Below are positions 1-64,000 of a stretch of DNA of 64,000 bases, piece after piece. Both the position numbers and the translations under genes were made by a program. Below the pieces are notes generated by a model. That model was given only the letters and a program-made list of their open reading frames with translations, had not been told where the DNA came from and made no database searches. The stretch is taken from positions 62,001 to 126,000 of the forward strand of contig CAOJOK010000002.1 of assembly GCA_948440265.1 (NCBI GenBank). Direction: 5' to 3'. Within the stretch, counting starts at the first letter, position 1. Each line of letters opens with the position of its first letter. The stretch is from an uncultured Clostridia bacterium. GTDB lineage: Bacteria > Bacillota > Clostridia > Christensenellales > Pumilibacteraceae.

Positions 1-753
1 ACAGTCGGTTTTCACTTCGCCCTTTCCTTTCATCGTCGTATAGCTTGCGTCCGTCGGAGCGGTGTCGCCGCTTTTCACGACGTCTTCCGCCTGAACGGTA
101 ATGCCGCCGTAAACGTGAATTACAAAGGTATCGGTTTTGGTTATTTCCCCTACTTTTAAGGTTACGGTCAAATGCAAGTCCTTAACCGCTTCGTCCAAAA
201 CGGTGCCCTGCACATATTCTTTTCCTTCTTTGTCGGTTATCGTATATCCGACTTCGTTGTCGACGTCGCCTTCTTCATAAGACGCTTTCACGACAAGTCC
301 GCTCAAATCCAACGGGTCGCCGAGCGAATACGCCGTTATATCGGGCTCGCGCGTGATTTCCATACCGAGCAGTTTTTTATCCGCCACCGTTATGGGAAGC
401 TTCTTCTCGAAACCTTCGAACAGCAAAGTCATCTCCGTAACACTGCTATTCAGTACGCCTCTGGGCGACCACCCGTCCAAATCTCCGCCCGTCAGATTCT
501 TGTCTCCGTCAAAGCCGTTTTTATATACGGCGTCGAACACAAGTCCCGCGGGACTGAACTTTTCTCCGCTCTTATACTCGAGCTTCGTCGGCATCTTTGT
601 TATATTCAAATCGATGCAGACGTCGCCCTCCGTTATCTTCGCGGGGGGGGGATTCTCGGGCTGCGGCGGATTATTACCGCCGCAAGCGGCAAATACAAGC
701 GCGCAGACGAGCAAAATTGCCGCCAAGGCATATATCCGCTTACTCTTTTTCAT
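1..753 (-). CDS. Ig-like domain lipoprotein, C-terminus beyond the window
   Basis: The frame opens at ATG 753 behind AAGGAGG and stays open to the window edge, so only the first 251 residues are seen. A lipoprotein signal peptide ends at lipobox VFAAC (Cys24), which predicts anchoring to the outer face of the membrane. After a proline-rich linker come at least two repeats of the form 'MPTKLEYKSGEKFSPAGL' and 'REPDITAYSLGDPLDLSGL', typical of bacterial Ig-like (Big_3-type) domains. The same repeat style occurs in the proteins at 20418-21614 and 34551-35183. A run of nine C (minus-strand reading) encodes Pro35-37, so a one-base slip would truncate the protein. Role unknown; surface adhesion or carbohydrate handling is only a guess. 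Confidence 0.8.
   Translation of the reverse strand, partial: MKKSKRIYALAAILLVCALVFAACGGNNPPQPENPPPAKITEGDVCIDLNITKMPTKLEYKSGEKFSPAGLVFDAVYKNGFDGDKNLTGGDLDGWSPRGVLNSSVTEMTLLFEGFEKKLPITVADKKLLGMEITREPDITAYSLGDPLDLSGLVVKASYEEGDVDNEVGYTITDKEGKEYVQGTVLDEAVKDLHLTVTLKVGEITKTDTFVIHVYGGITVQAEDVVKSGDTAPTDASYTTMKGKGEVKTDC
643..651. repeat. Nine-base G/C homopolymer inside the lipoprotein gene
   Basis: There are nine consecutive G on the plus strand (C on the coding strand) at codons 35-37 of the lipoprotein. Gain or loss of one base would frameshift the gene just after its signal peptide. This resembles contingency loci, but no second allele can be seen here. Confidence 0.6.
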
Positions 754-817
754 ACATAGTCCTCCTTTTTACGGTCTTAAACCGTTACAAAAAACGGCAT
801 AACCTTTATTTTGGGTT

Positions 818-853
818 ACACCGTACATTATAAATATAAATCGTTATTTTTCA
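818..853 (-). promoter_or_regulatory. Candidate promoter of the lipoprotein
   Basis: On the minus strand TTGAAA overlaps the stop codon of the upstream kinase gene and is followed about 16 bases later by TATAAT, giving a leader of about 70 bases before ATG 753. This is a plain sigma-A pattern match. Confidence 0.4.
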
Positions 854-2244
854 ATAGCTATTTCGTTATCCGTCGATTTACGAGCGTAAACCGTTTTCGG
901 AAAGATAATATTCAGATTAAATACCTGATTTTCCGTCTTTATAGACATTTCGCCGCCGTACTTGTCGCATAAAAGCTTCACGCTTTTCATTCCGTATCCG
1001 TGATATGCGCTGTCGCCCTTTGTGGTTTTCGGAAGTTTGTTTTCAAACGCGATTTCTCCGCCGTAATAATTATGTATGTTTATCGTCAAAAAGCCGCTCG
1101 TTTCCTTTATGGAAAGGCTTATCGTCCTTTTGCCTTCGTCGAGCGGTTCCACCGCTTCCATAGCGTTGTCTATTATATTTCCGAACAGAGCGTATAAATC
1201 GGCTTGCGACATAAATTCCAGTTTCTTTCCGTCTATTATACAGCATAGTTTTATGCCGTGACTGTTGCAGTACAGACTTTTTTCGGTCAATATTATGTCC
1301 AGAGCTTCGTTACCCGTCTTTACCGACGAGTCGTAAATAGATATGACGTCTTCGATTTCCTTTACCACGCTTTTATCCAAAGAGCCGCTTTCGCCAATCG
1401 AACGTATCTGATGTTTCAAATCGTGGCATTTCTGATTTATCAGTTCGATGTTCGACTTACTCACTCTGTACTGTTCTTCTTTTTCTTCCCAAAGGCGTTT
1501 TATGACCGACAAATCGTTTTCCAGCTTTCCCCTGTCGTCGACGTCGAACTGCAAATACACCGCGAAAATACAGCAGAATATATTGAACAAATCGAGCAGA
1601 ATCACATATATCCTGTTGAAGTCCCTTCTGCTGTACCAAGCAATTACCGAACTTATAATCACGTCGAAAAACAGAATTATCGCGGCAAGCACAAACATTT
1701 TTTTATTGTCTATCGCAAAATCTTTTCTGTCCCCGATACGTTTCTTTATGAACAGATAGCCGAAGAAATACGTCATTCCCCATATAAAGGCGTATACCAT
1801 AATCGTAAAGGGATTGCCGCTGACGAACATTTCCCCGTCGCTGTTCGGAATGGTTATGAAATCGAAAGCTCCGCTGCCCTGCACGTTGGATACATTGGAA
1901 ATTCCCATAAGCACGACACAGAGATTAAACAACTCATACGCTATATGCTGCAAAGTGTATGCTGCGACGCCGCAAAAAACTATTTTTATAAGCCGCTCAT
2001 CGAACACCGCTTTCATAGCGCAAATAGTTATCAAAAACAAAGCAAGGTACATAACCGAGCTTAAAATCGCGCCTTCCAAAACAGGCACGGCAAAAGCCAA
2101 TCCGTATGTACCCAAAAGCGCAAGCGGCAAACGCAGCCAAAAACGGGAACGGCGCTTAAATCGATATACAATCAGAGCTTCCGCAATGAGAATCTCCGTT
2201 ATAAAAACGAGCCTGTACCAAAAAAGAGCACCGACCTCGTACAT
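844..2244 (-). CDS. GHKL-type sensor histidine kinase
   Basis: A 466-residue protein. The N-terminal ~220 residues are a series of hydrophobic segments (about six or seven membrane helices). They are followed by a helical linker, the phosphoacceptor motif 'KCHDLKHQIRS' and a HATPase_c_5 (GHKL) domain with N-box 'NIIDNAMEAVEP' and G-box 'HGYGMKSVKLL'. This is the AgrC/CitA-like layout that usually senses a peptide or small ligand at the membrane and phosphorylates a LytTR regulator. It starts one base after the stop of the LytTR gene, so the two are surely co-transcribed. No agrB or agrD homologue is in the window, so the ligand is unknown. Confidence 0.93.
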   Translation of the reverse strand: MYEVGALFWYRLVFITEILIAEALIVYRFKRRSRFWLRLPLALLGTYGLAFAVPVLEGAILSSVMYLALFLITICAMKAVFDERLIKIVFCGVAAYTLQHIAYELFNLCVVLMGISNVSNVQGSGAFDFITIPNSDGEMFVSGNPFTIMVYAFIWGMTYFFGYLFIKKRIGDRKDFAIDNKKMFVLAAIILFFDVIISSVIAWYSRRDFNRIYVILLDLFNIFCCIFAVYLQFDVDDRGKLENDLSVIKRLWEEKEEQYRVSKSNIELINQKCHDLKHQIRSIGESGSLDKSVVKEIEDVISIYDSSVKTGNEALDIILTEKSLYCNSHGIKLCCIIDGKKLEFMSQADLYALFGNIIDNAMEAVEPLDEGKRTISLSIKETSGFLTINIHNYYGGEIAFENKLPKTTKGDSAYHGYGMKSVKLLCDKYGGEMSIKTENQVFNLNIIFPKTVYARKSTDNEIAIEK

Positions 2245-2245
2245 A

Positions 2246-2953
2246 CTATACGCTCCCGCCGAGACAGTCGGCGATATCCTTCATAAATTGCTTTTTTCTC
2301 GAACGACTTATCGTAAGAGCGTCCGCACCCACATAAGCCGTGAAATCATCGACGCCCGTGACATAGTTCAGATTTACGAGATAACAGTTGTTGCAGCGCG
2401 AAAAGGCAAACCCCGCAAGCTTTTCTTCTATCTTGCTCAAAGACCCGGACGCCGTCACGGTGCCTTCCGTCGTGAATATCGTAAGCTTGTGGTTCATAAC
2501 TTCGACATAGCGTATCTTCGGAATGGAAACGACTTGCGCACCCGTTTTCCCCTGTATGACGAGTTTTTCGTCCTTGCGTCCGTCCAGTCTTTTCAACGCT
2601 CGCGACATTTTCAATTTGAGATTGTCGTAAGACACGGGCTTAACCATAAAGTCCATTGCATCCACGGCATAGCCGTTGACGGCAAATTGCGCCATATTCG
2701 TGACGAAAATCAAAATAACGTCGGCGTCCATCGCGCGCAGACGCTTCGCCGCGTCCATACCGTCTATATCCGGCAGTTCTATATCCATAAAGACAATGTC
2801 ATAGTTTGCGCGATAGCCTTCGAGAAAGGATACGGAGTTTTTGAAAAGCGCTATAGCGCATTGCTCGCCCGCCTCGTTTAAAGCGCGGCGAACAAAATCC
2901 GATAGCTTTTCCGCGTCCTTTTCGCTGTCTTCGACTATGGCTATGTTTATCAT
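2246..2953 (-). CDS. LytTR-family response regulator
   Basis: A 235-residue protein with an N-terminal receiver domain. The acidic pocket is 'IVEDSEKD', the phosphorylated Asp lies in 'IVFMDIELPDIDGM' and the conserved Lys is in 'VKPV'. The C-terminal LytTR DNA-binding domain contains 'IRYVEVMNHKLTIFTTEG' and 'FSRCNNCYLVNLNYV'. ATG 2953 has GGAGG seven bases upstream. It sits between a dehydrogenase gene (22-base gap) and its kinase (one-base gap), so the three form one operon. Target sites were not identified. Confidence 0.94.
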   Translation of the reverse strand: MINIAIVEDSEKDAEKLSDFVRRALNEAGEQCAIALFKNSVSFLEGYRANYDIVFMDIELPDIDGMDAAKRLRAMDADVILIFVTNMAQFAVNGYAVDAMDFMVKPVSYDNLKLKMSRALKRLDGRKDEKLVIQGKTGAQVVSIPKIRYVEVMNHKLTIFTTEGTVTASGSLSKIEEKLAGFAFSRCNNCYLVNLNYVTGVDDFTAYVGADALTISRSRKKQFMKDIADCLGGSV

Positions 2954-2975
2954 CTTTCCTCCGTAATCCGATATA

Positions 2976-3992
2976 TCAAGAATTCATATTCACGATTACT
3001 TTGACATATTTATCGGGATGCTGGCTCATTTCTTCCAAAGCCGCAGGCACTTCGTCCAGCTTCACTTCTTTGGAAATGAGCGGCGCAACCTTAACGCTTT
3101 TGTTCGCAAGCATATTTATGGCGCTCGGAATATTCTTTCCCATTCCGCTTATACCGAAAATGTCGAGCTGTTTGGACACCGCCGCCGACAAATCTGCAGA
3201 CAGTTCTTTTCCGCCGTCCGTGCAAATCGCCATTCTGCCGCGATTGCTCAAAAAGTCGAACGTGCGCGTAAGCGGCATTATTCCCTGCGCCATATAAACG
3301 CAGGTCTCCGCCATTCTGCCGCCCGTAAGCGAAAAAATCTTTTTATACGCGTCGCTCTCCGTGGTATCCACCGTATAATAGACGCCGAAATTAGATGCGA
3401 CGTCCAGTCTGTCCCGACGCAAATCCATAAGTATCGGCACCGCTTGATAGTATATCGCAACCTGCGCGAGAATTATTCCCGTAACCGTTGCGCCCACGAT
3501 TGCGATGTGTTCGCCCTTTTCCAAGCCGAGCTTGCCGACTATGTTTATCGCAGTGGCTATCTGCTCCAAAAACATTGCTTCGCTGTCTTCTATTCGCTCC
3601 GGCAATCTGTAAAGGTCTTCGGCGCCGACAACAGCAAAATCGCGGAAAAAGCCGTCTTCGCTGATTCCGTATTCCAGCTTATTCAAACAGCTGTCGAACC
3701 TGCCTGCCGCGCACTCGCTGCATTTGCGGCAAGCCTTTATCGGGGACACTGCGACTTTATTTCCGCGCGAAAAGTTCTTGACCGACTCTCCGACTTCCGT
3801 GACCATACCCACGCAATGCCGACCGAGCGTCAAAGGAAATTTAACGGCGCGTTTGCCTTCGTAAATGAGATTGTCGCTGTGCGTAACCGCTGTTTTGAGT
3901 ATTTTGATTTTGACGCAATTTTCGCCCACGGGCTGTGCAGGAAGTTCTTCCGCACGCATATCTCCCGTTCCGTATATTCTCTGCGCTTTCAT
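2976..3992 (-). CDS. Zinc-type MDR dehydrogenase-like protein lacking catalytic-zinc ligands
   Basis: A 338-residue medium-chain dehydrogenase/reductase with a GroES-like N-terminal domain and a Rossmann fold ('IAIVGATVTGIILAQVA'). The structural zinc lobe is intact (Cys88, Cys91, Cys94, Cys102). The catalytic zinc site is not: the usual Cys of GxCxSD is Thr37 in 'AVTHSDN', and the usual GHE is G-R58-H59. In the active family these residues hold the zinc that binds the alcohol, so activity is doubtful or altered. It leads the operon with the LytTR/GHKL pair. A rare zinc-independent reductase is the alternative reading. Confidence 0.85.
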   Translation of the reverse strand: MKAQRIYGTGDMRAEELPAQPVGENCVKIKILKTAVTHSDNLIYEGKRAVKFPLTLGRHCVGMVTEVGESVKNFSRGNKVAVSPIKACRKCSECAAGRFDSCLNKLEYGISEDGFFRDFAVVGAEDLYRLPERIEDSEAMFLEQIATAINIVGKLGLEKGEHIAIVGATVTGIILAQVAIYYQAVPILMDLRRDRLDVASNFGVYYTVDTTESDAYKKIFSLTGGRMAETCVYMAQGIMPLTRTFDFLSNRGRMAICTDGGKELSADLSAAVSKQLDIFGISGMGKNIPSAINMLANKSVKVAPLISKEVKLDEVPAALEEMSQHPDKYVKVIVNMNS

Positions 3993-4037
3993 AAAATGCC
4001 TCCGCTTCTACCGTCGTTTACATTCGACTGCAATATA

Positions 4038-4066
4038 ATTATACCACATTCGGGATTTTTTTTCAA
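4038..4066 (-). promoter_or_regulatory. Sigma-A promoter of the dehydrogenase/two-component operon
   Basis: On the minus strand: -35 TTGAAA, 17-base spacer, -10 TATAAT. The -35 is preceded by TCAAACGC, the extension shared with several other promoters in this window. It lies between the mrp stop and the dehydrogenase start. Confidence 0.75.
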
Positions 4067-4084
4067 GCGTTTGACTAAAACCGA

Positions 4085-4897
4085 TTACAGCGACGAAATG
4101 ACGTCCACTGCCGCCATTATGGGCAGCACTTCCGCCTTTTCCGTCAGTCCCGCGTCGCAAAGCGCGGTAAGGTCGGGGTCTATCGGCAGCTTCGCAAGCA
4201 GCTTGATTCCGAATTCGTCCGCCGTCTGCTGTGCGTGAGATTTTCCGAATATCTCGTGCGTTTTGCCGCAGTCGGGACATACGAAATAACTCATATTTTC
4301 CACAAGCCCTATGACGGGTATATTCATCATATTCGCCATCTTGATTGCCTTTGCGACAATCATATTGGACAGTTCCTGCGGCGACGTAACGATAATCACG
4401 CCGTCCACGGGCAAGGACTGAAACACCGTCAATGCCACGTCGCCCGTTCCCGGCGGCATATCGACAAACATATAGTCCACGTCATTCCATATGACATCGC
4501 TCCAAAACTGCTTTACCGCTCCGCCGATAACGGGACCGCGCCATATTACGGGACCCGTCGGGTCGTCAATCAGCAGATTGACGCTTATCATTTCTATTCC
4601 GCTTTTGGTAACTGCCGGAAACATAGCTTCGCCGTTTCCCTGAATACCGCCCTTTACGCCGAACAGTTTCGGTATGCTGGGACCGGTTACGTCGGCGTCC
4701 AAAACAGCCGTCTTTTTCCCTTTCTTGTTCATTGCGCAAGCCAAAAGCGCGGTCACGGTGGATTTCCCCACACCGCCTTTGCCGCTTATAACGCCTATTA
4801 CCTTTTTGACGTTGGACAGCGGATGAGCCTTTGCTTTAAGGCTGTCCTTTTCGCCGCAGTCCGAACCGCAGTTATCGCAATCGTGATTGCAACCCAT
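4085..4897 (-). CDS. mrp: Mrp/NBP35-type Fe-S cluster carrier ATPase
   Basis: A 270-residue ParA/MinD-fold ATPase. The deviant Walker A 'GKGGVGKS' is at 39-46, 'DADVTGPS' follows, and switch motif 'VDMPPGTGD' is near 145. Cys207 and Cys210 (CPDC) form the cluster-bridging pair of the dimer. An N-terminal segment with Cys3, 7, 10 and 14 resembles the ferredoxin-like N-terminus of NBP35-type carriers. The family delivers 4Fe-4S clusters to apo-enzymes in the cytoplasm. It is the last gene of the housekeeping operon, 19 bases after the MGMT-like gene, with GGAGG before ATG 4897. Confidence 0.93.
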   Translation of the reverse strand: MGCNHDCDNCGSDCGEKDSLKAKAHPLSNVKKVIGVISGKGGVGKSTVTALLACAMNKKGKKTAVLDADVTGPSIPKLFGVKGGIQGNGEAMFPAVTKSGIEMISVNLLIDDPTGPVIWRGPVIGGAVKQFWSDVIWNDVDYMFVDMPPGTGDVALTVFQSLPVDGVIIVTSPQELSNMIVAKAIKMANMMNIPVIGLVENMSYFVCPDCGKTHEIFGKSHAQQTADEFGIKLLAKLPIDPDLTALCDAGLTEKAEVLPIMAAVDVISSL

Positions 4898-4916
4898 AAA
4901 TATTACCTCCGTAATT

Positions 4917-5252
4917 TTACTCGTTTATTATCCGAAACAGTTCTTCGTCGCCGACAAAGAACTCTTTTTCGACATACCCTTGACTATCGAATCCGACGCC
5001 TTCTTTTTCCAGCAATTCGCGCTGTACACCGCTTCCGCCGAAAGCAAACGCAGGCGCCGTTCTTCCCTCTTTATTGACCACTCTGTGGCAGGGAATAACT
5101 CCCGGCATAGGATTGACGTGCAGAGCCCAGCCGACCTGCCGCGCCGCACGCGGTCTGCCGACCGCCCTTGCCACCTGCCCGTACGACACCACTTTGCCGC
5201 ACGGCACTTTCCTGACGACATCGTACACGGCATCGAAAAATCCGTCTTTCAT
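4917..5252 (-). CDS. Methylated-DNA--protein-cysteine methyltransferase-like protein
   Basis: A 111-residue protein consisting only of the DNA-binding/active-site domain of the MGMT family. The catalytic motif 'PCHRV' is present (Cys55), as are the winged-helix segments 'KVVSYGQVARAVGRPRAARQVG'. It would transfer alkyl groups from O6-alkylguanine onto its own cysteine. ATG 5252 is chosen over a longer frame because it has GAGGTG upstream and overlaps the mnmA stop as ATGA, indicating translational coupling. It is shorter than Ogt/Ada because it lacks the N-terminal ribonuclease-H-like domain. Confidence 0.88.
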   Translation of the reverse strand: MKDGFFDAVYDVVRKVPCGKVVSYGQVARAVGRPRAARQVGWALHVNPMPGVIPCHRVVNKEGRTAPAFAFGGSGVQRELLEKEGVGFDSQGYVEKEFFVGDEELFRIINE

Positions 5253-6403
5253 CTGTACACCTCTTCTATCGTTGCGCCGCCGAGGCACCTGCCGCCTTTA
5301 TACAGCACTGCATACTGTCCGGACGTTACGGCGCGCTGTCGGTCGTAAAACCTTATCTCGAGCGTGCCGTCGTTTTTCACTTTTACCTTTGCGCGCTGAC
5401 AGGGCTGACGGTACCGCACCTTGACTCCGCACTCGAACTCGTCGCCGAAGTCGCGTTTTCCTATGACGTTCAGTTTGCCCGAGCGCAGTCCTTCCGAAAG
5501 AAGTTCTTCGCCCTCTCCGCAGGAAACGACGAGAACATTGTTCTTCAAATCTTTTTCCACGACATACCAGCGGTTTTCGCTTTCGCCCTTGATACCGCCT
5601 ATCCCGAGACCGCGCCGCTGACCCAAAGTGTAATACATAAGTCCGTCGTGCCGCCCCACCGTCTTTCCGTTTATATCGCGTATTTCACCCGGTTGGGCAG
5701 GCAGATAGCCGCTTAAAAACTTTTTGAAGTTTCTCTCGCCGATAAAGCACACGCCCGTCGAATCTTTTTTTTCGGCGGTGACAAGTCCGTGCTTTTCCGC
5801 CAATATCCGAACGTCTTTTTTTTGCATAGGCGCAAGCGGAAACAGCACGTTTTCCAAACTCTGCGTCTGCACCTGATTCAAAAAATAGGTCTGGTCCTTG
5901 CTCTCGTCCGCCGCCGTCAGAAGGATCGGCTTTTCAGACGGCGATATGCCGCAATAGTGTCCCGTCGCGACATAGTCTGCTCCGAGCATTTCGGCATAAT
6001 GACGAAACGGCTTGAATTTTATTTCCCTGTTACATAGCACGTCGGGATTGGGCGTGCGACCTATTTCGTATTCACGCAGGAAAATTTCGAACACGTTCTT
6101 CATATATTCTTCGGAAAAGTCCACGGAATAATACGGGATATCCAGCTTTCCGCAAACGCCGATGACGTCTTCCCAATCGGCAGCCGAAGTACAGACGCCG
6201 CCATCTTCTTCCTTCCAATTGTTCATAAACAGCCCGATGACTTCCGCGCCCGCTTCTTTAAGCAGCAGGGCGGCAACGGAGCTGTCCACTCCGCCGCTCA
6301 TACCGACGACCACTTTCTTTCCTTTAAGCGTTTCGCGTGCGGCGCCCACGCCGCCGAACTCGTCTTTCAGCGCTCCGCTCTCAAACGATAAGAACTCTTT
6401 CAT
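5249..6403 (-). CDS. mnmA: tRNA-specific 2-thiouridylase MnmA
   Basis: A 384-residue protein. The PP-loop 'SGGVDSS' at 36-42 adenylates U34. The two catalytic cysteines are in 'NPDVLCNREIKF' and 'STGVCFIGER'. It installs s2U34 in tRNA-Lys/Glu/Gln, using sulfur relayed from a cysteine desulfurase. About 28 residues precede the usual family start. ATG 6403 is kept because it overlaps the tsaD stop as ATGA and no better internal start is seen. It also overlaps the next gene by four bases. Confidence 0.95.
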   Translation of the reverse strand: MKEFLSFESGALKDEFGGVGAARETLKGKKVVVGMSGGVDSSVAALLLKEAGAEVIGLFMNNWKEEDGGVCTSAADWEDVIGVCGKLDIPYYSVDFSEEYMKNVFEIFLREYEIGRTPNPDVLCNREIKFKPFRHYAEMLGADYVATGHYCGISPSEKPILLTAADESKDQTYFLNQVQTQSLENVLFPLAPMQKKDVRILAEKHGLVTAEKKDSTGVCFIGERNFKKFLSGYLPAQPGEIRDINGKTVGRHDGLMYYTLGQRRGLGIGGIKGESENRWYVVEKDLKNNVLVVSCGEGEELLSEGLRSGKLNVIGKRDFGDEFECGVKVRYRQPCQRAKVKVKNDGTLEIRFYDRQRAVTSGQYAVLYKGGRCLGGATIEEVYR

Positions 6404-7455
6404 TCTTCACCGCCTATCGAAAGACTGCCCGTCGGATTCAAATCGAGTCCGGCAAGATTTTTCCCTTCTCTTGCCGACAGTGCGGCACGCACGGCGACCA
6501 TTGCGGCATTGTCGGTGCAATACACGGGCGACGGCATAATTACTTCGAACCCGTGCTCCTTTCCCGCAAATCGCATTTTTTCGCGCAGATAACTGTTGGA
6601 AGCCACACCGCCTGCGACGACAAGCTTGTCCGCCTTGAATTTTTTGATGTCTTTTACCACCATTTCGACAAGCGGGTCCACCGCCGCCGCCGTAAACGAC
6701 GCGCACACGTCGGCAATATCATAGCTTTCTTTGCGCTGCTCGCAGTTGTGAATATAATTCACCACGGCGGTTTTAAGCCCCGAATAGCTTATTCTTTCCC
6801 CGTCGACCTGCTTCTTTCTGACAAACTCTATGACATTTCTGCCGCCTTTGGACAGCCTGTCTATATTCGGTCCGCCGGGATACGACAGTCCCAAAAGCCG
6901 CGCCACCTTGTCGAACGCTTCGCCAATCGCGTCGTCCGTCGTAGAGCCGACCAAATTATATTCGTTATAGCCCTTTACTTCCACAATGCTTGTATGTCCG
7001 CCGCTGGCGACAAGGGCGAGAAAAGGCGGCTTTAAGTCTTTATGCTCGATATAGTTCGCGCAGATATGCGCCTGTATATGATTTACCTTTACAAGCGGCT
7101 TATTTGCGGCATACGCCAGCGCCTTTGCCGACGATACGCCGACAAGCAGTGCGCCTATAAGTCCGGCTCCGTAAGTCACGCCGATAGCGTCGACGTCGTT
7201 TAAACCGATACCTGCTTTTTTCAACGCTTCGTCCACGATATCGGGCAGTGCCGCCATATGATTGCGCGACGCGATTTCCGGCACGACGCCGCCGAAGCGT
7301 TTATGTATATCCACCTGCGAAGCAACGACGTCGGAAAGAATTTTGCCGCCCCCGTATACGGCGGCAGCAGTTTCGTCGCAAGAGCTTTCGATACCCAAAA
7401 CAACGATATCGTCGCGCCCTTTCAGTTTTTCGAATTGTTCGGTTACGTTATACAA
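6400..7455 (-). CDS. tsaD: tRNA N6-adenosine threonylcarbamoyltransferase TsaD
   Basis: An ASKHA-fold protein with 'VLGIESSCDETAAAV', the metal-binding 'NHIQAH' and 'GGVASNSYLR'. With TsaB/E/C it makes t6A37 in ANN-decoding tRNAs. The frame is open further upstream into prfB, but that part has no family similarity. I place the start at TTG 7455 (351 residues), which has AAAGAGG eight bases upstream and follows the prfB stop by 14 bases. The product length then matches the family. The non-ATG start is an inference. Confidence 0.93.
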   Translation of the reverse strand: MYNVTEQFEKLKGRDDIVVLGIESSCDETAAAVYGGGKILSDVVASQVDIHKRFGGVVPEIASRNHMAALPDIVDEALKKAGIGLNDVDAIGVTYGAGLIGALLVGVSSAKALAYAANKPLVKVNHIQAHICANYIEHKDLKPPFLALVASGGHTSIVEVKGYNEYNLVGSTTDDAIGEAFDKVARLLGLSYPGGPNIDRLSKGGRNVIEFVRKKQVDGERISYSGLKTAVVNYIHNCEQRKESYDIADVCASFTAAAVDPLVEMVVKDIKKFKADKLVVAGGVASNSYLREKMRFAGKEHGFEVIMPSPVYCTDNAAMVAVRAALSAREGKNLAGLDLNPTGSLSIGGEE

Positions 7456-7469
7456 ATCTCTTTCCTCTT

Positions 7470-8570
7470 TCAGCCCGACTTGCGCAGATAGTCGAAAATA
7501 AACTCTTCTATATCTCCGTTCATAACGGCTTGAATGTCGGAGTTCTCCGCCCCCGTACGGTGGTCCTTGACAAGAGTGTAGGGCTGAAACACATAGGAGC
7601 GTATCTGACTGCCCCACTCTATTTTTTTCATTTCGCCTTTTATCTCGTTGGCTTTATCGGCATTCTCGCGTTCTTTCATTTCGATAAGTTTGCCCATAAG
7701 AAGCCGCATAGCCGTTTCTCTGTTTTGTATCTGACTGCGTTCGTTCTGACACTGCACAACGATACCCGTCGGAATATGCGTTATTCTGATTGCGCTGTCC
7801 GTCTTGTTGACGTGCTGACCGCCTGCGCCGCCGCTGCGGTATCTGTCTATGCGCAGGTCCTCGGGGTTTATCTTGATTTCCGTTTCGCCCTCTATTTCCG
7901 GCATAACTTCCAGCGACGCAAACGACGTGTGCCTTCTCGCATTCGCGTCGAAAGGCGATATGCGCACCAGCCTGTGAACGCCCTTCTCGGCTTTGAGATA
8001 GCCGTATGCGTTCATTCCGCGCACCGCAAATGTGACGCTCTTGATTCCGGCTTCGTCGCCTGCGAGATAGTCGATTTCTTCCAGAGAAAAACTCTGCTTT
8101 TCGCAGTACATTCTGTACATTCTGTACAGCATAGACACCCAGTCCTGCGCTTCCGTACCGCCTGCGCCTGCGTGCAGAGTAAGTATGGCGTTGTTGCGGT
8201 CATACTCGCCTTTTAACAGGGTCTGCAAATGGAACTGCTCTATCTCGCCGTCAAGCGCCGCAAGCGAAGTCTCTATTTCGCCGATTAAAGATTCGTCGCT
8301 TTCCGCTTCGGCAAGTTCTATAAAATCCGACAAATCTTTGAGTTTTTCGGATAGCCCTTCGACAAGCGCTATCTTATTGTCGAGATATTTCGCTTCGCTG
8401 TTTACGGCTTGCGCGCGTTTCAAATCGCTGTATAAATCGGGAGACTGCTGTTCGACTTCCACTTCCGCTCGGCGCGACTTCAACGCCGACAAATCCACTG
8501 CCTGCGCGCATACGTCGAACTTATCTTTCAGCTGTTTGTATTTTATTTTTATGTCGTCGAGAATCAGCAT
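7470..8570 (-). CDS. prfB: Peptide chain release factor 2
   Basis: A 366-residue class-I release factor. 'SPFD' in 'VRISPFDANARR' is the RF2-type tripeptide signature for UGA/UAA. 'GGAGGQHVNKTDSAIR' carries the universal GGQ that triggers peptide release. The N-terminal region reads straight through in one frame, so the programmed +1 frameshift found near codon 25 of many prfB genes is absent here. It lies eight bases after secA in the operon. Confidence 0.96.
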   Translation of the reverse strand: MLILDDIKIKYKQLKDKFDVCAQAVDLSALKSRRAEVEVEQQSPDLYSDLKRAQAVNSEAKYLDNKIALVEGLSEKLKDLSDFIELAEAESDESLIGEIETSLAALDGEIEQFHLQTLLKGEYDRNNAILTLHAGAGGTEAQDWVSMLYRMYRMYCEKQSFSLEEIDYLAGDEAGIKSVTFAVRGMNAYGYLKAEKGVHRLVRISPFDANARRHTSFASLEVMPEIEGETEIKINPEDLRIDRYRSGGAGGQHVNKTDSAIRITHIPTGIVVQCQNERSQIQNRETAMRLLMGKLIEMKERENADKANEIKGEMKKIEWGSQIRSYVFQPYTLVKDHRTGAENSDIQAVMNGDIEEFIFDYLRKSG

Positions 8571-8578
8571 CTTTATCC

Positions 8579-11533
8579 TTACTCACTGCGTCCGCAGCAA
8601 TTTTTATATTTCTTTCCGCTGCCGCAAGGACACTGGTCGTTTCTGCGCGGCTCCTGCGCCTTGACTTCGGGCTGTTTCTTGCGCGGAGCAAGCTCTCTCG
8701 CGCCGTGCGTCGCGCTGGTTATTATCGGACGGTTTACGTTTCTGTCCACCTTTATCGCAACGGGTGCAAACATAACGTATCTCACCACTTCTTCGCGGAT
8801 GCGGTCAATCATATCGTCGAACATCTCGAAGCCTTCTTTCTTATATGCGATAACGGGGTCCTGCTGTCCGTACGCTTTAAGACCGATGCCGTGACGCAAC
8901 GCGTCCATAGCGTCGATATGCTCCATCCACTGGTCGTCTATGATGAGCAGCAGAGCCGTGCGTTCGAACTCCGCCTGGTCAAACGGTTCGGCGCCGTGCT
9001 GCTGCGCGTACTCCGTTACCTGCTCCATCTTAAACTTGTATGCCGCCTGCACCGCACCCAAAAGCTGTTCCTTGATTTCTTCTATCATCCACAGCTTGGC
9101 GCGCTCCTGCGTCAAAAATTCGGGTGTTTCGGGCAGAAGCTTCAAAGCTATCTCTTTGTTCAGCCCTTCCACATTCCACTCGTCCCAGTCGGTTTTGGGA
9201 TTGGTAAACGCGTCGACTATGATATTGACGCGGTCGCGCATCATATCTTCAATCTCGTCGTGAACGCTCTCTCCGAGCAAGACTTTATTGCGCTCCGTGT
9301 AGACGATTTCACGCTGCTTATTCATTACGTCGTCATATTCGAGGACCATTTTACGAGTGGTAAAGTTGCGCCCCTCGATGTTTCTCTGCGCGTTTGCAAT
9401 GCCGCGCGTAAGCATCTTCATTTCCATAGGCTCGTCTTCCGCCCAGTGGAACGCATCCGCAATACGCTTCATTCTGTCGCCGCCGAACAGACGAACGACG
9501 TCGTCTTCCATAGAAAGGTAGAACACGGAAGAACCCATATCGCCCTGACGTCCGGCACGTCCGCGAAGCTGATTGTCTATGCGGCGCGATTCGTGACGCT
9601 CGGTGCCGATAATACGCAATCCGCCGACTTCCAAAACCTTTGCTTTTTCGGCATCGGTATCGACTTTGAATTCTTCGTAATATTTCTTGTAGGTTTCTCT
9701 TGCCTGCAATACCTTTTCGTCGTCCGTATTGAAATACGACGTGGCATACGAAATTTCTTCTTCCGACACACCGTTGTCTCTCATACGCTTTTTGGCAAGA
9801 TATTCGGCGTTGCCGCCAAGCAGAATATCGGTACCGCGGCCTGCCATATTCGTGGCTATCGTCACGGCTTTGAGCTTGCCTGCCTGCGCTACAATCTCCG
9901 CTTCCTTTTCGTGATTCTTGGCGTTTAAAACGGTATGCGGAATTTTATCGGCGCGCAACAGATTGGACAGTTGTTCGCTCTTTTCCACGGTGGTAGTACC
10001 CACAAGCACGGGCTGACCGCGCTGATAACATTCTTCTATATCTTCCACAACGGCTTTGAGCTTGCCTTTCACCGTCGTAAAGACCTTGTCGTTTTCATCC
10101 ACTCTTTGCGGAGTCAGGTTGGTCGGAATTTCCACGACGTCGAGTCCGTAAATGCTCTTAAACTCGCCTTCTTCGGTCTTTGCCGTACCCGTCATACCTG
10201 CCAGCTTCTTATACAGGCGGAAATAGTTCTGGAAAGTTATGGTCGCAAGCGTCTTGTTTTCGTTGCGAATCATAACATTTTCTTTGGCTTCTATTGCCTG
10301 GTGCAAGCCGTCGCTGTAACGGCGCCCAACCATCAAACGTCCCGTGAATTCGTCGACGATTATGACTTCGTTGTTCTGCACGACGTAATCGACGTTGAGC
10401 TTCATAAGATAGTTGGCTCTCAACGCATTGTTGATATAATGGTTGATTTCGGTATTGTCTATGTCCGTGAGATTTTCTATATGATAGTGTTTTTCGGCAA
10501 GCTGTATACCGCCTTCGGTCAACGTAACCGATTTGTCCTTTTCGTCCACGGAATAGTCTCCGCGAAGGTCCTGCACAAATCTGTAAATTTTGAGCTCGTC
10601 TCCTTCCAGCTCGTCCTCGTCGACTTCCGTCTTGTTTTTGGTATTCACATAATTTTCGTATATGGAAACGAGTATCTTTCTTTCCAGTTCTTCGTCTTCG
10701 TCGAAAGTCTTTGCTCCGAAATACTTTCTCGCTTTCGCCTTGCCCCTGTCGGTCAGATACGGCGTCTTTTCCTTGCCCGTAATATCGAATTCGCGCTTCA
10801 GTCTTATTACGAAATCCTGCGCTTCCCTGTATGCGTCGCTCGACTTGTTTCCGCGTCCGGAGATTATAAGCGGAGTTCTCGCTTCGTCGATTAAAATGGA
10901 GTCAACTTCGTCGATTATCGCATAGTTCAATTCGCGCTGAACCCTTTCTTCCTTATATCTCGCCATATTGTCGCGCAGATAATCGAAGCCCAGCTCGTTA
11001 TTCGTCGCATAGGTAATGTCGCAGTTGTAAGCCGCACGCTTTTCGTCGGGAGACATTCCCGCAACCGCAACGCCTACCGACAGTCCCAAAAAGCGGTGAA
11101 CCTTGCCCATCCATTCCGCGTCGCGGCGGGCAAGATAGTCGTTGACGGTGACGATATGCACGCCTTTGCCCGTAAGCGCGTTCAAATATGCCGGAAGCGT
11201 GGAAACGAGAGTTTTACCTTCGCCCGTGCGCATCTCGGCTATTCTGCCCTGATGCAGACACACGCCGCCGATAAGCTGAACGTGGAAGTGTCTCATACCG
11301 AGCACTCTGTCCGCCGCTTCTCTGACGAGCGCATACGCTTCGGGAAGTATATCTTCCAAGGTTTCGTAGTTCTCCGTTATGCGCTTTCTGAACTCGTCGG
11401 TCTTGGCTTTAAGCTGTTCGTCCGACTTCATTCTGTACTCGTCGGCGAACGTCTCCACCTTATCCGCAATAGCATTCAAACGCTTGACGTGCTTGCGATT
11501 GTCTCTGTTTGTCAAAAATGAAAATAATCCCAT
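8579..11533 (-). CDS. secA: Preprotein translocase ATPase SecA
   Basis: A 984-residue motor of the Sec pathway. It has Walker A 'MRTGEGKTL', Walker B region 'IIDEVDSILIDEAR', a preprotein-crosslinking domain, the second nucleotide-binding fold ('TNMAGRGTDI', 'GRAGRQGD'), helical scaffold and wing domains, and the zinc-binding tail 'CPCGSGKKYKNCC' used for SecB/ribosome contact. It is somewhat longer than E. coli SecA, with acidic insertions around 'EVDEDELEGDELK'. It starts nine bases after pheA stops. Confidence 0.97.
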   Translation of the reverse strand: MGLFSFLTNRDNRKHVKRLNAIADKVETFADEYRMKSDEQLKAKTDEFRKRITENYETLEDILPEAYALVREAADRVLGMRHFHVQLIGGVCLHQGRIAEMRTGEGKTLVSTLPAYLNALTGKGVHIVTVNDYLARRDAEWMGKVHRFLGLSVGVAVAGMSPDEKRAAYNCDITYATNNELGFDYLRDNMARYKEERVQRELNYAIIDEVDSILIDEARTPLIISGRGNKSSDAYREAQDFVIRLKREFDITGKEKTPYLTDRGKAKARKYFGAKTFDEDEELERKILVSIYENYVNTKNKTEVDEDELEGDELKIYRFVQDLRGDYSVDEKDKSVTLTEGGIQLAEKHYHIENLTDIDNTEINHYINNALRANYLMKLNVDYVVQNNEVIIVDEFTGRLMVGRRYSDGLHQAIEAKENVMIRNENKTLATITFQNYFRLYKKLAGMTGTAKTEEGEFKSIYGLDVVEIPTNLTPQRVDENDKVFTTVKGKLKAVVEDIEECYQRGQPVLVGTTTVEKSEQLSNLLRADKIPHTVLNAKNHEKEAEIVAQAGKLKAVTIATNMAGRGTDILLGGNAEYLAKKRMRDNGVSEEEISYATSYFNTDDEKVLQARETYKKYYEEFKVDTDAEKAKVLEVGGLRIIGTERHESRRIDNQLRGRAGRQGDMGSSVFYLSMEDDVVRLFGGDRMKRIADAFHWAEDEPMEMKMLTRGIANAQRNIEGRNFTTRKMVLEYDDVMNKQREIVYTERNKVLLGESVHDEIEDMMRDRVNIIVDAFTNPKTDWDEWNVEGLNKEIALKLLPETPEFLTQERAKLWMIEEIKEQLLGAVQAAYKFKMEQVTEYAQQHGAEPFDQAEFERTALLLIIDDQWMEHIDAMDALRHGIGLKAYGQQDPVIAYKKEGFEMFDDMIDRIREEVVRYVMFAPVAIKVDRNVNRPIITSATHGARELAPRKKQPEVKAQEPRRNDQCPCGSGKKYKNCCGRSE

Positions 11534-11542
11534 AAATCGGTC

Positions 11543-12349
11543 TTATGCCTCCGCATTGTTAATATCGTCATACCTGCCCAAAAACTTCACGGTCGCCGCA
11601 CTGTTTCTCAAAGAATCGAGCAGCTTTTTCAATGCCGCGTCGCCGCTTGTTTCCGGCAAGATAAAATCTACAAAAAATATATAGTCGCCGAGTCCCGACT
11701 TTGACGGTCTGGACTCTATCCGAGTCATATTCATTCGCGCGTTTTCGAACAGTTTGAGCACGGACAGCAGTCCGCCAGGACGGTTCTCCGCTCCGAAAAT
11801 CACGCCGGCTCTTCCGCCTTTGCCGCAAGGCGTTTTTCTCAATCTTATAAACCGCGTACTGTTGTGTTTATAATCCTCTATGCCCTGCGCCAAAACCGCC
11901 TGACCGCTCTTTGCCGCGCCTGCGACGGCGGCTTGCCGCTCGTCCTCTATCAGATTGAGCGCATAGCTTGTGGACAGCGTGGGCAATAGTTCGGCATTCG
12001 GCAGATTCTCCGACAGCCACTTTCCGCACTGCGCAAGCGCCTGCGGATGAGAATATACTCTCTCTATATTTTGCACCGCCGCACCCGATATAGATATGAG
12101 ATTATGTCGAATCGGCAAAACTATTCGCGAACAGATATACAGGTCGAAATCGACGAGAGCGTCTTCGGTCGCAGTCACGGCGCCTTCCACGCTGTTTTCT
12201 GCAGGCAGTACACATTCGTCGCACTCGCCCGAAACTACCGCCGCGGCGGCTTCGCGCACCGTCTTATATCCGACCGTGCAATCGCAGGCGAACTCCTTGC
12301 AGGCAGCAAAGGAATGAGAATATTCGTCTCCGAGATAAGCCGTTCTCAC
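11543..12349 (-). CDS. pheA: Prephenate dehydratase
   Basis: A 268-residue protein. The periplasmic-binding-like catalytic domain (1-~180) includes 'ENSVEGAVTATEDAL' and the catalytic 'NSTRF' segment. It is followed by a C-terminal ACT domain with 'RPGGLLSVLKLF' and 'IESRP' that binds phenylalanine for feedback inhibition. It converts prephenate to phenylpyruvate. No chorismate mutase domain is fused. It starts by ATGA overlap with the Rho-like gene, an unusual neighbour for an amino-acid biosynthesis enzyme. Confidence 0.94.
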   Translation of the reverse strand: MRTAYLGDEYSHSFAACKEFACDCTVGYKTVREAAAAVVSGECDECVLPAENSVEGAVTATEDALVDFDLYICSRIVLPIRHNLISISGAAVQNIERVYSHPQALAQCGKWLSENLPNAELLPTLSTSYALNLIEDERQAAVAGAAKSGQAVLAQGIEDYKHNSTRFIRLRKTPCGKGGRAGVIFGAENRPGGLLSVLKLFENARMNMTRIESRPSKSGLGDYIFFVDFILPETSGDAALKKLLDSLRNSAATVKFLGRYDDINNAEA

Positions 12350-13569
12350 TTCAATAGTTTCTCCGTTTCTTCACGCGTGGCGCAATTGGATATTATGAAC
12401 TCCGCAGTCTGCCTGTCCATTGTCTGCAAGGTGCGTAATAAAGGATAGTCGTTTCGGTCGGTTTTCACGGACGAGAGCTTATAGTTCACAACGGGCGTAC
12501 CGCCGTCGTTTTCGAAACGCACTTTCGCGTCCGCAAAACTCGTCAAAAGTCCGAGCGTTCTTCTATCCATTATGTCCTCGTTTACAGATGCGAATACCGT
12601 AACGCTTCCGCCGTCTATACTGCAAGCGCACGCAAGCAGTTTTCTTGCAAGTCCGATGTTCTTGCAGGCTTCCATATTGTCTACTATGACGACAATATCG
12701 GCTTTCTCCTCCACTTTGCGATATACCGTTTCGACAGCCATTTCCAAAGTGTATTCCACGAACTCCTCGTCAAGGTCGAAGGCACAAGCGAACACGCCGT
12801 CTTTTTCCTGCAGTATTTCGGCGTTTTCCGGAGTGGCGTCGAGATAGAGAGAAATCGTTTCATAACCGCTTTCACGCAACGTATCGGCAAGACGAACGTT
12901 GAAATCGGTAAGACTTGTCAGACCGTCGTGAGCAAGCAGCACTCTCGAACCTTTCTTTAAAGGTGCGGCAAGCGCAAGCGCTCTGATATTGTTCCTGTCT
13001 CCCCACAGATTCAACGACTCGCTCGGCACCAATCTGCGGCGTGCGATTATGTCCGCCGCCCTGTGCTCGTTCAGCTTTTTGCCGTTTACGGTGTTTATCT
13101 CTGCGGTTATTTTCATTCGCGTTTCGGGATTCACGACAAACTTGCCTGCCACCCTGTCCCCGAATTTCAGCTGTGCCGCGCAAACAAAATCTTCGCTTAC
13201 GAAAATATCGTCGACGTGCGGCGTCAGGTGCGTGCAGACAATGCCGTCCTCGTCCTTGTACGGGCGGAACCAGCCGACAAAGTCCTGATAGAACGCGTCC
13301 GGCTTTTCGACAAACGGACCGAAACTGTCCCTGTCTCTCTGCTCTATACGAGACTTGTCCAAAATGCCGACACGACTTTTGGGCGCAAGCAACTCGCTAG
13401 GGACGTTTCTTTCGGCTTCGATTTCTTTCAATCTCTTATATACGGCTTTTTCCAAAGCTTCTTTCGGCATAGTCGTAGGTCCGCGCACGCCTATTTGTTT
13501 GGCGAATTCACGGAGCTGATTTATAGCTATGGACTTTATTTCCGCGTGAGTGTAAATCCTGAAAGCCAT
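12346..13569 (-). CDS. Rho-like protein without a Walker A motif
   Basis: A 407-residue protein starting at ATG 13569 (GGAGG upstream). A SAP/Rho_N-like helical domain (about 7-48, 'HAEIKSIAINQLREFAKQIG') is followed by a segment matching Rho's RNA-binding region and a RecA-like core. In true Rho the P-loop reads 'APPKAGKT' after 'GKGQR'. Here the aligned residues after 'LKKGSRV' are 'LLAHDGLTSLT' (211-221), with no GKT. The Walker B strand ('ADIVVIVDNMEACKN') and 'DGGSVTVFASV' still align. ATP hydrolysis is therefore unlikely. It heads the pheA-secA-prfB operon. It may be an RNA-binding regulator or a decayed Rho paralogue. Confidence 0.8.
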   Translation of the reverse strand: MAFRIYTHAEIKSIAINQLREFAKQIGVRGPTTMPKEALEKAVYKRLKEIEAERNVPSELLAPKSRVGILDKSRIEQRDRDSFGPFVEKPDAFYQDFVGWFRPYKDEDGIVCTHLTPHVDDIFVSEDFVCAAQLKFGDRVAGKFVVNPETRMKITAEINTVNGKKLNEHRAADIIARRRLVPSESLNLWGDRNNIRALALAAPLKKGSRVLLAHDGLTSLTDFNVRLADTLRESGYETISLYLDATPENAEILQEKDGVFACAFDLDEEFVEYTLEMAVETVYRKVEEKADIVVIVDNMEACKNIGLARKLLACACSIDGGSVTVFASVNEDIMDRRTLGLLTSFADAKVRFENDGGTPVVNYKLSSVKTDRNDYPLLRTLQTMDRQTAEFIISNCATREETEKLLK

Positions 13570-13611
13570 ATGTCCTCCCGTAAAAATAAACGATTTCGAA
13601 CAATCTTTTAT

Positions 13612-13640
13612 ATTATAAGGCAAAATCGGTAAAAAAGCAA
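13612..13640 (-). promoter_or_regulatory. Promoter of the Rho-like/pheA/secA operon
   Basis: Minus strand: -35 TTGCTT, 17-base spacer, -10 TATAAT, with TCAAACAC just upstream of the -35. It starts an apparent eight-gene transcription unit ending at mrp. Confidence 0.7.
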
Positions 13641-13662
13641 GTGTTTGACAAAATTATTGAAC

Positions 13663-15210
13663 CTATATACCGCGCACGTCCAGCACGTCGCCGCAAATAC
13701 TTTCGGCAAATTCGCGCTCGTGACTTACAAGCAGCACCGCTCCTTTATAATCTTTCAAAGCCGTTTTAAGCGATTCCTTGGCGCGCACGTCAAGATGATT
13801 GGTGGGCTCGTCCAAAATCAAAAGATTGGTGGGCGTATTCGTCAGCACCGTCAATTTCACTCTGACCTGTTCTCCGCCGGAAAGCTCTCGGATAGGTTTG
13901 ACCGCAAGGTCGTTTTTAATGCCCGACAGAGCCAGCGTATTGCGTATCTGTTTGGAGTCCAGTCTCGGCAGGCGGTCGGAAACGTATGTGACGGCGTTTA
14001 TAGTTCCGTCGGCGAAATTCGGCTCCTGCTCTATATATCCGATTTTTACAAACGGATGAAAGCGGTAACTGCCGCCGAGCGGTTTCAAAAGTCCCGTCAA
14101 CGTCTTGACAAGCGTCGTTTTACCGACGCCGTTCGTGCCGCGTATCCAAAGCTTGTCGTCCGATTTGAGATGTATGTTCAAGGGCGGCAGCAGCGGAAAA
14201 TCATAGCCTATTTCCAAAGAGTCCGCGACAATCAAATCGCGCGTGTGAAGCTCGACATACGGAAAGGAAAATACCGCGTCGTAAATAACGGACGGCTTTT
14301 TTATGCGCTCCATTTTTTCCAACTGCTTTTTACGGGCATTCGCCATACCTGCAGTTGCCGCGCGCGCCTTATTGCGGTTTATATAATCTTCCATTTTTTC
14401 GATTTCGCGCTGCTGCCGTATATAGCTTTCTTCATACTGCTTGGCTTTCTGCTCGCGTTGAGCCAGATACGACACATAGTTTCCGCCGTACTTTTCTATC
14501 CTGCCGTTTTCGATACCGACAATGAATTTCGATACTCTATTTAAAAAATCGGTGTCGTGCGATATGACGAGAAAAGTGCCTTTGAAGGAATTGAGAAAAT
14601 CTATAAGCCACTCTATGTGTTCGACGTCGAGAAAGTTCGTCGGCTCGTCCAAAAGCATTAAATCGGGTTTTTCCAGCAGCAGCCGCGACAGCATAAGTTT
14701 TGCGCGCTGTCCTCCGCTCAAATTCGCAATCGGCGTATCATAGCCGTAAGCTCCGACGCCAAGACCGTTGGCGACCTTTTTGACGGTCGCGTCCAAATCG
14801 AAAAAGCCTTCGTCCGTGAGCCGCTCCAAAAGAGAGTTGCTCTTGTCTATAAGCCGTTCGAGTTCTTCCGAGTCCGTCGTCTCGCCCATTTTTTCGTACA
14901 GCTTTTCCAGCCGCGCGTTCATTTCGTGCAGACGGGAAAAAGAATCGGTAAGGTATTCCATAACCGTTTTGTTTCTGTCTATATCGGCGTGCTGGTCGAG
15001 ATATCCCCGACTGCACGACGAATTCCACTTGACCAGCCCGTCGTCCTGCACAAGACGCCCTGCAAGTATGTTTATGAACGTGGACTTTCCTGCGCCGTTC
15101 AAACCCACTACGCCTATATGCTCGCCGTTCATAACCGTCAAATCGGCTTTCTCGAATAATATTTTGTTATCGAACGTATGCGATAAGCCCTTTATTTCCA
15201 AAATACTCAT
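13663..15210 (-). CDS. ABC-F family ATPase
   Basis: A 515-residue soluble protein with two ABC domains. Walker A motifs are 'GLNGAGKST' and 'GTNGVGKTT'; signatures are 'LSGGQRAKLMLSRLLL' and 'LSGGEQVRVKLTVL'; each has 'LLDEPTNFLD' or 'LDEPTNHLD'. A charged linker (about 240-300) joins them. No transmembrane part exists, as expected for ABC-F factors, which bind the ribosomal E site and act in translation or antibiotic protection. Subfamily cannot be decided by eye; a housekeeping YdiF/Uup-like role is as likely as resistance. Confidence 0.93.
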   Translation of the reverse strand: MSILEIKGLSHTFDNKILFEKADLTVMNGEHIGVVGLNGAGKSTFINILAGRLVQDDGLVKWNSSCSRGYLDQHADIDRNKTVMEYLTDSFSRLHEMNARLEKLYEKMGETTDSEELERLIDKSNSLLERLTDEGFFDLDATVKKVANGLGVGAYGYDTPIANLSGGQRAKLMLSRLLLEKPDLMLLDEPTNFLDVEHIEWLIDFLNSFKGTFLVISHDTDFLNRVSKFIVGIENGRIEKYGGNYVSYLAQREQKAKQYEESYIRQQREIEKMEDYINRNKARAATAGMANARKKQLEKMERIKKPSVIYDAVFSFPYVELHTRDLIVADSLEIGYDFPLLPPLNIHLKSDDKLWIRGTNGVGKTTLVKTLTGLLKPLGGSYRFHPFVKIGYIEQEPNFADGTINAVTYVSDRLPRLDSKQIRNTLALSGIKNDLAVKPIRELSGGEQVRVKLTVLTNTPTNLLILDEPTNHLDVRAKESLKTALKDYKGAVLLVSHEREFAESICGDVLDVRGI

Positions 15211-15219
15211 AATGTATTC

Positions 15220-15249
15220 ATTTTACTACATTCCGCCGACCGCGGTCAA
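15220..15249 (-). promoter_or_regulatory. Promoter of the ABC-F gene
   Basis: Minus strand: -35 TTGACC, 18-base spacer, -10 TAAAAT. AAACGGC directly precedes the -35. Confidence 0.65.
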
Positions 15250-15260
15250 GCCGTTTCGCG

Positions 15261-15294
15261 AAAAAGACGGAATCGCCTTTCGACGATTCCGTCT
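15261..15294 (-). terminator. Terminator of the surface-protein operon
   Basis: An 11-bp perfect stem (AGACGGAATCG / CGATTCCGTCT) with an eight-base loop is followed on the minus strand by TTTT. It closes the operon ending at 15326; T residues on the other side make it usable in both directions. Confidence 0.85.
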
Positions 15295-15325
15295 TTGTTT
15301 TATTGCACTGTTTCAAATCATTATA

Positions 15326-16747
15326 TCAGTATTCTGCGTTGTATTTGAACGTAGTGGGCAACTGACCTTTGTTATCGGAAATAACGCCGTTATTGCTTCC
15401 GATTGTAACCGCATTCCACTGGTCTTCGGTACCCGCAAAGTGTACGGTAAAGCTGCCCGTGGAGCCTGCGCCGTCGGTCGGAGAACCGGACCAGCCGCCG
15501 AAAGCCGCACCCTTGATTTCCGTCAGCGTGGAAGGAATCCATATTTCGACAAGCGAATCGCATCTCATAAACGTCTCGTCCCAAATGCAGGTAATGGGAG
15601 CATATATTTTGACTCTCTGCAAACTCAAAGACCAGGCGAACATACCGTAGTTAAAGCTGGTAACGCTTGCGGGAACCACAAACTCGGTCAATTTAGCCGC
15701 TCTTGCCGCATCGGAGTTTGCGCTGAAAGAGAATGCTCCTCTGCCGAGATAAGTGACACCGCAATCTTCCGCCCATTCGAAAGAAGCAAGCTCGCTGCAA
15801 TCGCCGAAAGACCAGTCGCCGACGCTTTGCAAATTGGCATTTGTCTTTACCGAAGCAAGAGCCGCGCAGCCCTTAAATGCGTTATTGCCTATCTTAATCA
15901 TTTCATCGCCGAGAACAAGCGAAGTTATGGTTTTATTATCCTTAAAGCCTTCTTCCGCAATTTCAATGACGGGGAAATAATCTTCTTCTTCGTCGCTGTA
16001 ATACTGCGACGCAATTACAACTGCGCCCGATACCGCCGTTTCACCGTCGCGCACTCTGAACGCGTCACGCGTTTCCGCTTCGTCGCCTTCACCGACGACT
16101 ATCTGCGTAAGCGTGTATGTAAGACCTGCGGTGGAAACTTCGACCGGCACTTCTTCTTCAAGCGTGCCTGCTTTTACCGTCAAAGTCGTCTTACCCGTGG
16201 CAACTGCGGTTGCGGTAACTTTATTTCCCGCAACGGCAACGGTCACTATTTTGTCGTCGGCGGATTCACAGCTTATTGCTTCCGTCGAATTTGCAAGCGT
16301 TACGTTGATTTCCGCCGTTGCCAGTTCTCCGCCGTTTTCCATAACGAGAAACTCTTTATCCACCGAAATGCTCGCAACGGGTTTGGCGGTGACCGTAACT
16401 TTGCAGGTTGCGGTCTTTGTTCCGACTTTTGCTGTTATGTTTGTTTCGCCTGCCGCAACGGCGGTAACAGTGGCGGTATTTCCGTTTGCCGTTACCGTAG
16501 CGGCGCTCTTGTTAGACGAATCGAAAACGGCTTTTTCCGTGCTGTTCTTGACGGTAGCCGTAAGAGTCACTGTCTTTCCTTCTTCGACGGTTGCTTCCGT
16601 CTTATCCAGCGTCACCGAAATTTCCGGTTCGGGCTTGGGGTCGGGATTCGGATTGGGTTTAGGGTCGCCGCACGCCACAAGCGCAAGCATACACACGGCA
16701 AGTGCGCAGGAAAGCGCAACCGCAAATATCTTTTTAATGTTTTTCAT
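15326..16747 (-). CDS. Lipoprotein with Big_2 Ig-like domains and leucine-rich repeats
   Basis: A 473-residue protein. A signal peptide with lipobox LVAC (Cys26) and a Pro/Asn/Lys linker lead into two Big_2-type domains (about 42-115 and 120-205, e.g. 'VTLDKTEATVEEGKTVTLTATV'). A BspA-like LRR_5 region follows, with units such as 'IEIAEEGFKDNKTITSLVLG' and 'KIGNNAFKGCAALASV'. Such proteins usually sit on the cell surface and bind host or plant glycans or proteins. It is the last gene of the GH3 operon (126-base gap). GGAGG precedes ATG 16747. Confidence 0.9.
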   Translation of the reverse strand: MKNIKKIFAVALSCALAVCMLALVACGDPKPNPNPDPKPEPEISVTLDKTEATVEEGKTVTLTATVKNSTEKAVFDSSNKSAATVTANGNTATVTAVAAGETNITAKVGTKTATCKVTVTAKPVASISVDKEFLVMENGGELATAEINVTLANSTEAISCESADDKIVTVAVAGNKVTATAVATGKTTLTVKAGTLEEEVPVEVSTAGLTYTLTQIVVGEGDEAETRDAFRVRDGETAVSGAVVIASQYYSDEEEDYFPVIEIAEEGFKDNKTITSLVLGDEMIKIGNNAFKGCAALASVKTNANLQSVGDWSFGDCSELASFEWAEDCGVTYLGRGAFSFSANSDAARAAKLTEFVVPASVTSFNYGMFAWSLSLQRVKIYAPITCIWDETFMRCDSLVEIWIPSTLTEIKGAAFGGWSGSPTDGAGSTGSFTVHFAGTEDQWNAVTIGSNNGVISDNKGQLPTTFKYNAEY

Positions 16748-16873
16748 ACTAAATATCCTCCAAAATTTATATATCTTTTACAGCAAACATTCTTTTACAA
16801 TAAAATTTTTATCGGTTTTTATATCCTCCTTACGGAATTGAATTTTATTAAAACTGACCTGCATTCGGCTTTG

Positions 16874-19800
16874 TTAAGCTTCCTTTTTCTTTCCGAAATA
16901 ACTCCAAATTTCAATGCCCAAATAGAACGCCACGGACGCAATCGCAAAAGCCATAGCTATCGGATTGAACAGTTCGAGATAGTATTGCCACTCGGGCTGG
17001 AATTTGATTATACGCGTATTCGACGACATACCGTTCATCGCATTGCTGTGCACCACGGAGTAAAGAATGTTATGCGTAGACTCGCGCATTGCCCAGACAA
17101 CATTCGGATAGTCTCTGTAATTTTTAAGCCCGTTGTCTTGGCCCAACGGCAAATCGTTGCCTGCCACAAGCAGAGACGCAATGTTCATATGAGGCATATA
17201 GCTGTCCGTCACGCAATAGCCCACCATTCCGAATTCGCCGCGTAAAACTTCGTTCAGGAACGGATGATGCGGCGCCGCCACTGCGCCTATGCGGTTAAGC
17301 GACGTCATTACGCCCTGCACGCCGCCTTCCTGTATAGCAATCTGGAAAGGGCGAAGATATACTTCTCTGATTGTCTGCTCGTTCGCCCAACTGGAACCGG
17401 CTATACGGCTGGTCTCCTGTTCGTTGAGCATACAGTGTTTCAAAAGCATAAATGCACCCTTTTCTTCCATACCTTTATTTATTTCGGCAATGGCTTTACC
17501 CATAAGCACGGGGTCCTCGCTGTAATAGCCGTAAGAACGCCCAAGATAAGGGCTGCGGTGAATGTTGGCGCCTGTTCCGTAAAGTCCCGTATATCCTGCC
17601 CACAGACAGTCTTCGCCCCACTGCACGCCGTATTCGAGCAGCAGTTTCTTATCGCGTGTGCCTGCCGTTATGCCGTTGTCGGTATAAGCCGCCGGCTTTT
17701 TGTCCTTGTCGGGGTCGGCAAGGCGGCTGGCAAGTCCCTTGCCGTCCGCACTGTAACTCATAATGACGCCGAGGTCGGAGTCTTGGTCAAACGTTTTGGG
17801 CTTGCTTATGGACTCTATCGGACGCGTCGTGGAATAACCGCTGCTCAAAAGGTCCGCCATTTCATCGAACGTAAGCTGGTCCAAAAGTTCATCCCACTTT
17901 TTATGATTGAACGGTATCGGATTACCTTCCTCGTCGTTCATAAGGTCGAACAGCTGCCAGGCGGTTGAGGTGGAACCCATTGTCGGCATTTCTCCCGTTC
18001 CCTTTTGCACGCCTTTGTTCATATCTGCGCGCATAGCATCGTTAAGCTCGGTTTTAACTTGCTTTTCTATGTATTTGCCTGCGCCGTCGAATTCTATAAA
18101 CTGTGTCGTGCCTGCCCAATTCTTTCTCGTAATATAGTCGAAAGCATCCCTGTTCTTCTGCCCTGCCGCTTCGTATAATTTAAGGTCGGCATCGCTAAAG
18201 CGGTTAACAATTTCTTTGCCCGTTATGCTTTTCGAATATTCTTTAAACAGCGAATCGTCCAACGTAACTTTTTTCGCAAGGGCTTTCTTACCGCTTACTT
18301 TTTCGGCTCTTTCGTCAACCATTTTCTCCGCGTTTATACTTACGCCGCCGTCTGCCTTTGCCGCAAGAATATTGTTAAGCGCGTCGTGACTGTCATTGCC
18401 TACCGCAAAGTAATAGTCGCCTGCTTCGAGTATATAGGTGCCTTCTTTATATGAATCATACGTTGCCAGGTCTCTGCGCGCAACGGACATATTCACCGTT
18501 TCGCTTGCTCCGCCCGCAAGAACTTCGGTCTTGCCGAAGTCCACAAGTTCCACTGCCGCTTTCTCAATCGTGTTTTCCCTGTCGTAAACTGTGTAAGGCT
18601 TTTGCAGGAATAACTGTACGGAATTTCTGCCTGCAGTGCTTCCTTCGTTTTTAACCGTCACGGAAACGTCATAGCAGTCGGTTTCCGCATTATAATTCAC
18701 AGTCAAATCGTTATACGAAAAATCCGTATAAGACAGTCCGTATCCGAACGGATACGCCACAACTTCGTTATAGTCGAAGGCACCGACGTTTTCCGTTTGC
18801 AGCACTACGTCTTCATAACGGGTTTCCGTGTAGCGGTAACCCGAATAAATACTCTCCTGGTATACAACGCTGGGAGTACCGTCGTTAGTATAGCCGTAAC
18901 CCGTATATCTCGTCTGGTTACTGCCGTTCCAGGTCTTGGGACCCCAATTTATAAGCACCGGATTGAGATAGTGATTCTTCCAGAAAGTATCCGAAAGTTT
19001 GCCCGACGGATTGACTTTTCCCGTCAGCAAATTGCCAATACCTTTCGTTCCCGCAGTGCCCGTGGAACCGCTGTAAAGCACTGCGTCCACATCGAACTCG
19101 TCCTCGAAGTCGCACTGCACTTGATTGGTTACATTCATAATGACGATAATCTTGTCGAACGTACCTTTGGCTTTTTCCGATTTGAGATTGGACAGCACGT
19201 CTCTTTCATTGTCCGAAAGCGTAAGATAGTTGCCGTCTTTGGCGTCGAACCCCATACTCTTTTCGCCCAAATCACGCAACTGCACGTCGGTGGCTTCGCC
19301 GGCGATACGCGACGTAACAAAGATTGCCGTCTTATAGCCGCTTGCCGTTTTCGCCGCGGGCAGAACGTTCCAAGGGGCTTCGCCTATCGTATAAATGTTC
19401 GCAAAACTGTCATTGTTGTAAATCGACTTTTTTCCGTAATCGGAATTTGCATAGAAATCAAACAGTTCCGAGTTAACCGAAAGACCGGCGCTTTCCAGAC
19501 CGTCCTTAAAGGAAACCACTCCTTCGCTTTTTCCCGACTCGCGATAACCCGATATAGTCTGCTTCGCCGAGCCGACTCCGAACAAACTGACCTTTGTACC
19601 TTCCGCAAGAGGAAGCGCATTGTTGTCGTTGCGCAAAAGCACTGCGCCTTCTTCCATCATTCTCTGTGTATAATCGATACCCGCGCCGCGGACCTCCGCA
19701 ACGGACGAATAGTCCGACTTATAATAGTCGGTGTCCGTGCTTTCGCCGTCCCCGTCTTCGGTGTCGACGTATACCGTGTTTGTGACATTCTGTCCGAGCG

Positions 19801-19921
19801 CCGTCGAAATAGTATCGACGTGATTATTTGCTATTGCCGTTCCGACGGCAAGCACGCCGTATGCAAACGTAAACACAAGCGCGCAAACCTTGGAAACTAT
19901 CGATAGAACTTTCTTTATCAT
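16874..19921 (-). CDS. Membrane-anchored glycoside hydrolase family 3 with permuted domains
   Basis: A 1015-residue protein. An N-terminal membrane helix (~5-30) is followed by the GH3 C-terminal alpha/beta-sandwich domain ('MMEEGAVLLRNDNNALPL'), a fibronectin-III-like domain, and only then the GH3 TIM-barrel. The barrel has Lys828-His829 (substrate contact) and 'CVTDSY' with the nucleophile Asp906. A second membrane helix closes the protein (~980-1003). The catalytic barrel thus comes last, the reverse of standard beta-glucosidases. It probably releases glucose or xylose from short oligosaccharides at the outer membrane face. It overlaps the preceding small membrane gene by four bases. Confidence 0.9.
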   Translation of the reverse strand: MIKKVLSIVSKVCALVFTFAYGVLAVGTAIANNHVDTISTALGQNVTNTVYVDTEDGDGESTDTDYYKSDYSSVAEVRGAGIDYTQRMMEEGAVLLRNDNNALPLAEGTKVSLFGVGSAKQTISGYRESGKSEGVVSFKDGLESAGLSVNSELFDFYANSDYGKKSIYNNDSFANIYTIGEAPWNVLPAAKTASGYKTAIFVTSRIAGEATDVQLRDLGEKSMGFDAKDGNYLTLSDNERDVLSNLKSEKAKGTFDKIIVIMNVTNQVQCDFEDEFDVDAVLYSGSTGTAGTKGIGNLLTGKVNPSGKLSDTFWKNHYLNPVLINWGPKTWNGSNQTRYTGYGYTNDGTPSVVYQESIYSGYRYTETRYEDVVLQTENVGAFDYNEVVAYPFGYGLSYTDFSYNDLTVNYNAETDCYDVSVTVKNEGSTAGRNSVQLFLQKPYTVYDRENTIEKAAVELVDFGKTEVLAGGASETVNMSVARRDLATYDSYKEGTYILEAGDYYFAVGNDSHDALNNILAAKADGGVSINAEKMVDERAEKVSGKKALAKKVTLDDSLFKEYSKSITGKEIVNRFSDADLKLYEAAGQKNRDAFDYITRKNWAGTTQFIEFDGAGKYIEKQVKTELNDAMRADMNKGVQKGTGEMPTMGSTSTAWQLFDLMNDEEGNPIPFNHKKWDELLDQLTFDEMADLLSSGYSTTRPIESISKPKTFDQDSDLGVIMSYSADGKGLASRLADPDKDKKPAAYTDNGITAGTRDKKLLLEYGVQWGEDCLWAGYTGLYGTGANIHRSPYLGRSYGYYSEDPVLMGKAIAEINKGMEEKGAFMLLKHCMLNEQETSRIAGSSWANEQTIREVYLRPFQIAIQEGGVQGVMTSLNRIGAVAAPHHPFLNEVLRGEFGMVGYCVTDSYMPHMNIASLLVAGNDLPLGQDNGLKNYRDYPNVVWAMRESTHNILYSVVHSNAMNGMSSNTRIIKFQPEWQYYLELFNPIAMAFAIASVAFYLGIEIWSYFGKKKEA

Positions 19922-20415
19922 ACTGCCGCCTCCTTTACTTCTTCATTCGGAGTATGTTCCCGTTCGGCGTTTTCACTGTTCGGCTTGCGACCCTGTTTCA
20001 GGAACATAGCCGCTATGCACAATGCCATATTCAAAAGCAGAGCTATCGTGCAGAAAGAATACGGGAATCCCGCCTGTATGAGAATGTTGCCCGTTATGCC
20101 GTTGAAGAACGCCGTCGTAAGATACATATACGAAGTCTTGACAAAGACCAGCAACGACACGAATTCCAAAATATACATTATTATCGGAGCGTATTTTTCC
20201 GTCGGCTTAAAGAATGCCGCGACAAATCCGAGTATGGCTATAAACGGGAGCGCCATAGCCCAGCCCGAAAACTGATTTGTAAGCTTAAAACCCGCAAGGT
20301 ATACAAACGGTACGATAAACGAAAGCACGACTACGGGAACGAGCAGCCAAAAACCGAGCCGCCTTGTTTTAAACCAATCCAAGGCTTTAAAAAACAATTC
20401 CTTTATCTTATCCAT
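19918..20415 (-). CDS. Four-helix membrane protein of unknown function
   Basis: A 165-residue protein with four hydrophobic segments (about 20-45, 55-75, 80-105, 120-145) and a polar, acidic tail. ATG 20415 is chosen because AAGGAGG lies ten bases upstream; an in-frame GTG six bases earlier overlaps the previous stop. It is coupled to the GH3 gene by ATGA, so it may help place that enzyme in the membrane. I do not recognise the family. Confidence 0.75.
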   Translation of the reverse strand: MDKIKELFFKALDWFKTRRLGFWLLVPVVVLSFIVPFVYLAGFKLTNQFSGWAMALPFIAILGFVAAFFKPTEKYAPIIMYILEFVSLLVFVKTSYMYLTTAFFNGITGNILIQAGFPYSFCTIALLLNMALCIAAMFLKQGRKPNSENAEREHTPNEEVKEAAV

Positions 20416-20417
20416 AA

Positions 20418-21614
20418 TCACGCTCCCTCCTTAACAACGGTTATCGGCACTGACACTTTCTTTCCGCCGTACGAAATGGTTACTCTGTCGTCATTTTCTG
20501 TCAGTGTTCTGCCGTCGGTACTGAATTTGCACTCTGCGAGATTGACCGTTTTTCCGAGACAATAATCGGAATAAGTTGCGTAAATACGCAATCCCGCGGA
20601 ATCGAATGTTTCACCGACTTTATATTCCGTCTTTGTCGGCTGACTGTCTATATCGAGTTTGTCTACCGTGCCCGACGTATAGAGAAAACCCGTCATTTCC
20701 ATCTTTATATTACTTCCGAGCGTAGCGCCGCCTGCGGCAGTGCTTACACGGAAAAATTGACTGTCCACATTGCAGTCCCAGTCTTTAAGACCGTAAACTA
20801 CAAGCGGTTTATATTCTCCGGGAGCAACGGTCACAGTTGCATACCGTTTTCCGTCGATACTCCATTCCAGATTTACGGTAGCCGCCGCATCGCTGTTATG
20901 AACAATATAAACAACGTGACGCGTTTGGTTTTTGTTAAACGGAACATACAAAGGTAAACGCTGATAAGCGCCGTCGCTGCTCACCCAACCCAAATCGCCG
21001 CCTTCGGTGATTTTTGCAAAGGGCTTCAACTCCGTAACGTCCGTCGGGCGCGTAGCTTTGTAAAACTGTATATCGGTATACCAGCGCCCCGTCGCTTCGT
21101 CCTGCATACGAACGCCGCTGTATGTGCGTCGGGTGTTCGTGTTTTCGCTTACTTTGTTTTCCAAAGGCACGACTGCGGCAAGGTTTTTGTCCTCAATCGC
21201 AAATTCCTTTTGGCAAAGCGTACACTTCGTCGTAATCTCATAATCGAGTACGGACTCCGCCGCAGTCTTTCCCTCTTTCAGTCTGATGCCGAGCGGAAAA
21301 TTCTCGGGGTGTTCTTCGTCGACTTCGGGCAACGTATGTTCCGCAGACAGCGGCAACTCTTCCGCTTCGCTCACTTCATAAAGTCCTTTATCCAAAGTGT
21401 AAGCAAACAGTTTTTTACACTTTTTACATTCGTACGTATAGGAATGACCGTGCTCGACGCAGGTAGACGCTACTTTTTCGTCTTTAACCTTCAATTCGTG
21501 CGCACAATAGCCGCATCCCGTTATGCTCAAACAGCATAGTGCAAGCGTCAAAACGGTAAATGCAATAATAATTGCTTTCATAGCTTTTCCGCCCGTCTTG
21601 TAATCGGTTTTCAT
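20418..21614 (-). CDS. Lipoprotein with cysteine-rich and Ig-like domains
   Basis: A 398-residue protein. ATG 21614 (AGGAG upstream) gives a signal peptide with lipobox SITGC (Cys34). A Cys/His segment follows ('CVEHGHSYTYECKKCKKLF', then 'CTLCQKEF') that looks like a small metal-binding ribbon. A middle all-beta region and a C-terminal Big_3-like repeat ('KTEYKVGETFDSAGLRIYATYSDY') complete it. It leads the operon with the membrane protein, GH3 and Big_2/LRR lipoprotein. Transcription probably starts about 400 bases upstream at a promoter with a C-tract spacer, so expression may be phase-variable. Confidence 0.8.
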   Translation of the reverse strand: MKTDYKTGGKAMKAIIIAFTVLTLALCCLSITGCGYCAHELKVKDEKVASTCVEHGHSYTYECKKCKKLFAYTLDKGLYEVSEAEELPLSAEHTLPEVDEEHPENFPLGIRLKEGKTAAESVLDYEITTKCTLCQKEFAIEDKNLAAVVPLENKVSENTNTRRTYSGVRMQDEATGRWYTDIQFYKATRPTDVTELKPFAKITEGGDLGWVSSDGAYQRLPLYVPFNKNQTRHVVYIVHNSDAAATVNLEWSIDGKRYATVTVAPGEYKPLVVYGLKDWDCNVDSQFFRVSTAAGGATLGSNIKMEMTGFLYTSGTVDKLDIDSQPTKTEYKVGETFDSAGLRIYATYSDYCLGKTVNLAECKFSTDGRTLTENDDRVTISYGGKKVSVPITVVKEGA

Positions 21615-22013
21615 TATACTCTCCTGAAAAAAAATTTCCTGATAAGACAATGGAATCGTCTTTGCCACGCGTTCCCCTTTTTGACAACTAAAAATACTAT
21701 CCGACCATACGGACTTTCTCCGTACTTTCGAACGATTTATCAAATAGAGACGCAAAAAATACTGTCGGTTCTGTTTCGGTTTACCGACCTTACGCCATCC
21801 AAAAAACTATTTACTTTCCCTCCTATGACGGACCCCGTCCATACCCGTTCGACTGCTCTACTTTGCCTTATACCCTACTTACAGACCTTTGTGCAGTTTG
21901 TCTCATCTACCCACTTTTATTTTTTAACGGCGGCTATTTGAAAATCTTTTCACAAATGTTTGCGACCTATCGGGCTTATTCTGTCTTTCGACACTTCGCC
22001 CATATATAAGTTT
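21615..22013 (-). other. Long 5' leader of the surface-protein operon
   Basis: About 400 bases lie between the predicted transcription start (about 22013) and the lipoprotein ATG. The RNA would be purine-rich and contains several short inverted repeats, but no riboswitch class, convincing small gene or terminator was recognised. A second internal promoter is possible but not evident. Confidence 0.4.
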
Positions 22014-22020
22014 CGCTTAC

Positions 22021-22048
22021 ATTATACAACGTATCCCCCCCCCGTCAA
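22021..22048 (-). promoter_or_regulatory. Promoter with C-tract spacer (surface operon)
   Basis: Minus strand: -35 TTGACG, 16-base spacer, -10 TATAAT, with CCAAACGC ahead of the -35. Nine consecutive C/G (22035-22043) fill the spacer next to the -35. Loss or gain of one base changes the spacing to 15 or 17, which is known to alter sigma-A promoter strength. Confidence 0.75.
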
Positions 22049-22142
22049 GCGTTTGGACCCTGCTTTTCGTAATTATTTTCGGCTATGCTTCTTAATTCCG
22101 TTTCGATTGTTTACCGCTTATTTAAAGCGATTGTTTTCGGCA
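22044..22142. repeat. 99-bp duplicated block, copy 1
   Basis: Identical by eye to 23387-23485. It contains the -35 box, about 80 bases upstream of it, and a palindrome CGCTT-TAAAT-AAGCG. A G/C homopolymer of different length (nine here, eight in copy 2) lies immediately outside its left end, and a near-identical terminator stem lies outside its right end. Confidence 0.9.
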
Positions 22143-22145
22143 TAC

Positions 22146-22172
22146 AAAAAACCGTCGGGGCTTTCCGACGGT
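22146..22172 (-). terminator. Terminator of the polytopic membrane protein gene
   Basis: Stem ACCGTCGG / CCGACGGT followed on the minus strand by T residues. The same 22-base stem-loop recurs at 23496-23517 as the rpsI terminator. Confidence 0.85.
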
Positions 22173-22212
22173 TTTGTTTGGAATCGATTTATTTGAGTTT
22201 TAAATAAATATA

Positions 22213-23319
22213 TTAATCTGCGCTGTGAAAATTTTTGCCGAAATCATCGGTTTCCCACCTGTTGCCGTAATTGTCCGTATATGTACCGTTTTGAACGGTT
22301 TCGTCATACGACAGCTTGCACTCACGCCCGAGTTCATCGGTAATAAAACCCACTCCGCATTGCGCAAATGATTTTCCGCCGTTCTCGGTTTTCCATTTTC
22401 GACCGTATTTATCTTCACAAGTCTCGTTTATATTTCCCCAATATTCCAATTCAATTGTTTCACCGTTTTTCGGGTCTTTTATTTTTACTATCTTCTTTTT
22501 GTCTGCGTTTGGCGCACGCGACGCAATAAAGAATATTATCAAGCCGATTATGTACATCAATATCGCAGGCACAATACTCCAAATATATAAAAACTTTGAT
22601 AAAGGCGTAAATTCAATGTATGAAATTTCTTTTGCCTTTTTCAGCAATACCCAACCCAATCCGCCGAAAGTAACAGACAACGAAATCGGTACTAACATCA
22701 TAAGCATAAATTGAAAAAATACCGTTTCTTCCATATACGGCGGAAAAATCAATGTTCTTATAGACACGGTGCAAAGGACATAAGACAGTGCCGCAAAAAT
22801 ATTTCCTGCTATTACATATCCTTTTGCTCCTTCGCGATAAGCTACATACTCATTTATTTCCGTCGTTATTTTGCTTTCTTTGTTGTTCGTAAACAGCTTT
22901 TTCTTTAAACAGGCTCTCACAATGGTAACGGCAATCAATAGCACCGTACAGATAATTATAGACGGTATAAGCAAAATATCCATTGCCATATAATACAAAC
23001 CGCTCAAAAGTAATATCAATGCAGAAAACCCTATTGTTCCCAATGCACCGCCCCAAACTGCCCACGGAATATATTTTTCTTTGCGGCGCAACATCAAAAT
23101 AGCCAAAGCGGCAAATATTATGTACACTCCGATAAAAAAACATCCGAAAATTATCGTCAATGTGACACACACGGCTGCAGTGTATGTCAAAGACGCAAAC
23201 AGTTTTTCACTGTCCTTTAAATACAATGCCACAAGTATTGCGGCAACTATTATGAACGACAATGCAAGAATCAGTGTTATAACAGGTCCCCATTGTGCCA
23301 TCCACTCCCAAAATGCCAT
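22213..23319 (-). CDS. Polytopic membrane protein with soluble C-terminal domain
   Basis: A 368-residue protein with seven to nine hydrophobic segments (about 10-290) and a hydrophilic C-terminal ~80 residues. The tail has two similar motifs, 'DKYGRKWKTENGGKSF' and 'DNYGNRWETDDFGKNF', an unusual internal repeat. ATG 23319 is chosen for its AGAGG site; an upstream in-frame ATG lies almost at the predicted transcription start. The gene sits between two copies of a 99-bp direct repeat and is driven by a C-tract promoter. Function unknown; not related by eye to known transporters. Confidence 0.8.
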   Translation of the reverse strand: MAFWEWMAQWGPVITLILALSFIIVAAILVALYLKDSEKLFASLTYTAAVCVTLTIIFGCFFIGVYIIFAALAILMLRRKEKYIPWAVWGGALGTIGFSALILLLSGLYYMAMDILLIPSIIICTVLLIAVTIVRACLKKKLFTNNKESKITTEINEYVAYREGAKGYVIAGNIFAALSYVLCTVSIRTLIFPPYMEETVFFQFMLMMLVPISLSVTFGGLGWVLLKKAKEISYIEFTPLSKFLYIWSIVPAILMYIIGLIIFFIASRAPNADKKKIVKIKDPKNGETIELEYWGNINETCEDKYGRKWKTENGGKSFAQCGVGFITDELGRECKLSYDETVQNGTYTDNYGNRWETDDFGKNFHSAD

Positions 23320-23364
23320 TTTTAAATTTCCTCTCTTTGTAAATTTTGTCATAAAGACAAAAGC

Positions 23365-23391
23365 ATTATATCACTACCCCCCCCGCGTCAA
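23365..23391 (-). promoter_or_regulatory. Promoter with C-tract spacer (membrane protein gene)
   Basis: Minus strand: -35 TTGACG, 15-base spacer, -10 TATAAT. Eight consecutive C (23377-23384) lie in the spacer. The present spacing is short by about two bases, so this allele may be a weak state of a switchable promoter. Confidence 0.75.
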
Positions 23392-23485
23392 GCGTTTGGA
23401 CCCTGCTTTTCGTAATTATTTTCGGCTATGCTTCTTAATTCCGTTTCGATTGTTTACCGCTTATTTAAAGCGATTGTTTTCGGCA
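23387..23485. repeat. 99-bp duplicated block, copy 2
   Basis: Second copy of the block at 22044-22142, in the same orientation, 1343 bp apart. The two copies bracket the membrane protein gene with its terminator and promoter. Confidence 0.9.
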
Positions 23486-23489
23486 AAAC

Positions 23490-23517
23490 AAAAAAACCGT
23501 CGGGGCTTTCCGACGGT
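23490..23517 (-). terminator. rplM-rpsI operon terminator
   Basis: Stem ACCGTCGG / CCGACGGT with a T-run on the minus strand, 26 bases after the rpsI stop. Confidence 0.88.
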
Positions 23518-23543
23518 TGGTTGATTGTAAAATTGTGATGGAA

Positions 23544-23957
23544 TTATCTCTTGGAGAACTGCGGAGCGCGACGTGCTTTCTTCAAGCCGTACTTCTTTCT
23601 CTCTTTCATTCTCGGGTCTCTGGTCAAGAAGCCCGCTTTTTTGAGTGCGCCGCGATAATTGGGGTCTGCTTCGCAAAGAGCGCGGGCAATACCGTGGCGA
23701 ATTGCGCCTGCCTGTCCCGTAAAGCCGCCGCCCTTGACGTTGACGTAAATGTCGAACTTATCCGTTGCACCGACTTCTTCGGTTGCCTGACGGACTATAT
23801 ACTTCAACGTATCGAGACCGAAATAGTCGTCTATACTGCGCTTGTTTATAACTATGTTGCCGTTGCCGGAAAGCAGTCTGACGCGAGCTATTGCTTTTTT
23901 GCGTCTGCCCGTTCCCCAAAACTGCAATTTCTTTTTAGATGCCGATTTCGTTGCCAT
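23544..23957 (-). CDS. rpsI: 30S ribosomal protein S9
   Basis: A 137-residue protein. '[32 protein letters not shown]' and the C-terminal '[25 protein letters not shown]' are diagnostic; the basic tail reaches the P-site tRNA. It directly follows rplM (eight-base gap), the usual L13-S9 pair. A short N-terminal extension ([10 protein letters not shown]) is common in this group. Confidence 0.98.
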
Positions 23958-23965
23958 AATTCAAC

Positions 23966-24439
23966 TTACCTCTCTTCGCTCTTATTGGCTTTCTCGCCTT
24001 CACGCTTGTACACAATGGTAAGCGGCTCGGGCTTCTGCGCCTCGTGTTCGTGGTTGGCGTCCTTATACACACGCAGTTTTTTCAGCATTTTTCTGCCGAG
24101 ACTGTTTTTGGGAAGCATACCTTTGACTGCGTCATAAACGGCTCTGTCGCTTTTCGTAGCCATAAAGGTCTTATACTGTACTTCCTTCATACCGCCCATA
24201 TAAAGCGTGTGATGTCTTTTCATTTTCTGTTCAAGCTTTTTGCCCGTAAGCGCAACCTTATCGGTATTGATAACGATAACGTAATCGCCCGTATCGACGT
24301 GCGGGGTGAAAGTCGGCTTATTCTTGCCGCGAAGAACGGCGGCGACCTGACTTGCAAGACGTCCCAAAGGAATGTCCGTCGCATCGACGATATACCATTT
24401 GCGCTGTACGTTTTGGGCAGTTGCCATATACGTATTCAT
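23966..24439 (-). CDS. rplM: 50S ribosomal protein L13
   Basis: A 157-residue protein with 'RKWYIVDATDIPLGRLASQVAAVLRGKNKPTFTPHVD' and 'KGMLPKNSLGRKMLKKLRVY'. The open frame extends upstream, but ATG 24439 with GGAGG ten bases before it gives the family start. It is transcribed with rpsI from the promoter at 24610-24638 through a long leader. Confidence 0.98.
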   Translation of the reverse strand: MNTYMATAQNVQRKWYIVDATDIPLGRLASQVAAVLRGKNKPTFTPHVDTGDYVIVINTDKVALTGKKLEQKMKRHHTLYMGGMKEVQYKTFMATKSDRAVYDAVKGMLPKNSLGRKMLKKLRVYKDANHEHEAQKPEPLTIVYKREGEKANKSEER

Positions 24440-24603
24440 TAATGGATTTCCTCCGAAAATTATTTTGGTAACTTGCACTCCGAAAACACGTTTCACGCCG
24501 TGCTTTGAGAGCATCTCTCCGTCTTAATGTTTTCCGCCGAGAGTGAAAGTGGGGCTTTACCCTCATATCGGCATAACGAAAAACCCTTATAAGGCGAAAA
24601 TGC
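24440..24603 (-). promoter_or_regulatory. Leader of the rplM-rpsI mRNA, possible autoregulatory RNA
   Basis: About 160 untranslated bases with several potential stems (for example around GGGTAAAGCCCC and CTCTC/GAGAG). L13 leaders that bind the ribosomal protein are known in low-GC Gram-positives. Membership in that RNA family is an inference not tested here. Confidence 0.45.
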
Positions 24604-24609
24604 TTTATA

Positions 24610-24638
24610 ATTCTATCACTACCGCCGTCAAAAGTCAA
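24610..24638 (-). promoter_or_regulatory. rplM promoter
   Basis: Minus strand: -35 TTGACT, exactly 17 bases, -10 TAGAAT. CCAAACGC precedes the -35. Confidence 0.8.
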
Positions 24639-24678
24639 GCGTTTGGAATACTCTTTTTCAAACGCGCAAAGGGCATAT

Positions 24679-24711
24679 AAAAAACGCGCCGCCTTTCACG
24701 GACAGCGCGTT
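24679..24711 (-). terminator. Terminator of the propeller-like lipoprotein gene
   Basis: Stem AACGCGC / GCGCGTT with a 15-base loop and a T-run on the minus strand, just after the stop at 24723. Confidence 0.8.
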
Positions 24712-24722
24712 GATAAATTCGA

Positions 24723-26306
24723 TTATTCTTCTTCGTCCTCGTCTTCGGGCTTGACGTCGTCTTCGCTTCTTTCTCCGACAAACACAGCCTTGGAGCCTTC
24801 CACCCCTTCACCGGGCAGTTTCTTGAACACGGCATATCCGCTTGCGTAATCGTCTATCTTGCCGAAGTATGTGACGTATCCGGCGCACACGTCGACGGGC
24901 AAGCCGTCCGATATGATATCTCTGTCGCTGACCACTTCCACTTCGGCATTCTCGTCGAATATATTTACTCTTGCCGCATAATTGTCGGAATTGGTAAAGT
25001 ACGCATAAATCTTTCCGTTGCTTCTGTGCACTGCCGAAACGGTCACCGTATCGCTGTTAATCGTTGTTTCGCGATTGCCTTCGAACAGCGTCATAACCGA
25101 ACCCGTAGACGCAAACACATAGGTCACGTTGGAATTCGGGTCTTTCGCCGCCGACGGACGGCAGGCATAGGTGTAGGTGTATTTGCTTATGTCGGAAACG
25201 CGCATTGCAACGCCGTCCACCTGCGTTCTCTTTTGCGCCGCAGGCAGTCCTTCTTCATACGTCTTGTACGCGCCGCCTTCGATACCCATAAATACGTCGT
25301 ACAGATTGGAGTACGCTATGACCGTGTTGGAGTTTTTCACCTGACGGTAGAACACCGTGTCGTCGCGAACGGCTTCTATGGACGAAGTCTGACCGTCGGA
25401 CAGCCAAATCGTTCTCTCCTCACCGCTCGGACGCATAAGCTCCAAAACGGTGCCTGCACGCTGTATATCGTCGGAATCGACTTCACGCGAGAAGTATATA
25501 TAATCTTCCGCGGAAACGGACTTGTCTTCGCTGTCATACTCGCTCTTTACGGGCAGGTATGCGCCTGTGACGTTCTCGGCTATCGCTTTCGTATCTTCCA
25601 CTTTCTTGTCGTTCATAACAACGCTTTTGAGAGTGGTGCCGTCCAAAACCACGAGATACACCTTGCCGTCCTGCTTATAGAAAGCATAGGGGCTGTTCGT
25701 GGAATCGGCTTCCGTAGTGAAAACTCTCTGTGTGGTCTTTCCGTCCAGCGATGTGCGGAAAAAGTCGGTCTTATTATACTGAACGTCGCCCGCCTTGTTC
25801 TTGCGGTTGTTCGGCGTGGCATAATAGACGAAGTTGTCGTAAATGAATATTCCGCCCGAAGAATAGCCGCTTGTGCCGATAATCTTCGGCGCAATCTTCT
25901 GAACGCTGACGACGTCGATGACGTTCTCGTCGTAATCGACGCCCTGCGTGGAAACGAATTCTATATATTCGTTGGTTACGGACGATATGGCTTTATCGGT
26001 ATCGATAACGAAATTCTTACCGTTCTTGCTGCCTTTAAGCTCCGCACGGTAAAGCGCGCCTTTGACCACCTTGTCCCATACGTTCGCGTCGCCTTCATCG
26101 TCGGTATAGCCTGCCGTACCGTTTATGAAATAGATATAGTTTCCGTACTGCACGGCATTGCCGCCCTGCGACTTAACCGTATATGTCGTGTCCTGTTCGC
26201 CCACGACTTTTATCGAGCTGTATGTTTCGCCGCCGCAACCTGCGAGCACGACCGTAGCCGACAGCGCAAGCGCAAGCAGAATTATCATTAACTTATTTTT
26301 CTTCAT
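24723..26306 (-). CDS. Lipoprotein with beta-propeller-like repeats
   Basis: A 527-residue protein. Lipobox LAGC (Cys24) is followed by repeated short strands of the type 'GNYIYFIN', 'DNFVYYAT', 'DDTVFYRQV' and 'NGKIYAYFTN', resembling DUF5050-style extracytoplasmic propellers. The very acidic tail ends EDEDEEE. It is probably a surface lipoprotein with a scaffold or sensing role. It is monocistronic, with its own promoter and terminator. Function unknown. Confidence 0.8.
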   Translation of the reverse strand: MKKNKLMIILLALALSATVVLAGCGGETYSSIKVVGEQDTTYTVKSQGGNAVQYGNYIYFINGTAGYTDDEGDANVWDKVVKGALYRAELKGSKNGKNFVIDTDKAISSVTNEYIEFVSTQGVDYDENVIDVVSVQKIAPKIIGTSGYSSGGIFIYDNFVYYATPNNRKNKAGDVQYNKTDFFRTSLDGKTTQRVFTTEADSTNSPYAFYKQDGKVYLVVLDGTTLKSVVMNDKKVEDTKAIAENVTGAYLPVKSEYDSEDKSVSAEDYIYFSREVDSDDIQRAGTVLELMRPSGEERTIWLSDGQTSSIEAVRDDTVFYRQVKNSNTVIAYSNLYDVFMGIEGGAYKTYEEGLPAAQKRTQVDGVAMRVSDISKYTYTYACRPSAAKDPNSNVTYVFASTGSVMTLFEGNRETTINSDTVTVSAVHRSNGKIYAYFTNSDNYAARVNIFDENAEVEVVSDRDIISDGLPVDVCAGYVTYFGKIDDYASGYAVFKKLPGEGVEGSKAVFVGERSEDDVKPEDEDEEE

Positions 26307-26339
26307 TGTTCGATTCTCCGAGAACTCAAAGTAAATTCA

Positions 26340-26369
26340 ATTATATATTAAAATGTCCTTTGCTGTCAA
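26340..26369 (-). promoter_or_regulatory. Promoter of the propeller-like lipoprotein
   Basis: Minus strand: -35 TTGACA, 18-base spacer, -10 TATAAT, leader about 30 bases. Confidence 0.75.
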
Positions 26370-26424
26370 TTATTTGACCGCGACTTTGAAAATTATGTCC
26401 TTTGTTAAGATGCCGTATACCTTG

Positions 26425-28722
26425 TTACGGTTTGACTTTGACGGTTATCTTGTTCGATAACAGTCCGTCGCCCGTCACCTTTACCGTCATTTTACCTTCC
26501 CTTATACCGCGGACAACGGCAAGCGCTCTGCCTTCGTAAACGGAAATCGTCTTTACCGACGACGGCAGGGACAGTTCGGGGTCCGCGTTCGTGAGCGCAT
26601 ACAGCTCTCCGTCGCCGACGACGGAAACTTCGACTTCGCGCTGCGCTCTCGTCGCCGCTCTGCCTTCTTTGTCCGTTACGAGTATTTCCACAAAAGCGAT
26701 ATTCCCCTGCGAGAGCACCACCTTTTTATCGTCGCAGACAAGTTTCAACGCTTTCGGGGAAGACGCCGTTTCCAAACTGCAACGACTGCACTCCGCGCCC
26801 TTGCGGAACGACACCGCTTCCAGCTTTCCGGGATAATAATTGACGTTGAACGTCGCAATATATTTGTTTATTCTTCCTGCAAGTTTTCTTCCTATAAGCT
26901 TGCCGTCGAGATAGAGAGCAACCACGTCGCCGCCCGTGAACACTTTCACGGTGACGGGCTTGCCCAAAAAACGCGGCAGATTCCAGCCGTCTTTCGATTC
27001 CGTTTCTTCGTCTTCGCTTTCGGGGTCGGGCACCACTATAATCGAACGGTTTCTCGCGCCCATACAAATCTTGCGGTACACACTGCGCGCGCGCGTCTTT
27101 CCCGTAACGTCTATATCGCCGTCCGTCGTGCACCTGCTTCCGACAAAGCCGTCTCCGCGCTCCGCGCCGCCCAAGCCGTCGAGAGCGTACACAAAGTCGC
27201 CCAAAACGTCATTGGAGTCGGTTTCGTCTATGATTTCGAAAACTCTGTCGGGACGGCTTCCCACGCCGATTATATTCTTCGGAGCCGCCAGCATATCGCT
27301 TTGATAGCGCTGATGAAGATTGGCATAACCCGCAACGTCGGCAACGTCGAACCAATCCGCAGTCAAATCGCGAAAAGCGTTCTTTTCGCGTGACAGCGAC
27401 AGCAGCGTATCTCCGTGTTCGGCAGAGCGCACTTTGTCGGGGCGCACGCCGAGCTTTATCATTTCTTCCGCCGTCGGAACAAGCTCGGTCGCGGACGCAA
27501 TCGTGAAACGAGTGTCGTCGAACAGATTGATAAGCTCCGCTATCTCCCTGCCGCAAGCCGCGCCCTCGCCCCTGCCGTAGCTTTCGCCCGGACAATCGGC
27601 TATTCCGTAGGCGATAACGCAAGGATGTTTGCGCAGCGTCTTGACGCTGTTTTCCGCTATGCGCTCGTAATTGCTCTTGAAATATTCGTGGCCGTCGCCT
27701 ATGGCTTTCGGCTGTGCCAGCACGTCGAACAAGTCGACCACGCACATAAGTCCCGCTTTATCCAGAGCGTCCAAAGCCGTTTCCGCAGGAACGCCGACAA
27801 ACCGCACGGCGTTATAGCCGCACTCTTTCAGCAGAGCCGCCCTTCTCGATTCGGCAACGTCGATAGCCGCTGCACCCACGGCAAAATTGTCGTGACGGGC
27901 GACAACGCCCCTTATTCTCGTCTTTTTGCCACCTACGAGCAAATTCCTGTCTTCCAATTCCACACGGCGTATTCCGAACTTTGTCGACGCGCTGTCCAGC
28001 ATTTCGCCGCCGTCTATAAGCTCCACCGTTGCCGAATACAAATACGGGTCGGCAATCGACCAGTCATATCTTCTCGTGAGCTTCAAGGGAACGTAAAAAC
28101 TTTTTTCCGAACGGGCGGGAATACGAAGTTTCCGCGCTTTTTTTGTCACTCTGCGGCCGCGTGCATTGAACACCTGCACGGACGCGGCAACCGACCTTGC
28201 GGTATCCCCGTCGTTCACAACGTCGATACGGCACAAAAGCTCGGCTTTCAAATCATTGTTCACCGTGGATACGCAAACTCCGTCGGGAGCTATATACAGA
28301 CTGTCGCTTGCCGAAGCAAACTTTATGCCGCCCGAAAGTCCGAGACCGGTATACTTCGACGCATTTTCCGACGAAGAAAAGGACAGCGTGACCGCGTGCG
28401 TCTTGCCTGCATATTCGGAAACATCGACATAATATTTCGCACAGTCGGTGACGGTGGCAAGACAGTCGGCGCCGACATAAACATCGGCTTTTTCCCTTGC
28501 GCCTTCGATTTCCATAAACAGTCTTTCCGCTTTCGGAAACTCGATACGCTTTTGCACGCAAAGACTTTCACTGCGGTAAAAGCCGTTTCTGTTGCCGTCG
28601 GCTCTCGAAAAGTCCTTATTGCGGTATATGAGCGCGTCGAAAGGAAAATCGACGTTTGCACTGTCTTCCCCGTCGCTTTCGCTCAAAACTCGCCAATTAT
28701 CGTTTATCTGTAAAAAATTCAT
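26425..28722 (-). CDS. Glycoside hydrolase family 2-like protein lacking both catalytic glutamates
   Basis: A 765-residue protein with the GH2 order: sugar-binding jelly roll (~40-145), Ig-like sandwich (~155-250), TIM-barrel start 'GGKKTRIRGVVARHDN' (GH2 'KGVNRH' position), then C-terminal Ig-like domains. At the acid/base site, where active enzymes read SLGNE, it has G373-I-A-D-C377 after 'LRKHPCVIAY'. In the nucleophile region ('NIIGVGSRPDRVFE', 483-496) no Glu stands in place of the usual SE/TE. There is no signal peptide. It is most likely a carbohydrate-binding pseudoenzyme; a divergent GH2 using other residues is the alternative. Confidence 0.8.
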   Translation of the reverse strand: MNFLQINDNWRVLSESDGEDSANVDFPFDALIYRNKDFSRADGNRNGFYRSESLCVQKRIEFPKAERLFMEIEGAREKADVYVGADCLATVTDCAKYYVDVSEYAGKTHAVTLSFSSSENASKYTGLGLSGGIKFASASDSLYIAPDGVCVSTVNNDLKAELLCRIDVVNDGDTARSVAASVQVFNARGRRVTKKARKLRIPARSEKSFYVPLKLTRRYDWSIADPYLYSATVELIDGGEMLDSASTKFGIRRVELEDRNLLVGGKKTRIRGVVARHDNFAVGAAAIDVAESRRAALLKECGYNAVRFVGVPAETALDALDKAGLMCVVDLFDVLAQPKAIGDGHEYFKSNYERIAENSVKTLRKHPCVIAYGIADCPGESYGRGEGAACGREIAELINLFDDTRFTIASATELVPTAEEMIKLGVRPDKVRSAEHGDTLLSLSREKNAFRDLTADWFDVADVAGYANLHQRYQSDMLAAPKNIIGVGSRPDRVFEIIDETDSNDVLGDFVYALDGLGGAERGDGFVGSRCTTDGDIDVTGKTRARSVYRKICMGARNRSIIVVPDPESEDEETESKDGWNLPRFLGKPVTVKVFTGGDVVALYLDGKLIGRKLAGRINKYIATFNVNYYPGKLEAVSFRKGAECSRCSLETASSPKALKLVCDDKKVVLSQGNIAFVEILVTDKEGRAATRAQREVEVSVVGDGELYALTNADPELSLPSSVKTISVYEGRALAVVRGIREGKMTVKVTGDGLLSNKITVKVKP

Positions 28723-28758
28723 CGCTCGTCCTTTATCAAAGAATTTTTATCACATACA

Positions 28759-28787
28759 ATTATAGCAATTCCGTATAAATAAAGCAA
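28759..28787 (-). promoter_or_regulatory. Promoter of the GH2-like gene
   Basis: Minus strand: -35 TTGCTT, 17-base spacer, -10 TATAAT. Confidence 0.6.
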
Positions 28788-28843
28788 GCGATATAAACGG
28801 TCAAACCCATAATTTATACCGCAAGCCCCGTATAACGGGAATT

Positions 28844-28872
28844 AAAAAAGTGCAGGCTTGACGTCCTGCACT
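28844..28872 (-). terminator. Terminator of the 399-residue protein gene
   Basis: Stem AGTGCAGG / CCTGCACT with an eight-base loop and six T on the minus strand. Confidence 0.88.
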
Positions 28873-28895
28873 TGCAACTGCCGCAAATAAAACTC

Positions 28896-30095
28896 TCACA
28901 TAGAAACACTGTCGCCGCTCACCGCGTCCTGGTATATGACCCAAAAGCCGTCGCCCTCGGGTTTACTTTCGTCCGAAGGCAGCCATTGGCAATATCCGTC
29001 CAGCTCCTCGGGCGGCTCGGGCGTATAGACGGCAGGCACCGCATAGCAGATATAATCGGGGCTGCCGACCAATCCCACGCAATAATATTTGTCGGAATCT
29101 TCCACGGCTATTTTGACAAACTTTGACGACGGCAGCAGTCTTTCCAAAACAGGCTCTCTCGTCCCTTCTTCGAACAGGCGGTCGATTTTGCTTTTCATTC
29201 GCTCGTAAAAATTCAATTTTCGCGGAGCGTTTTCTTTTAACATCGACTCGCTTTTGAACATATCGACTTTGGGCGCAGTCGGAAAGACTTCTTCTTTCCT
29301 TTCCGAAAGCGTTTTGACAGGCGGCTCGCTTTTCGGCGTATCGCAGGCAGTGCCGCGCTTTAACAGCTCGTCGCGGTAGGAATACAAAAATTTCGCGTAT
29401 CTCGGCAGACTTTCCGCCGCCACCGCCGCCGCGGTCTCTTTTTCGCCTTCCCTTTCCGAAACCGTTTCGTTGTCATTGCCGTCGTTTTGAACTTCCGCTT
29501 CTATGACGGGCGAAGCCTGAACGTCGAATCTCGCTTTCAAAAGATTGTCGCCGAGTTCTTCGAGACGGGCGCGTTCATACGCCACTTCGGACGGGGTTTT
29601 TTCGCGCGAAGTGTAAATATTGGAATAATAATTGACCTTGGCAATCGCGCCGTCGTCATAACCGCCGACGGTCGGAAACAGACTCAACGTCTTTTCCTTC
29701 GGTCTCGGCTGCGAATCCTCCGCCGTATATTCTGCCATATTCGCCGTCTTTTCGAAATCATTTATCTTTCCTCTCGCCATATCGAGCAAGTTGCTCTGCC
29801 ACATTTTTTTATCGCAGTCCGTGCCGTACAGCTCCACTTCGATATTTTTACCCGACGCCGCGACAACGGCGAGATGAGCGGGAGAAACGGCAGCGTCGCC
29901 CAAATCGAACCTGACGTCGCCGTTCATAGGGAAAACTTTCGTCTTGTCGGAAACGAATACGAAATACCGTTTGCCGCGGCAGGGCGGCAACCCCACTCCG
30001 ACCTGCGCGTATGTGCCGAAAGCGTTGCTCTCCACCGTAACCGCGCCCTTGCCCGCGTGTCCCGTAAGTACGAACAGTTTTTTGACGAACTTCAT
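28896..30095 (-). CDS. Uncharacterised two-domain protein
   Basis: A 399-residue protein from ATG 30095 (GAGGAG seven bases upstream). The N-terminal ~115 residues look like a compact beta-rich domain ('FVLTGHAGKGAVTVESN', 'CRGKRYFVFVSDKT'). A long acidic, low-complexity linker (~150-290) follows. The C-terminal ~110 residues contain 'KIAVEDSDKYYCVGLVGSPDYICYAVPAVYTPEPPEELDGYCQWLP' style sequence with many aromatic residues. There is no signal peptide or membrane helix, so it is cytoplasmic. I do not recognise the family. The layout, two folded ends on a flexible tether, suggests a scaffold. Confidence 0.75.
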   Translation of the reverse strand: MKFVKKLFVLTGHAGKGAVTVESNAFGTYAQVGVGLPPCRGKRYFVFVSDKTKVFPMNGDVRFDLGDAAVSPAHLAVVAASGKNIEVELYGTDCDKKMWQSNLLDMARGKINDFEKTANMAEYTAEDSQPRPKEKTLSLFPTVGGYDDGAIAKVNYYSNIYTSREKTPSEVAYERARLEELGDNLLKARFDVQASPVIEAEVQNDGNDNETVSEREGEKETAAAVAAESLPRYAKFLYSYRDELLKRGTACDTPKSEPPVKTLSERKEEVFPTAPKVDMFKSESMLKENAPRKLNFYERMKSKIDRLFEEGTREPVLERLLPSSKFVKIAVEDSDKYYCVGLVGSPDYICYAVPAVYTPEPPEELDGYCQWLPSDESKPEGDGFWVIYQDAVSGDSVSM

Positions 30096-30128
30096 AGAAC
30101 TTCTCCTCGCAAAACTCATATATGTCGC

Positions 30129-30152
30129 ATTATACATATATTCTTATGTATA
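30129..30152 (-). promoter_or_regulatory. -10 box overlapped by an inverted repeat
   Basis: TATAAT (minus strand) upstream of the 399-residue protein gene partly overlaps the inverted repeat TATACATA / TATGTATA (30131-30138 and 30145-30152). It could be an operator; no good -35 is seen. Confidence 0.35.
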
Positions 30153-30181
30153 AATACGGGAAAAATTGACCGAATAAAGAG

Positions 30182-30220
30182 AAAAAAAACAAAAGTTCGG
30201 AACGCAATTGTTCCGAACTT
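30182..30220 (-). terminator. Terminator of the CvpA-family gene
   Basis: An 11-bp perfect stem (AAGTTCGGAAC / GTTCCGAACTT) followed on the minus strand by TTG and a run of eight T. Confidence 0.9.
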
Positions 30221-30251
30221 TCTTTTATTGCAATATTGAATTGTCAAACCG

Positions 30252-31538
30252 TTATGCCGCTACTTCCTCGAAAACATAACTCTGTTCTTCCACTGCAGGC
30301 GGTTCTGTCGGTTCTGGCTCGGGAGTGGGCTCGGGCTTAGGTTCGGCTTCTTCCGTAAACTTGACTTCGCCGAACAGCTCCTTAAACGGCGTCTCGTCGT
30401 TCAAAAGATTCTGTATTGTCGTCAACTGCGCGTCGAGCTCGTTTTCAATCGTGTATTTGTCGTTCGGGTCTTCCGCCTTGTGATAGCGGTCAAGGTCGGT
30501 TGCGAACTTCTCGAACGCCGCATACATCGCGCCGCTTGCGGTTTCCTCGCCTGCCGCTTTCACCGCCTGTGCAAGCTCGGCTATCTTATCTGCCTTGCCG
30601 GAGAGCTTGCCGCTCTTTATATCGCTTGCGGCGGTCGTGAACTTACCTTTCAAGCCGTTGACTATGACGTCGTATCTGTCGCTGTCTTCGCCGAAAAGCT
30701 GTTTGTTATAAATGCCGCCGTTATCGACAAGCGCATTCTCGAAGAAGTCAATGACTGCCGCTTCTTCTTCGGTGGTCTCGTGCGTCGTGCGTCTGTAAAT
30801 CTCCAACAGCTTGTCGTAATAGTTCTGGTGCGACGTGATTCTGCCCGAAAGCGTGTACACCTGCTGTGCAATCGGTTTCGCCAATACGCCCTTGTCTATT
30901 TCCGCAGTAACGGGGTTCATAAACTCGAACGGAGTCAGGAAGCCTATGACTACGAGAAGTATGGCGCATAAGAGCGCGCCACGGACCGCACCCAGCACAA
31001 AGCCGCCGATACGTCCCAAAAAGCCTTTCTTTTTGTCGGGGTTTATCAAAGATTTGGCAAACATCGTGAACAGTGTCATCAGTATACGGCATACGATAAA
31101 CATACCGATACCGACAACCACTTCGAATACGCCGCCCGCAAGCGAGAGTGCAATGCCGTCGCCGACGGAATTTGCCGCATTCGTCGTGCTGGTCAAAAGA
31201 CCTATAAACGGCTTCAAGATAGCGCCTACGACGCCCGAGCCGAGCGCGGCGGTAATTTCATCCGCGGTTGCCGTTGCAGGCAGTTCGCTCAACGCCGGGG
31301 GAAGTATGCCCTTGAAAATCTTAAACAGCGAGAACCCTTCTCCGCCGCCTGCGACAAAATTGCCGACAGCCGTTATATCGAGCAGAGCTTCCGCCACCAC
31401 GCGCGCGGTAAGGGCGGCAATCAGAATGGAAACAAACCAACCGAAAAAGGAAATGAGCGTTTTGAAAAACCCTTTCCACAACCCTATCAGCGCAAACAAT
31501 GCTACTAATGCTATGATTACGATATCCGCAATTGACAT
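30252..31538 (-). CDS. CvpA-family membrane protein with long soluble tail
   Basis: A 428-residue protein from ATG 31538 (AAGGAGG nine bases upstream). The N-terminal part has four membrane segments with the CvpA pattern 'IADIVIIALVALFALIGLWKGFFKTLISFFGW' and 'GRIGGFVLGAVRGALLCAILL'. The remaining ~220 residues are soluble and helical, ending in a Pro/Glu-rich tail (KPEPTPEPEPTEPP). CvpA proteins are linked to colicin V production and envelope stress; the precise role here is unknown. It is divergent from yyaC. Confidence 0.85.
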   Translation of the reverse strand: MSIADIVIIALVALFALIGLWKGFFKTLISFFGWFVSILIAALTARVVAEALLDITAVGNFVAGGGEGFSLFKIFKGILPPALSELPATATADEITAALGSGVVGAILKPFIGLLTSTTNAANSVGDGIALSLAGGVFEVVVGIGMFIVCRILMTLFTMFAKSLINPDKKKGFLGRIGGFVLGAVRGALLCAILLVVIGFLTPFEFMNPVTAEIDKGVLAKPIAQQVYTLSGRITSHQNYYDKLLEIYRRTTHETTEEEAAVIDFFENALVDNGGIYNKQLFGEDSDRYDVIVNGLKGKFTTAASDIKSGKLSGKADKIAELAQAVKAAGEETASGAMYAAFEKFATDLDRYHKAEDPNDKYTIENELDAQLTTIQNLLNDETPFKELFGEVKFTEEAEPKPEPTPEPEPTEPPAVEEQSYVFEEVAA

Positions 31539-31601
31539 TTTGGAAATCCTCCTTGGAAAACGATGTATACTATTATTGACGCAAGTCCATAATCTCAACC
31601 G

Positions 31602-32147
31602 ATGTTAAAAATATTTATCGATGATTTTAATTCCGCAGATCGCATCAAAGACGAGCTTTCCCGTCTGCTTTTCACGCCGCCCGTATTCCTTTGCATAGGT
31701 TCCGACCGCGTCACGGGCGACAGTCTGGGTCCGATTATCGGACAGCTTTTGCAGACTTCCGCTCCCGTTTACGGAGACCTTTCGCAGCCCGTAACGGCTT
31801 TGAACCTTGTCGCGACCGAACGGCAGATACGTCTCAATCATCCCGACCGCCAGATTGTCGCGGTGGACAGTGCGGTGGGCGCGCCGTCCGACATAGGCAG
31901 TATCCGCGTTTTTGCCGGCGGACTCAAAGCGGGAGAGGCTATGGGCAAGAACCTGCCCGAAGTCGGGGACATATCCGTCACCGCGACCGTATGCGCCAAA
32001 TCCGCAAAAGCCCTGTCCTGCGTGCGGCTGGGATTGGTATACAACCTTGCCCGCCGAATTTCGGACGCCTTGAAAGCCTGCTGTCGGGAGAAATATTCCG
32101 CCGAGATGCGCAGCCGAAACATTTTCGGCGACGTATACGGAATATGA
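31602..32147 (+). CDS. yyaC: YyaC-family sporulation protein
   Basis: A 181-residue protein with 'CIGSDRVTGDSLGPIIGQLL' and 'VDSAVGAPSDIGSIRVFAGGLKAGEAMGKNLPEVGDISVTATV', the DUF1256/YyaC signature related to the germination protease fold. The family is confined to spore formers. No strong ribosome site precedes ATG 31602 and no sigma-A promoter is clear, which fits control by a sporulation sigma factor, though that was not shown. Confidence 0.9.
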   Translation: MLKIFIDDFNSADRIKDELSRLLFTPPVFLCIGSDRVTGDSLGPIIGQLLQTSAPVYGDLSQPVTALNLVATERQIRLNHPDRQIVAVDSAVGAPSDIGSIRVFAGGLKAGEAMGKNLPEVGDISVTATVCAKSAKALSCVRLGLVYNLARRISDALKACCREKYSAEMRSRNIFGDVYGI

Positions 32148-32241
32148 GCGCGCAGAGCTTTTTTCACTCTACACGCTCATTTTACAGCGAACACTTAAAA
32201 GGTTTATTATACGAACATTAGAAACAGATTAAAAAAAACCG

Positions 32242-33543
32242 TTATATAAGATAGCCGTCCGTCAAGCCCATATTTTTCATATGGGTCAGCGCGGTGTACT
32301 TGCTCCGCATTTCGGGCGCGAGCGCAACGCATAGCTTGGCTTCCGATACGTCGAGATAGCTTTTCAGAAAATACCCGTCGTCGCTGTACAGCCTGCGGAA
32401 AATCTTGTACGCGCCGTTTATTCTCGTATTCAGCACGGCAAGCTCGGCTTTGAGCTCGTCCTCATACTCCCCTATCCTGTAATCGTACAGCTTCAAAGAG
32501 TCGGCGTCTATATACGGCGACAGCACGGGAGCAACCGCCGATTCGTCCGCGCCGAAGTATTCTTTCATTTTTTCCAAACGCAGATTATTGTCGGGCGGCG
32601 GAAAAAATATCGCGTGCTTGCGCGCCGCAAACAGCTCGGGATATATCTTCGTCAGAATAAGCGAAAACAGAAATTCGTTCTCGCCCTGTAAACGCAGGTC
32701 GTTTTTTTCGTGCTTACGAAGCACCTGCAATGCCAGCGTGCAGGCAGTGTCGCCGCCGCTGTAAAGCCGCGAAGAACCGCTCATTGCGGCAAGCGCGGAC
32801 AGCCGCAATCCGCTTTCCAAAAGTATCCGCCGAACAAATACGTCGTGTTTGGAACAGGCGCGCAAACGGCTTAAAACGGTATCTATCTCCCCGAGCGCGG
32901 CGTCGTATATCTCTTTGCATATCGGTTCCGCACGCACGAGCGAAGCAAACTTCCAGTCGAAAAGCGCAACCAGCCGCGACACTATCGCGCCGAATGCGGC
33001 GGCGTTGTATTCACAGCTTTCGGGCAGTTTGCTCGGGTCGCACACCAAAAGCCGCGGCGTAACCGTCTTATAAAGCCGCGGCAGACCGCGCTCCGAAAGC
33101 GCAGAACTCGGCACGAGAAAGGACGGCGAAGAATGTGCTCTTACGACTATGCCGCAGGCAATCCCTGCATAGGCGGCAACGTACTTCGCGCAATCGGCAA
33201 TGTAACCGCCGCCAACCCCTATGACCGCCCTTATGTCGTCTGCAGGGTTTAAGTCTTCGAGCACGGAAAAATCGGCGTCGTCTGCGATTTCACGCTCGCA
33301 CACCTTATATCCGCCGCGCCGCAGAGTTCGGTTCAAATCGGACACGTCGAAGCCTGTCCCTTTCAAGAGCAGCACTCCGCAGCAGGGCGGCGCCAAAGCC
33401 GCGGCGGCGGAAACGATATTGTCTTCCGCGCCTTCGCCTATGTAAAACTGCGTATTAAGTTCGTGCCGCTTTCCGCAGGAGCACGCAAACGACGCGCCGC
33501 TCCACGCATTGAGTTCTCTGCCCGAAAGATTGTCCGCAATCAT
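32242..33543 (-). CDS. Glycerol-1-phosphate dehydrogenase-like protein without metal ligands
   Basis: A 433-residue member of the iron/zinc-dependent alcohol dehydrogenase superfamily (EgsA/AraM branch). 'CSCGKRH' near the N-terminus, the NAD-binding 'GVGGGYIADCAKYVA' and 'AAAFGAIVSRLVALFDWKFA' all align. The three metal ligands of the family (Asp in AGFGD, His in SGxEH, His in HGE) are replaced by Ala186, Thr266 and Gln286. Without the metal the dehydrogenase reaction is not expected. Start ATG 33543 has GGAGG seven bases upstream. It is probably a pseudoenzyme of unknown role. Confidence 0.8.
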   Translation of the reverse strand: MIADNLSGRELNAWSGASFACSCGKRHELNTQFYIGEGAEDNIVSAAAALAPPCCGVLLLKGTGFDVSDLNRTLRRGGYKVCEREIADDADFSVLEDLNPADDIRAVIGVGGGYIADCAKYVAAYAGIACGIVVRAHSSPSFLVPSSALSERGLPRLYKTVTPRLLVCDPSKLPESCEYNAAAFGAIVSRLVALFDWKFASLVRAEPICKEIYDAALGEIDTVLSRLRACSKHDVFVRRILLESGLRLSALAAMSGSSRLYSGGDTACTLALQVLRKHEKNDLRLQGENEFLFSLILTKIYPELFAARKHAIFFPPPDNNLRLEKMKEYFGADESAVAPVLSPYIDADSLKLYDYRIGEYEDELKAELAVLNTRINGAYKIFRRLYSDDGYFLKSYLDVSEAKLCVALAPEMRSKYTALTHMKNMGLTDGYLI

Positions 33544-33581
33544 AAACCGACCTCCGCACCGCCCAATCGTATACATAGGGG

Positions 33582-33599
33582 GTTGTACTATTTTACAAC
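33582..33599. promoter_or_regulatory. Inverted repeat upstream of the G1PDH-like gene
   Basis: GTTGTA-CTATTT-TACAAC lies about 40 bases before the start codon, next to a minus-strand TATAAT at 33602-33607. Candidate operator; the -35 is unclear. Confidence 0.35.
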
Positions 33600-33641
33600 A
33601 AATTATATGCTCTCGGATAACGAAAAAAGTCGTATTCGGTA

Positions 33642-33670
33642 AAAAAATAAAGAAGCGCATAAAACGCTTC
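33642..33670 (-). terminator. Terminator after the 142-residue protein gene
   Basis: Stem GAAGCG / CGCTTC followed on the minus strand by a T-rich run of ten bases with a single A. Confidence 0.7.
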
Positions 33671-33691
33671 CTTTTGTCTAATATAGGTTTA

Positions 33692-34120
33692 TCACGCCAT
33701 CTTGCTCTGCTCCGCAATTTTCATCATCTTTTTGATAATCTTCGCAGGCTCGCTGTCCCCCAGCACTTCGTCCAAGATTTTCTTAACCGTCTTTGCCACT
33801 CCGCCTTTTGCTTCGATATGACCGCCGCCGTAAATTTCGCGCGGAAACGCATTCTCGAAAGCCGAGTATCGCGCCTTTCGGTTGAATTCTTCGGATAGCT
33901 CGGACAGCTTTGACGTGTCGTCCATACCGTCGGTGTCGAACTCGAACGTGATATTGACAAAATCGCCGCTATTGCAAAAATCATACAATAGTCCGAGCAG
34001 AAAACCGCCCTTTGTCTCTGCCACGCAGTTGACGAATATTCCGACGTCTTCGCACTCGAATTTTATCGGATATTTCTTTACCGCACGCTCGATTTTGCGG
34101 CAGACGCTTTTGGATTTCAT
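33692..34120 (-). CDS. Small cytoplasmic protein of unknown function
   Basis: A 142-residue protein starting at ATG 34120 (GGGGAG upstream). It has no signal peptide or membrane helix. The middle is beta-rich with acidic motifs ('FEFDTDGMDDTSKLSELSEEFNRKARY') and the C-terminal helix is lysine-rich. It is divergent from an XRE-type regulator, with one large palindrome between them, so the two are probably co-regulated. Family not recognised. Confidence 0.7.
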   Translation of the reverse strand: MKSKSVCRKIERAVKKYPIKFECEDVGIFVNCVAETKGGFLLGLLYDFCNSGDFVNITFEFDTDGMDDTSKLSELSEEFNRKARYSAFENAFPREIYGGGHIEAKGGVAKTVKKILDEVLGDSEPAKIIKKMMKIAEQSKMA

Positions 34121-34176
34121 AAGCTTATTTCTCCCCTTGCCGATTGCAGCCGCGGCATAAAAAGTTTTGCCGCAGT

Positions 34177-34210
34177 ACAATATTAAAATACAATAGTATT
34201 TTAATATTGT
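34177..34210. promoter_or_regulatory. Palindromic operator between divergent genes
   Basis: A perfect inverted repeat with 15-bp arms (ACAATATTAAAATAC and its complement) and a four-base centre (AATA). It covers the minus-strand promoter (TTGACA at 34208-34213 read leftwards, 17 bases, TATTTT) and the -35 region of the XRE gene (TTGTCA, 18 bases, TATAGT). It is the obvious binding site for the neighbouring XRE protein. Confidence 0.75.
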
Positions 34211-34261
34211 CAAGTATTCTAATATAATAGTATAGTAATAATTGTTCGGAGTTTGACTTAT

Positions 34262-34540
34262 ATGTTAAACGAAAATATCAGAATTTTGAGGACTTCACAT
34301 AATTTAAGTCAGGTTGAATTGGCGCAGGAACTCGGCGTCAGTAAACAATGCGTGTCCAATTGGGAAAACGACAACGTACAGCCGTCGATTGAAATGCTGA
34401 TAAAACTTGCCAAGCGCTTCAACGTGTCCACCGACAGCCTGCTCGATTTAACTGCGGAAAACACCGTCAGTTTAGACGGATTGAGCGACAAACAAGCCGC
34501 TCATATACGAATGTTGATTGCCGACCTGTCGGACAAATAA
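34262..34540 (+). CDS. XRE-family transcriptional regulator
   Basis: A 92-residue protein. The helix-turn-helix 'LSQVELAQELGVSKQCVSNWENDNVQPSIEMLIKLAKRF' fills residues 14-55 and a short C-terminal helix may dimerise. ATG 34262 is preferred over TTG 34253 because CGGAG lies ten bases before it. It probably represses itself and the divergent 142-residue protein through the palindrome at 34177-34210. Confidence 0.9.
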   Translation: MLNENIRILRTSHNLSQVELAQELGVSKQCVSNWENDNVQPSIEMLIKLAKRFNVSTDSLLDLTAENTVSLDGLSDKQAAHIRMLIADLSDK

Positions 34541-34550
34541 TCGCTCCTCG

Positions 34551-35183
34551 TCATTCTTCACATTCGCGCGGAATGACCGTTATCACAACATAGTCCGTAA
34601 ATTCGCCGTAGCGTATTTCGATTTGCCTTATGTTTGCCGTCAACGGCTCTTTCGGATAAAAGTCGAAATCGTCTATAAGCCTGCCCGGCATACCGCGCGA
34701 CAGATAGGTCATCACCTGCATCCCGTTCGGGTCGAAGCACTCGCCCTCGAAGTACGTCTTTTTCTTCGGCGGATGACAAACGTAAATGCCCATTGTTTTG
34801 GGAATACCGTCGTAAAGCTCGGCGGCGTCTTCCTCGTCGGGGTCTTCCGAAAAATCATACATATCGTCATAAAAACCGCGGTATTCCCTTACCGTGATTT
34901 TTTGTTTTGCCGTGTGCCCCAAATAACATATCTCGATAGACTTGTCCTTCGTGCATAATGCGCCGCAGGGCTTGTAAACGTAATCGAGAATTTCTCTGCT
35001 TTTGCCCGACACAAACATTACTTCCACTCTCATACCCGTTTTGACAAAGCGCTCTCCGTCGACATACTCCGTTCTGTGCGGCGGTGCGGTTATGCGTATA
35101 CCGATTTCCGTATCTTCGCGCACTTTCGGGACAGACTGTTTCCGTGTTCCCTTTTGCAGCCGTTTCTTATCTCTTTCGTCCAT
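34551..35183 (-). CDS. Cytoplasmic protein with two Ig-like repeats
   Basis: A 210-residue protein. Two halves repeat the pattern 'P-x-x-TEYVDGERFVKTGMRVEVMF' and 'P-x-KKTYFEGECFDPNGMQVMTYL', each ending in 'IEICYLGHTAKQKITV' or 'IEIRYGEFTDYVVITV'. This is the Big_3-like Ig repeat also seen in the lipoproteins at 1-753 and 20418-21614. Unlike those it has no signal peptide, so it is predicted to stay inside the cell, which is odd for this fold. It ends only ten bases from the convergent XRE gene. Confidence 0.8.
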   Translation of the reverse strand: MDERDKKRLQKGTRKQSVPKVREDTEIGIRITAPPHRTEYVDGERFVKTGMRVEVMFVSGKSREILDYVYKPCGALCTKDKSIEICYLGHTAKQKITVREYRGFYDDMYDFSEDPDEEDAAELYDGIPKTMGIYVCHPPKKKTYFEGECFDPNGMQVMTYLSRGMPGRLIDDFDFYPKEPLTANIRQIEIRYGEFTDYVVITVIPRECEE

Positions 35184-35305
35184 TTTCCTATCTCCTTAAA
35201 ACTTTTCGACAATAATCTACATTATACACCCGAAAATCGGGACAGCGCGCAACAGTTGTCCCGAAAGGACGAAAGGATATCGAATTTTCTTGCATTTATG
35301 AGCCG

Positions 35306-35866
35306 TTATGTTTTCGTATTATTTTTCAGTAATGCGTCTATTCGCTTCCATAACCCCGTTTTGACCCACTTACTGTATTTGTTATAAACGGTCTTCCACG
35401 GTCCGTACTTTTCGGGCAAATCGCGCCAGGGCATATCGGTGTAAACGACCGCCGCCATTGCTTCCACGTCCCTGCGCAAATTCTTATGCTTGCCTGCCGC
35501 CGCTTTCGACACAAGCGTTTCTATTTCTTCCCATACGCCGTCGTCTATCCCAAAAGCCAGCGTGCTTGCGACCTCTCTCATTTCTCCGTCCATATCGAAC
35601 GATATAAGTCCGCACTCCGCCGCCAAAGCGATTATATCTTTTAAAATCGTTTCGCTCCAAAAATAGCACAGCCGTTCGCTCATATAGAAACGCTCGCCCA
35701 CCGCAACCGTATTCTGTTCCTGAAAGAATACCGCGTCGACAAACTCTCTTTCTTCGTCACTGCAAAAGTTTGTAAGATATGCCAAGCAAACATAGTCCCA
35801 ACTGTCTCTTTCCGCCTTATGTAATTCTTCCGTCCAAAAGTCGGCGCAATCGCGCGTACTCGGCAA
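35306..35866 (-). CDS. Phage-regulator-like domain fused to a transposase N-terminal (DUF4096) domain
   Basis: A 186-residue protein. The C-terminal part (about 128-180, 'LRRDVEAMAAVVYTDMPWRDLPEKYGPWKTVYNKYSKW') matches the helix-turn-helix start of IS5-type transposases, but the DDE catalytic domain is missing. The N-terminal ~90 residues ('FCSDEEREFVDAVFFQE', 'YMSERLCYFWSETILKDI') look like an RinA/ArpU-type late phage activator. The start is TTG 35866 with a weak ribosome site, so the true start is uncertain. It is likely a domesticated DNA-binding protein. Confidence 0.65.
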   Translation of the reverse strand: MPSTRDCADFWTEELHKAERDSWDYVCLAYLTNFCSDEEREFVDAVFFQEQNTVAVGERFYMSERLCYFWSETILKDIIALAAECGLISFDMDGEMREVASTLAFGIDDGVWEEIETLVSKAAAGKHKNLRRDVEAMAAVVYTDMPWRDLPEKYGPWKTVYNKYSKWVKTGLWKRIDALLKNNTKT

Positions 35867-35991
35867 AACACCCCTATACTTTTTGCCGAAAATTTTAAGC
35901 CTCTCTCTTACACAGCGCTATTTCTGTTTGAAAATATTCACAATCGTATCTCCTTATTTTTCCCGTGAGATAAAGGCTATGTCGAAAGTAA

Positions 35992-36672
35992 TTATATTAA
36001 ATGCTCCAAAAATAACTCCACATTGTCCTTATTTATCTCGGTCAAACTCTTATACTCTTTTAGTGTAATAAAATATTCGAAATCGTTTTTCGCAAATTTT
36101 ATATATGCTTCCTTTTTTTTCATTTCATTTGAAATGTCATATTCATACATTTCTTTGTAGGCAAGTTTCAAATTATCAAAGCTATCTATTTGCGCAAACA
36201 AATATCCCTTATAGCTACGCACAACCATATCCAACTCAAAGACAACAGGCACATCTTCATTGTATAAAACCACATTTTCCAACAAATAGCCTAAAATTAA
36301 ATCGTTATCTTCTTGCGCCTGTATTTGCACTATACGGTTATATAATTCTATATCTTCAAAACTTTGCGGCAGTATACCGTCTTCCATAAGTTTAATATAT
36401 GATACGTTTACAACATTCACTTCGTCTTCACCGTAATACTTTATCGGCGGAACAACCGGAATACTGTTTGCAAACGGAATAAGCATCAAAACAATAGCCG
36501 CAACGCAAACAGCAGAAGCCAAAATGGCTTTTATCCATTCAAACGAAAATGTCTTTCGTTTCGGCTGTTCTTCTTTAAACACAAGGTTGTGTTCTCCGCA
36601 GAACTCGTCGAAAGACTTTTTCGGCTTGAACTCTTTCTCTATTGCCTTTCTGATTTCACTGTCTTTGCTCAT
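35992..36672 (-). CDS. Single-pass membrane protein, possible anti-sigma factor
   Basis: A 226-residue protein. A cytoplasmic N-terminal ~45 residues precede one membrane helix (about 47-68, 'WIKAILASAVCVAAIVLMLIPFA') and an extracytoplasmic ~150-residue domain. This topology and its place as third gene after an ECF sigma factor suggest an anti-sigma or sensor protein. No zinc-binding anti-sigma motif (HxxxCxxC) is visible, so the role is inferred only from context. The region is AT-rich. Confidence 0.6.
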   Translation of the reverse strand: MSKDSEIRKAIEKEFKPKKSFDEFCGEHNLVFKEEQPKRKTFSFEWIKAILASAVCVAAIVLMLIPFANSIPVVPPIKYYGEDEVNVVNVSYIKLMEDGILPQSFEDIELYNRIVQIQAQEDNDLILGYLLENVVLYNEDVPVVFELDMVVRSYKGYLFAQIDSFDNLKLAYKEMYEYDISNEMKKKEAYIKFAKNDFEYFITLKEYKSLTEINKDNVELFLEHLI

Positions 36673-36678
36673 TTACCG

Positions 36679-37497
36679 TCAAACTACCTCTAATATGTAA
36701 ATATCGTCCACCGTGCAATATCTGTCTATATTCACCCACGCCAGCGATACGCTTATATATCCCGTGGACGCATACAGATATGTGTCCTTTTGAACAAGGT
36801 TTTGCGATGCGTCATAATAGAACACTTCCAAGTATCCATATACCAACATAACGTGCAAGCCGTCGTATATATAGTGCGTTATGGCGTCATAACCGTCTTT
36901 ATCCTTTATACCGCCGAAAGACGTTATGGAAAATCCGTCCAAGAATATTGCCGCCATTTTTTCCTGCTCCAACTGCGCTTTCAGAAAGTCCATATTTATA
37001 TTATGAAAATTTCCCGTCGCAGGAGTAATTTGCATTGTATACCCTTTGGACTTCGTATATTGCTGCAATCCGTCCTTAAAGCCCTGCACCGACGTTCCTC
37101 GGGAGTCCGTTCCCATAAGGTCGTACAAGGCGGAAAACATATTGTCCACGCCTTCATTTTGAGGTCCGTAATGAAAGCCGCCCAAAAAGTACTTGTGTTT
37201 ATAATCGGGCACCAAATCGTCATACTTGATGTCGTAATATACAAGCGCGTTTCCGCCCACGTCCACGGCGCAGGCATTAGACCTTGTGGAACCGTATGTC
37301 GGCGCCTCATACGGATTTTCATACTGATTGATAGTACGCTCGGAGTAATACACATTACGCTCTGTTTGCTCCACCATACCGCCGCCCTTAAAGTCGAGCG
37401 CGTAACGGTTTTCCTCTGCCTGTGCCGCAAAAACGAATCCGCTTGACGCATAAAGCGCGCTCATCAGGCACATAGCCAAACACAGTATCTTCTTCAT
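36679..37497 (-). CDS. Secreted C39-like cysteine peptidase family protein
   Basis: A 272-residue protein. The signal peptide is about residues 1-25 (cleavage near FAAQA). The motif 'STRSNACAVDVGGNALVYYD' resembles the catalytic-Cys region of C39/papain-like secreted proteins, and 'GLHVMLVYGYLEVFYYD' resembles the catalytic-His region. Substrate unknown. It lies between the ECF sigma gene and the membrane protein, so it may be part of the sensed envelope response. AAGGAGG precedes ATG 37497. Confidence 0.6.
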   Translation of the reverse strand: MKKILCLAMCLMSALYASSGFVFAAQAEENRYALDFKGGGMVEQTERNVYYSERTINQYENPYEAPTYGSTRSNACAVDVGGNALVYYDIKYDDLVPDYKHKYFLGGFHYGPQNEGVDNMFSALYDLMGTDSRGTSVQGFKDGLQQYTKSKGYTMQITPATGNFHNINMDFLKAQLEQEKMAAIFLDGFSITSFGGIKDKDGYDAITHYIYDGLHVMLVYGYLEVFYYDASQNLVQKDTYLYASTGYISVSLAWVNIDRYCTVDDIYILEVV

Positions 37498-37565
37498 AAA
37501 AAGTCCTCCTTAAAGTATTTACTACTTATTAGACGCTCTATCGCGCCAAAAGGTTGGAACTTTTT

Positions 37566-38090
37566 TTATTTTTCTCGCAATTTTTTATGTAAGGCTTTTC
37601 TTATCTCGCTCAATTTCCATTTGACGGTGCCTTCGGGCGTATTTGTCTCGGCGGCTATTTGCTTGATTTTGAATCTGTAAATATAAAACATTTCGGCAAT
37701 CTTGAAATAGTCGGGCGGCAGTTTGGAAATCGCGTCTCTTACAATCATCTTGTTTACAAACTTGTCCTCCGTACAAAACGCAATCTCGGAAATGCTATCC
37801 AAAGGAACAGTCTTTGCGTCGCTGTCTAAAATATCCAACGCTTCGTTGCGAATTGTCTTATACATATATGTGTTCGGATATTCGACATATGTAATGCGAC
37901 CTTTAATCGCACCGTCGAAAATTTGCAAAATAGCATTGGATGCCGCGTCTTCCGCTTTAAACGGGTCACGCAAAATAGAGAGTGCGGTATACTTGAACTT
38001 TTCGTAATACTCACTATAAATCGCTTCCGCCGCACCCTTATGCCCGTCCCTTATCGCAGACAGACAGTCGTTGAATTTTTCTTTTGTCAC
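37566..38090 (-). CDS. ECF-type RNA polymerase sigma factor
   Basis: A 174-residue protein. Region 2 includes 'YYEKFKYTALSILRDPFKAEDAASNAILQIF' and 'YPNTYMYKTIRNEALDIL'; region 4 is 'ISKLPPDYFKIAEMFYIYRFKIKQIAAETNTPEGTVKWKLSEIRKAL'. The start is GTG 38090. It leads genes for a secreted peptidase-like protein and a membrane protein and is itself 16 bases after an HTH gene, so the four genes look like one signalling unit. Confidence 0.9.
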   Translation of the reverse strand: MTKEKFNDCLSAIRDGHKGAAEAIYSEYYEKFKYTALSILRDPFKAEDAASNAILQIFDGAIKGRITYVEYPNTYMYKTIRNEALDILDSDAKTVPLDSISEIAFCTEDKFVNKMIVRDAISKLPPDYFKIAEMFYIYRFKIKQIAAETNTPEGTVKWKLSEIRKALHKKLREK

Positions 38091-38106
38091 ACCAATGTCA
38101 CTTTCC

Positions 38107-38553
38107 CTATATTGTTTCGGGGTCTCTGCCTATTAAATAATCTAACGTCACACCGAGATATTCGGCAACCGTTTCCAAACTGGACAACAGCGGTTCGGTT
38201 CCCTTTCTCCAATGGTGGTACTGCGCGGGCTTGATAGCCGTATCTTTAAACAGTCTGTATGTGGAACAGCCCTTTTCTTTCAATACCTTAACCATTCTTT
38301 CGCCGAAAGGCGGACACCGTCTCGGCTCGAAATCTTTCTGCCGTTTGGTCTTGCCGCACAGAAACTCCACGGAGCAGTCGAAATAATCGGCAAGCTTTAT
38401 CAGACTTTTAAGCTTAACGTCGGTCAGTTTGTGCTTCCATTTCAGCACGACAAACGGCGACGTATTAAGCTCTATGCTCACTTGCTTAATGGTTTTGTCG
38501 CTCTCTTTCAGCAACTCGTTGAAAGTATCTTTAAAGCCCGATATAACGTCCAT
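38107..38553 (-). CDS. Tandem helix-turn-helix regulator
   Basis: A 148-residue protein with two XRE-like domains in series: 'KTIKQVSIELNTSPFVVLKWKHKLTDVKLKSLIKLADYF' and 'CSTYRLFKDTAIKPAQYHHWRKGTEPLLSSLETVAEYLGV'. A doubled HTH in one chain is less common than the single form and may let a monomer bind a two-half operator. ATG 38553 is preferred over GTG 38559. It probably controls the downstream ECF operon. Confidence 0.82.
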   Translation of the reverse strand: MDVISGFKDTFNELLKESDKTIKQVSIELNTSPFVVLKWKHKLTDVKLKSLIKLADYFDCSVEFLCGKTKRQKDFEPRRCPPFGERMVKVLKEKGCSTYRLFKDTAIKPAQYHHWRKGTEPLLSSLETVAEYLGVTLDYLIGRDPETI

Positions 38554-38699
38554 AATCACCTGCTGTTAGTATACTAATTTTAAACCGACAGCGCCTTTTA
38601 AGTGTATTGGTATTAGTATATTATTTATGACGCAGGTTATGGCATAATACTCGATTGCTCGAAACGACTTATATGTAAAAGATTTTTTCAAAAAAGCAA

Positions 38700-38729
38700 T
38701 TGACAAAATCTCGGTAGGCATAGTATAAT
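38700..38729 (+). promoter_or_regulatory. ssrA promoter
   Basis: TTGACA, 18-base spacer, TATAAT, 17 bases before the tmRNA 5' end. Confidence 0.8.
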
Positions 38730-38746
38730 ATACAGACTTAATTCTT

Positions 38747-39120
38747 GGGGGTGTACAGGTTTCGACGGGACGGGAATCGTTCGAATAGCACGCGGCAGGG
38801 TCGGCTGCCTTGAAAACGCAAAAAAAATAAACGCTAAAACAGAAAAAACTGCAAGCGCTCCCGCGCTTGCGTTCGCAGCTTAACTAACAAGCTGTCGCCG
38901 CCCTTTGCCGACCGACGGACAAAGCAAGCGGTGTCATTATAGTCGGCAACCGAAGAAAGAGCGAACGGCTCCGACTTCGAGATTAAATCCGTTCTTTGCG
39001 CGTCTCGTGCCTTGCGGCATTGCGCCGAGACAATGCAAATATCAAGCAATCCGATAAGCGTGTAGAAGTTTGTTCGCAAACCCGTTTCGGAAGGGGGTTC
39101 GATTCCCCCCACTTCCACCA
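38747..39120 (+). ncRNA. ssrA: Transfer-messenger RNA
   Basis: The 5' end 'GGGGGTGTACAGGTTTCGAC' and the 3' tRNA-like end (T-arm 'GGGGGTTCGATTCCCCC', acceptor strand and encoded CCA) are diagnostic. The tag frame begins near 38833 (GCT) and ends at TAA 38881: AKTEKTASAPALAFAA. It is longer than the usual ~10-residue tag and ends AFAA rather than the common ALAA. It rescues stalled ribosomes with SmpB. The 3' end of ssrA is a classic integration site, and accessory genes follow. Confidence 0.95.
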
Positions 39121-39127
39121 GTCAAAA

Positions 39128-39162
39128 CCTAAAACGAACCGCGTTTTAGGCTTTTTCTTTTA
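39128..39162 (+). terminator. ssrA terminator
   Basis: Stem CCTAAAACG / CGTTTTAGG, five-base loop, then CTTTTTCTTTT. Confidence 0.9.
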
Positions 39163-39204
39163 TAGAAATTAAAAACGGTTTAGCAAAACACAGACAGCAA
39201 CGTA

Positions 39205-39420
39205 AAGAAATACGGTGGACACAAACGTAACCTCGCGCGTGCCGCCGTATTTTAGTTGCCGCCCTTTTGTGGGCGTATACGGTTGTTCTTTTGTGGGTTG
39301 TGTTTGGTCGTGTGGCGAGTGCTTGACTTTGGCGTGAAACGGCACGCTCGTTTTATCAAGCACCCGCCACAGTGCCTTTTATGTTTTTCTTATGCCATAT
39401 GCTTGAAAAGCTTTTTGCTA
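39205..39420. other. Hairpin-rich intergenic stretch with a 59-bp two-tier palindrome
   Basis: No credible gene is present. An imperfect hairpin (AAATACGG ... CCGTATTT, about 39208-39250) is followed by a strong one. Arms 39312-39326 and 39356-39370 (GTGGCGAGTGCTTGA against its complement, one mismatch) enclose an inner stem GCGTG / CACGC. It resembles a mobile-element end or a folded RNA. Integron attC cores are not present. Confidence 0.45.
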
Positions 39421-39431
39421 TATGTTATAAT
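39403..39431 (+). promoter_or_regulatory. Promoter of the acetyltransferase gene
   Basis: TTGAAA, 17-base spacer, TATAAT; leader about 20 bases to ATG 39457. Confidence 0.75.
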
Positions 39432-39456
39432 TATTGAAATTGAATGGAGAAAAGTT

Positions 39457-40008
39457 ATGGATATTCAAATTGACATTTCAAATGTAATAATAGACACTCC
39501 GCGCCTATTACTTCGTTCGTGGAGAGAAACCGACCTAAATGATTTTTATGAATATGCGTCGATTGACGGCGTTGGTGAAATGGCAGGGTGGAAACATCAC
39601 GAGTCGATAGAAGAATCGAAAAATATTTTGCAAACTTTTATATCTGATAAAAATATATTTGCGTTAGAATTGAAAAATAATAGAAAAGTAATTGGTTCGC
39701 TGGGGTTACATTATTCTTGGGCAAATAACGAACAAAAATTACGTAATCTTAAAACAAAAGAAATCGGCTATGTATTGTCAAAAGCATATTGGGGACAAGG
39801 ACTTATGCCCGAAGCGGTTAATGCCGTAATAAAATATTGCTTTACGGCGCTTGATTTGGATGCCGTAACCGCAGGACATTTTATAGAAAACAATCAATCA
39901 AAACGCGTCATAGAAAAAAACGGTTTTACATATTTTTCGCAAGGAGAATACTTTGCAAAAAGATTAAATAAAACCTTTGTGGAAAACAAATACATTTTGT
40001 ATAGGTAA
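39457..40008 (+). CDS. GNAT N-acetyltransferase, RimJ/RimL type
   Basis: A 183-residue protein. The order 'DTPRLLLRSWRETDLNDFYEYAS', 'KVIGSLGLHY', 'EIGYVLSKAYWGQGLMPEAVNAVIKYCF' (acetyl-CoA pyrophosphate loop) and 'NQSKRVIEKNGF' is typical of the RimJ/L-like GNAT branch, which acetylates protein N-termini or small amines. ATG 39457 has GGAG seven bases upstream; the longer frame upstream runs through the hairpin region and is not coding. It lies in the AT-rich accessory region. Substrate unknown. Confidence 0.9.
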   Translation: MDIQIDISNVIIDTPRLLLRSWRETDLNDFYEYASIDGVGEMAGWKHHESIEESKNILQTFISDKNIFALELKNNRKVIGSLGLHYSWANNEQKLRNLKTKEIGYVLSKAYWGQGLMPEAVNAVIKYCFTALDLDAVTAGHFIENNQSKRVIEKNGFTYFSQGEYFAKRLNKTFVENKYILYR

Positions 40009-40011
40009 AAT

Positions 40012-40167
40012 ATGGAGTTTGATAATAAAATGGTAAATTTGGATTTTTGTTGGGTTCCATTAAACAAGCTGAAAAGCATCACTCTATATCCGAAAGAACT
40101 TGCAAACATAATTCTGAAAAACAGTGATAAAACGCAGCATTTTATTTCCAATCAACTAATTCTATAA
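40012..40167 (+). pseudogene. C-terminal remnant of a Nudix hydrolase
   Basis: A 51-codon frame, 'MEFDNKMVNLDFCWVPLNKL' then 'KSITLYPKELANIILKNSDK', reads like the last third of a Nudix protein (the W-V-P-x-x-x-L ... PKELxxxI pattern). The catalytic Nudix box is absent. It starts four bases after the acetyltransferase stop. It is best seen as a deletion remnant, though a small expressed protein cannot be excluded. Confidence 0.5.
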
Positions 40168-40193
40168 ATTATTCGTTTTAGGTTACTACTTCT

Positions 40194-40291
40194 CCACCAG
40201 CAACGTGACGTCGCAGACAATGCCGCGTCACAACTCTGCGGAAAGTCGAATTTTTATTTCCGCGTAAAGGGTGCGTATTTGCAATCGGCAA
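40194..40291 (+). repeat. tRNA-tail element, copy 1
   Basis: About 98 bases, roughly three-quarters identical to the copy at 60803-60899 (opposite strand). Two stem-loops (GTGACG/CGTCAC with inner GCA/TGC, and GCGGAAA/TTTCCGC) are followed by the conserved tail GGTGCGTATTTGCAATCGG. It begins with TCTCCACCA, the 3' end of a tRNA whose body is missing. A terminator lies 20 bases downstream, so it may be a small RNA gene. Confidence 0.65.
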
Positions 40292-40309
40292 GTCCACCGC
40301 ACAAGACGT

Positions 40310-40343
40310 ATACGCACACTTCTATCGGTGTGCGTATTTTTTT
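40310..40343 (+). terminator. Terminator after the tRNA-tail element
   Basis: A 10-bp perfect stem ATACGCACAC / GTGTGCGTAT followed by seven T. Confidence 0.88.
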
Positions 40344-40361
40344 GTTACGCTCCGCCAAGTA

Positions 40362-40391
40362 AAACCCGAAACGGCAATTCGTTTCGGGTTT
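40362..40391. terminator. Hairpin between convergent transcripts
   Basis: A 12-bp perfect stem AAACCCGAAACG / CGTTTCGGGTTT. The T-run is weak. It probably terminates the DUF3592 gene on the minus strand. Confidence 0.55.
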
Positions 40392-40450
40392 CAATGGAAT
40401 TCGCCTGACCGCAAGCGAAATACAACTATTAAAATATTTATAAATATTTT

Positions 40451-41170
40451 TTAATGCCTGCGCCCATAGGAACGCGCATAATGCATAATTGCGCCGTCGG
40501 CACACATAGCCAAGAACACCAGACCGCATACGACGATTATGCCGACCGACCCGTCGATACGGGAAAAAACTTCGCCGAAGCCGCTATTGGGAAATCCAAT
40601 CCAAGGCAATAGGAATAACGCAATGCCGAGAAATATTTCCATTCCCCACACGAAACACAGGCGCTTTACAAAAGACGTTCCTATCACGCCCAACAAAAAA
40701 TTCATACCCAACGCATAGCAAATACAAAAGAAGCAAAAACAGCCGGAATAACCAATCGAAGTAGAGCCCGATGACATTACCATTATCGCCTGATTAGGGT
40801 GCTGCGGATTTACATAAATCTGCGCACGCTTTCCAATGTCATCATACCCGAATTCTTTACGCCCCACGTTATCCATAAATGTATATTCCGTTCCTTCGTA
40901 CGTATAAGCTATAACCAAAAAATAATATGTGTCATGGTATTCGCCTACTATGCGCGATTCAACGTCGACTACTTTGCCGTACATTTTTATGTAATCGGAC
41001 TCATAGCTACGCATTTTTATAATATTCCATACAAAAAGACCGATGCAGGTAAGAAACAATGCAAGGGCTATCGACAGCAGAATTATCGCAGGTCTTTTAT
41101 CCTTTGTATTCTTATGTGTACCGTTTGTTTCCGCAATACGGTTTCTCGGTTTAAGCTTGTTTTCTCTCAT
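40451..41170 (-). CDS. DUF3592-type membrane protein
   Basis: A 239-residue protein. It has a basic N-terminus, one membrane helix (~29-52) and a beta-rich extracytoplasmic module ('YGKVVDVESRIVGEYHDTYYFLVIAYTYEGTEYTF'; 'IGKRAQIYVNPQHPNQAIM'), the hallmark of DUF3592. Three more hydrophobic segments follow in the C-terminal half. Function of the domain is unknown. It follows the DUF4832 lipoprotein by 12 bases, so they share a transcript. Confidence 0.8.
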   Translation of the reverse strand: MRENKLKPRNRIAETNGTHKNTKDKRPAIILLSIALALFLTCIGLFVWNIIKMRSYESDYIKMYGKVVDVESRIVGEYHDTYYFLVIAYTYEGTEYTFMDNVGRKEFGYDDIGKRAQIYVNPQHPNQAIMVMSSGSTSIGYSGCFCFFCICYALGMNFLLGVIGTSFVKRLCFVWGMEIFLGIALFLLPWIGFPNSGFGEVFSRIDGSVGIIVVCGLVFLAMCADGAIMHYARSYGRRH

Positions 41171-41182
41171 TATTCAGCTGTC

Positions 41183-42601
41183 CTACAACTGGCTTTCACC
41201 GATTTGCACGCTTCCTATCTTGTTTGCTTTCAGTTCTTTATTCCATAAACCGTCGTTTGCGAATTGCAGGCAATACAGCGGTCCGCTTTCCGCTTCGTCT
41301 TCGTAAAGGCACAAATACACTTCGTAATTTCCGCTCGGCAGGTTCAAATCCAACGAGCAGTCGAATCTGTCTGCGCCCGAAAAGTCCCGAACTGTCTGCG
41401 TAAAAACAGTGCCGCCGTCTTTGTCCGTCAATATGATTTTCGCGTGTTTTTGCCTGTTCAGGTTGCCGAAGCCGACATTTTTCAATTTGAGTTCGACTTG
41501 CAGTTTATCCGAATTTTCCGAATATCGGAAAACCGATTCCGTCAAAACAAATCGATATCCCAAATGATTTTCTATATATTCGAATGCGGTTTTGCCGTAA
41601 TACTTTTCATCCGTTCCGCACTCGCTTGTATAAAAGCTCTTTTCCCACTTTTCGATTACTTTGCCGTTCCATATGGTATTCAGATAGCTCAAATTCAACA
41701 GATTCATTTCGGGCAAACATTTCTCAATGTTATGCAAAGAGCTTTCCGGCTCTACGACTTCTCCGCCGTAAGGCAGGTGCGCGGTTTGTCTGCTCAAAAA
41801 TTTCGTCTCGCGCTCCCTGTCGTTATAAGTGCCCAAATCGGTATTTGAGCCGAGATAGCCGTCATTGTAAAGCCCCAGCCTATAAGCCTTTTGATTGGCG
41901 TCTATCGAATAGTTATCGATATCTTTGAGCGTGATACCGAGATAATCGTAAATCATTTTCGGCGTTCTGACAAGCACGGGAATGACTTCCGTATGGGAAA
42001 GCAAGGCGTCTACTATGGGCGTTATATACTTTGCATTGGCAACGGCGCTGGAATGCATTTCTCCCCACGGTCCTATAAGCCCCGTTTCGATTGCCGTCAC
42101 GGTGCTCTTGTAATTGCCGATAACTTCGCACGCCTGCTCTATGTGCCGCAGAATCATTTGCAATTCGGGTTCTTTATCTTTCTTTCCGCTCAACTCCGGG
42201 TCATAAACGAACCGCACGACGGCGTTTTTATCGTTTGACTTTATGTATGCCAAAAACTCGTCAAGTCCATTCAGCGCCGCCTGCGTGAACTCCTTATCCC
42301 CCGTTCCGTTGACGGCTCCCGAAAACGCGCTTATATCGATACGCAGATGAAAGAGCTGCGTATTCGTCTTTATGATATTCTTGTCATACGCCACGCCTTT
42401 CTCGGTTATTCTGACATAGACGGGTTGATAAAAGCCCTGATGCGGATTGTTTATTCTTTCCGTACTTTCTTCATAATTCAATTGCTGTATATAGCTTTCC
42501 GTCGAAGGCTGCTCGTTCGGTTTTTTGCACGCGCACAAGCCCAAACCCGCAATCAAAACAATCGATATTATTGCTATTGAAAATATCTTATTTCTTTTCA
42601 T
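41183..42601 (-). CDS. DUF4874/DUF4832 lipoprotein
   Basis: A 472-residue protein. Signal peptide with lipobox LCAC (Cys25). The N-terminal domain holds 'INNPHQGFYQP' and 'LFHLRIDISAFSGA' (DUF4874-like TIM-barrel). The central part has 'AIETGLIGPWGEMHSS', typical of DUF4832, and a beta-sandwich forms the C-terminus. These proteins resemble glycoside hydrolases of the barrel type, but no activity is established. It is probably anchored outside the cell. AAGGG precedes ATG 42601. Confidence 0.85.
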   Translation of the reverse strand: MKRNKIFSIAIISIVLIAGLGLCACKKPNEQPSTESYIQQLNYEESTERINNPHQGFYQPVYVRITEKGVAYDKNIIKTNTQLFHLRIDISAFSGAVNGTGDKEFTQAALNGLDEFLAYIKSNDKNAVVRFVYDPELSGKKDKEPELQMILRHIEQACEVIGNYKSTVTAIETGLIGPWGEMHSSAVANAKYITPIVDALLSHTEVIPVLVRTPKMIYDYLGITLKDIDNYSIDANQKAYRLGLYNDGYLGSNTDLGTYNDRERETKFLSRQTAHLPYGGEVVEPESSLHNIEKCLPEMNLLNLSYLNTIWNGKVIEKWEKSFYTSECGTDEKYYGKTAFEYIENHLGYRFVLTESVFRYSENSDKLQVELKLKNVGFGNLNRQKHAKIILTDKDGGTVFTQTVRDFSGADRFDCSLDLNLPSGNYEVYLCLYEDEAESGPLYCLQFANDGLWNKELKANKIGSVQIGESQL

Positions 42602-42680
42602 AAATCGTCCCTTCGAAAAAATTTCGCTTCCTGTAAAATCTCATTAAAAATTTGCTATATTTTGCAAACCTAATTTTGTG

Positions 42681-43310
42681 CTAATACGAATTTTTCAGCT
42701 TTTTGTATTTCGACTTTTTTAATTCCTTTGTTTTTAAGTCGAAGTCCTTTTCGCCGAGATAATACTCGGATTGCTTGATTTTATCATCTAAAAAGCCCTG
42801 TGTTATAAAATAACTTTTGTTTTTGTCGTTTATGTATAAAACAATCGCTTTATCGAGCGGTATCGTATAAGAGCTATCCGTTTTATAATAGGCAATCCAA
42901 TCATCGCTGTTTTGTCGAATACCGTAAAGCGTATTTAATGAGTCGTAAAACTTATTCAAATACCGTATGTCTTTTCTTCTCGATTTGCCTTCGCCGAAAA
43001 AAGATACAACTTCCAGCCAATCGGCTATTTCATATTCGGTATTGACTTTCAGCGTGATATCTTCGTCGCTGTTCCAATCGGTAGCCATAATAATTCGACA
43101 ATATGCACCTGCCCAATCGGACAAGTATTCGTCGTTTATTTTTTTCGAATAATACAATCCGAGCGCATACTTGACTTTATCGAGACTGAAATACTTATCG
43201 AATGAATTATTCAAATCGTATTCCGTTTCGGGTCGCGAAAGAAATGCTTTCAATTCTTCCTGCGCAAGCTTACAGTCGATAACTTTTTCAAATAATTCCG
43301 TATCAGGCAT
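42681..43310 (-). CDS. Uncharacterised cytoplasmic protein next to the defence operon
   Basis: A 209-residue protein, acidic in the first half and lysine-rich at the end. It has no signal peptide or membrane helix. The pattern 'YALGLYYSKKINDEYLSDWAGAYCRIIM' and short size recall immunity proteins of toxin systems, but I cannot assign a family. It follows the nuclease/helicase gene by 63 bases with a possible own promoter (TTGATA, 17 bases, TATATA), so membership in that operon is uncertain. Confidence 0.65.
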   Translation of the reverse strand: MPDTELFEKVIDCKLAQEELKAFLSRPETEYDLNNSFDKYFSLDKVKYALGLYYSKKINDEYLSDWAGAYCRIIMATDWNSDEDITLKVNTEYEIADWLEVVSFFGEGKSRRKDIRYLNKFYDSLNTLYGIRQNSDDWIAYYKTDSSYTIPLDKAIVLYINDKNKSYFITQGFLDDKIKQSEYYLGEKDFDLKTKELKKSKYKKLKNSY

Positions 43311-43373
43311 ATTGACATTCCCTTTATATAAAAAACTGCTCGAAAAGTATCAAAATATCATTATTTTGTTGGT

Positions 43374-44858
43374 TTAGTTTTTTTTCATTAGTAGAAGAAT
43401 ATTAGTTAAAACAGATTCTGAACAAATTATCAGTGCCAATTTACTGCGCACCCTTGTCAATCCTTGATATAATAGCTTTTCAAATAAATAGTCGGGATTA
43501 GGGTGTTCTTGGGCTATCAATCGGTTATTTTGATAGTCCCAGTTATAATCCAAAATCATACATACGCCTTCGAATTCTTGTCCTATAACATTATGTGTAT
43601 TATGCTGACTCCTTTGATAATCTAATTGATGATTATACAATGAAGGAGTGAAAGATATGTAGGTATATCCTTGTTTTTCAAACTGTTTTGCTCTTTTTAT
43701 TGCTTTTTTTGTTTCAGGTTCATAAACAATAGTCACATTCGGAAAAGAATATTCTTCTCGATATTTTGATAAATCACACAGACATACAATGAATAACGCA
43801 AGTTCCTTATTCGTTCTAATTTTGTTTGTAAGTTTATATATATTTTCGACGCATAGATTGTCTATCGTTTCCGCTGTACGACGTCTTATTTCAGATGACG
43901 ATAATGTCTGACCTTCATCATAAGAAAAAATACAAGTTGTTTTTGACTTTTTTACCCATCTTTCAATTTTATTTAACGATTCGGTATATAATCTGTGTGC
44001 TTCATCTACAATTACAATATCAACATCCTTAATTTCGCGAAATTTCAGCTCTTTTGCTGATATAATTTTAATATTCTTTAGTGTAGCATTGAGATTATTA
44101 TGACCTTCACACAGTATTCCACTATGTACTACAAGTACTTTTCTTGAATTAGATAATTCCCTTGCTATATCATAAATTAACAATGTTTTCCCCGTGCCAG
44201 GACCACCGGTAATTCCAGCAAAACGACCCTGCGTATTAGTGCACACATACTCTAAAATAACTTTTTTAATATTTTCCTGATTTTCCGTCAACAAATAATC
44301 TCCCTCTAAAAATCTATCTGTAGAATTTAATGGCGATACAAGAATATTGCCCGGCTTAAAAATTGTGTCAAGATCGATATATTCACTTGCCCCAGCCGTA
44401 TTTATTGCGTTTGATAAGTCTTGTAACGTAACTCGTATTAAATTGCTTTCATCGTTTAATGTATATACCGACTTTGTAGAAGAAATAAAAATAAAAGACC
44501 GAAGTACTTGTTTGTTGACAAGTTTTAAATAATGCAAATTTTGAAGCAGCTGTCGCTTTAACTTCTCATCAGACACTTTTTCTCTTTTAAGTTCTATATT
44601 AAGGCATACGGATTCCGTTATTTTTAACAAATCAAATTCTTTATTTAGTTGTGGAACGATATATCCGTAAATGAAATCATCCGTATTTCCAGATTCTACC
44701 GAAACATTTTCTATCAAACATTTAATGTCTAAAATTTCTTGATGTCTATATTGATGCTCTTCATCAATACCGCAAATATATCGGATGTAACACTCCGACA
44801 ATGTTTCATTATCAACTAATTTTATCATATCAATTAGTGATACATTTTTATTTTTCAC
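43374..44858 (-). CDS. PD-(D/E)XK-like nuclease fused to an SF1/DUF2075 helicase
   Basis: A 494-residue protein. The C-terminal two-thirds is a helicase-type NTPase: Walker A 'GGPGTGKT' (218-225), Walker B 'IVIVDEAH' (Asp285-Glu286), 'TNKIRTN', and a final motif 'LLYQGLTRVRSKLALII' as in UvrD/DUF2075 proteins. The N-terminal part shows Asp76 ... Glu89-Leu-Lys91 in 'EFDLLKITESVCLNIELK', followed by a Gln/Tyr helix, the layout of a PD-(D/E)XK nuclease. The start is GTG 44858, overlapping the specificity-subunit stop (GTGA) with GGGAG upstream, so the genes are translationally coupled. Probable effector or accessory of the restriction system. Confidence 0.8.
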   Translation of the reverse strand: MKNKNVSLIDMIKLVDNETLSECYIRYICGIDEEHQYRHQEILDIKCLIENVSVESGNTDDFIYGYIVPQLNKEFDLLKITESVCLNIELKREKVSDEKLKRQLLQNLHYLKLVNKQVLRSFIFISSTKSVYTLNDESNLIRVTLQDLSNAINTAGASEYIDLDTIFKPGNILVSPLNSTDRFLEGDYLLTENQENIKKVILEYVCTNTQGRFAGITGGPGTGKTLLIYDIARELSNSRKVLVVHSGILCEGHNNLNATLKNIKIISAKELKFREIKDVDIVIVDEAHRLYTESLNKIERWVKKSKTTCIFSYDEGQTLSSSEIRRRTAETIDNLCVENIYKLTNKIRTNKELALFIVCLCDLSKYREEYSFPNVTIVYEPETKKAIKRAKQFEKQGYTYISFTPSLYNHQLDYQRSQHNTHNVIGQEFEGVCMILDYNWDYQNNRLIAQEHPNPDYLFEKLLYQGLTRVRSKLALIICSESVLTNILLLMKKN

Positions 44859-45991
44859 AGGCTACTCCCATAAAGATTAAATATATCTCCGATTATATTT
44901 TTTGTTGCTTTGATTTTTCTATCAGAATATAGCACAACATCTTTAATTACAAGTTTTTGAATGGCAGATATGAAAGTATCCATAGCCGAATAATCGGGTT
45001 TGCTGTCTTTTGTGGGAAGAAGAATATCCAACTCATCGGCATCTTTTGCATAAAAATTTCGCGAATAATCGAATTTACCCGTATGCGATGACTTATGTAT
45101 AGCGGTTGTGACGAATATCGCCGCGTGTTCGGGCAGATGTTCTGTGTGAACCACGGCAACGTGGTCGTCTGCACCATAACGGAAGTTGCGATATTTTGCA
45201 GAGCCAAACATATCAATAGTGGTTGTATTGCTTTCGAAAATTTCCACTTCATTTCCGATATAATCAGAAATACCTTCATAAGTTTCGCCGGCAGTTACGA
45301 AAGGTAAATCTCCTTGTATTCTATCGGCACTTTTCAATCGTTTGCCGCGAGTAGATTTACCAAATAATTTTTCAAGATTATACGGTTGCCACTCAAATGA
45401 GTTAAAAGTATTAAGAATTTTTATCTCTTCATCTGTCAAAGTATAATCTTTTAAGCCTGTAACGGATAAGTAAGCTTCCAGCTCGGCTATACGCCGAGCT
45501 TCCAGCTCGGCTACAAAGTTTTCCATAAACGCAAAGTCTATTTGACCGCCTTTTATAGGAAGTGGGATTTTAATATTTTTTGCGATATTCCAATGTCGAG
45601 CATATCCTTTATTAGGAATATTTCTTTTCCAAGCAGACAGTATAAATAATAATACTTTTATATCTTTTATATATTTAGGTCTTAATATTTTAACATTGTC
45701 CGCGACCGAAAAACTCTTATATGTAATATTAAAACTTCTTGTATGATCTCCAAAAATGACAAACACGGGATTTTGCTCAGTAACTTTATAGTCAGGTATA
45801 TAATCAGTATAGCCAATTATTCCATTGTTCGCCGATTCGGAAGAAAATACGGGAATAGCTCCGTTTGCAGATAAGTCCGCTTTTGTAAGTTTGCGACCTA
45901 CCGTGATAGGCTCAAAAAAATCGTTATATTCATATTCGCCCCACTCAACGCTTTGCAATTTTTCGTTAAGTGAGGCATCTATTTTCCCAAG
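44855..45991 (-). CDS. Restriction-modification specificity subunit (BcgI-B/HsdS type)
   Basis: A 378-residue protein with two target-recognition halves. The first holds 'FFEPITVGRKLTKADLSANGAIPVFSSES', the second 'LEKLFGKSTRGKRLKSADRIQGDLPFVTAGET', each followed by a helical spacer. In the spacer an 8-residue unit repeats (AELEARRI-AELEAYLS). The frame is open to TTG 46042, but I prefer TTG 45991 because GGAGG lies eight bases before it; the overlap with the methylase gene is then 13 bases. It determines the DNA sequence bound by the complex. Confidence 0.88.
   Translation of the reverse strand, partial: LGKIDASLNEKLQSVEWGEYEYNDFFEPITVGRKLTKADLSANGAIPVFSSESANNGIIGYTDYIPDYKVTEQNPVFVIFGDHTRSFNITYKSFSVADNVKILRPKYIKDIKVLLFILSAWKRNIPNKGYARHWNIAKNIKIPLPIKGGQIDFAFMENFVAELEARRIAELEAYLSVTGLKDYTLTDEEIKILNTFNSFEWQPYNLEKLFGKSTRGKRLKSADRIQGDLPFVTAGETYEGISDYIGNEVEIFESNTTTIDMFGSAKYRNFRYGADDHVAVVHTEHLPEHAAIFVTTAIHKSSHTGKFDYSRNFYAKDADELDILLPTKDSKPDYSAMDTFISAIQKLVIKDVVLYSDRKIKATKNIIGDIFNLYGSSL
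45473..45520. repeat. Two 24-bp repeats in the specificity gene spacer
   Basis: AGCTTCCAGCTCGGCTA occurs at 45473-45489 and 45497-45513 (24-base period, in frame). Repeat-number changes in HsdS spacers are known to alter the gap in the recognized sequence. GCTCGGC-TATAC-GCCGAGC forms a perfect inverted repeat across the junction. Confidence 0.75.
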
Positions 45992-48030
45992 CGGTCGTCC
46001 TCCGTCGTGCTTTGTCCTTTTAATAGGCAAGAAACTTCCCAAGCAAGATAATCACTTACCGTCTTTTTGAAATCATCAAGCGTGGGTTTTGTGTCTATCG
46101 GTGCAGTCTGATTCCAATCGGCACCATTTTCAGGGTCGATATGCCCTTCATAATATTCGTTTTCGGTAAATATATTTAGTTTCGATTTCCCGAAACGTAC
46201 CAAATCAACAAGTTCGGCATAGCGTTCTTTTGCTCTGTTTGTATCTTTAAGATTGCAACTTGCTTTTTTACGGTTTGTTCTTGTATATCCGTCGTTGGAA
46301 AAATCGATAAATTTTACAATATCATCTTTTTGATGCGCTTCTCCCACTCTAAAAACATATATATTTGTTTGTACACTCGATTTTCCCACAAACAAATCTA
46401 TCGGCATTTTTATGCTCGCGAGCAATGTACTATGCAGTAAAATCTTTTTATTATATTCGACTGCCTTCCCCGAGCCTGCCGAGTTTTGTATGATAATCGC
46501 GGCGTAACCTTTGTTCATCATAGAAAGTGCTTTTTCTACAAATACCATTCCGTTGCCCGCTGCCGAGTAGGGAGGGTTGAGCACAAACGCAGTCGCGGGA
46601 AACTTTTTGTCTGTATTGCCGAAACCATAATTGCCGTCAAAATCTTTCAGCGAATCTTTGTTCAGTATGTTGGAACTTCCGTCGCCCATTAAAATCATAT
46701 TAAGAATGGCAAGCATATAAACGCTTGGCAGAATCTCCAAACCAAGCAGTTGTTGCGCTTTTATTGCCGCACATTTTACCGCTAATTCCTCGGGTGATTT
46801 GATTTTGTTTTTCGCATCGATAAGCATTTCGTTCATCGATGCAACGAGAAGTCCCGCAGAACCCGTTGCAAAGTCCCACACATACGAATCTTTGTCTACA
46901 CGTGCAAGTTTTGCCAACAGCGTGGATATGTAAAACGGCGTCAATACAACATCATTCAGTTTGTCTTGTGAGAAACCTAGCCAATTATACATTTCGTTAA
47001 ATAGTTTACCTGTAAAGTCAGTTGTTAAGCCGATTTTATAGTAGATACCCAAATCGTCCACGATTTTTGTAAATACGCGCTTTAATTGGCTTTCTCCGTT
47101 TTCGGGTTTGTTGATATTATCGGTAGTGAGCGTGTTTGCAAGTGTGCGAATAATTAAATCTTTCTTTTCTTGCGGCAAACTCTTCTCGTTCAAAAACGCT
47201 TTAATCTTGCGTAAGATTATATCGCCGTCGCGGTTGCCCTCTTCGATTGACGATTTCAATTCCGATTTTTCAAGCGCGGAAACTTTGTTCGAAATACCGA
47301 GCGTTGCGATAATAGATGCAGCAACAAGATAAACACGGTCGTTTTCGCCGAGTCCTTTTTCGCTTTGATAAATATCGTTATTTAGTTTAACAAGACTTGC
47401 ATCGATTTCACGCTCGCGCTGTTCTTTCAGTTTGTCGATTTCTGCTTGCGACAACGACAACCGTTTAACTTTTTCGATAAACTCGTCGAAGTTCTCTTTT
47501 TTAAGGAAAGAAAAATCAGTGTAATCGTCAACTATTTGCCCGATGCCGAAATTGCTTTTCGAGACGAAATATACGCCTATGGAGTGTTGCAGTTTGCCAT
47601 ACTCGTTTTTATAGCCCGTCATTCCGATAGCGATAATTTCGGTATAACTCGTATAGTGCAATAAGGCATTGGCATAATGTACCGCGCCGTTTACGGCATA
47701 GGAATTTATGTTCTTATAATCGGGCAGATTCTTTGCCGTTTTATTTGCAATTTGACCGTCGCTATCCCGCTTAACGAGCTTGTCTTTGTAGCCCTTATAT
47801 TCTATCAAAATAGGATATGAAACCAGATTTTTATCTCGTAACAATAACTTTGCATCCGGACGGTTGCCACCAATGCCGCCGTTTTTGGAAGCGTAATCGT
47901 TGAGAGCTTGGTCTATTTCCATATTCAAAGATTCTTGCTCTAATTTATAATCAAGCCCGTAAGCTTTAAGCCAGCCATTTGCCAAATCTGCAATATTGGG
48001 TTCGACCGATTGTATTTTCACTTTCGCCAT
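45979..48030 (-). CDS. Combined restriction endonuclease/N6-adenine methyltransferase (BcgI-A-like)
   Basis: A 683-residue protein. An N-terminal PD-(D/E)XK nuclease has Asp59 ('NRPDAKLLL') and Glu77-Tyr-Lys79 ('PILIEYKG'). A helical HsdM-like region and a gamma-class methyltransferase core follow, with motif I 'DFATGSAGLL' (from 386) and motif IV 'NPPY' (485-488). One chain therefore cuts and methylates, as in type IIB/IIG enzymes such as BcgI; no HsdR gene is present. With the next gene it would form the active complex. Promoter and AGGAG site are clear upstream of ATG 48030. Confidence 0.9.
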   Translation of the reverse strand: MAKVKIQSVEPNIADLANGWLKAYGLDYKLEQESLNMEIDQALNDYASKNGGIGGNRPDAKLLLRDKNLVSYPILIEYKGYKDKLVKRDSDGQIANKTAKNLPDYKNINSYAVNGAVHYANALLHYTSYTEIIAIGMTGYKNEYGKLQHSIGVYFVSKSNFGIGQIVDDYTDFSFLKKENFDEFIEKVKRLSLSQAEIDKLKEQREREIDASLVKLNNDIYQSEKGLGENDRVYLVAASIIATLGISNKVSALEKSELKSSIEEGNRDGDIILRKIKAFLNEKSLPQEKKDLIIRTLANTLTTDNINKPENGESQLKRVFTKIVDDLGIYYKIGLTTDFTGKLFNEMYNWLGFSQDKLNDVVLTPFYISTLLAKLARVDKDSYVWDFATGSAGLLVASMNEMLIDAKNKIKSPEELAVKCAAIKAQQLLGLEILPSVYMLAILNMILMGDGSSNILNKDSLKDFDGNYGFGNTDKKFPATAFVLNPPYSAAGNGMVFVEKALSMMNKGYAAIIIQNSAGSGKAVEYNKKILLHSTLLASIKMPIDLFVGKSSVQTNIYVFRVGEAHQKDDIVKFIDFSNDGYTRTNRKKASCNLKDTNRAKERYAELVDLVRFGKSKLNIFTENEYYEGHIDPENGADWNQTAPIDTKPTLDDFKKTVSDYLAWEVSCLLKGQSTTEDDRLGK

Positions 48031-48105
48031 CCTTTTGTTCTCCTAAATGCAAACTTTTGTTAAAAAATAACATTTAAATAACGCCGCTATTTCCCTTTAC
48101 CTTGT

Positions 48106-48133
48106 CGTATAATTGAAAAGCACCCTTTGTCAA
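48106..48133 (-). promoter_or_regulatory. Promoter of the restriction operon
   Basis: Minus strand: -35 TTGACA, 16-base spacer, -10 TATACG; leader about 70 bases. Confidence 0.7.
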
Positions 48134-48159
48134 CCGCTTGGGTTCAAATTGGGTGCTTA

Positions 48160-48252
48160 TGGCGGAGTGAGAGGGATTTGAACCCTCGCTACAGATAAAC
48201 CCGTACTACCTCCTTAGCAGGGAGGCCCCTTGAGCCACTTGGGTATCACTCC
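48160..48252 (-). tRNA. tRNA-Ser(GCT)
   Basis: Class II cloverleaf with a long variable arm. Acceptor GGAGTGA / TCACTCC, anticodon loop CTGCTAA (anticodon GCT), T-arm GAGGGTTCAAATCCCTC, encoded CCA. Confidence 0.96.
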
Positions 48253-48280
48253 ACGGTTCTGTATATATTAAGTTATATTA

Positions 48281-48368
48281 TGGCGGAGAGAGAGGGATTC
48301 GAACCCCCGGTCCCTTTCGAAACGCCGGTTTTCAAGACCGGTGCCTTCAACCACTCGGCCATCTCTCC
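48281..48368 (-). tRNA. tRNA-Ser(TGA)
   Basis: Class II cloverleaf. Acceptor GGAGAGA / TCTCTCC, anticodon loop CTTGAAA (anticodon TGA), long variable arm, CCA encoded. It is probably co-transcribed with tRNA-Ser(GCT) 28 bases downstream. Confidence 0.96.
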
Positions 48369-48385
48369 CTAAAGCCAGCCTATCC

Positions 48386-48415
48386 ATTATATCCTATCGT
48401 TTCCGATATTGTCAA
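48386..48415 (-). promoter_or_regulatory. Promoter of the tRNA-Ser pair
   Basis: Minus strand: -35 TTGACA, 18-base spacer, -10 TATAAT, preceded by TCAAATGC (the shared -35 extension). Confidence 0.8.
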
Positions 48416-48428
48416 GCATTTGACCCCA

Positions 48429-49355
48429 TTATTCCCCGTCTGTTTTAACATAGGCAGCCATTACGGAGACTTTAATCGTGTCCCCATAGGAATCATCCAT
48501 ATCCGCGCCCAAAATTATATCGGTAGACGGCGAGACTGCTCCGCGCAGACGCTCGGCAATATAGTTTACATCCTCCAAAGCCAAATTCTTTCCCGCCACA
48601 AAAATCAAAACTCTATCGGCACCGTCAAGCGAGATATTTTGCATAGGACTGTTCAAAGCCGTTCCGACAGCTTTTTCGAGACGGTCTTCGCCGCTGCCGC
48701 TTCCTGTTCCGTAATACAGTTGTCCGCTGCCGCTCAAAAACTCTCTTATATCACCCAAATCCAAATTTAATACTTTCGGCGCGGTTATGTAGTCGGATAT
48801 GTTCTTGATAATATCGACCGCAACGCCGTTTATATAGTCCATAGCTTTTGCATAGGAGCCTTCGCCCAAAACGCAAGCGACCTTTTCCGACGGTATAACC
48901 ACCGTGCCGTCCGCATACTCTTTAAGTTTATTATACCACATTTGCGTTTCTTGCCGCCGCTTTTCTCCTTCGAATTTGAACGGCTCGGCAACGATTGCCA
49001 TTGTCGTAATATCCAACTGTTCGGCTATATGCGCAAGCACGGTGGACATACCGTATCCCACGCAATCACCCACTCCCGAAACGATAAACAATAAATCCGT
49101 TTCATAAAGAGCGTCTACAAATTTATCGGAATGGCTTTCCACTGCCTTACCGCCGTACAGCTCGTTTACGAGAGCGCCGCCGCCTTCCGCACTTTTATCC
49201 CAGACGTGAAAATAGTTCTTACACCGTGTCAAAGGCTGCGTATCAATATTGACCGCATAGTATTCCGCATAAGGAAACTGCTCGCCTATCAGGCGGTCCA
49301 CAATATCGCAACCGCCGCCGCCCATTCCGAATACTTTGATTTTTGGCTTTAACAT
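48429..49355 (-). CDS. FtsZ-like tubulin-fold protein with altered GTP-binding loop
   Basis: A 308-residue protein. 'IKVFGMGGGGCDIVDRLI' and 'AVNIDTQPL' match the FtsZ N-terminus. 'LDLGDIREFLSGSGQLYYGTGSGSGEDRLEKAV' matches the T7-loop region, keeping Asn197, Asp199 and Asp202. The tubulin signature GGGTGTG is changed to G-D-C-V-G-Y-G (94-102 region 'SGVGDCVGYGM'). There is no C-terminal FtsA/ZipA-binding tail. It may be a divergent cytoskeletal paralogue that modulates or co-polymerises with FtsZ. It stands alone next to tRNA genes. Confidence 0.82.
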   Translation of the reverse strand: MLKPKIKVFGMGGGGCDIVDRLIGEQFPYAEYYAVNIDTQPLTRCKNYFHVWDKSAEGGGALVNELYGGKAVESHSDKFVDALYETDLLFIVSGVGDCVGYGMSTVLAHIAEQLDITTMAIVAEPFKFEGEKRRQETQMWYNKLKEYADGTVVIPSEKVACVLGEGSYAKAMDYINGVAVDIIKNISDYITAPKVLNLDLGDIREFLSGSGQLYYGTGSGSGEDRLEKAVGTALNSPMQNISLDGADRVLIFVAGKNLALEDVNYIAERLRGAVSPSTDIILGADMDDSYGDTIKVSVMAAYVKTDGE

Positions 49356-49457
49356 ATTTTCTTCCAGTCGCTCCTTACCGCATTATTATAGCACTTTAAG
49401 CCGCAATTATCAACGATTTACACGCATTATGCGTTTCTTGTTTTATCCTGCTTATTC

Positions 49458-49486
49458 TTGACAACCGCGCCGAAGCATTGTATAAT
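49458..49486 (+). promoter_or_regulatory. tRNA-Gly promoter
   Basis: TTGACA, 17-base spacer, TATAAT, 12 bases before the tRNA 5' end. Confidence 0.85.
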
Positions 49487-49498
49487 ATTCTTGTTTAT

Positions 49499-49573
49499 GC
49501 GGAAGTGGCTCAACGGTAGAGCGTCAGCTTCCCAAGCTGGACGTTGCGGGTTCGAATCCCGTCTTCCGCTCCA
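49499..49573 (+). tRNA. tRNA-Gly(CCC)
   Basis: Cloverleaf with acceptor GCGGAAG / CTTCCGC, anticodon loop TTCCCAA (anticodon CCC), T-arm GCGGGTTCGAATCCCGT, encoded CCA. Confidence 0.96.
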
Positions 49574-49577
49574 CTTT

Positions 49578-49625
49578 GGCACACGCAAAAGAAGCACACT
49601 TTGCTTCATAGCGTGTGCCTTTTTC
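49578..49625 (+). terminator. tRNA-Gly terminator
   Basis: Outer stem GGCACACGC / GCGTGTGCC and inner stem GAAGCA / TGCTTC, then TTTTTT. Confidence 0.85.
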
Positions 49626-49700
49626 TATGCGAATCTTTGATTTTGACTTATCTCTATGTTCTTCTAATAAACATTGATATTTTGTTATCTGAACGTAACC

Positions 49701-50450
49701 CTATAACAATCCGTAAGCGTTATCGTCAACGGCTTCAAGCCATTTTGTTTCGCCGTTCTTTGCAGGAACTTCGATTGCAAGATGACTAAACCAACTGTCG
49801 GGCGCGGCTCCGTGCCAATGCTTGACATTCGCAGGAATATTCACAACGTCGCCCGCCTGTAATTTTTGCACAGGCTTTCCCCACTCCTGATAGAAACCGC
49901 GTCCTGCAAGGCAGACGAGAATTTGACCGCCGCCGTTTTCGGCTTTATGAATATGCCAATTGTTACGGCATTTCGGCTCGAACGTAACATTGAATATTCC
50001 GACCTGCTCTTTCGACACGGGATAAAGATAGCTGTTGCCGGTAAAGTATTTCGCAAATCCCGTGTTCGGCTCTCCTATCGGAAATACCATTTTATTTGCG
50101 TGTTCGGCTTTCGCATTGTCTGCCGTGCTTTCATCCGCCCAAACATCTTTCGCCATATAGAACGCCGCCCAAGCCTTGGACCACCCCATATAGAAAGCGG
50201 CGTGAGTTAAAATTTCGGCAATCTCGCTTTTTGTTATTCCGTTTTTCTTTGCCGACTGCAAATGATATTTGAGCGAACTGTCCGTCATACCCTGCGCCGT
50301 AAGCGCTACGACCGTTATGACGGAACGCATTTTAAGCGATAACTCGTCACCCGACCAAACTTCGCCGAATAAAACGTCGTCGTTGAGTGCGGCAAATTTA
50401 GGTGCAAATTCGCCCAAAGTATTTCTGCCTGCCGTTTGCTTGATTTTCAT
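49701..50450 (-). CDS. Carboxymuconolactone decarboxylase-like/cupin fusion protein
   Basis: A 249-residue protein. The N-terminal ~105 residues are an AhpD/CMD-type domain ('LSLKMRSVITVVALTAQGMTDSSLKYHLQSAKKNGITKSEIAEIL'). The C-terminal ~115 residues are a cupin_2 barrel with metal ligands in 'NNWHIHKAENGGGQILVCLAGRG' and 'VKHWHGAAPDSWFSHLAIE'. CMD domains act in aromatic breakdown or peroxide handling; this protein lacks the CxxC thiol pair of AhpD. It is the last gene of the LysR-linked redox operon. GGAGG precedes ATG 50450. Confidence 0.9.
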   Translation of the reverse strand: MKIKQTAGRNTLGEFAPKFAALNDDVLFGEVWSGDELSLKMRSVITVVALTAQGMTDSSLKYHLQSAKKNGITKSEIAEILTHAAFYMGWSKAWAAFYMAKDVWADESTADNAKAEHANKMVFPIGEPNTGFAKYFTGNSYLYPVSKEQVGIFNVTFEPKCRNNWHIHKAENGGGQILVCLAGRGFYQEWGKPVQKLQAGDVVNIPANVKHWHGAAPDSWFSHLAIEVPAKNGETKWLEAVDDNAYGLL

Positions 50451-50597
50451 TTTAATCCTCCGATTTTATTCTTTGATTTGTTTGGATTGTATATAAGCCA
50501 CGCGCTTCCGATAGCGATGTCCGCCGTATGTACACAGTCCTTGCGCTTTTGCGCAGTCGTTGGTTTCAAGCGCTCTGTCGCTTTTCATATTGTACAC
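50451..50597 (-). other. 147-base gap in the redox operon
   Basis: No gene is supported. One frame is open without a start codon and ends in the next gene's start region. No terminator was seen, so transcription could continue into the CMD/cupin gene. Confidence 0.4.
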
Positions 50598-52403
50598 TTA
50601 ATACCAATCGTGCTTTTCGTTTCTGTCGAGTGCGGCAATTCTGCTCATTTCATTTTCGGAAAGTTCAAAATCGAATACCGAGATATTTTCAAGAATGTGC
50701 GCAGGATTAGACGAGCCGGGAATTGCAACCACGCCGCGCTGTAAGTGCCAACGCAAAATTACCTGTGCGGCGGAAACACTGTGAGCGTTTGCGATATCAA
50801 CGATAGTCGTATCGGAAAGCATTGCGCCCGTATGTCCTCTGCCGCCGAACGGATACCAAGCCTGCATTACGATTCCGAGATTGTGCATATACGGCACGAC
50901 GGCTTTTTCTTGATAGTACGGGTGTATTTCGTTTTGAATAAGCGCAGGCATAATATTGACTTGTGCAATAAAGTCGTCGATTTCTTCGATATACCAATTC
51001 GATAACCCGATGGAGCGTATTTTGCCCTGTTCGACAAACTTTTCTATTGCCTTATAAGCCTTGACGTCGTTTGCGCCGGGATGATGCAACAGCATCATAT
51101 CTATATATTCGATATCGAGTTTATCAAGCGAATCTTGTATTGCCTGTTCGGGGTTAGCGAACTGCGAGCCGGGATATATCTTTGTGATTACGAAAATATC
51201 TTCGCGCGGTATGCCGCTTTCTCTCACTGCTTGCCCGACTTCTCGCTCGTTACCGTACATATAGGCTGTATCTATAAGCCGAACGCCTTGCGATAAAGCA
51301 GATTTTACGGAATTGACGCAGGTTTGCCCCATAAGGGAATATGTGCCAAGACCTAATATCGGCATTTCATAACCGCTGTTGAGCCTAACGGTAGGCGCGC
51401 ATCCGTTTACACCGCTTGCCAAATCAAATTCCGAAACGCTTGATTTATTTGTCGAAAGCGAAAACGTAACGGTTACATTTCCTTGTCCGAGAACAGATAG
51501 CAATTCGCTTTTGGTGACATTTTCTATTTTTCCAAGTCTTGTAAAATTCCAACTGTTTATATCGTAATAAATCGTAATCTGATTGCCTTGATATAAAATA
51601 ATATCACCGGCAGAAGTTGTGATTTGCTCGTCGTTGCGCGGCAAATCAAAACCAAGTGCACCGACCTTTTCAAAATTGCCGTAATCGTGCATCTCGACCG
51701 TAACGGGCGAATTTTTAAGACGTTCGGCAAGCGCTTGCGCGCTTGAATTGTCTGCAAGGGTTGCAGTAAGCGTTTTGCTACCAATTGTAATATTAAGTTT
51801 TGTTTTTATTTTATTAGCGTTCAGATTAAATTCCTTTACCCAATTACTTATTTCAGATTGACTTGTGCCGCTTGAAAATCGTTTGCCGCCTTTCCAATCG
51901 GCATTTGCGGCCAGACTATGTAAATTCGTGTCGCTACTGCCGATTCCGCTTGAATGAGAAGTGCAGAACGGGATTATGATTTTACCCGAGAAATCGTAAC
52001 TTTCAAGGAACGTGTAAATAATTTTCGGTGCATCTCCGTGCCAGATAGGATAACCGAGAAAGATAATATCGTATTTATCGAGATTGTCTATTTTTCCCGA
52101 TATTGCAGGACGGGCAGACGAATCGGCTTGTTCTTTATCGGCTCTGCCGTTTGTGTAATATTTCAAATCGTCTGCCGTATAAGGAACTTCGGGGACGATT
52201 TCATAAAGCGTTCCTTTTGTTTCGGTTGCAATGCTATTCGCAATGCCTTCCGTTGTATTTGTGCAAGAAAAATATGCAATCAACACATTATTTACCCCCG
52301 TACCGACGCCCGACGGCGTATTATTCGGATTGTTATTTACACAAGCGGTAAAGCCGAATAAGAACAATAAGAGCGTTGAAATAGCGGGAATTACTTTTTT
52401 CAT
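50598..52403 (-). CDS. Lipoprotein fusion: flavodoxin, cyclophilin-like domain, aldo/keto reductase
   Basis: A 601-residue protein. Lipobox FTAC (Cys21) is followed by a flavodoxin-like domain (about 38-190, 'VLIAYFSCTNTTEGIANSIA', 'IIFLGYPIWHGDAPKII') and a small beta-barrel of the cyclophilin_like type (about 200-300, 'AQALAERLKNSPVTVEMHDYGNFEKVG'). A full aldo/keto reductase fills ~325-601, with 'LIDTAYMYGNE' (Asp, Tyr), 'VITKIYPG' (Lys) and 'MLLHHPG' (His). It would carry flavin and NAD(P)H chemistry on one exported chain. Placing an NADPH enzyme outside the membrane is puzzling. It is second to last in the redox operon. Confidence 0.88.
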   Translation of the reverse strand: MKKVIPAISTLLLFLFGFTACVNNNPNNTPSGVGTGVNNVLIAYFSCTNTTEGIANSIATETKGTLYEIVPEVPYTADDLKYYTNGRADKEQADSSARPAISGKIDNLDKYDIIFLGYPIWHGDAPKIIYTFLESYDFSGKIIIPFCTSHSSGIGSSDTNLHSLAANADWKGGKRFSSGTSQSEISNWVKEFNLNANKIKTKLNITIGSKTLTATLADNSSAQALAERLKNSPVTVEMHDYGNFEKVGALGFDLPRNDEQITTSAGDIILYQGNQITIYYDINSWNFTRLGKIENVTKSELLSVLGQGNVTVTFSLSTNKSSVSEFDLASGVNGCAPTVRLNSGYEMPILGLGTYSLMGQTCVNSVKSALSQGVRLIDTAYMYGNEREVGQAVRESGIPREDIFVITKIYPGSQFANPEQAIQDSLDKLDIEYIDMMLLHHPGANDVKAYKAIEKFVEQGKIRSIGLSNWYIEEIDDFIAQVNIMPALIQNEIHPYYQEKAVVPYMHNLGIVMQAWYPFGGRGHTGAMLSDTTIVDIANAHSVSAAQVILRWHLQRGVVAIPGSSNPAHILENISVFDFELSENEMSRIAALDRNEKHDWY

Positions 52404-52416
52404 AATTTACCTCACA

Positions 52417-53586
52417 TTAAAAACTTGCACTCAAAACAGCGCGAATATCGCTTTCGTTCATTACCTTGTAACCGCCATCCATAACAAGCGTACTCTTTAC
52501 CATACCGTCGAGCATATCTGTGGTTGCACCGAGTTCGGTTATATTCATAACAAGTCCGCTTTTCTTCATCCACGCTTCCATAGCCGACAAGCCTTCGTAA
52601 GCGATTTGACTTTCGGTTTTGCCTTTGGGATTTACATTCCATACGTTTACGGCATAACGTACAAACTTCGCCGTACCGTAAGGCAAGATATATTTATAAT
52701 ACGGCATTGTAACGGCAGCAAGCGTCATTCCGTGCGTTGCGTCGGTATGGGCGGCAACAGCTTGACCAAGCATATGCACCATCCAATCGGTGGTTTTTCC
52801 TTTCGCTACAAGCGTATTTAACGCCCAGGTTGCCGTCCACATAATGTTGCTTCTTGCTTCGTAGTCGGTGGGATTTTCTACCGCAATGTCCGCACTGTGA
52901 ATGAGCGAGCGCAAAAGCCCTTCCATAATATAGTCGCTTGTGTTGTCGTCCGTACCCGAAAAATACTGTTCGAGAATGTGCGACATAATATCGTAAATGC
53001 CCGATATCATCTGATATTTCGGCAGAGTATAGGTGTATTCGGGGTTAAGACAAGAAAATTTCGGGAATACGTTTTCGCCGAAAACGTGTCCGATTTTAAG
53101 TTTTTGTGCGTGGTTGGTAATCACCGAGCCGCCGTTCATTTCGCTACCCGTGCCGACCATTGTCAAAACGCATCCAACGGGAACAATCTCGCAATCCGGT
53201 TCTTCAAAGCGTATAAAGTATTTATCCCATACGTCTTTTTCTTTGCAGTTTACCGACACGGAAAGTGCTTTTGCATAATCGCATACCGAACCGCCGCCGA
53301 CGGCAAGTATCAAATCTGCTTTTGCCGTTTTTGCGCGCTCTATGCCCTCGTACAGCTTTTCCGTCGTAGGGTTAGGCATAACGCCGGCGTCTTCGTAAAC
53401 GGTTTTGCCGTTTGCTTTTAAGATTTCCACGACTTTATCGTAAATGCCGTTTTTCTTGATAGAGCCGCCGCCATAAACGAGCAAGATATTCTTGCCGTAT
53501 TTAGGCAGTTCTTCGTTTAAGCCGTTCAATGCGTCTTTACCGAAGTAGAGTTTGGTGGGGTTGCAGTAAGTGAAGTTTCCCAACAT
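52417..53586 (-). CDS. Iron-containing alcohol dehydrogenase (YqhD/BdhA-like)
   Basis: A 389-residue protein. NAD(P)-binding 'LAVGGGSVCDYAKAL' and the metal-site region with the 'DIMSHILEQYFSG' and 'HMLGQAVAAHTDATHGMTLAAV' histidines match the butanol/aldehyde dehydrogenase branch, which reduces aldehydes with NADPH. It lies between the fusion protein (13-base gap) and the O-acetyltransferase, in a LysR-linked operon suited to aldehyde detoxification. AAAGGAG precedes ATG 53586. Confidence 0.94.
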   Translation of the reverse strand: MLGNFTYCNPTKLYFGKDALNGLNEELPKYGKNILLVYGGGSIKKNGIYDKVVEILKANGKTVYEDAGVMPNPTTEKLYEGIERAKTAKADLILAVGGGSVCDYAKALSVSVNCKEKDVWDKYFIRFEEPDCEIVPVGCVLTMVGTGSEMNGGSVITNHAQKLKIGHVFGENVFPKFSCLNPEYTYTLPKYQMISGIYDIMSHILEQYFSGTDDNTSDYIMEGLLRSLIHSADIAVENPTDYEARSNIMWTATWALNTLVAKGKTTDWMVHMLGQAVAAHTDATHGMTLAAVTMPYYKYILPYGTAKFVRYAVNVWNVNPKGKTESQIAYEGLSAMEAWMKKSGLVMNITELGATTDMLDGMVKSTLVMDGGYKVMNESDIRAVLSASF

Positions 53587-53619
53587 AGTTTTTAATCTCC
53601 TTTATCTGATAAAATTTGT

Positions 53620-53750
53620 TCACGCCGCAGTTTCGGATTTCGGCGCAGGTATTCCGTTTTGTTTGCCCTCTTGTATGCACTTCAAAATTCAAGACGTATT
53701 TTTGCCGAATCGTTTGTTTGTGGGCTTCCGTTGAATAGCAAGACTTTCAT
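53620..53750 (-). pseudogene. Remnant of an NADPH-dependent FMN reductase
   Basis: Directly after the acetyltransferase stop, an ATG opens 'MKVLLFNGSPQTNDSAKIRL' and stops after 22 codons. The first ten residues are the FMN-binding start of flavodoxin-like reductases. In another frame the next bases read 'KCIQEGKQNGIPAPKSETAA' and stop, plausible as that protein's C-terminus. About 150 internal codons appear to have been deleted. Confidence 0.6.
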
Positions 53751-54326
53751 TTATTCGTTCTCCTTAATGGTTTTTATGATTTTAGCAGGAACACCGGCTA
53801 CTACCGCATTTTTCGGTACGTCTTTGGTTACGACTGCGCCTGCGCCGATTATTGCGTTATCTCCTATCGTTACGCCCGGAAGTATAGTTGCGTGCGCGCC
53901 TATCCAAACATTGCTGCCTATCGTAACTTTTTCGGGAAGTAAGTTCTGTCTGCGTGCGGGCGCAAAATCGTGATTGAGCGTTGCTATTACAACCTGATGC
54001 CCGATTAAAACTCCGTCGCCGATTTCTATTCCGCCTTGGTCTTGAAAGCAGCAGCCCGAATTGATAAATACGTTTCTCCCGACGGTTATGTTTTTTCCGT
54101 AGTCCGAATGAAACGGCGGAAACAAACAGAACGTATCGTCAACTTTTTTGCCTGTGAGTTCGGAAAAAAGTTCTCTGATTTCTTCCGCCGTATGAAAAGA
54201 GTTGTTGAGTCGCATCGTAATTTCTCTCGCTTCTTCCGAAACTTTGTGCATACAGATGTGTTCATTTGAACCGCCCATAACAGCGGTCCCGTTCCGCATT
54301 AAAGCGGATAATTCTTTTTCCGTCAT
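53751..54326 (-). CDS. Hexapeptide-repeat O-acetyltransferase (maltose/galactoside type)
   Basis: A 191-residue protein. The Mac-type N-terminal helix bundle is followed by left-handed beta-helix repeats ('[41 protein letters not shown]'). The conserved catalytic His is in '[10 protein letters not shown]' and the closing segment is '[20 protein letters not shown]'-like. It acetylates sugars or similar hydroxyl compounds with acetyl-CoA, a detoxifying role. First gene of the redox operon, with AGGAG before ATG 54326. Confidence 0.92.
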
Positions 54327-54346
54327 TTCCGTTCTCCTGTGATTTT

Positions 54347-54376
54347 ATTATAATGTTGCCATCATATTTATGTCAA
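54347..54376 (-). promoter_or_regulatory. Promoter of the redox operon
   Basis: Minus strand: -35 TTGACA, 18-base spacer, -10 TATAAT, 21 bases before ATG 54326. Confidence 0.8.
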
Positions 54377-54380
54377 ATAC

Positions 54381-54418
54381 CTATATCGTATAGCGCTCTA
54401 TGCTTGACAGCTATACTT
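54381..54418. promoter_or_regulatory. LysR-type operator with repeated CTAT/ATAG half-sites
   Basis: CTATA-TCG-TATAG overlaps ATAG-CGCT-CTAT, and a further CTATA follows. The half-sites sit between the two divergent promoters, where LysR proteins bind their T-N11-A sites. Confidence 0.7.
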
Positions 54419-54432
54419 CGATTGGATATAAT
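54404..54432 (+). promoter_or_regulatory. LysR gene promoter
   Basis: TTGACA, 17-base spacer, TATAAT, seven bases before ATG 54440, so the leader is nearly absent. Autoregulation through the overlapping half-sites is likely. Confidence 0.75.
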
Positions 54433-54439
54433 TTTAATT

Positions 54440-55339
54440 ATGGAATTAAGAGAATTAAAATACTTTCTTGCGGTGGCAAGAGAAGAAAACATAAGTAAAG
54501 CGGCGGAATTTTTATTTATCGCACAACCGAGCCTGTCCCGTCAAATGCAAAATCTCGAAAAAGAAATCGGCAAACCGCTTTTCGTGCGCGGCGGTAAAAA
54601 AATAACGCTTACCGAAACAGGCATACTGCTTCGTAAACGCGCGGAAGAAATACTGTCCCTGTACGAAAAAACAGAATCCGAATTGTTTTCGTCCGAAGAA
54701 AACATAGGCGGAACGGTGTTTATAGGCAGCGGAGAATCTTATACGGTAGAGATAGTCGCCCAAGTCGCAAAGGATTTGCAAAAAGAATATCCCGATATTA
54801 AGTTCGATTTTTTCAGCGGCGATAGCGTAACCGTTTCCGAAATGCTCGATAAAGGACTTATCGACTTCGGCGTTTTGGTAAAGCCGACGGACTTATCCAA
54901 ATTCGATTATGTAAATTTACCGCAAACCGACGTTTGGGGCGTGCTTATGCGAAAGGACAGTCCGCTTGCCGAAAAGACGTTTATAGTTCCCAAAGATTTG
55001 CACGATTTACCGCTTATTCTTTCAAAGCAATCCACAAAGAAAAACGAAATTTCGGAATGGTATAAAAAAGATTTGCAAAGTTTGAATATCGTCGCAACTT
55101 ATAATCTTATTTTCAATGCGTCTCTGCTCGTAAAATCAGGATTGGGATATGCTGTCGGGCTTGACAAAATCATAAACACCACAGGCGACAGCGAACTGAC
55201 ATTTCGCCCTTTGAAGCCCCGACTCGAAACTTCTCTTGCCTTTGCGTGGAAACGATATCAGGTATTCGGCAAACCTGCGGAATTGTTTTTAGAACGGTTA
55301 AAAGCAAAAATTCAATCGTATTTGAATCTTAACTTGTGA
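54440..55339 (+). CDS. LysR-family transcriptional regulator
   Basis: A 299-residue protein. The N-terminal winged helix 'LKYFLAVAREENISKAAEFLFIAQPSLSRQMQNLEKEIGKPLF' precedes an effector-binding domain of the periplasmic-binding fold ('FGVLVKPTDLSKFDYVNLP'). ATG 54440 is the family start; the longer upstream frame crosses the promoter. It is divergent from the acetyltransferase/alcohol dehydrogenase/fusion/cupin operon, which it presumably activates in response to an electrophile or aldehyde. Confidence 0.94.
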   Translation: MELRELKYFLAVAREENISKAAEFLFIAQPSLSRQMQNLEKEIGKPLFVRGGKKITLTETGILLRKRAEEILSLYEKTESELFSSEENIGGTVFIGSGESYTVEIVAQVAKDLQKEYPDIKFDFFSGDSVTVSEMLDKGLIDFGVLVKPTDLSKFDYVNLPQTDVWGVLMRKDSPLAEKTFIVPKDLHDLPLILSKQSTKKNEISEWYKKDLQSLNIVATYNLIFNASLLVKSGLGYAVGLDKIINTTGDSELTFRPLKPRLETSLAFAWKRYQVFGKPAELFLERLKAKIQSYLNLNL

Positions 55340-55370
55340 TTAAAAAACAAGCGCTTATTATGGTATAAAG

Positions 55371-55401
55371 AAAGCAGCCGTTATTACAGCGGCTGCTTTT
55401 T
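55371..55401 (+). terminator. LysR gene terminator
   Basis: A 10-bp perfect stem AAAGCAGCCG / CGGCTGCTTT followed by TT. Confidence 0.85.
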
Positions 55402-55658
55402 GTGTGTCAAAAAAATGCGCGGATATAACCCTATACTTCACAACGCCGAAAAACGACAAGTCGCTTTTCAAGTTTTTACGTCCGTCTTTCGGTTTATAAA
55501 AATCGTTCCTACAACAACTTGTTACATAAACCGTAAACTATGTTTATAACGGATAAGAGATAATCTATAACTGTCCTTTGACAATAAACCGTAGCATTAA
55601 CCTATTCAAAATATAGCATTCTATGCTCTGTTAGTCGAAAGACGCACGAGGGAAAAAT
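55402..55658. other. Intergenic stretch without visible genes
   Basis: AT-rich; no convincing open frame, promoter pair or repeat was found. One TTGACA at about 55577 has no good -10 partner. Confidence 0.4.
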
Positions 55659-56144
55659 TCAGATATCGAGAATATTATTCAAGTTTGCCCTGTCTATGGC
55701 TATTTGCAGTTTGCAGATTTTTCCGTAAACTTCCTGCTGTTCTTTCTCCACTTCTTCCGGTTCGTAAAGACATTCCGTATATTCGATAACGCCGTTTGCC
55801 GTTATGCGGCGCGACAGCTTGTCGTGATTGGACAGATTGTCCAGCCGTCTGTATTCCGAGTTGAGCTGTGAAAGATATACCAACCCTTCGCCTATCGTCA
55901 TATCGAAACCTTCGAGTTTTACGGAACAATTGGCTATTGCGAGCGCGTGTTTAATCTTGCGCACTTCCTTGTCGAGTTTGGCTATTTCCTTGCGCGTCTT
56001 TTCATAGTCGTATTTCGACGGCGTCTTTTCCTCCCCTTCCTTATAGGAAACGGTACTGCGGTTGTTTTCGGTGTAAACAAGCAATGCCTTCTTCTCGTCA
56101 AGCTCCTTGATTTTCTTCATCGCTTCCGTATTGCACATTTTCAT
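55659..56144 (-). CDS. DIP1984-like coiled-coil protein
   Basis: A 161-residue, mostly helical protein with charged heptads ('DYEKTRKEIAKLDKEVRKIKHALAIANCSVKLEG', 'VEKEQQEVYGKICKLQIAIDRANLNN'). Its size and the helix-turn-helix order ending in an 'IDRAN' helix resemble the DIP1984/DUF6847 family, whose function is unknown. ATG 56144 has AAGGAGG eight bases upstream. No membrane segment. Confidence 0.65.
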   Translation of the reverse strand: MKMCNTEAMKKIKELDEKKALLVYTENNRSTVSYKEGEEKTPSKYDYEKTRKEIAKLDKEVRKIKHALAIANCSVKLEGFDMTIGEGLVYLSQLNSEYRRLDNLSNHDKLSRRITANGVIEYTECLYEPEEVEKEQQEVYGKICKLQIAIDRANLNNILDI

Positions 56145-56257
56145 TATTCTGCCCTCCTTGATTTTTACTGTATGATATTTTACCATAAATTACGGTCATT
56201 GTCAACAGCAAGAAAAAAGACAGGTCGTTTAACCGCCTGCCTTTTTGTTTACCGTCA

Positions 56258-57268
56258 TTAGTTGATAGTTTTCTTTCTTCGTATCTGCCGCGCCAAGGTG
56301 AAGATTTCTATGCCGATACCGATTGCCGAGAACAGGAATACCATTGCGAAATCGCGCCAGAACAAAGCCGCAAATTCCTGTTCGCCCATAAGTATGGCAA
56401 ACGCTTCGAATACGCCCATATCCAGCCCTTCGCTTCTTATTGCTACGCCCGTTGCAATCAGGTACACAATCAAGACCGATAGCAGCATAACCACAAGCGA
56501 AGTGACGGATACGATTACAATCATCATCTTGTTCTTTTTGCCGCCGAACTTCTGGTACAGGAACGCGCCCAGCACTACTGCGACAACTGCCGACAGAGCC
56601 GATATAAAGCCGATGAAATACAATATCACCGCCATTATGCCGCCGACAACGCTTCCGACAAGCGCGCCCAAGAAACCTTTTAAGTAATTATTCGGGGCTT
56701 GCTCATACGCCTTATTGTCTTCCGCAATTATGGTATTGATTTTGTCGACGCAACCGATATCCATTGTTATCATATAGCCGTCGACGTTACAGCACTTCGT
56801 TTCGGGTTTTTCGACAGCCGCAGGTTCGACTTCGGCAGTCGCTTCCGCGCCGTCCGCGCTTTCCGCTTTTGCCGCAGTAAACTCGCCGCCTATCTGCTTT
56901 GCGCATACGGGGCAATAGTCTTTATTCAAGCCGCCGTTCTCTCTGATAGTCTTGTAAAATAGGTCCAATCGCTCGGGCAGTTGTTTAAGCGTGGAACCGC
57001 TCGTCCAACCGTTAAGCCCGATAAACACGCCGTACGGCGTGAATTGGAACCCGAAGAACTTCAGCTTTGCGGCATTAAAAGCATTGCCGATACGGTTTTT
57101 TTGTTCGTCCGTCGCATAAAAGGAAATATGTATACGAATAGGATAAACAGCCATCTGGTTTTTGTCGTATAGGACAGTTGTTTCATATCCCTGCAAAAAG
57201 CCGTAAGCCTTATCGTTCGTCACAGTAAGTCCCTGCTCCGTAAAGAACTTTTCGTAATTCTTGTTCAT
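56258..57268 (-). CDS. Membrane protein with long N-terminal cytoplasmic domain
   Basis: A 336-residue protein. Residues 1-~115 form a soluble domain ('YPIRIHISFYATDEQKNRIGNAFNAAKLKFFGFQFTPYGVFIGL'). 'YCPVCAKQIGGEF' and 'KCCNVDGY' supply paired cysteines that may bind zinc around an acidic Ala/Glu linker. Then four or five membrane helices follow (about 195-325). Family not recognised. Its promoter carries eleven consecutive C in the spacer, so expression may be phase-variable. It is divergent from another small membrane protein. Confidence 0.75.
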   Translation of the reverse strand: MNKNYEKFFTEQGLTVTNDKAYGFLQGYETTVLYDKNQMAVYPIRIHISFYATDEQKNRIGNAFNAAKLKFFGFQFTPYGVFIGLNGWTSGSTLKQLPERLDLFYKTIRENGGLNKDYCPVCAKQIGGEFTAAKAESADGAEATAEVEPAAVEKPETKCCNVDGYMITMDIGCVDKINTIIAEDNKAYEQAPNNYLKGFLGALVGSVVGGIMAVILYFIGFISALSAVVAVVLGAFLYQKFGGKKNKMMIVIVSVTSLVVMLLSVLIVYLIATGVAIRSEGLDMGVFEAFAILMGEQEFAALFWRDFAMVFLFSAIGIGIEIFTLARQIRRKKTIN

Positions 57269-57312
57269 TAGTCCTCCTTTTGTTTATAATATGTTTCCTT
57301 GTATTTAAGTAT

Positions 57313-57340
57313 AACATAGACCCCCCCCCCCGAAAGTCAA
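57313..57340 (-). promoter_or_regulatory. Promoter with an eleven-C spacer tract
   Basis: Minus strand: -35 TTGACT preceded by GAACGC; -10 TATGTT at 16-base spacing (a TATACT lies at 21). The run of eleven C (57321-57331) fills most of the spacer. Confidence 0.65.
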
Positions 57341-57361
57341 GCGTTCGTCAAAAAAATTTTG

Positions 57362-57390
57362 TTGCCTTTTTTGCCGTCCTATGATATAAT
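57362..57390 (+). promoter_or_regulatory. Promoter placing the transcription start at the start codon
   Basis: TTGCCT, 17-base spacer, TATAAT. The ATG of the next gene begins seven bases after the -10, so the mRNA may be leaderless. Confidence 0.6.
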
Positions 57391-57396
57391 TATATT

Positions 57397-58086
57397 ATGA
57401 ACGAAAAGACGTCCGGAATAATATTGAAACTGATTGCCGCAGTAGCTTTTTTAGGCGGCATCGTCGGCGGCGGATATCTTGCCGTTACGGGCTTCGGCAG
57501 CGACGATTTTAAAAAGGCGGCTGTCGGCTTGGCAATCGTCGTCGGAGCCGTATTTGTCATTGCCTGTCTGGTTCCGTGGATAGCTCGCGCAGACGGTCAC
57601 GCCGATTGGGAAGCCGAAGAAGGCAGAACCACGGTACTTTCAAGTATAAAAACAGGCTTGATGTTTACTTTTTTCGCGGCGGTCCTAATCTTTGTATTTA
57701 TAGGAATATACTTTTGGGTGGCGCGCGATATGTGGCAGCTCGGCGTTGCGGCGGTTGCCGCGCTGTTTATTATGATTATAATAGCAATCGAAGTGTCCAT
57801 AAGATTCCAGACCAAGCACAGCCGAATTGTTATGAAAAGCAAAAACGCAGAGGACCGTATCGGAAAAATAACGAGCGTGAGCGGACAATTCCCCATTCTG
57901 TTTTTCGGAGCGAAAAAATACTTCATTAAAGTCTATACGGTGGAAATCGACGGGATAAAATCGCAAGCTTTTCTGCGTGCGTCCAACCGTCTTGCAAAGC
58001 GCTTGTGCACGGGTGCGGAAGTGAACGTAAAAATCATTCCGAAATATCCGCGTTACTGCGCGATATGCGACGCTGTTATCGAATAA
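57397..58086 (+). CDS. Small polytopic membrane protein
   Basis: A 229-residue protein with four membrane helices (about 7-30, 40-60, 85-107, 113-135). A C-terminal beta-rich domain of ~90 residues contains 'DRIGKITSVSGQFPILFFGAKKYFIKVYTVEIDGIKSQAFLRA', reminiscent of DUF3592-like modules. No ribosome site precedes ATG 57397 and the promoter sits right before it, suggesting leaderless translation. Function unknown; the divergent arrangement with 56258-57268 suggests a shared role. Confidence 0.8.
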   Translation: MNEKTSGIILKLIAAVAFLGGIVGGGYLAVTGFGSDDFKKAAVGLAIVVGAVFVIACLVPWIARADGHADWEAEEGRTTVLSSIKTGLMFTFFAAVLIFVFIGIYFWVARDMWQLGVAAVAALFIMIIIAIEVSIRFQTKHSRIVMKSKNAEDRIGKITSVSGQFPILFFGAKKYFIKVYTVEIDGIKSQAFLRASNRLAKRLCTGAEVNVKIIPKYPRYCAICDAVIE

Positions 58087-58100
58087 TATTAAAAGATTGA

Positions 58101-58136
58101 AAAGGCGAAGAATATAAAATTCTTCGCCTTTTAATT
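58101..58136 (+). terminator. Bidirectional terminator
   Basis: A 13-bp stem AAAGGCGAAGAAT / ATTCTTCGCCTTT followed by TAATTT; A residues on the left allow use from the other side. Confidence 0.82.
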
Positions 58137-58188
58137 TAACGGTAAGTAGTGATTTCAGTGAAATAATTTGACTATAAATTGCAATCGG

Positions 58189-58764
58189 TCAATAGTTTAA
58201 TAATCGTCCGTTATCGTTCCATTCCCCAAACATTATGCCCTTTCTTGTGTTCTCGATAAATTTTTGCAATCGACTATTGAATAACTCGGGTTGTTTTTTC
58301 TTTATTTGAATTGTGTCTATTCGTACCCGTCGATATAAAGGCGGAAAATCATTAAAATTTTGCCATACCGCTTTATCTGCTTTCAACGCCGTTAGTATTT
58401 CGCTATCTATTACAAAACCGTCTGCCGACATATCGGGCAAAACGGCGCGTCCTGCTTCCGTCATAAGCCCCAATTTTTCCAGCCGTCTGCAACGCTCTTT
58501 ATTGAGTTCCGACCATAAACTTTTTTTCTTTCGTGGCGCTAATTTTTGAGCGGTTATTCCGTTTTCAAGCGTTTTGGTAGTGCTGTCTATCCAACCGTAA
58601 CACATTGCTTCTTCAACTGCGTCTATATACCAAAATGTATTATCGTTTTGCGGTCTGCCGCGCTTTACAATAACCCAACATTCGCTTTCTATATCATAAT
58701 TTTCCGCAAGCCAAACCCGCAATTCATTTCGATTTTTTACAGTTAAAAGATTTTTAGGTTGCAT
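58189..58764 (-). CDS. YdeI/OmpD-associated family protein
   Basis: A 191-residue protein. 'ELRVWLAENYDIESECWVIVKRG', 'FWYIDAVEEAMCYGWIDSTTKTL', 'PRKKKSLWSELNKERCRRLEKLGLMTEAGRAVLP' and a C-terminal 'RKGIMFGEW' segment are characteristic. Members are linked to bacteriocin and peptide resistance in enteric bacteria; the reaction is unknown. GGAG precedes ATG 58764. It starts a run of small stand-alone enzymes. Confidence 0.9.
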   Translation of the reverse strand: MQPKNLLTVKNRNELRVWLAENYDIESECWVIVKRGRPQNDNTFWYIDAVEEAMCYGWIDSTTKTLENGITAQKLAPRKKKSLWSELNKERCRRLEKLGLMTEAGRAVLPDMSADGFVIDSEILTALKADKAVWQNFNDFPPLYRRVRIDTIQIKKKQPELFNSRLQKFIENTRKGIMFGEWNDNGRLLNY

Positions 58765-58786
58765 TTTATCTCCGATAAATTGTAAT

Positions 58787-59269
58787 TTATTTGTTTATCG
58801 TTTCAATATTACAACCGTTACGCTTGTAATAGTCTAACATTTCGGGTATTTTCTTTTTATCATAACTTGTAATGCAATCGGATAGAACGTGTACAATATA
58901 GCCATTCTTTGCCATATTGTAGCAAGTCGATTTTACGCAAGCAACCGCGTCTGCCCCTGCGATATAAAATTCTTTAATTTCGTTTTTGCTTATAAAATGG
59001 GCAAATGCTTCGCTTGTAAGCGCGTTGCCTTTGCTTTTAACAAATATATTGTCGGAAACGATTTTCATATCGGCTACCAATTCCGCGCCACGCGTATCGG
59101 GTTTGAATGTTCGTGTACCCGCCGACAAGTTATTGTGCTTGATATAGACGACTGGTATATTATTTGCAACTGCCCATTCAATAGCAGAATTGATATTGCC
59201 GATTACTTCTTTGTAGTTTTTCGTTATATCGTTTTGAATATCTATAACGACTAATGCTTTGTTTTCCAT
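58787..59269 (-). CDS. Isochorismatase-like cysteine hydrolase
   Basis: A 160-residue protein with 'ALVVIDIQNDIT' (catalytic Asp), 'VYIKHNNL', the Lys in 'VKSKGNALTSEAFAHFI', and 'FYIAGADAVACVKSTCYNMAKNG' where the catalytic Cys is expected. The fold hydrolyses amides or vinyl ethers such as nicotinamide or isochorismate; the substrate is not predictable. AAGGAG lies before ATG 59269. Confidence 0.9.
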   Translation of the reverse strand: MENKALVVIDIQNDITKNYKEVIGNINSAIEWAVANNIPVVYIKHNNLSAGTRTFKPDTRGAELVADMKIVSDNIFVKSKGNALTSEAFAHFISKNEIKEFYIAGADAVACVKSTCYNMAKNGYIVHVLSDCITSYDKKKIPEMLDYYKRNGCNIETINK

Positions 59270-59299
59270 TTGTTACTCCTTGTTAAATTGTAATTTGAA

Positions 59300-59707
59300 T
59301 TACTTTATATTCGGCTTTCTTTTTATAAATAGTAACTTCTTCAAATCTTCTGTTATTGAATTATTTGTTATATCAAACATAACCCATTTTCCATCGTGAA
59401 ATGTTTCCGCATTGTCGTAGGTTTCCGATACTTCCGATGAAAGTTCACTTCTTATTTCTTCAAATCTCATTCTTTCGTCTTTACCGAAAATTATCATAAA
59501 ACCCAATTTATTTTCCTTAAAATAAAACGCACATAATGTTTTTCCGCCTTTTCTGAACTTATATTCATAAGTCCATTTTTTGCCGCCGTTATTCCATACT
59601 TGTTCCATATCGTATAGCTTTGTTATTTCATTGACAATATCATAAAAAATACCGACCTTATCCACGCCCACTAATTTTTCGAGTTCTTCTTTTTTCGTGT
59701 TTTCCAT
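59300..59707 (-). CDS. DUF3788-like protein
   Basis: A 135-residue protein. 'WTYEYKFRKGGKTLCAFYFKENKLGFMIIFGKDERMRFEEI' and 'FHDGKWVMFDITNNSITEDLKKLLFIKRKP' match the DUF3788 pattern, a small cytoplasmic domain of unknown role often found near DUF3795. The frame is open upstream, but ATG 59707 fits the family. It lies 22 bases after the DUF3795 gene. Confidence 0.82.
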   Translation of the reverse strand: MENTKKEELEKLVGVDKVGIFYDIVNEITKLYDMEQVWNNGGKKWTYEYKFRKGGKTLCAFYFKENKLGFMIIFGKDERMRFEEIRSELSSEVSETYDNAETFHDGKWVMFDITNNSITEDLKKLLFIKRKPNIK

Positions 59708-59729
59708 AGTCAAATTCTCTATAAAATCG

Positions 59730-60074
59730 CTATTTAGTCTTGCTATTTGTAAGGTTATCGGTTGCTTCCGGACTGTTTGCAAAAATTTCGCCCACAGTCT
59801 TACAATTTCCGACATTAGCGCAATCGGCGCAAGTTTCATATTCTTTTTGGTACGCACATTTTCTAACGGCGCAAAGATTCTCGCAAAAGTATGTTTTAGC
59901 CCCTTGCGCTTTGCACCCATAGCAGTTTATCATCTCGGGTAAAATTTCCACGCCGTTAAGCTCGCTCCACAGTTTTGCCGTTTTTGCCCTCAACGCGTCG
60001 TCGTTGTTGACGGTAGCGATATAAGCATCGCATTTATCGCAATCAAGACCGCAATATCCGATTCTGTTTTTCAT
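59730..60074 (-). CDS. DUF3795 cysteine-rich protein
   Basis: A 114-residue protein with 'IGYCGLDCDKCDAYIAT', 'INCYGCKAQG', 'YFCENLCAVRKCAYQK' and 'CADCANVGNC', twelve cysteines in the DUF3795 arrangement, likely binding zinc or an Fe-S cluster. It overlaps the VOC gene by four bases and precedes DUF3788, so the three form one small operon. Confidence 0.88.
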   Translation of the reverse strand: MKNRIGYCGLDCDKCDAYIATVNNDDALRAKTAKLWSELNGVEILPEMINCYGCKAQGAKTYFCENLCAVRKCAYQKEYETCADCANVGNCKTVGEIFANSPEATDNLTNSKTK

Positions 60075-60541
60075 TTAGAATAATCTCCTATACACTGCTT
60101 AACATAATCAAAGGGAACGTCCATACGTTTCGCAACTTGTTCGACAGTCATACCCGTGTCAATAAAACGTTTGCATACGGATACCATATTTTCTCCGACT
60201 TCTATAACATTTTTATCAATGTCATAAAAGCGAATTACACGTTGCCCCCAAGAATGTTCTTTGACATTGTGAATATATTTAATATCCAACCCTTTTAGTC
60301 TGTCGATAAAATCATCGAAATTATCTTCTTCGAAATATAGTTCAAAATTATTTCCGCCGAAATTTATATCTCGCTTTTCTATAAAATCTTTGTATGAAGA
60401 TAATGTTTGTAATGCTACGCCGCCCGTCAAAGTCTTATTTGCTCCAAAATCCGCAACAATTTCTAAGCCGAGTACATTTTTATAGAAATCAACTGCTTTG
60501 TCTATATCGGACACAACAAGCATTGTACTGACAAATTTCAT
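60071..60541 (-). CDS. VOC/glyoxalase-family protein
   Basis: A 156-residue protein. A bleomycin-resistance/dioxygenase (VOC) domain ('STMLVVSDIDKAVDFYKNVLGLEIVADFG', 'WGQRVIRFYDIDKNVIEVGE') is followed by a short C-terminal HTH-like tail ('TGMTVEQVAKRMDVPFDYVKQCIGDY'). Such proteins bind a metal or drug; the activity is unknown. First gene of the operon with DUF3795 and DUF3788. Confidence 0.9.
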   Translation of the reverse strand: MKFVSTMLVVSDIDKAVDFYKNVLGLEIVADFGANKTLTGGVALQTLSSYKDFIEKRDINFGGNNFELYFEEDNFDDFIDRLKGLDIKYIHNVKEHSWGQRVIRFYDIDKNVIEVGENMVSVCKRFIDTGMTVEQVAKRMDVPFDYVKQCIGDYSK

Positions 60542-60657
60542 TTACACCTCGCTAAATTACTGTTTATCTTTCAGTATTATATAACAATCAGTCTAAAAAG
60601 TAAAATAAAAAGCGTGCTTACACTGCTTTGAATGTAAGACCGAATATAGGACAAACC

Positions 60658-60685
60658 AAAGAAAAACCACCGCTACGGGTGGTTT
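60658..60685 (-). terminator. tRNA-Thr terminator
   Basis: Stem AAACCACC / GGTGGTTT with a six-base loop, then TTCTTTGGTTT on the minus strand. Confidence 0.75.
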
Positions 60686-60688
60686 CTT

Positions 60689-60764
60689 TGGAGCTGCTAC
60701 CGGGACTCGGACCCGGGACCTCGTCCTTACCAAGGACGTGCTCTACCTACTGAGCCATAGCAGC
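60689..60764 (-). tRNA. tRNA-Thr(GGT)
   Basis: Cloverleaf with acceptor GCTGCTA / TAGCAGC, anticodon stem CGTCC/GGACG and loop TTGGTAA (anticodon GGT), T-arm CCGGGTCCGAGTCCCGG, encoded CCA. The T-loop reads TCC rather than TTC. Confidence 0.95.
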
Positions 60765-60802
60765 ATAATTTCAAGACGAAATATTTATATCGGTACGGGC
60801 GG

Positions 60803-60899
60803 TTTTGCCGATTGCAAATACGCACCATTAACGCGAAAATGAAACTTATCTTTCCGCAGAATTGTGACGCGACATTGTATGCAAAGTCACGCTATTGGT
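60803..60899 (-). repeat. tRNA-tail element, copy 2
   Basis: It begins at the 3' CCACCA of tRNA-Ala and extends about 90 bases towards tRNA-Thr. The two stem-loops and the tail GGTGCGTATTTGCAATCGG match the copy at 40194-40291; substitutions in the stems mostly keep pairing through G-T pairs. It would be part of the tRNA-Ala/tRNA-Thr transcript. Confidence 0.65.
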
Positions 60900-60971
60900 G
60901 GAGATAAGGGGATTCGAACCCCTGGCCTATACGATGCGAACGTATCGCGCTACCATCTGCGCTATATCCCC
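60896..60971 (-). tRNA. tRNA-Ala(CGC)
   Basis: Cloverleaf with acceptor GGGGATA / TATCTCC, anticodon stem ATACG/CGTAT and loop TTCGCAT (anticodon CGC), T-arm AGGGGTTCGAATCCCCT, encoded CCA. Confidence 0.95.
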
Positions 60972-61005
60972 AAACAAAGCCGACGAAAAATCGCCAAGCT
61001 TTATT

Positions 61006-61034
61006 ATTATATAAGTATTCCGAAAAAAATGCAA
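61006..61034 (-). promoter_or_regulatory. tRNA-Ala/tRNA-Thr promoter
   Basis: Minus strand: -35 TTGCAT, 17-base spacer, -10 TATAAT, about 35 bases before the tRNA-Ala 5' end. Confidence 0.65.
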
Positions 61035-61096
61035 GCAAATTACCGCGCTTTTATAAAAACGCTCTCATTTAATTTACAAAAGCAATCGGCTCTTTC

Positions 61097-61675
61097 CTAT
61101 ACCCTTTTTCCGTTTATAAACAAGGACAAAGCGATTACCGATATGGGCACTATTACCATTTGCAAGCAAAGCCCTACCAATCCCGTCTTAACCTGCGCCC
61201 AAGCGGCATAAGCGGACAGCGGCGACACGCTTTGGAAAGCAACCGCCAGCAAAAGAAATACCGTCCTGCCTGCCAATGCCGCCGTCAAAACCGCTAAAAA
61301 TGCCCACAAAGCGTTTTTCGATATCTTCTTTGAAAACAGTCCCGAGACGGTTGCAAACACTGCAAGTTCGGCAATCATATAAGGCAGTCTTGCCGCAACG
61401 GGCATAGGATTCCCAAAAGCCGCAGTTATGATAAAACTGACAATCGGCGAAAGAACGCCTATTCCCAATCCCCAATGCCAGCCGAGCAGACAACCGCCGA
61501 GCAGTACAGGCAAATACATCGGCAGCCACTGTGCGCCGCCTGCGGCGCCAAGCAGTGCGTGTACGATTTGCGGCAGGATAACCGCAAGCGCGACAATGCC
61601 GACCGACACAGCCGATTTGACCGTAATTTTTGTTTTTAAATCTGCATTTCTTCTTGAAAGAACCGCATCAATCAT
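61097..61675 (-). CDS. ECF-transporter substrate-binding (S) component
   Basis: A 192-residue protein with about six membrane helices. 'GAQWLPMYLPVLLGGCLLGWHWGLGIGVLSPIVSFI' is the conserved segment of energy-coupling-factor S proteins that capture vitamins or related small molecules. The EcfA/EcfT energizing module is not in the window, so a shared (group II) module is likely. Substrate not predictable. It follows the Fe-S aldo/keto reductase by 14 bases, and AAGGAG precedes ATG 61675. Confidence 0.85.
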   Translation of the reverse strand: MIDAVLSRRNADLKTKITVKSAVSVGIVALAVILPQIVHALLGAAGGAQWLPMYLPVLLGGCLLGWHWGLGIGVLSPIVSFIITAAFGNPMPVAARLPYMIAELAVFATVSGLFSKKISKNALWAFLAVLTAALAGRTVFLLLAVAFQSVSPLSAYAAWAQVKTGLVGLCLQMVIVPISVIALSLFINGKRV

Positions 61676-61689
61676 ATTTATGTAACTCC

Positions 61690-62820
61690 TTATTTAAGTC
61701 TGTCGGAAAAGTCTTTCATCATCTCCGATATTTTTATCTGCTGGGGGCACACTTTTTCACAACTGCGGCAGCCTATGCAGGCGCTCGGCTTTTTATCGTC
61801 GGCAAGCGTTCCGACCACCATAGGCGCAATAAAGCCGCCGCCCGTGAAACGGTGCTCGTTGTAAAGCCCGATAAGCTCCGGAATGGCAAGCCCTTTCGGA
61901 CAATGGCTTGTGCAATATCTGCACGCCGTACACGGCAAAGACGATTTCTTGACCATAGCGTCGGCAATACCCAAAAGCGCCGCGTTTTCTTCTTCCGATA
62001 AAGGTTTGTCTTTGGCAAACGTCGCTATGTTTTCCTTGACCTGCGTCATATCCGACATTCCCGAAAGTATCATTTTCACTTGCGGCAAGCCCTGCAAAAA
62101 TCTGAACGCCCACGCAGGCGTATTTTCTTTCGGGCGCAAAGTTTTCAATTTCTTTTCGTCGTCGTCCGCGAGTTTAGCCAGCTTTCCGCCGCGCAAAGGC
62201 TCCATTACCCACACGGGAATATTGTGCTCGGACAATAGTTCATACTTCTCCTTGCCGTTTTGGAACGTCCAATCGAGATAGTTGATTTGAAGCTGCCCGA
62301 ACTCCATATAATCGCCGTACACTTTTAAAAACCGCTTTATAACGTCCATATCGCCGTGTGCCGAAAAGCCGAGATGTTTTATTCTTCCGTTTGCTTTCTG
62401 TTTCTTGAAATATTCCAGCGTGCCGTACTTCTCGTCCAGATATGCGTCGATATTCATTTCGCAGACGTTGTGAATGAGATAGAAATCAAAATAGTCGACT
62501 TTGCATTTTTCAAGCTGCTTTTTGAATATCTCCTCCGACTTTCCCATATTGGACAAATCGTATCCGGGAAACTTGCTCGCAAGATAGAAACTGCCTCGGT
62601 CGTATTTCGACAGCAGTTTGCCCATAACAGACTCCGACTTGCCGTCGTGATAGCCCCACGCCGTGTCGTAATAGTTGACTCCGCTTTTCATTGCATATTC
62701 TATCATTTCCGCCGCCGCCTGCTCGTCAATGTCGCTGTACACGCCGTTTCGAATCGGAAGCCGCATACAGCCGAAGCCCAAGGCAGACAGTTTTATATCC
62801 TGAAATTGTCTGTATATCAT
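61690..62820 (-). CDS. Aldo/keto reductase with C-terminal ferredoxin domain
   Basis: A 376-residue protein. The AKR barrel holds 'VNYYDTAWGYHDG' (Asp, Tyr), 'FYLASKFPG' (Lys) and 'FYLIHNV' (His). A C-terminal domain has two 4Fe-4S motifs, 'CTACRYCTSHCPKG' and 'CIGCRSCEKVCPQQ'. Such fusions are common in anaerobic Clostridia and may take electrons from ferredoxin instead of NADPH. It leads the ECF-S gene. AAAGGAG precedes ATG 62820. Confidence 0.94.
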   Translation of the reverse strand: MIYRQFQDIKLSALGFGCMRLPIRNGVYSDIDEQAAAEMIEYAMKSGVNYYDTAWGYHDGKSESVMGKLLSKYDRGSFYLASKFPGYDLSNMGKSEEIFKKQLEKCKVDYFDFYLIHNVCEMNIDAYLDEKYGTLEYFKKQKANGRIKHLGFSAHGDMDVIKRFLKVYGDYMEFGQLQINYLDWTFQNGKEKYELLSEHNIPVWVMEPLRGGKLAKLADDDEKKLKTLRPKENTPAWAFRFLQGLPQVKMILSGMSDMTQVKENIATFAKDKPLSEEENAALLGIADAMVKKSSLPCTACRYCTSHCPKGLAIPELIGLYNEHRFTGGGFIAPMVVGTLADDKKPSACIGCRSCEKVCPQQIKISEMMKDFSDRLK

Positions 62821-62890
62821 ATCTTCTCCTTTACGATTTATTTCGAACCTGCCGATATCACTTTGATTATATCATATTTTCGTTGATAAA

Positions 62891-63634
62891 TCAAATATCT
62901 TTTCCTATTTGCGATTCGTCCACGTTCGGATTGACATATCGGTCTTTCTTTCGCTTTTTGCCGTAAACTATCGCTTTACTCGGGCAACGGTGATAGCACC
63001 CCAAACACGCCACGCATTTATCGTGAAATACTATTTTGCCGTTTGTAAACTCGATATTGTCGGACGGACAGACCGAAACGCACTTTCCGCACTGCGTGCA
63101 ATCGTCGGTCACGGAAAAGCCCCTGCCTATCAAATGCCAGTTGGATTTGTTTTTCAAATACTTTTCTTCTCTCGTTTTGCGCTCTTTGGGGACGGCGCTC
63201 TCACCCCGCTTGATTTTTTGTATAATATCGTCAATGCGCTTATCCGCCTTTTTCAAAGCGGCGTTCAAATAAAACTTCGGCACGGTAAAAGTAAGCGTGA
63301 AATTTTCCGGCATTTTCATTTTATATACGCCCTTAACGCTCAAGCCGCATTTCGTCGCATAACGGTATAATAAATAATCGGCGCCGCAAGCCATACCGCC
63401 GTAATTTTGAATTACGGTAAGCGTCTTGCTTTTGTCAAGCCGCGGCAGCAAGTCATAAACGTGCGCAGGCATACCGTAGGAATATATCGGCGTCACCAAA
63501 AACAATTCGTCGAATTCGCTTCCGTCCCCGTCGTATTTGGGGATATAGCGTATTTCTCCGCCGACCTGTTCGCGCAGTCTTTGCGCCATATACAAGCTGT
63601 TGCCCGTAGAACTGAAATACAATATACCGTTCAT
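62891..63634 (-). CDS. EFR1-family flavodoxin/ferredoxin fusion
   Basis: A 247-residue protein. The flavodoxin-like N-terminal domain 'ILYFSSTGNSLYMAQRL' contains the FMN-binding loop. A C-terminal 2x[4Fe-4S] ferredoxin has 'CTQCGKCVSVCPSDN' and 'CVACLGCYHRCPSKA'. It shuttles electrons between flavin and Fe-S partners in anaerobes; the specific partner is unknown. ATG 63634 (GGGAG upstream) is preferred over GTG 63640. Confidence 0.93.
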   Translation of the reverse strand: MNGILYFSSTGNSLYMAQRLREQVGGEIRYIPKYDGDGSEFDELFLVTPIYSYGMPAHVYDLLPRLDKSKTLTVIQNYGGMACGADYLLYRYATKCGLSVKGVYKMKMPENFTLTFTVPKFYLNAALKKADKRIDDIIQKIKRGESAVPKERKTREEKYLKNKSNWHLIGRGFSVTDDCTQCGKCVSVCPSDNIEFTNGKIVFHDKCVACLGCYHRCPSKAIVYGKKRKKDRYVNPNVDESQIGKDI

Positions 63635-63667
63635 AAACACATTCTCCCGAAAATTATAAAAACAATC

Positions 63668-64000
63668 TCACAGCAAAAACGCCAAAAGCGGCAATGTGAC
63701 TATCGAAGAAATCGTTCCCAAAAGGACCATATTCGCCGCGATATCCTGCCCTTCTCCGAGTATTTCCGCATAGTTCTGCACTACCGCCGCGACGGGACAG
63801 GCGCACATTATATACATACAGTACATAAGTTCGCGGTCGACGCGCAATAACATCAAAAGCCCCAGCGCGCACAACGGAAACACAATCTGATTGACCGCGA
63901 CGGCAAGATATTGCAGCGGATTTGTAAACAGGCTTTTGAATTTCATAGTGGCAAGCCGCATACCCATAACAAGCATACAGAGCGGCGTAGTCATTTTGCC
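63668..64000 (-). CDS. AEC-family permease, N-terminus beyond the window
   Basis: The frame is open to the window edge, giving the last 110 residues. 'TTPLCMLVMGMRL' is the typical start of the second half of auxin-efflux-carrier (AEC) permeases, and 'LMYCMYIMCACPVAAVVQNYAEILGEGQDIAANMVLLGTISSIVTLPLL' matches their C-terminal helices. It probably exports a carboxylate or similar metabolite. It ends 34 bases before the EFR1 gene, so the two may share a transcript. Confidence 0.85.
   Translation of the reverse strand, partial: GKMTTPLCMLVMGMRLATMKFKSLFTNPLQYLAVAVNQIVFPLCALGLLMLLRVDRELMYCMYIMCACPVAAVVQNYAEILGEGQDIAANMVLLGTISSIVTLPLLAFLL

Follow-up and report, generated by a model that had tools for sequence, protein, structure and literature searches.

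A divergent FtsZ paralogue with an altered GTP signature loop and an intact T7 loop, encoded between tRNA genes of a Clostridia bacterium

In an FtsZ filament, each active site is shared between neighbours, the T7 loop of the following subunit completing the site around the bound GTP, and these filaments are under the control of many unrelated proteins. Among such regulators MciZ, a peptide that caps the filaments of B. subtilis FtsZ, binds their bottom (T7) surface, and growth has been tentatively assigned to this T7-exposed (bottom) end (PMC8936486). Some bacteria, though few, are known to carry an additional ftsZ away from the division cluster (PMC9871819). Of the three FtsZ homologues of Agrobacterium tumefaciens, the essential one alone has full length, including linker and tail (PMC13170164). 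The FtsZ of Nitrosopumilus maritimus has a degenerate signature, AGKAGSA, is thought not to bind GTP, has lost T7 and does not polymerise (PMC3684127). More divergent members of the family are FtsZl1 and FtsZl2, which keep GGGTG(S/T)G, FtsZl1 being found with vWA, OmpA and GTPase genes (PMC2875224), and the archaeal CetZ, whose C-terminus has no recognisable Pfam domain (PMC9871819).

Here we describe an ftsZ-like gene carried by a gut-type Clostridia bacterium. Its product has lost the GTP signature, keeps an intact T7 loop, has no tail and coexists with a canonical FtsZ, a combination that we did not find in the open-access literature. The gene and its surroundings are given by their positions in the window, that is, the whole stretch of 64,000 nucleotides that was analysed:

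48160..48252, minus strand: tRNA-Ser(GCT)
48281..48368, minus strand: tRNA-Ser(TGA), the left neighbour
48386..48415, minus strand: promoter of tRNA-Ser(TGA), TTGACA-18-TATAAT, also present in the sister species
48429..49355, minus strand: ftsZ-like gene, an ORF of 308 aa with its ATG at 49355 and its TAA at 48431-48429
49361..49376, minus strand: ribosome-binding-site-like AAGGAG / GGAAG upstream of the ATG, by direct reading of the sequence
49385..49413, minus strand: promoter-like site of the ftsZ-like gene, TTGATA-17-TATAAT with extended TG, 11/12 matches
49458..49486, plus strand: promoter of tRNA-Gly, TTGACA-17-TATAAT
49499..49573, plus strand: tRNA-Gly(CCC), the right neighbour, divergent

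The ftsZ-like gene occupies exactly the 1130 bp gap between tRNA-Ser(TGA) and tRNA-Gly(CCC). In the sister species (one other species of the genus was compared) the two tRNA-Ser genes and tRNA-Gly follow in the same order, and the gap between Ser(TGA) and Gly is 161 bp long and gene-free. The stop codon of the ftsZ-like gene precedes the -35 box of tRNA-Ser(TGA) by 13 bp, and both flanking tRNA promoters are intact. Promoter-like sites occur in the region in roughly the number expected by chance (3 found, against a mean of 2.2 in shuffles), and it is the placement just upstream of the gene that makes 49385..49413 a fitting candidate for its promoter. Codon use is host-like, with the same score as the main ftsZ of the genome (0.033) and a GC3 of 0.51, against 0.49 for the main ftsZ. 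The first-pass annotation had located the gene apart from any division cluster, which its flanking by tRNA genes bears out. A TubZ/PhuZ-type segregation protein was considered and dropped, as no gene context supports it. Further along the window, positions 50598-52403 hold a lipoprotein-like ORF of 601 aa that fuses flavodoxin, cyclophilin-like and aldo/keto reductase domains.

Beyond the tRNA-Ser pair, the block at 42681-48030 encodes a methyltransferase (type IIG/I in PADLOC), a specificity subunit, an AbiO/Nhi-like helicase (450 bits) and a 209-aa protein of no assigned family, and its codon use is foreign (GC3 0.24-0.42). In the sister species this place is taken by different restriction-type genes, among them, by direct reading of the protein, a cytosine-methyltransferase-like one. 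The far side of the tRNA-Ser pair is a defence hotspot. A gene kept in such a hotspot could act as a decoy for FtsZ-attacking phage or toxin proteins, and a precedent is found in phage T7 Gp0.4, which sequesters FtsZ in a complex that can trigger immunity (PMC13423816). The location of the ftsZ-like gene two tRNAs away from the methyltransferase/specificity pair and the AbiO/Nhi-like helicase, with other restriction-type genes on the same side in the sister species, is in keeping with this role. We nevertheless consider a decoy extremely unlikely: the codon use of the gene is native, unlike that of the defence genes, the tRNA-Ser pair separates it from the defence block, and it matches no PADLOC model.

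The domains and loops of the 308-aa protein are located as follows, with residue equivalences in S. aureus FtsZ numbering:

48876..49343, minus strand: Tubulin/FtsZ GTPase domain, residues 5-160 (Pfam PF00091, 75.8 bits)
49302..49328, minus strand: T1 loop GMGGGGCDI, residues 10-18; glycines kept, N25 equivalent changed to D17
49161..49184, minus strand: T3 loop GGGALVNE, residues 58-65; AGAN changed to ALVN (G72 to L62, A73 to V63)
49050..49070, minus strand: T4 signature loop GDCVGYG, residues 96-102, replacing GGGTGTG
48957..48983, minus strand: T5 region PFKFEGEKR, residues 125-133; E139 and R143 equivalents kept
48888-48890, minus strand: guanine-site N166 changed to S156, by residue alignment
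48828..48842, minus strand: H7 guanine-site residues, F183 changed to M172 and D187 to N176
48750..48767, minus strand: T7 synergy loop NLDLGD, residues 197-202; catalytic N, D and D intact
48450..48719, minus strand: FtsZ_C domain, residues 213-302 (Pfam PF12327, 65.6 bits)

Both domains score well above the Pfam cut-offs (33 bits for Tubulin, 27 bits for FtsZ_C). Furthermore, the protein matches TIGR00065, the ftsZ equivalog model, along the model length with 198.3 bits (E 2e-58), which excludes a chance match, and on this sequence match alone its membership of the FtsZ family is beyond doubt. An AlphaFold model (pLDDT 88, pTM 0.89) was built from an alignment of 47 related, canonical FtsZ proteins, an input that biases it toward the FtsZ fold; a fold search with this model returned the FtsZ structures of B. 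subtilis, S. aureus, M. tuberculosis and others at TM 0.86-0.92. The protein therefore has the GTPase domain, the FtsZ_C domain and the predicted fold by which FtsZ sensu stricto is recognised, together with the T7 motif N-x-D-x-x-D (N197, D199, D202). On the other hand, its score lies below the curated cut-off of TIGR00065 (198.3 against 295.2 bits) and it does not carry the GGGTGTG signature. The C-terminal linker and conserved peptide are absent too: the protein stops about 7 residues past FtsZ_C, where the canonical FtsZ of this genome has a long linker and tail, in agreement with the earlier claim that the division-partner tail is missing.

The assembly of this genome (29 contigs, 98% complete) contains, on another contig, a canonical FtsZ of 423 aa with GGGTGTG, linker and tail, which scores 401 bits against the ftsZ model and is encoded next to an ftsA-like gene (159.6 bits, slightly below the model cut-off of 175.85). 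The first-pass annotation had made its reading depend on the short protein not being the only FtsZ of the organism; the presence of the 423-aa copy settles this and makes the short protein a paralogue, 35% identical to it. The closest named relative of the canonical copy comes from Candidatus Gallimonas (uncultured Clostridia). In this canonical FtsZ (L001 748-2019), the two positions that form the R67-D97 salt bridge between subunits (S. aureus numbering) are both histidine; the paralogue, unlike it, keeps D at position 97. Two further tubulin matches in the genome, one of them inside the AbiO-like helicase, were weak (15-19 bits, below the cut-off) and were rejected.

Residue by residue, the paralogue departs from FtsZ at positions that are otherwise fixed. 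G107, G108, T109, G72 and N25 are invariant in 138/138 canonical FtsZs, from its own class and beyond, and are replaced in the paralogue by D97, C98, V99, L62 and D17, respectively. Since A73, N166, F183 and D187 are substituted as well, gamma-phosphate and guanine contacts are both affected. Retained are the T1 glycines, A71, E139, R143, D46, Q48 and the T7 residues N208, D210 and D213; indeed, N197, D199 and D202 of the paralogue fall exactly on the T7 residues of the canonical alignment. Both halves of the original observation, an altered GTP signature and an intact T7 loop, hence stand. The nucleotide face is also partly preserved, through the equivalents of D46, Q48, E139 and R143.

To what extent this amounts to a contrast between interface and pocket can be judged from two residue lists, both taken from an independent structural paper on SaFtsZ filaments: D46, Q48, R143, N208, D210 and D213 are key for subunit association or hydrolysis, and A71, G72, A73, G108, T109 and N25 make gamma-phosphate, water or nucleotide contacts (PMC8936486). 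The paralogue keeps 6/6 of the former and 1/6 of the latter (A71; Fisher p 0.015). This pattern fits a subunit that could complete the active site of a neighbour and would bind GTP poorly itself. Among near-invariant columns (at least 97% invariant, n=77), 45 are kept (58%) and 32 are lost, with losses throughout the protein. Loss is not significantly concentrated in T3/T4, where 6/15 columns are kept and 9/15 lost, compared with 39/62 kept and 23/62 lost elsewhere (p 0.15). The interface-versus-pocket contrast is thus real at the named residues of the alignment, and divergence is nevertheless protein-wide.

The state of the pocket bears on whether the paralogue could be a working GTPase that tolerates an altered T4 loop, in effect an alternative FtsZ with its own dynamics. 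The T1 glycines, E139, R143 and all catalytic T7 residues are those of such an enzyme, and T3/T4 contacts would be made partly via the backbone. However, G107D, G108C, T109V and G72L fall on positions conserved in all 138 canonical proteins, and substitution of one glycine of the T4 loop is enough to cripple the E. coli protein: G105S drops GTPase activity from 7 to 0.47 per min and weakens GTP binding (PMC4603965). By analogy, three adjacent T4 changes together with T111Y should be more damaging than G105S alone, and we find a working GTPase very improbable.

The same residues can be read as those of an independent cytomotive or scaffold filament, self-polymerising with another nucleotide or none and unrelated to division. 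Cross-subunit residues are kept on both faces (the D46, Q48 and R143 equivalents on one, those of N208, D210 and D213 on the other), gamma-phosphate and guanine contacts are replaced, and the protein has no tail and is encoded away from division genes. We see this as quite unlikely, given that its FtsZ_C domain and T7 loop resemble those of FtsZ and that no partner or cargo genes are adjacent, the neighbours being tRNAs and then restriction and redox genes.

The age of the gene can be gauged from fourfold sites, which are saturated between the paralogue and the main ftsZ (14/53 identical); the main ftsZ genes of two congeners are identical at 60/150. Saturation, an open frame and the 58% of near-invariant columns that are kept argue for selection on the paralogue during most of its history. 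No orthologue was found in overlapping samples of 61 genomes of relatives, 396 of the order, 391 of the class, 74 of its own family, 398 of the phylum and 398 of family f15, the class, family, phylum and f15 searches having a strict E-value limit under which an orthologue as distant as the canonical FtsZs, or more so, might be missed. Nothing above 38% identity was found in any of these samples or in genome contigs, viral contigs, phages and plasmids (phage matches reached at most 35%, and the best plasmid match listed 33%), and the best-scoring homologues inspected carry the canonical signature. Nineteen viral-contig matches to the GDCVGYG pattern were discarded, as they are not FtsZ proteins. 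The pattern described here therefore rests on a single sequence.

In phylogenies the position of the paralogue is unstable and its branch extremely long. Topology tests do not reject its placement with the FtsZs of its own genus, of its own family or of family f15 (AU p 0.26-0.86). A hint toward f15 comes from 7/28 shared private residues, and tracing it through the 398 f15 genomes yielded no copy of the paralogue. Either the gene is an old duplicate that the sisters have lost, or it came in from a donor outside the sampled genomes. In both cases it could be an ftsZ under relaxed selection, still made and drifting with no dedicated function. The long branch, the loss of 32/77 near-invariant columns across the whole protein and the restriction to one genome, with no copy at the syntenic site in the sister species, all speak for relaxation. 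Against it stand the open frame, the intact promoter-like site and host-like codon use, the conservation of 6/6 published key interface residues, a predicted fold that appears well packed, and the fact that 58% of near-invariant columns are kept at an overall identity of about 36%. We regard relaxation as unlikely, if a serious contender. The gene's own promoter-like site, its host-like codons and a frame that stays open despite saturated fourfold sites suggest instead that divergence has been filtered by selection.

The reading that we tentatively prefer, at somewhat less than an even chance, is that the divergent FtsZ paralogue would be a pseudo-GTPase-like partner subunit that uses its T7 face to dock on canonical FtsZ and caps or otherwise modulates the filaments. 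It is favoured by the predicted FtsZ fold, the coexisting canonical FtsZ, the absence of a tail and the signs of past selection just listed, by the contrast of 6/6 interface against 1/6 pocket residues with N166S, F183M and D187N at the guanine site, and by the effect of G105S in E. coli FtsZ (PMC4603965). It is weakened by the lack of a significant concentration of losses in T3/T4 (p 0.15), by the single sequence, with no orthologue found and no gene in the sister species, and by the D46, Q48 and R143 equivalents kept on the nucleotide face.

The intact T7 face of this partner subunit would dock onto the GTP-bearing face of canonical FtsZ and complete that active site. Its own pocket, devoid of gamma-phosphate and guanine contacts, would add the next subunit poorly, and with no tail it would provide neither membrane tether nor partner binding, so that filaments would end up capped, shortened or diluted. 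If growth takes place at the bottom end, the place of the paralogue would be within filaments or at their other, nucleotide-exposed end, and treadmilling or annealing would be altered. With its D46, Q48 and R143 equivalents kept, it may also accept a neighbour and its nucleotide face might still bind something; as these residues contact the T7 loop of the next subunit, a pure end-cap role is not required. We infer from sequence comparison that the paralogue would bind GTP weakly, assemble together with canonical FtsZ and affect its filaments. That a natural, tail-less pseudo-GTPase FtsZ, with its catalytic T7 face intact and a pocket that no longer reads GTP, could be used by the cell to cap the filaments of its own Z-ring, or to tune their dynamics, from within is a doubtful, though plausible, extension. 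If the partner-subunit reading is true, a protein that has lost the nucleotide side and retained the catalytic one would cleanly separate, in nature, the two halves of a composite active site, and the paralogue would be a tool to decide the growth end of FtsZ filaments. In any event, the signature loop, fixed elsewhere, can drift in a bacterial FtsZ paralogue when division is served by a normal FtsZ.

Other second FtsZ-like genes in the order differ from this one, and comprise split genes, a TIR-FtsZ-FtsK fusion, N-domain-only proteins and a 402-aa protein. The fusion (L084 5152-8019, genome G036 of the same family) is 955 aa long and joins TIR and a full FtsZ-like part (Tubulin and FtsZ_C, GGGMGSG) to an FtsK/SpoIIIE motor that has a gamma domain. 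When its TIR and FtsZ parts were searched against 200 genomes of the order, the matches listed covered the FtsZ part alone, in ordinary FtsZ-sized frames; this looks like an unusual, possibly defence-related architecture. In the reduced genomes of family f29, proteins of 224-244 aa (L086 5415-6134, L087 5443-6117, L064 799-1533, L066 312-1019) consist of the FtsZ GTPase domain only, with GGGTGSG kept and neither T7 nor FtsZ_C. In L086 and L087 this gene is preceded by small genes for HTH-like and CxxC-type proteins, an arrangement that suggests a recurrent cluster. The 402-aa FtsZ-like protein (L085 4633-5841, genome G280) has a GGSMGGA signature and an unrelated C-terminal part, and the N-x-D-x-x-D T7 motif was not found in it.

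Compared with the known systems, the gene is best filed as a divergent FtsZ paralogue, since FtsZ sensu stricto, FtsZl1/2 and CetZ each fail on a defining test. It resembles canonical bacterial FtsZ in both domains, fold, T1 glycines, T5 E/R and T7 N-D-D, and differs from it in its GDCVGYG T4 loop, T3 and guanine-site changes, missing linker and tail, and score (198 against 295 bits). Like FtsZl1 and FtsZl2 it is a divergent FtsZ-tubulin family protein encoded outside division clusters; unlike them it lacks GGGTG(S/T)G, has FtsZ_C and is not in a vWA/OmpA/GTPase operon. The FtsZ_C domain (65.6 bits) and the bacterial genome set it apart from CetZ. It shares a degenerate GTP signature with N. 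maritimus FtsZ, but keeps T7 and coexists with a normal FtsZ. As in Agrobacterium, an extra FtsZ without linker and C-terminal peptide stands beside a full-length one, although in a different lineage and here as a single gene between tRNAs. Finally, like MciZ, the paralogue would act as a non-polymerising partner at the filament end; whereas MciZ is an unrelated peptide on the T7 surface, the paralogue is a complete subunit with the FtsZ fold and would offer a T7 surface of its own.
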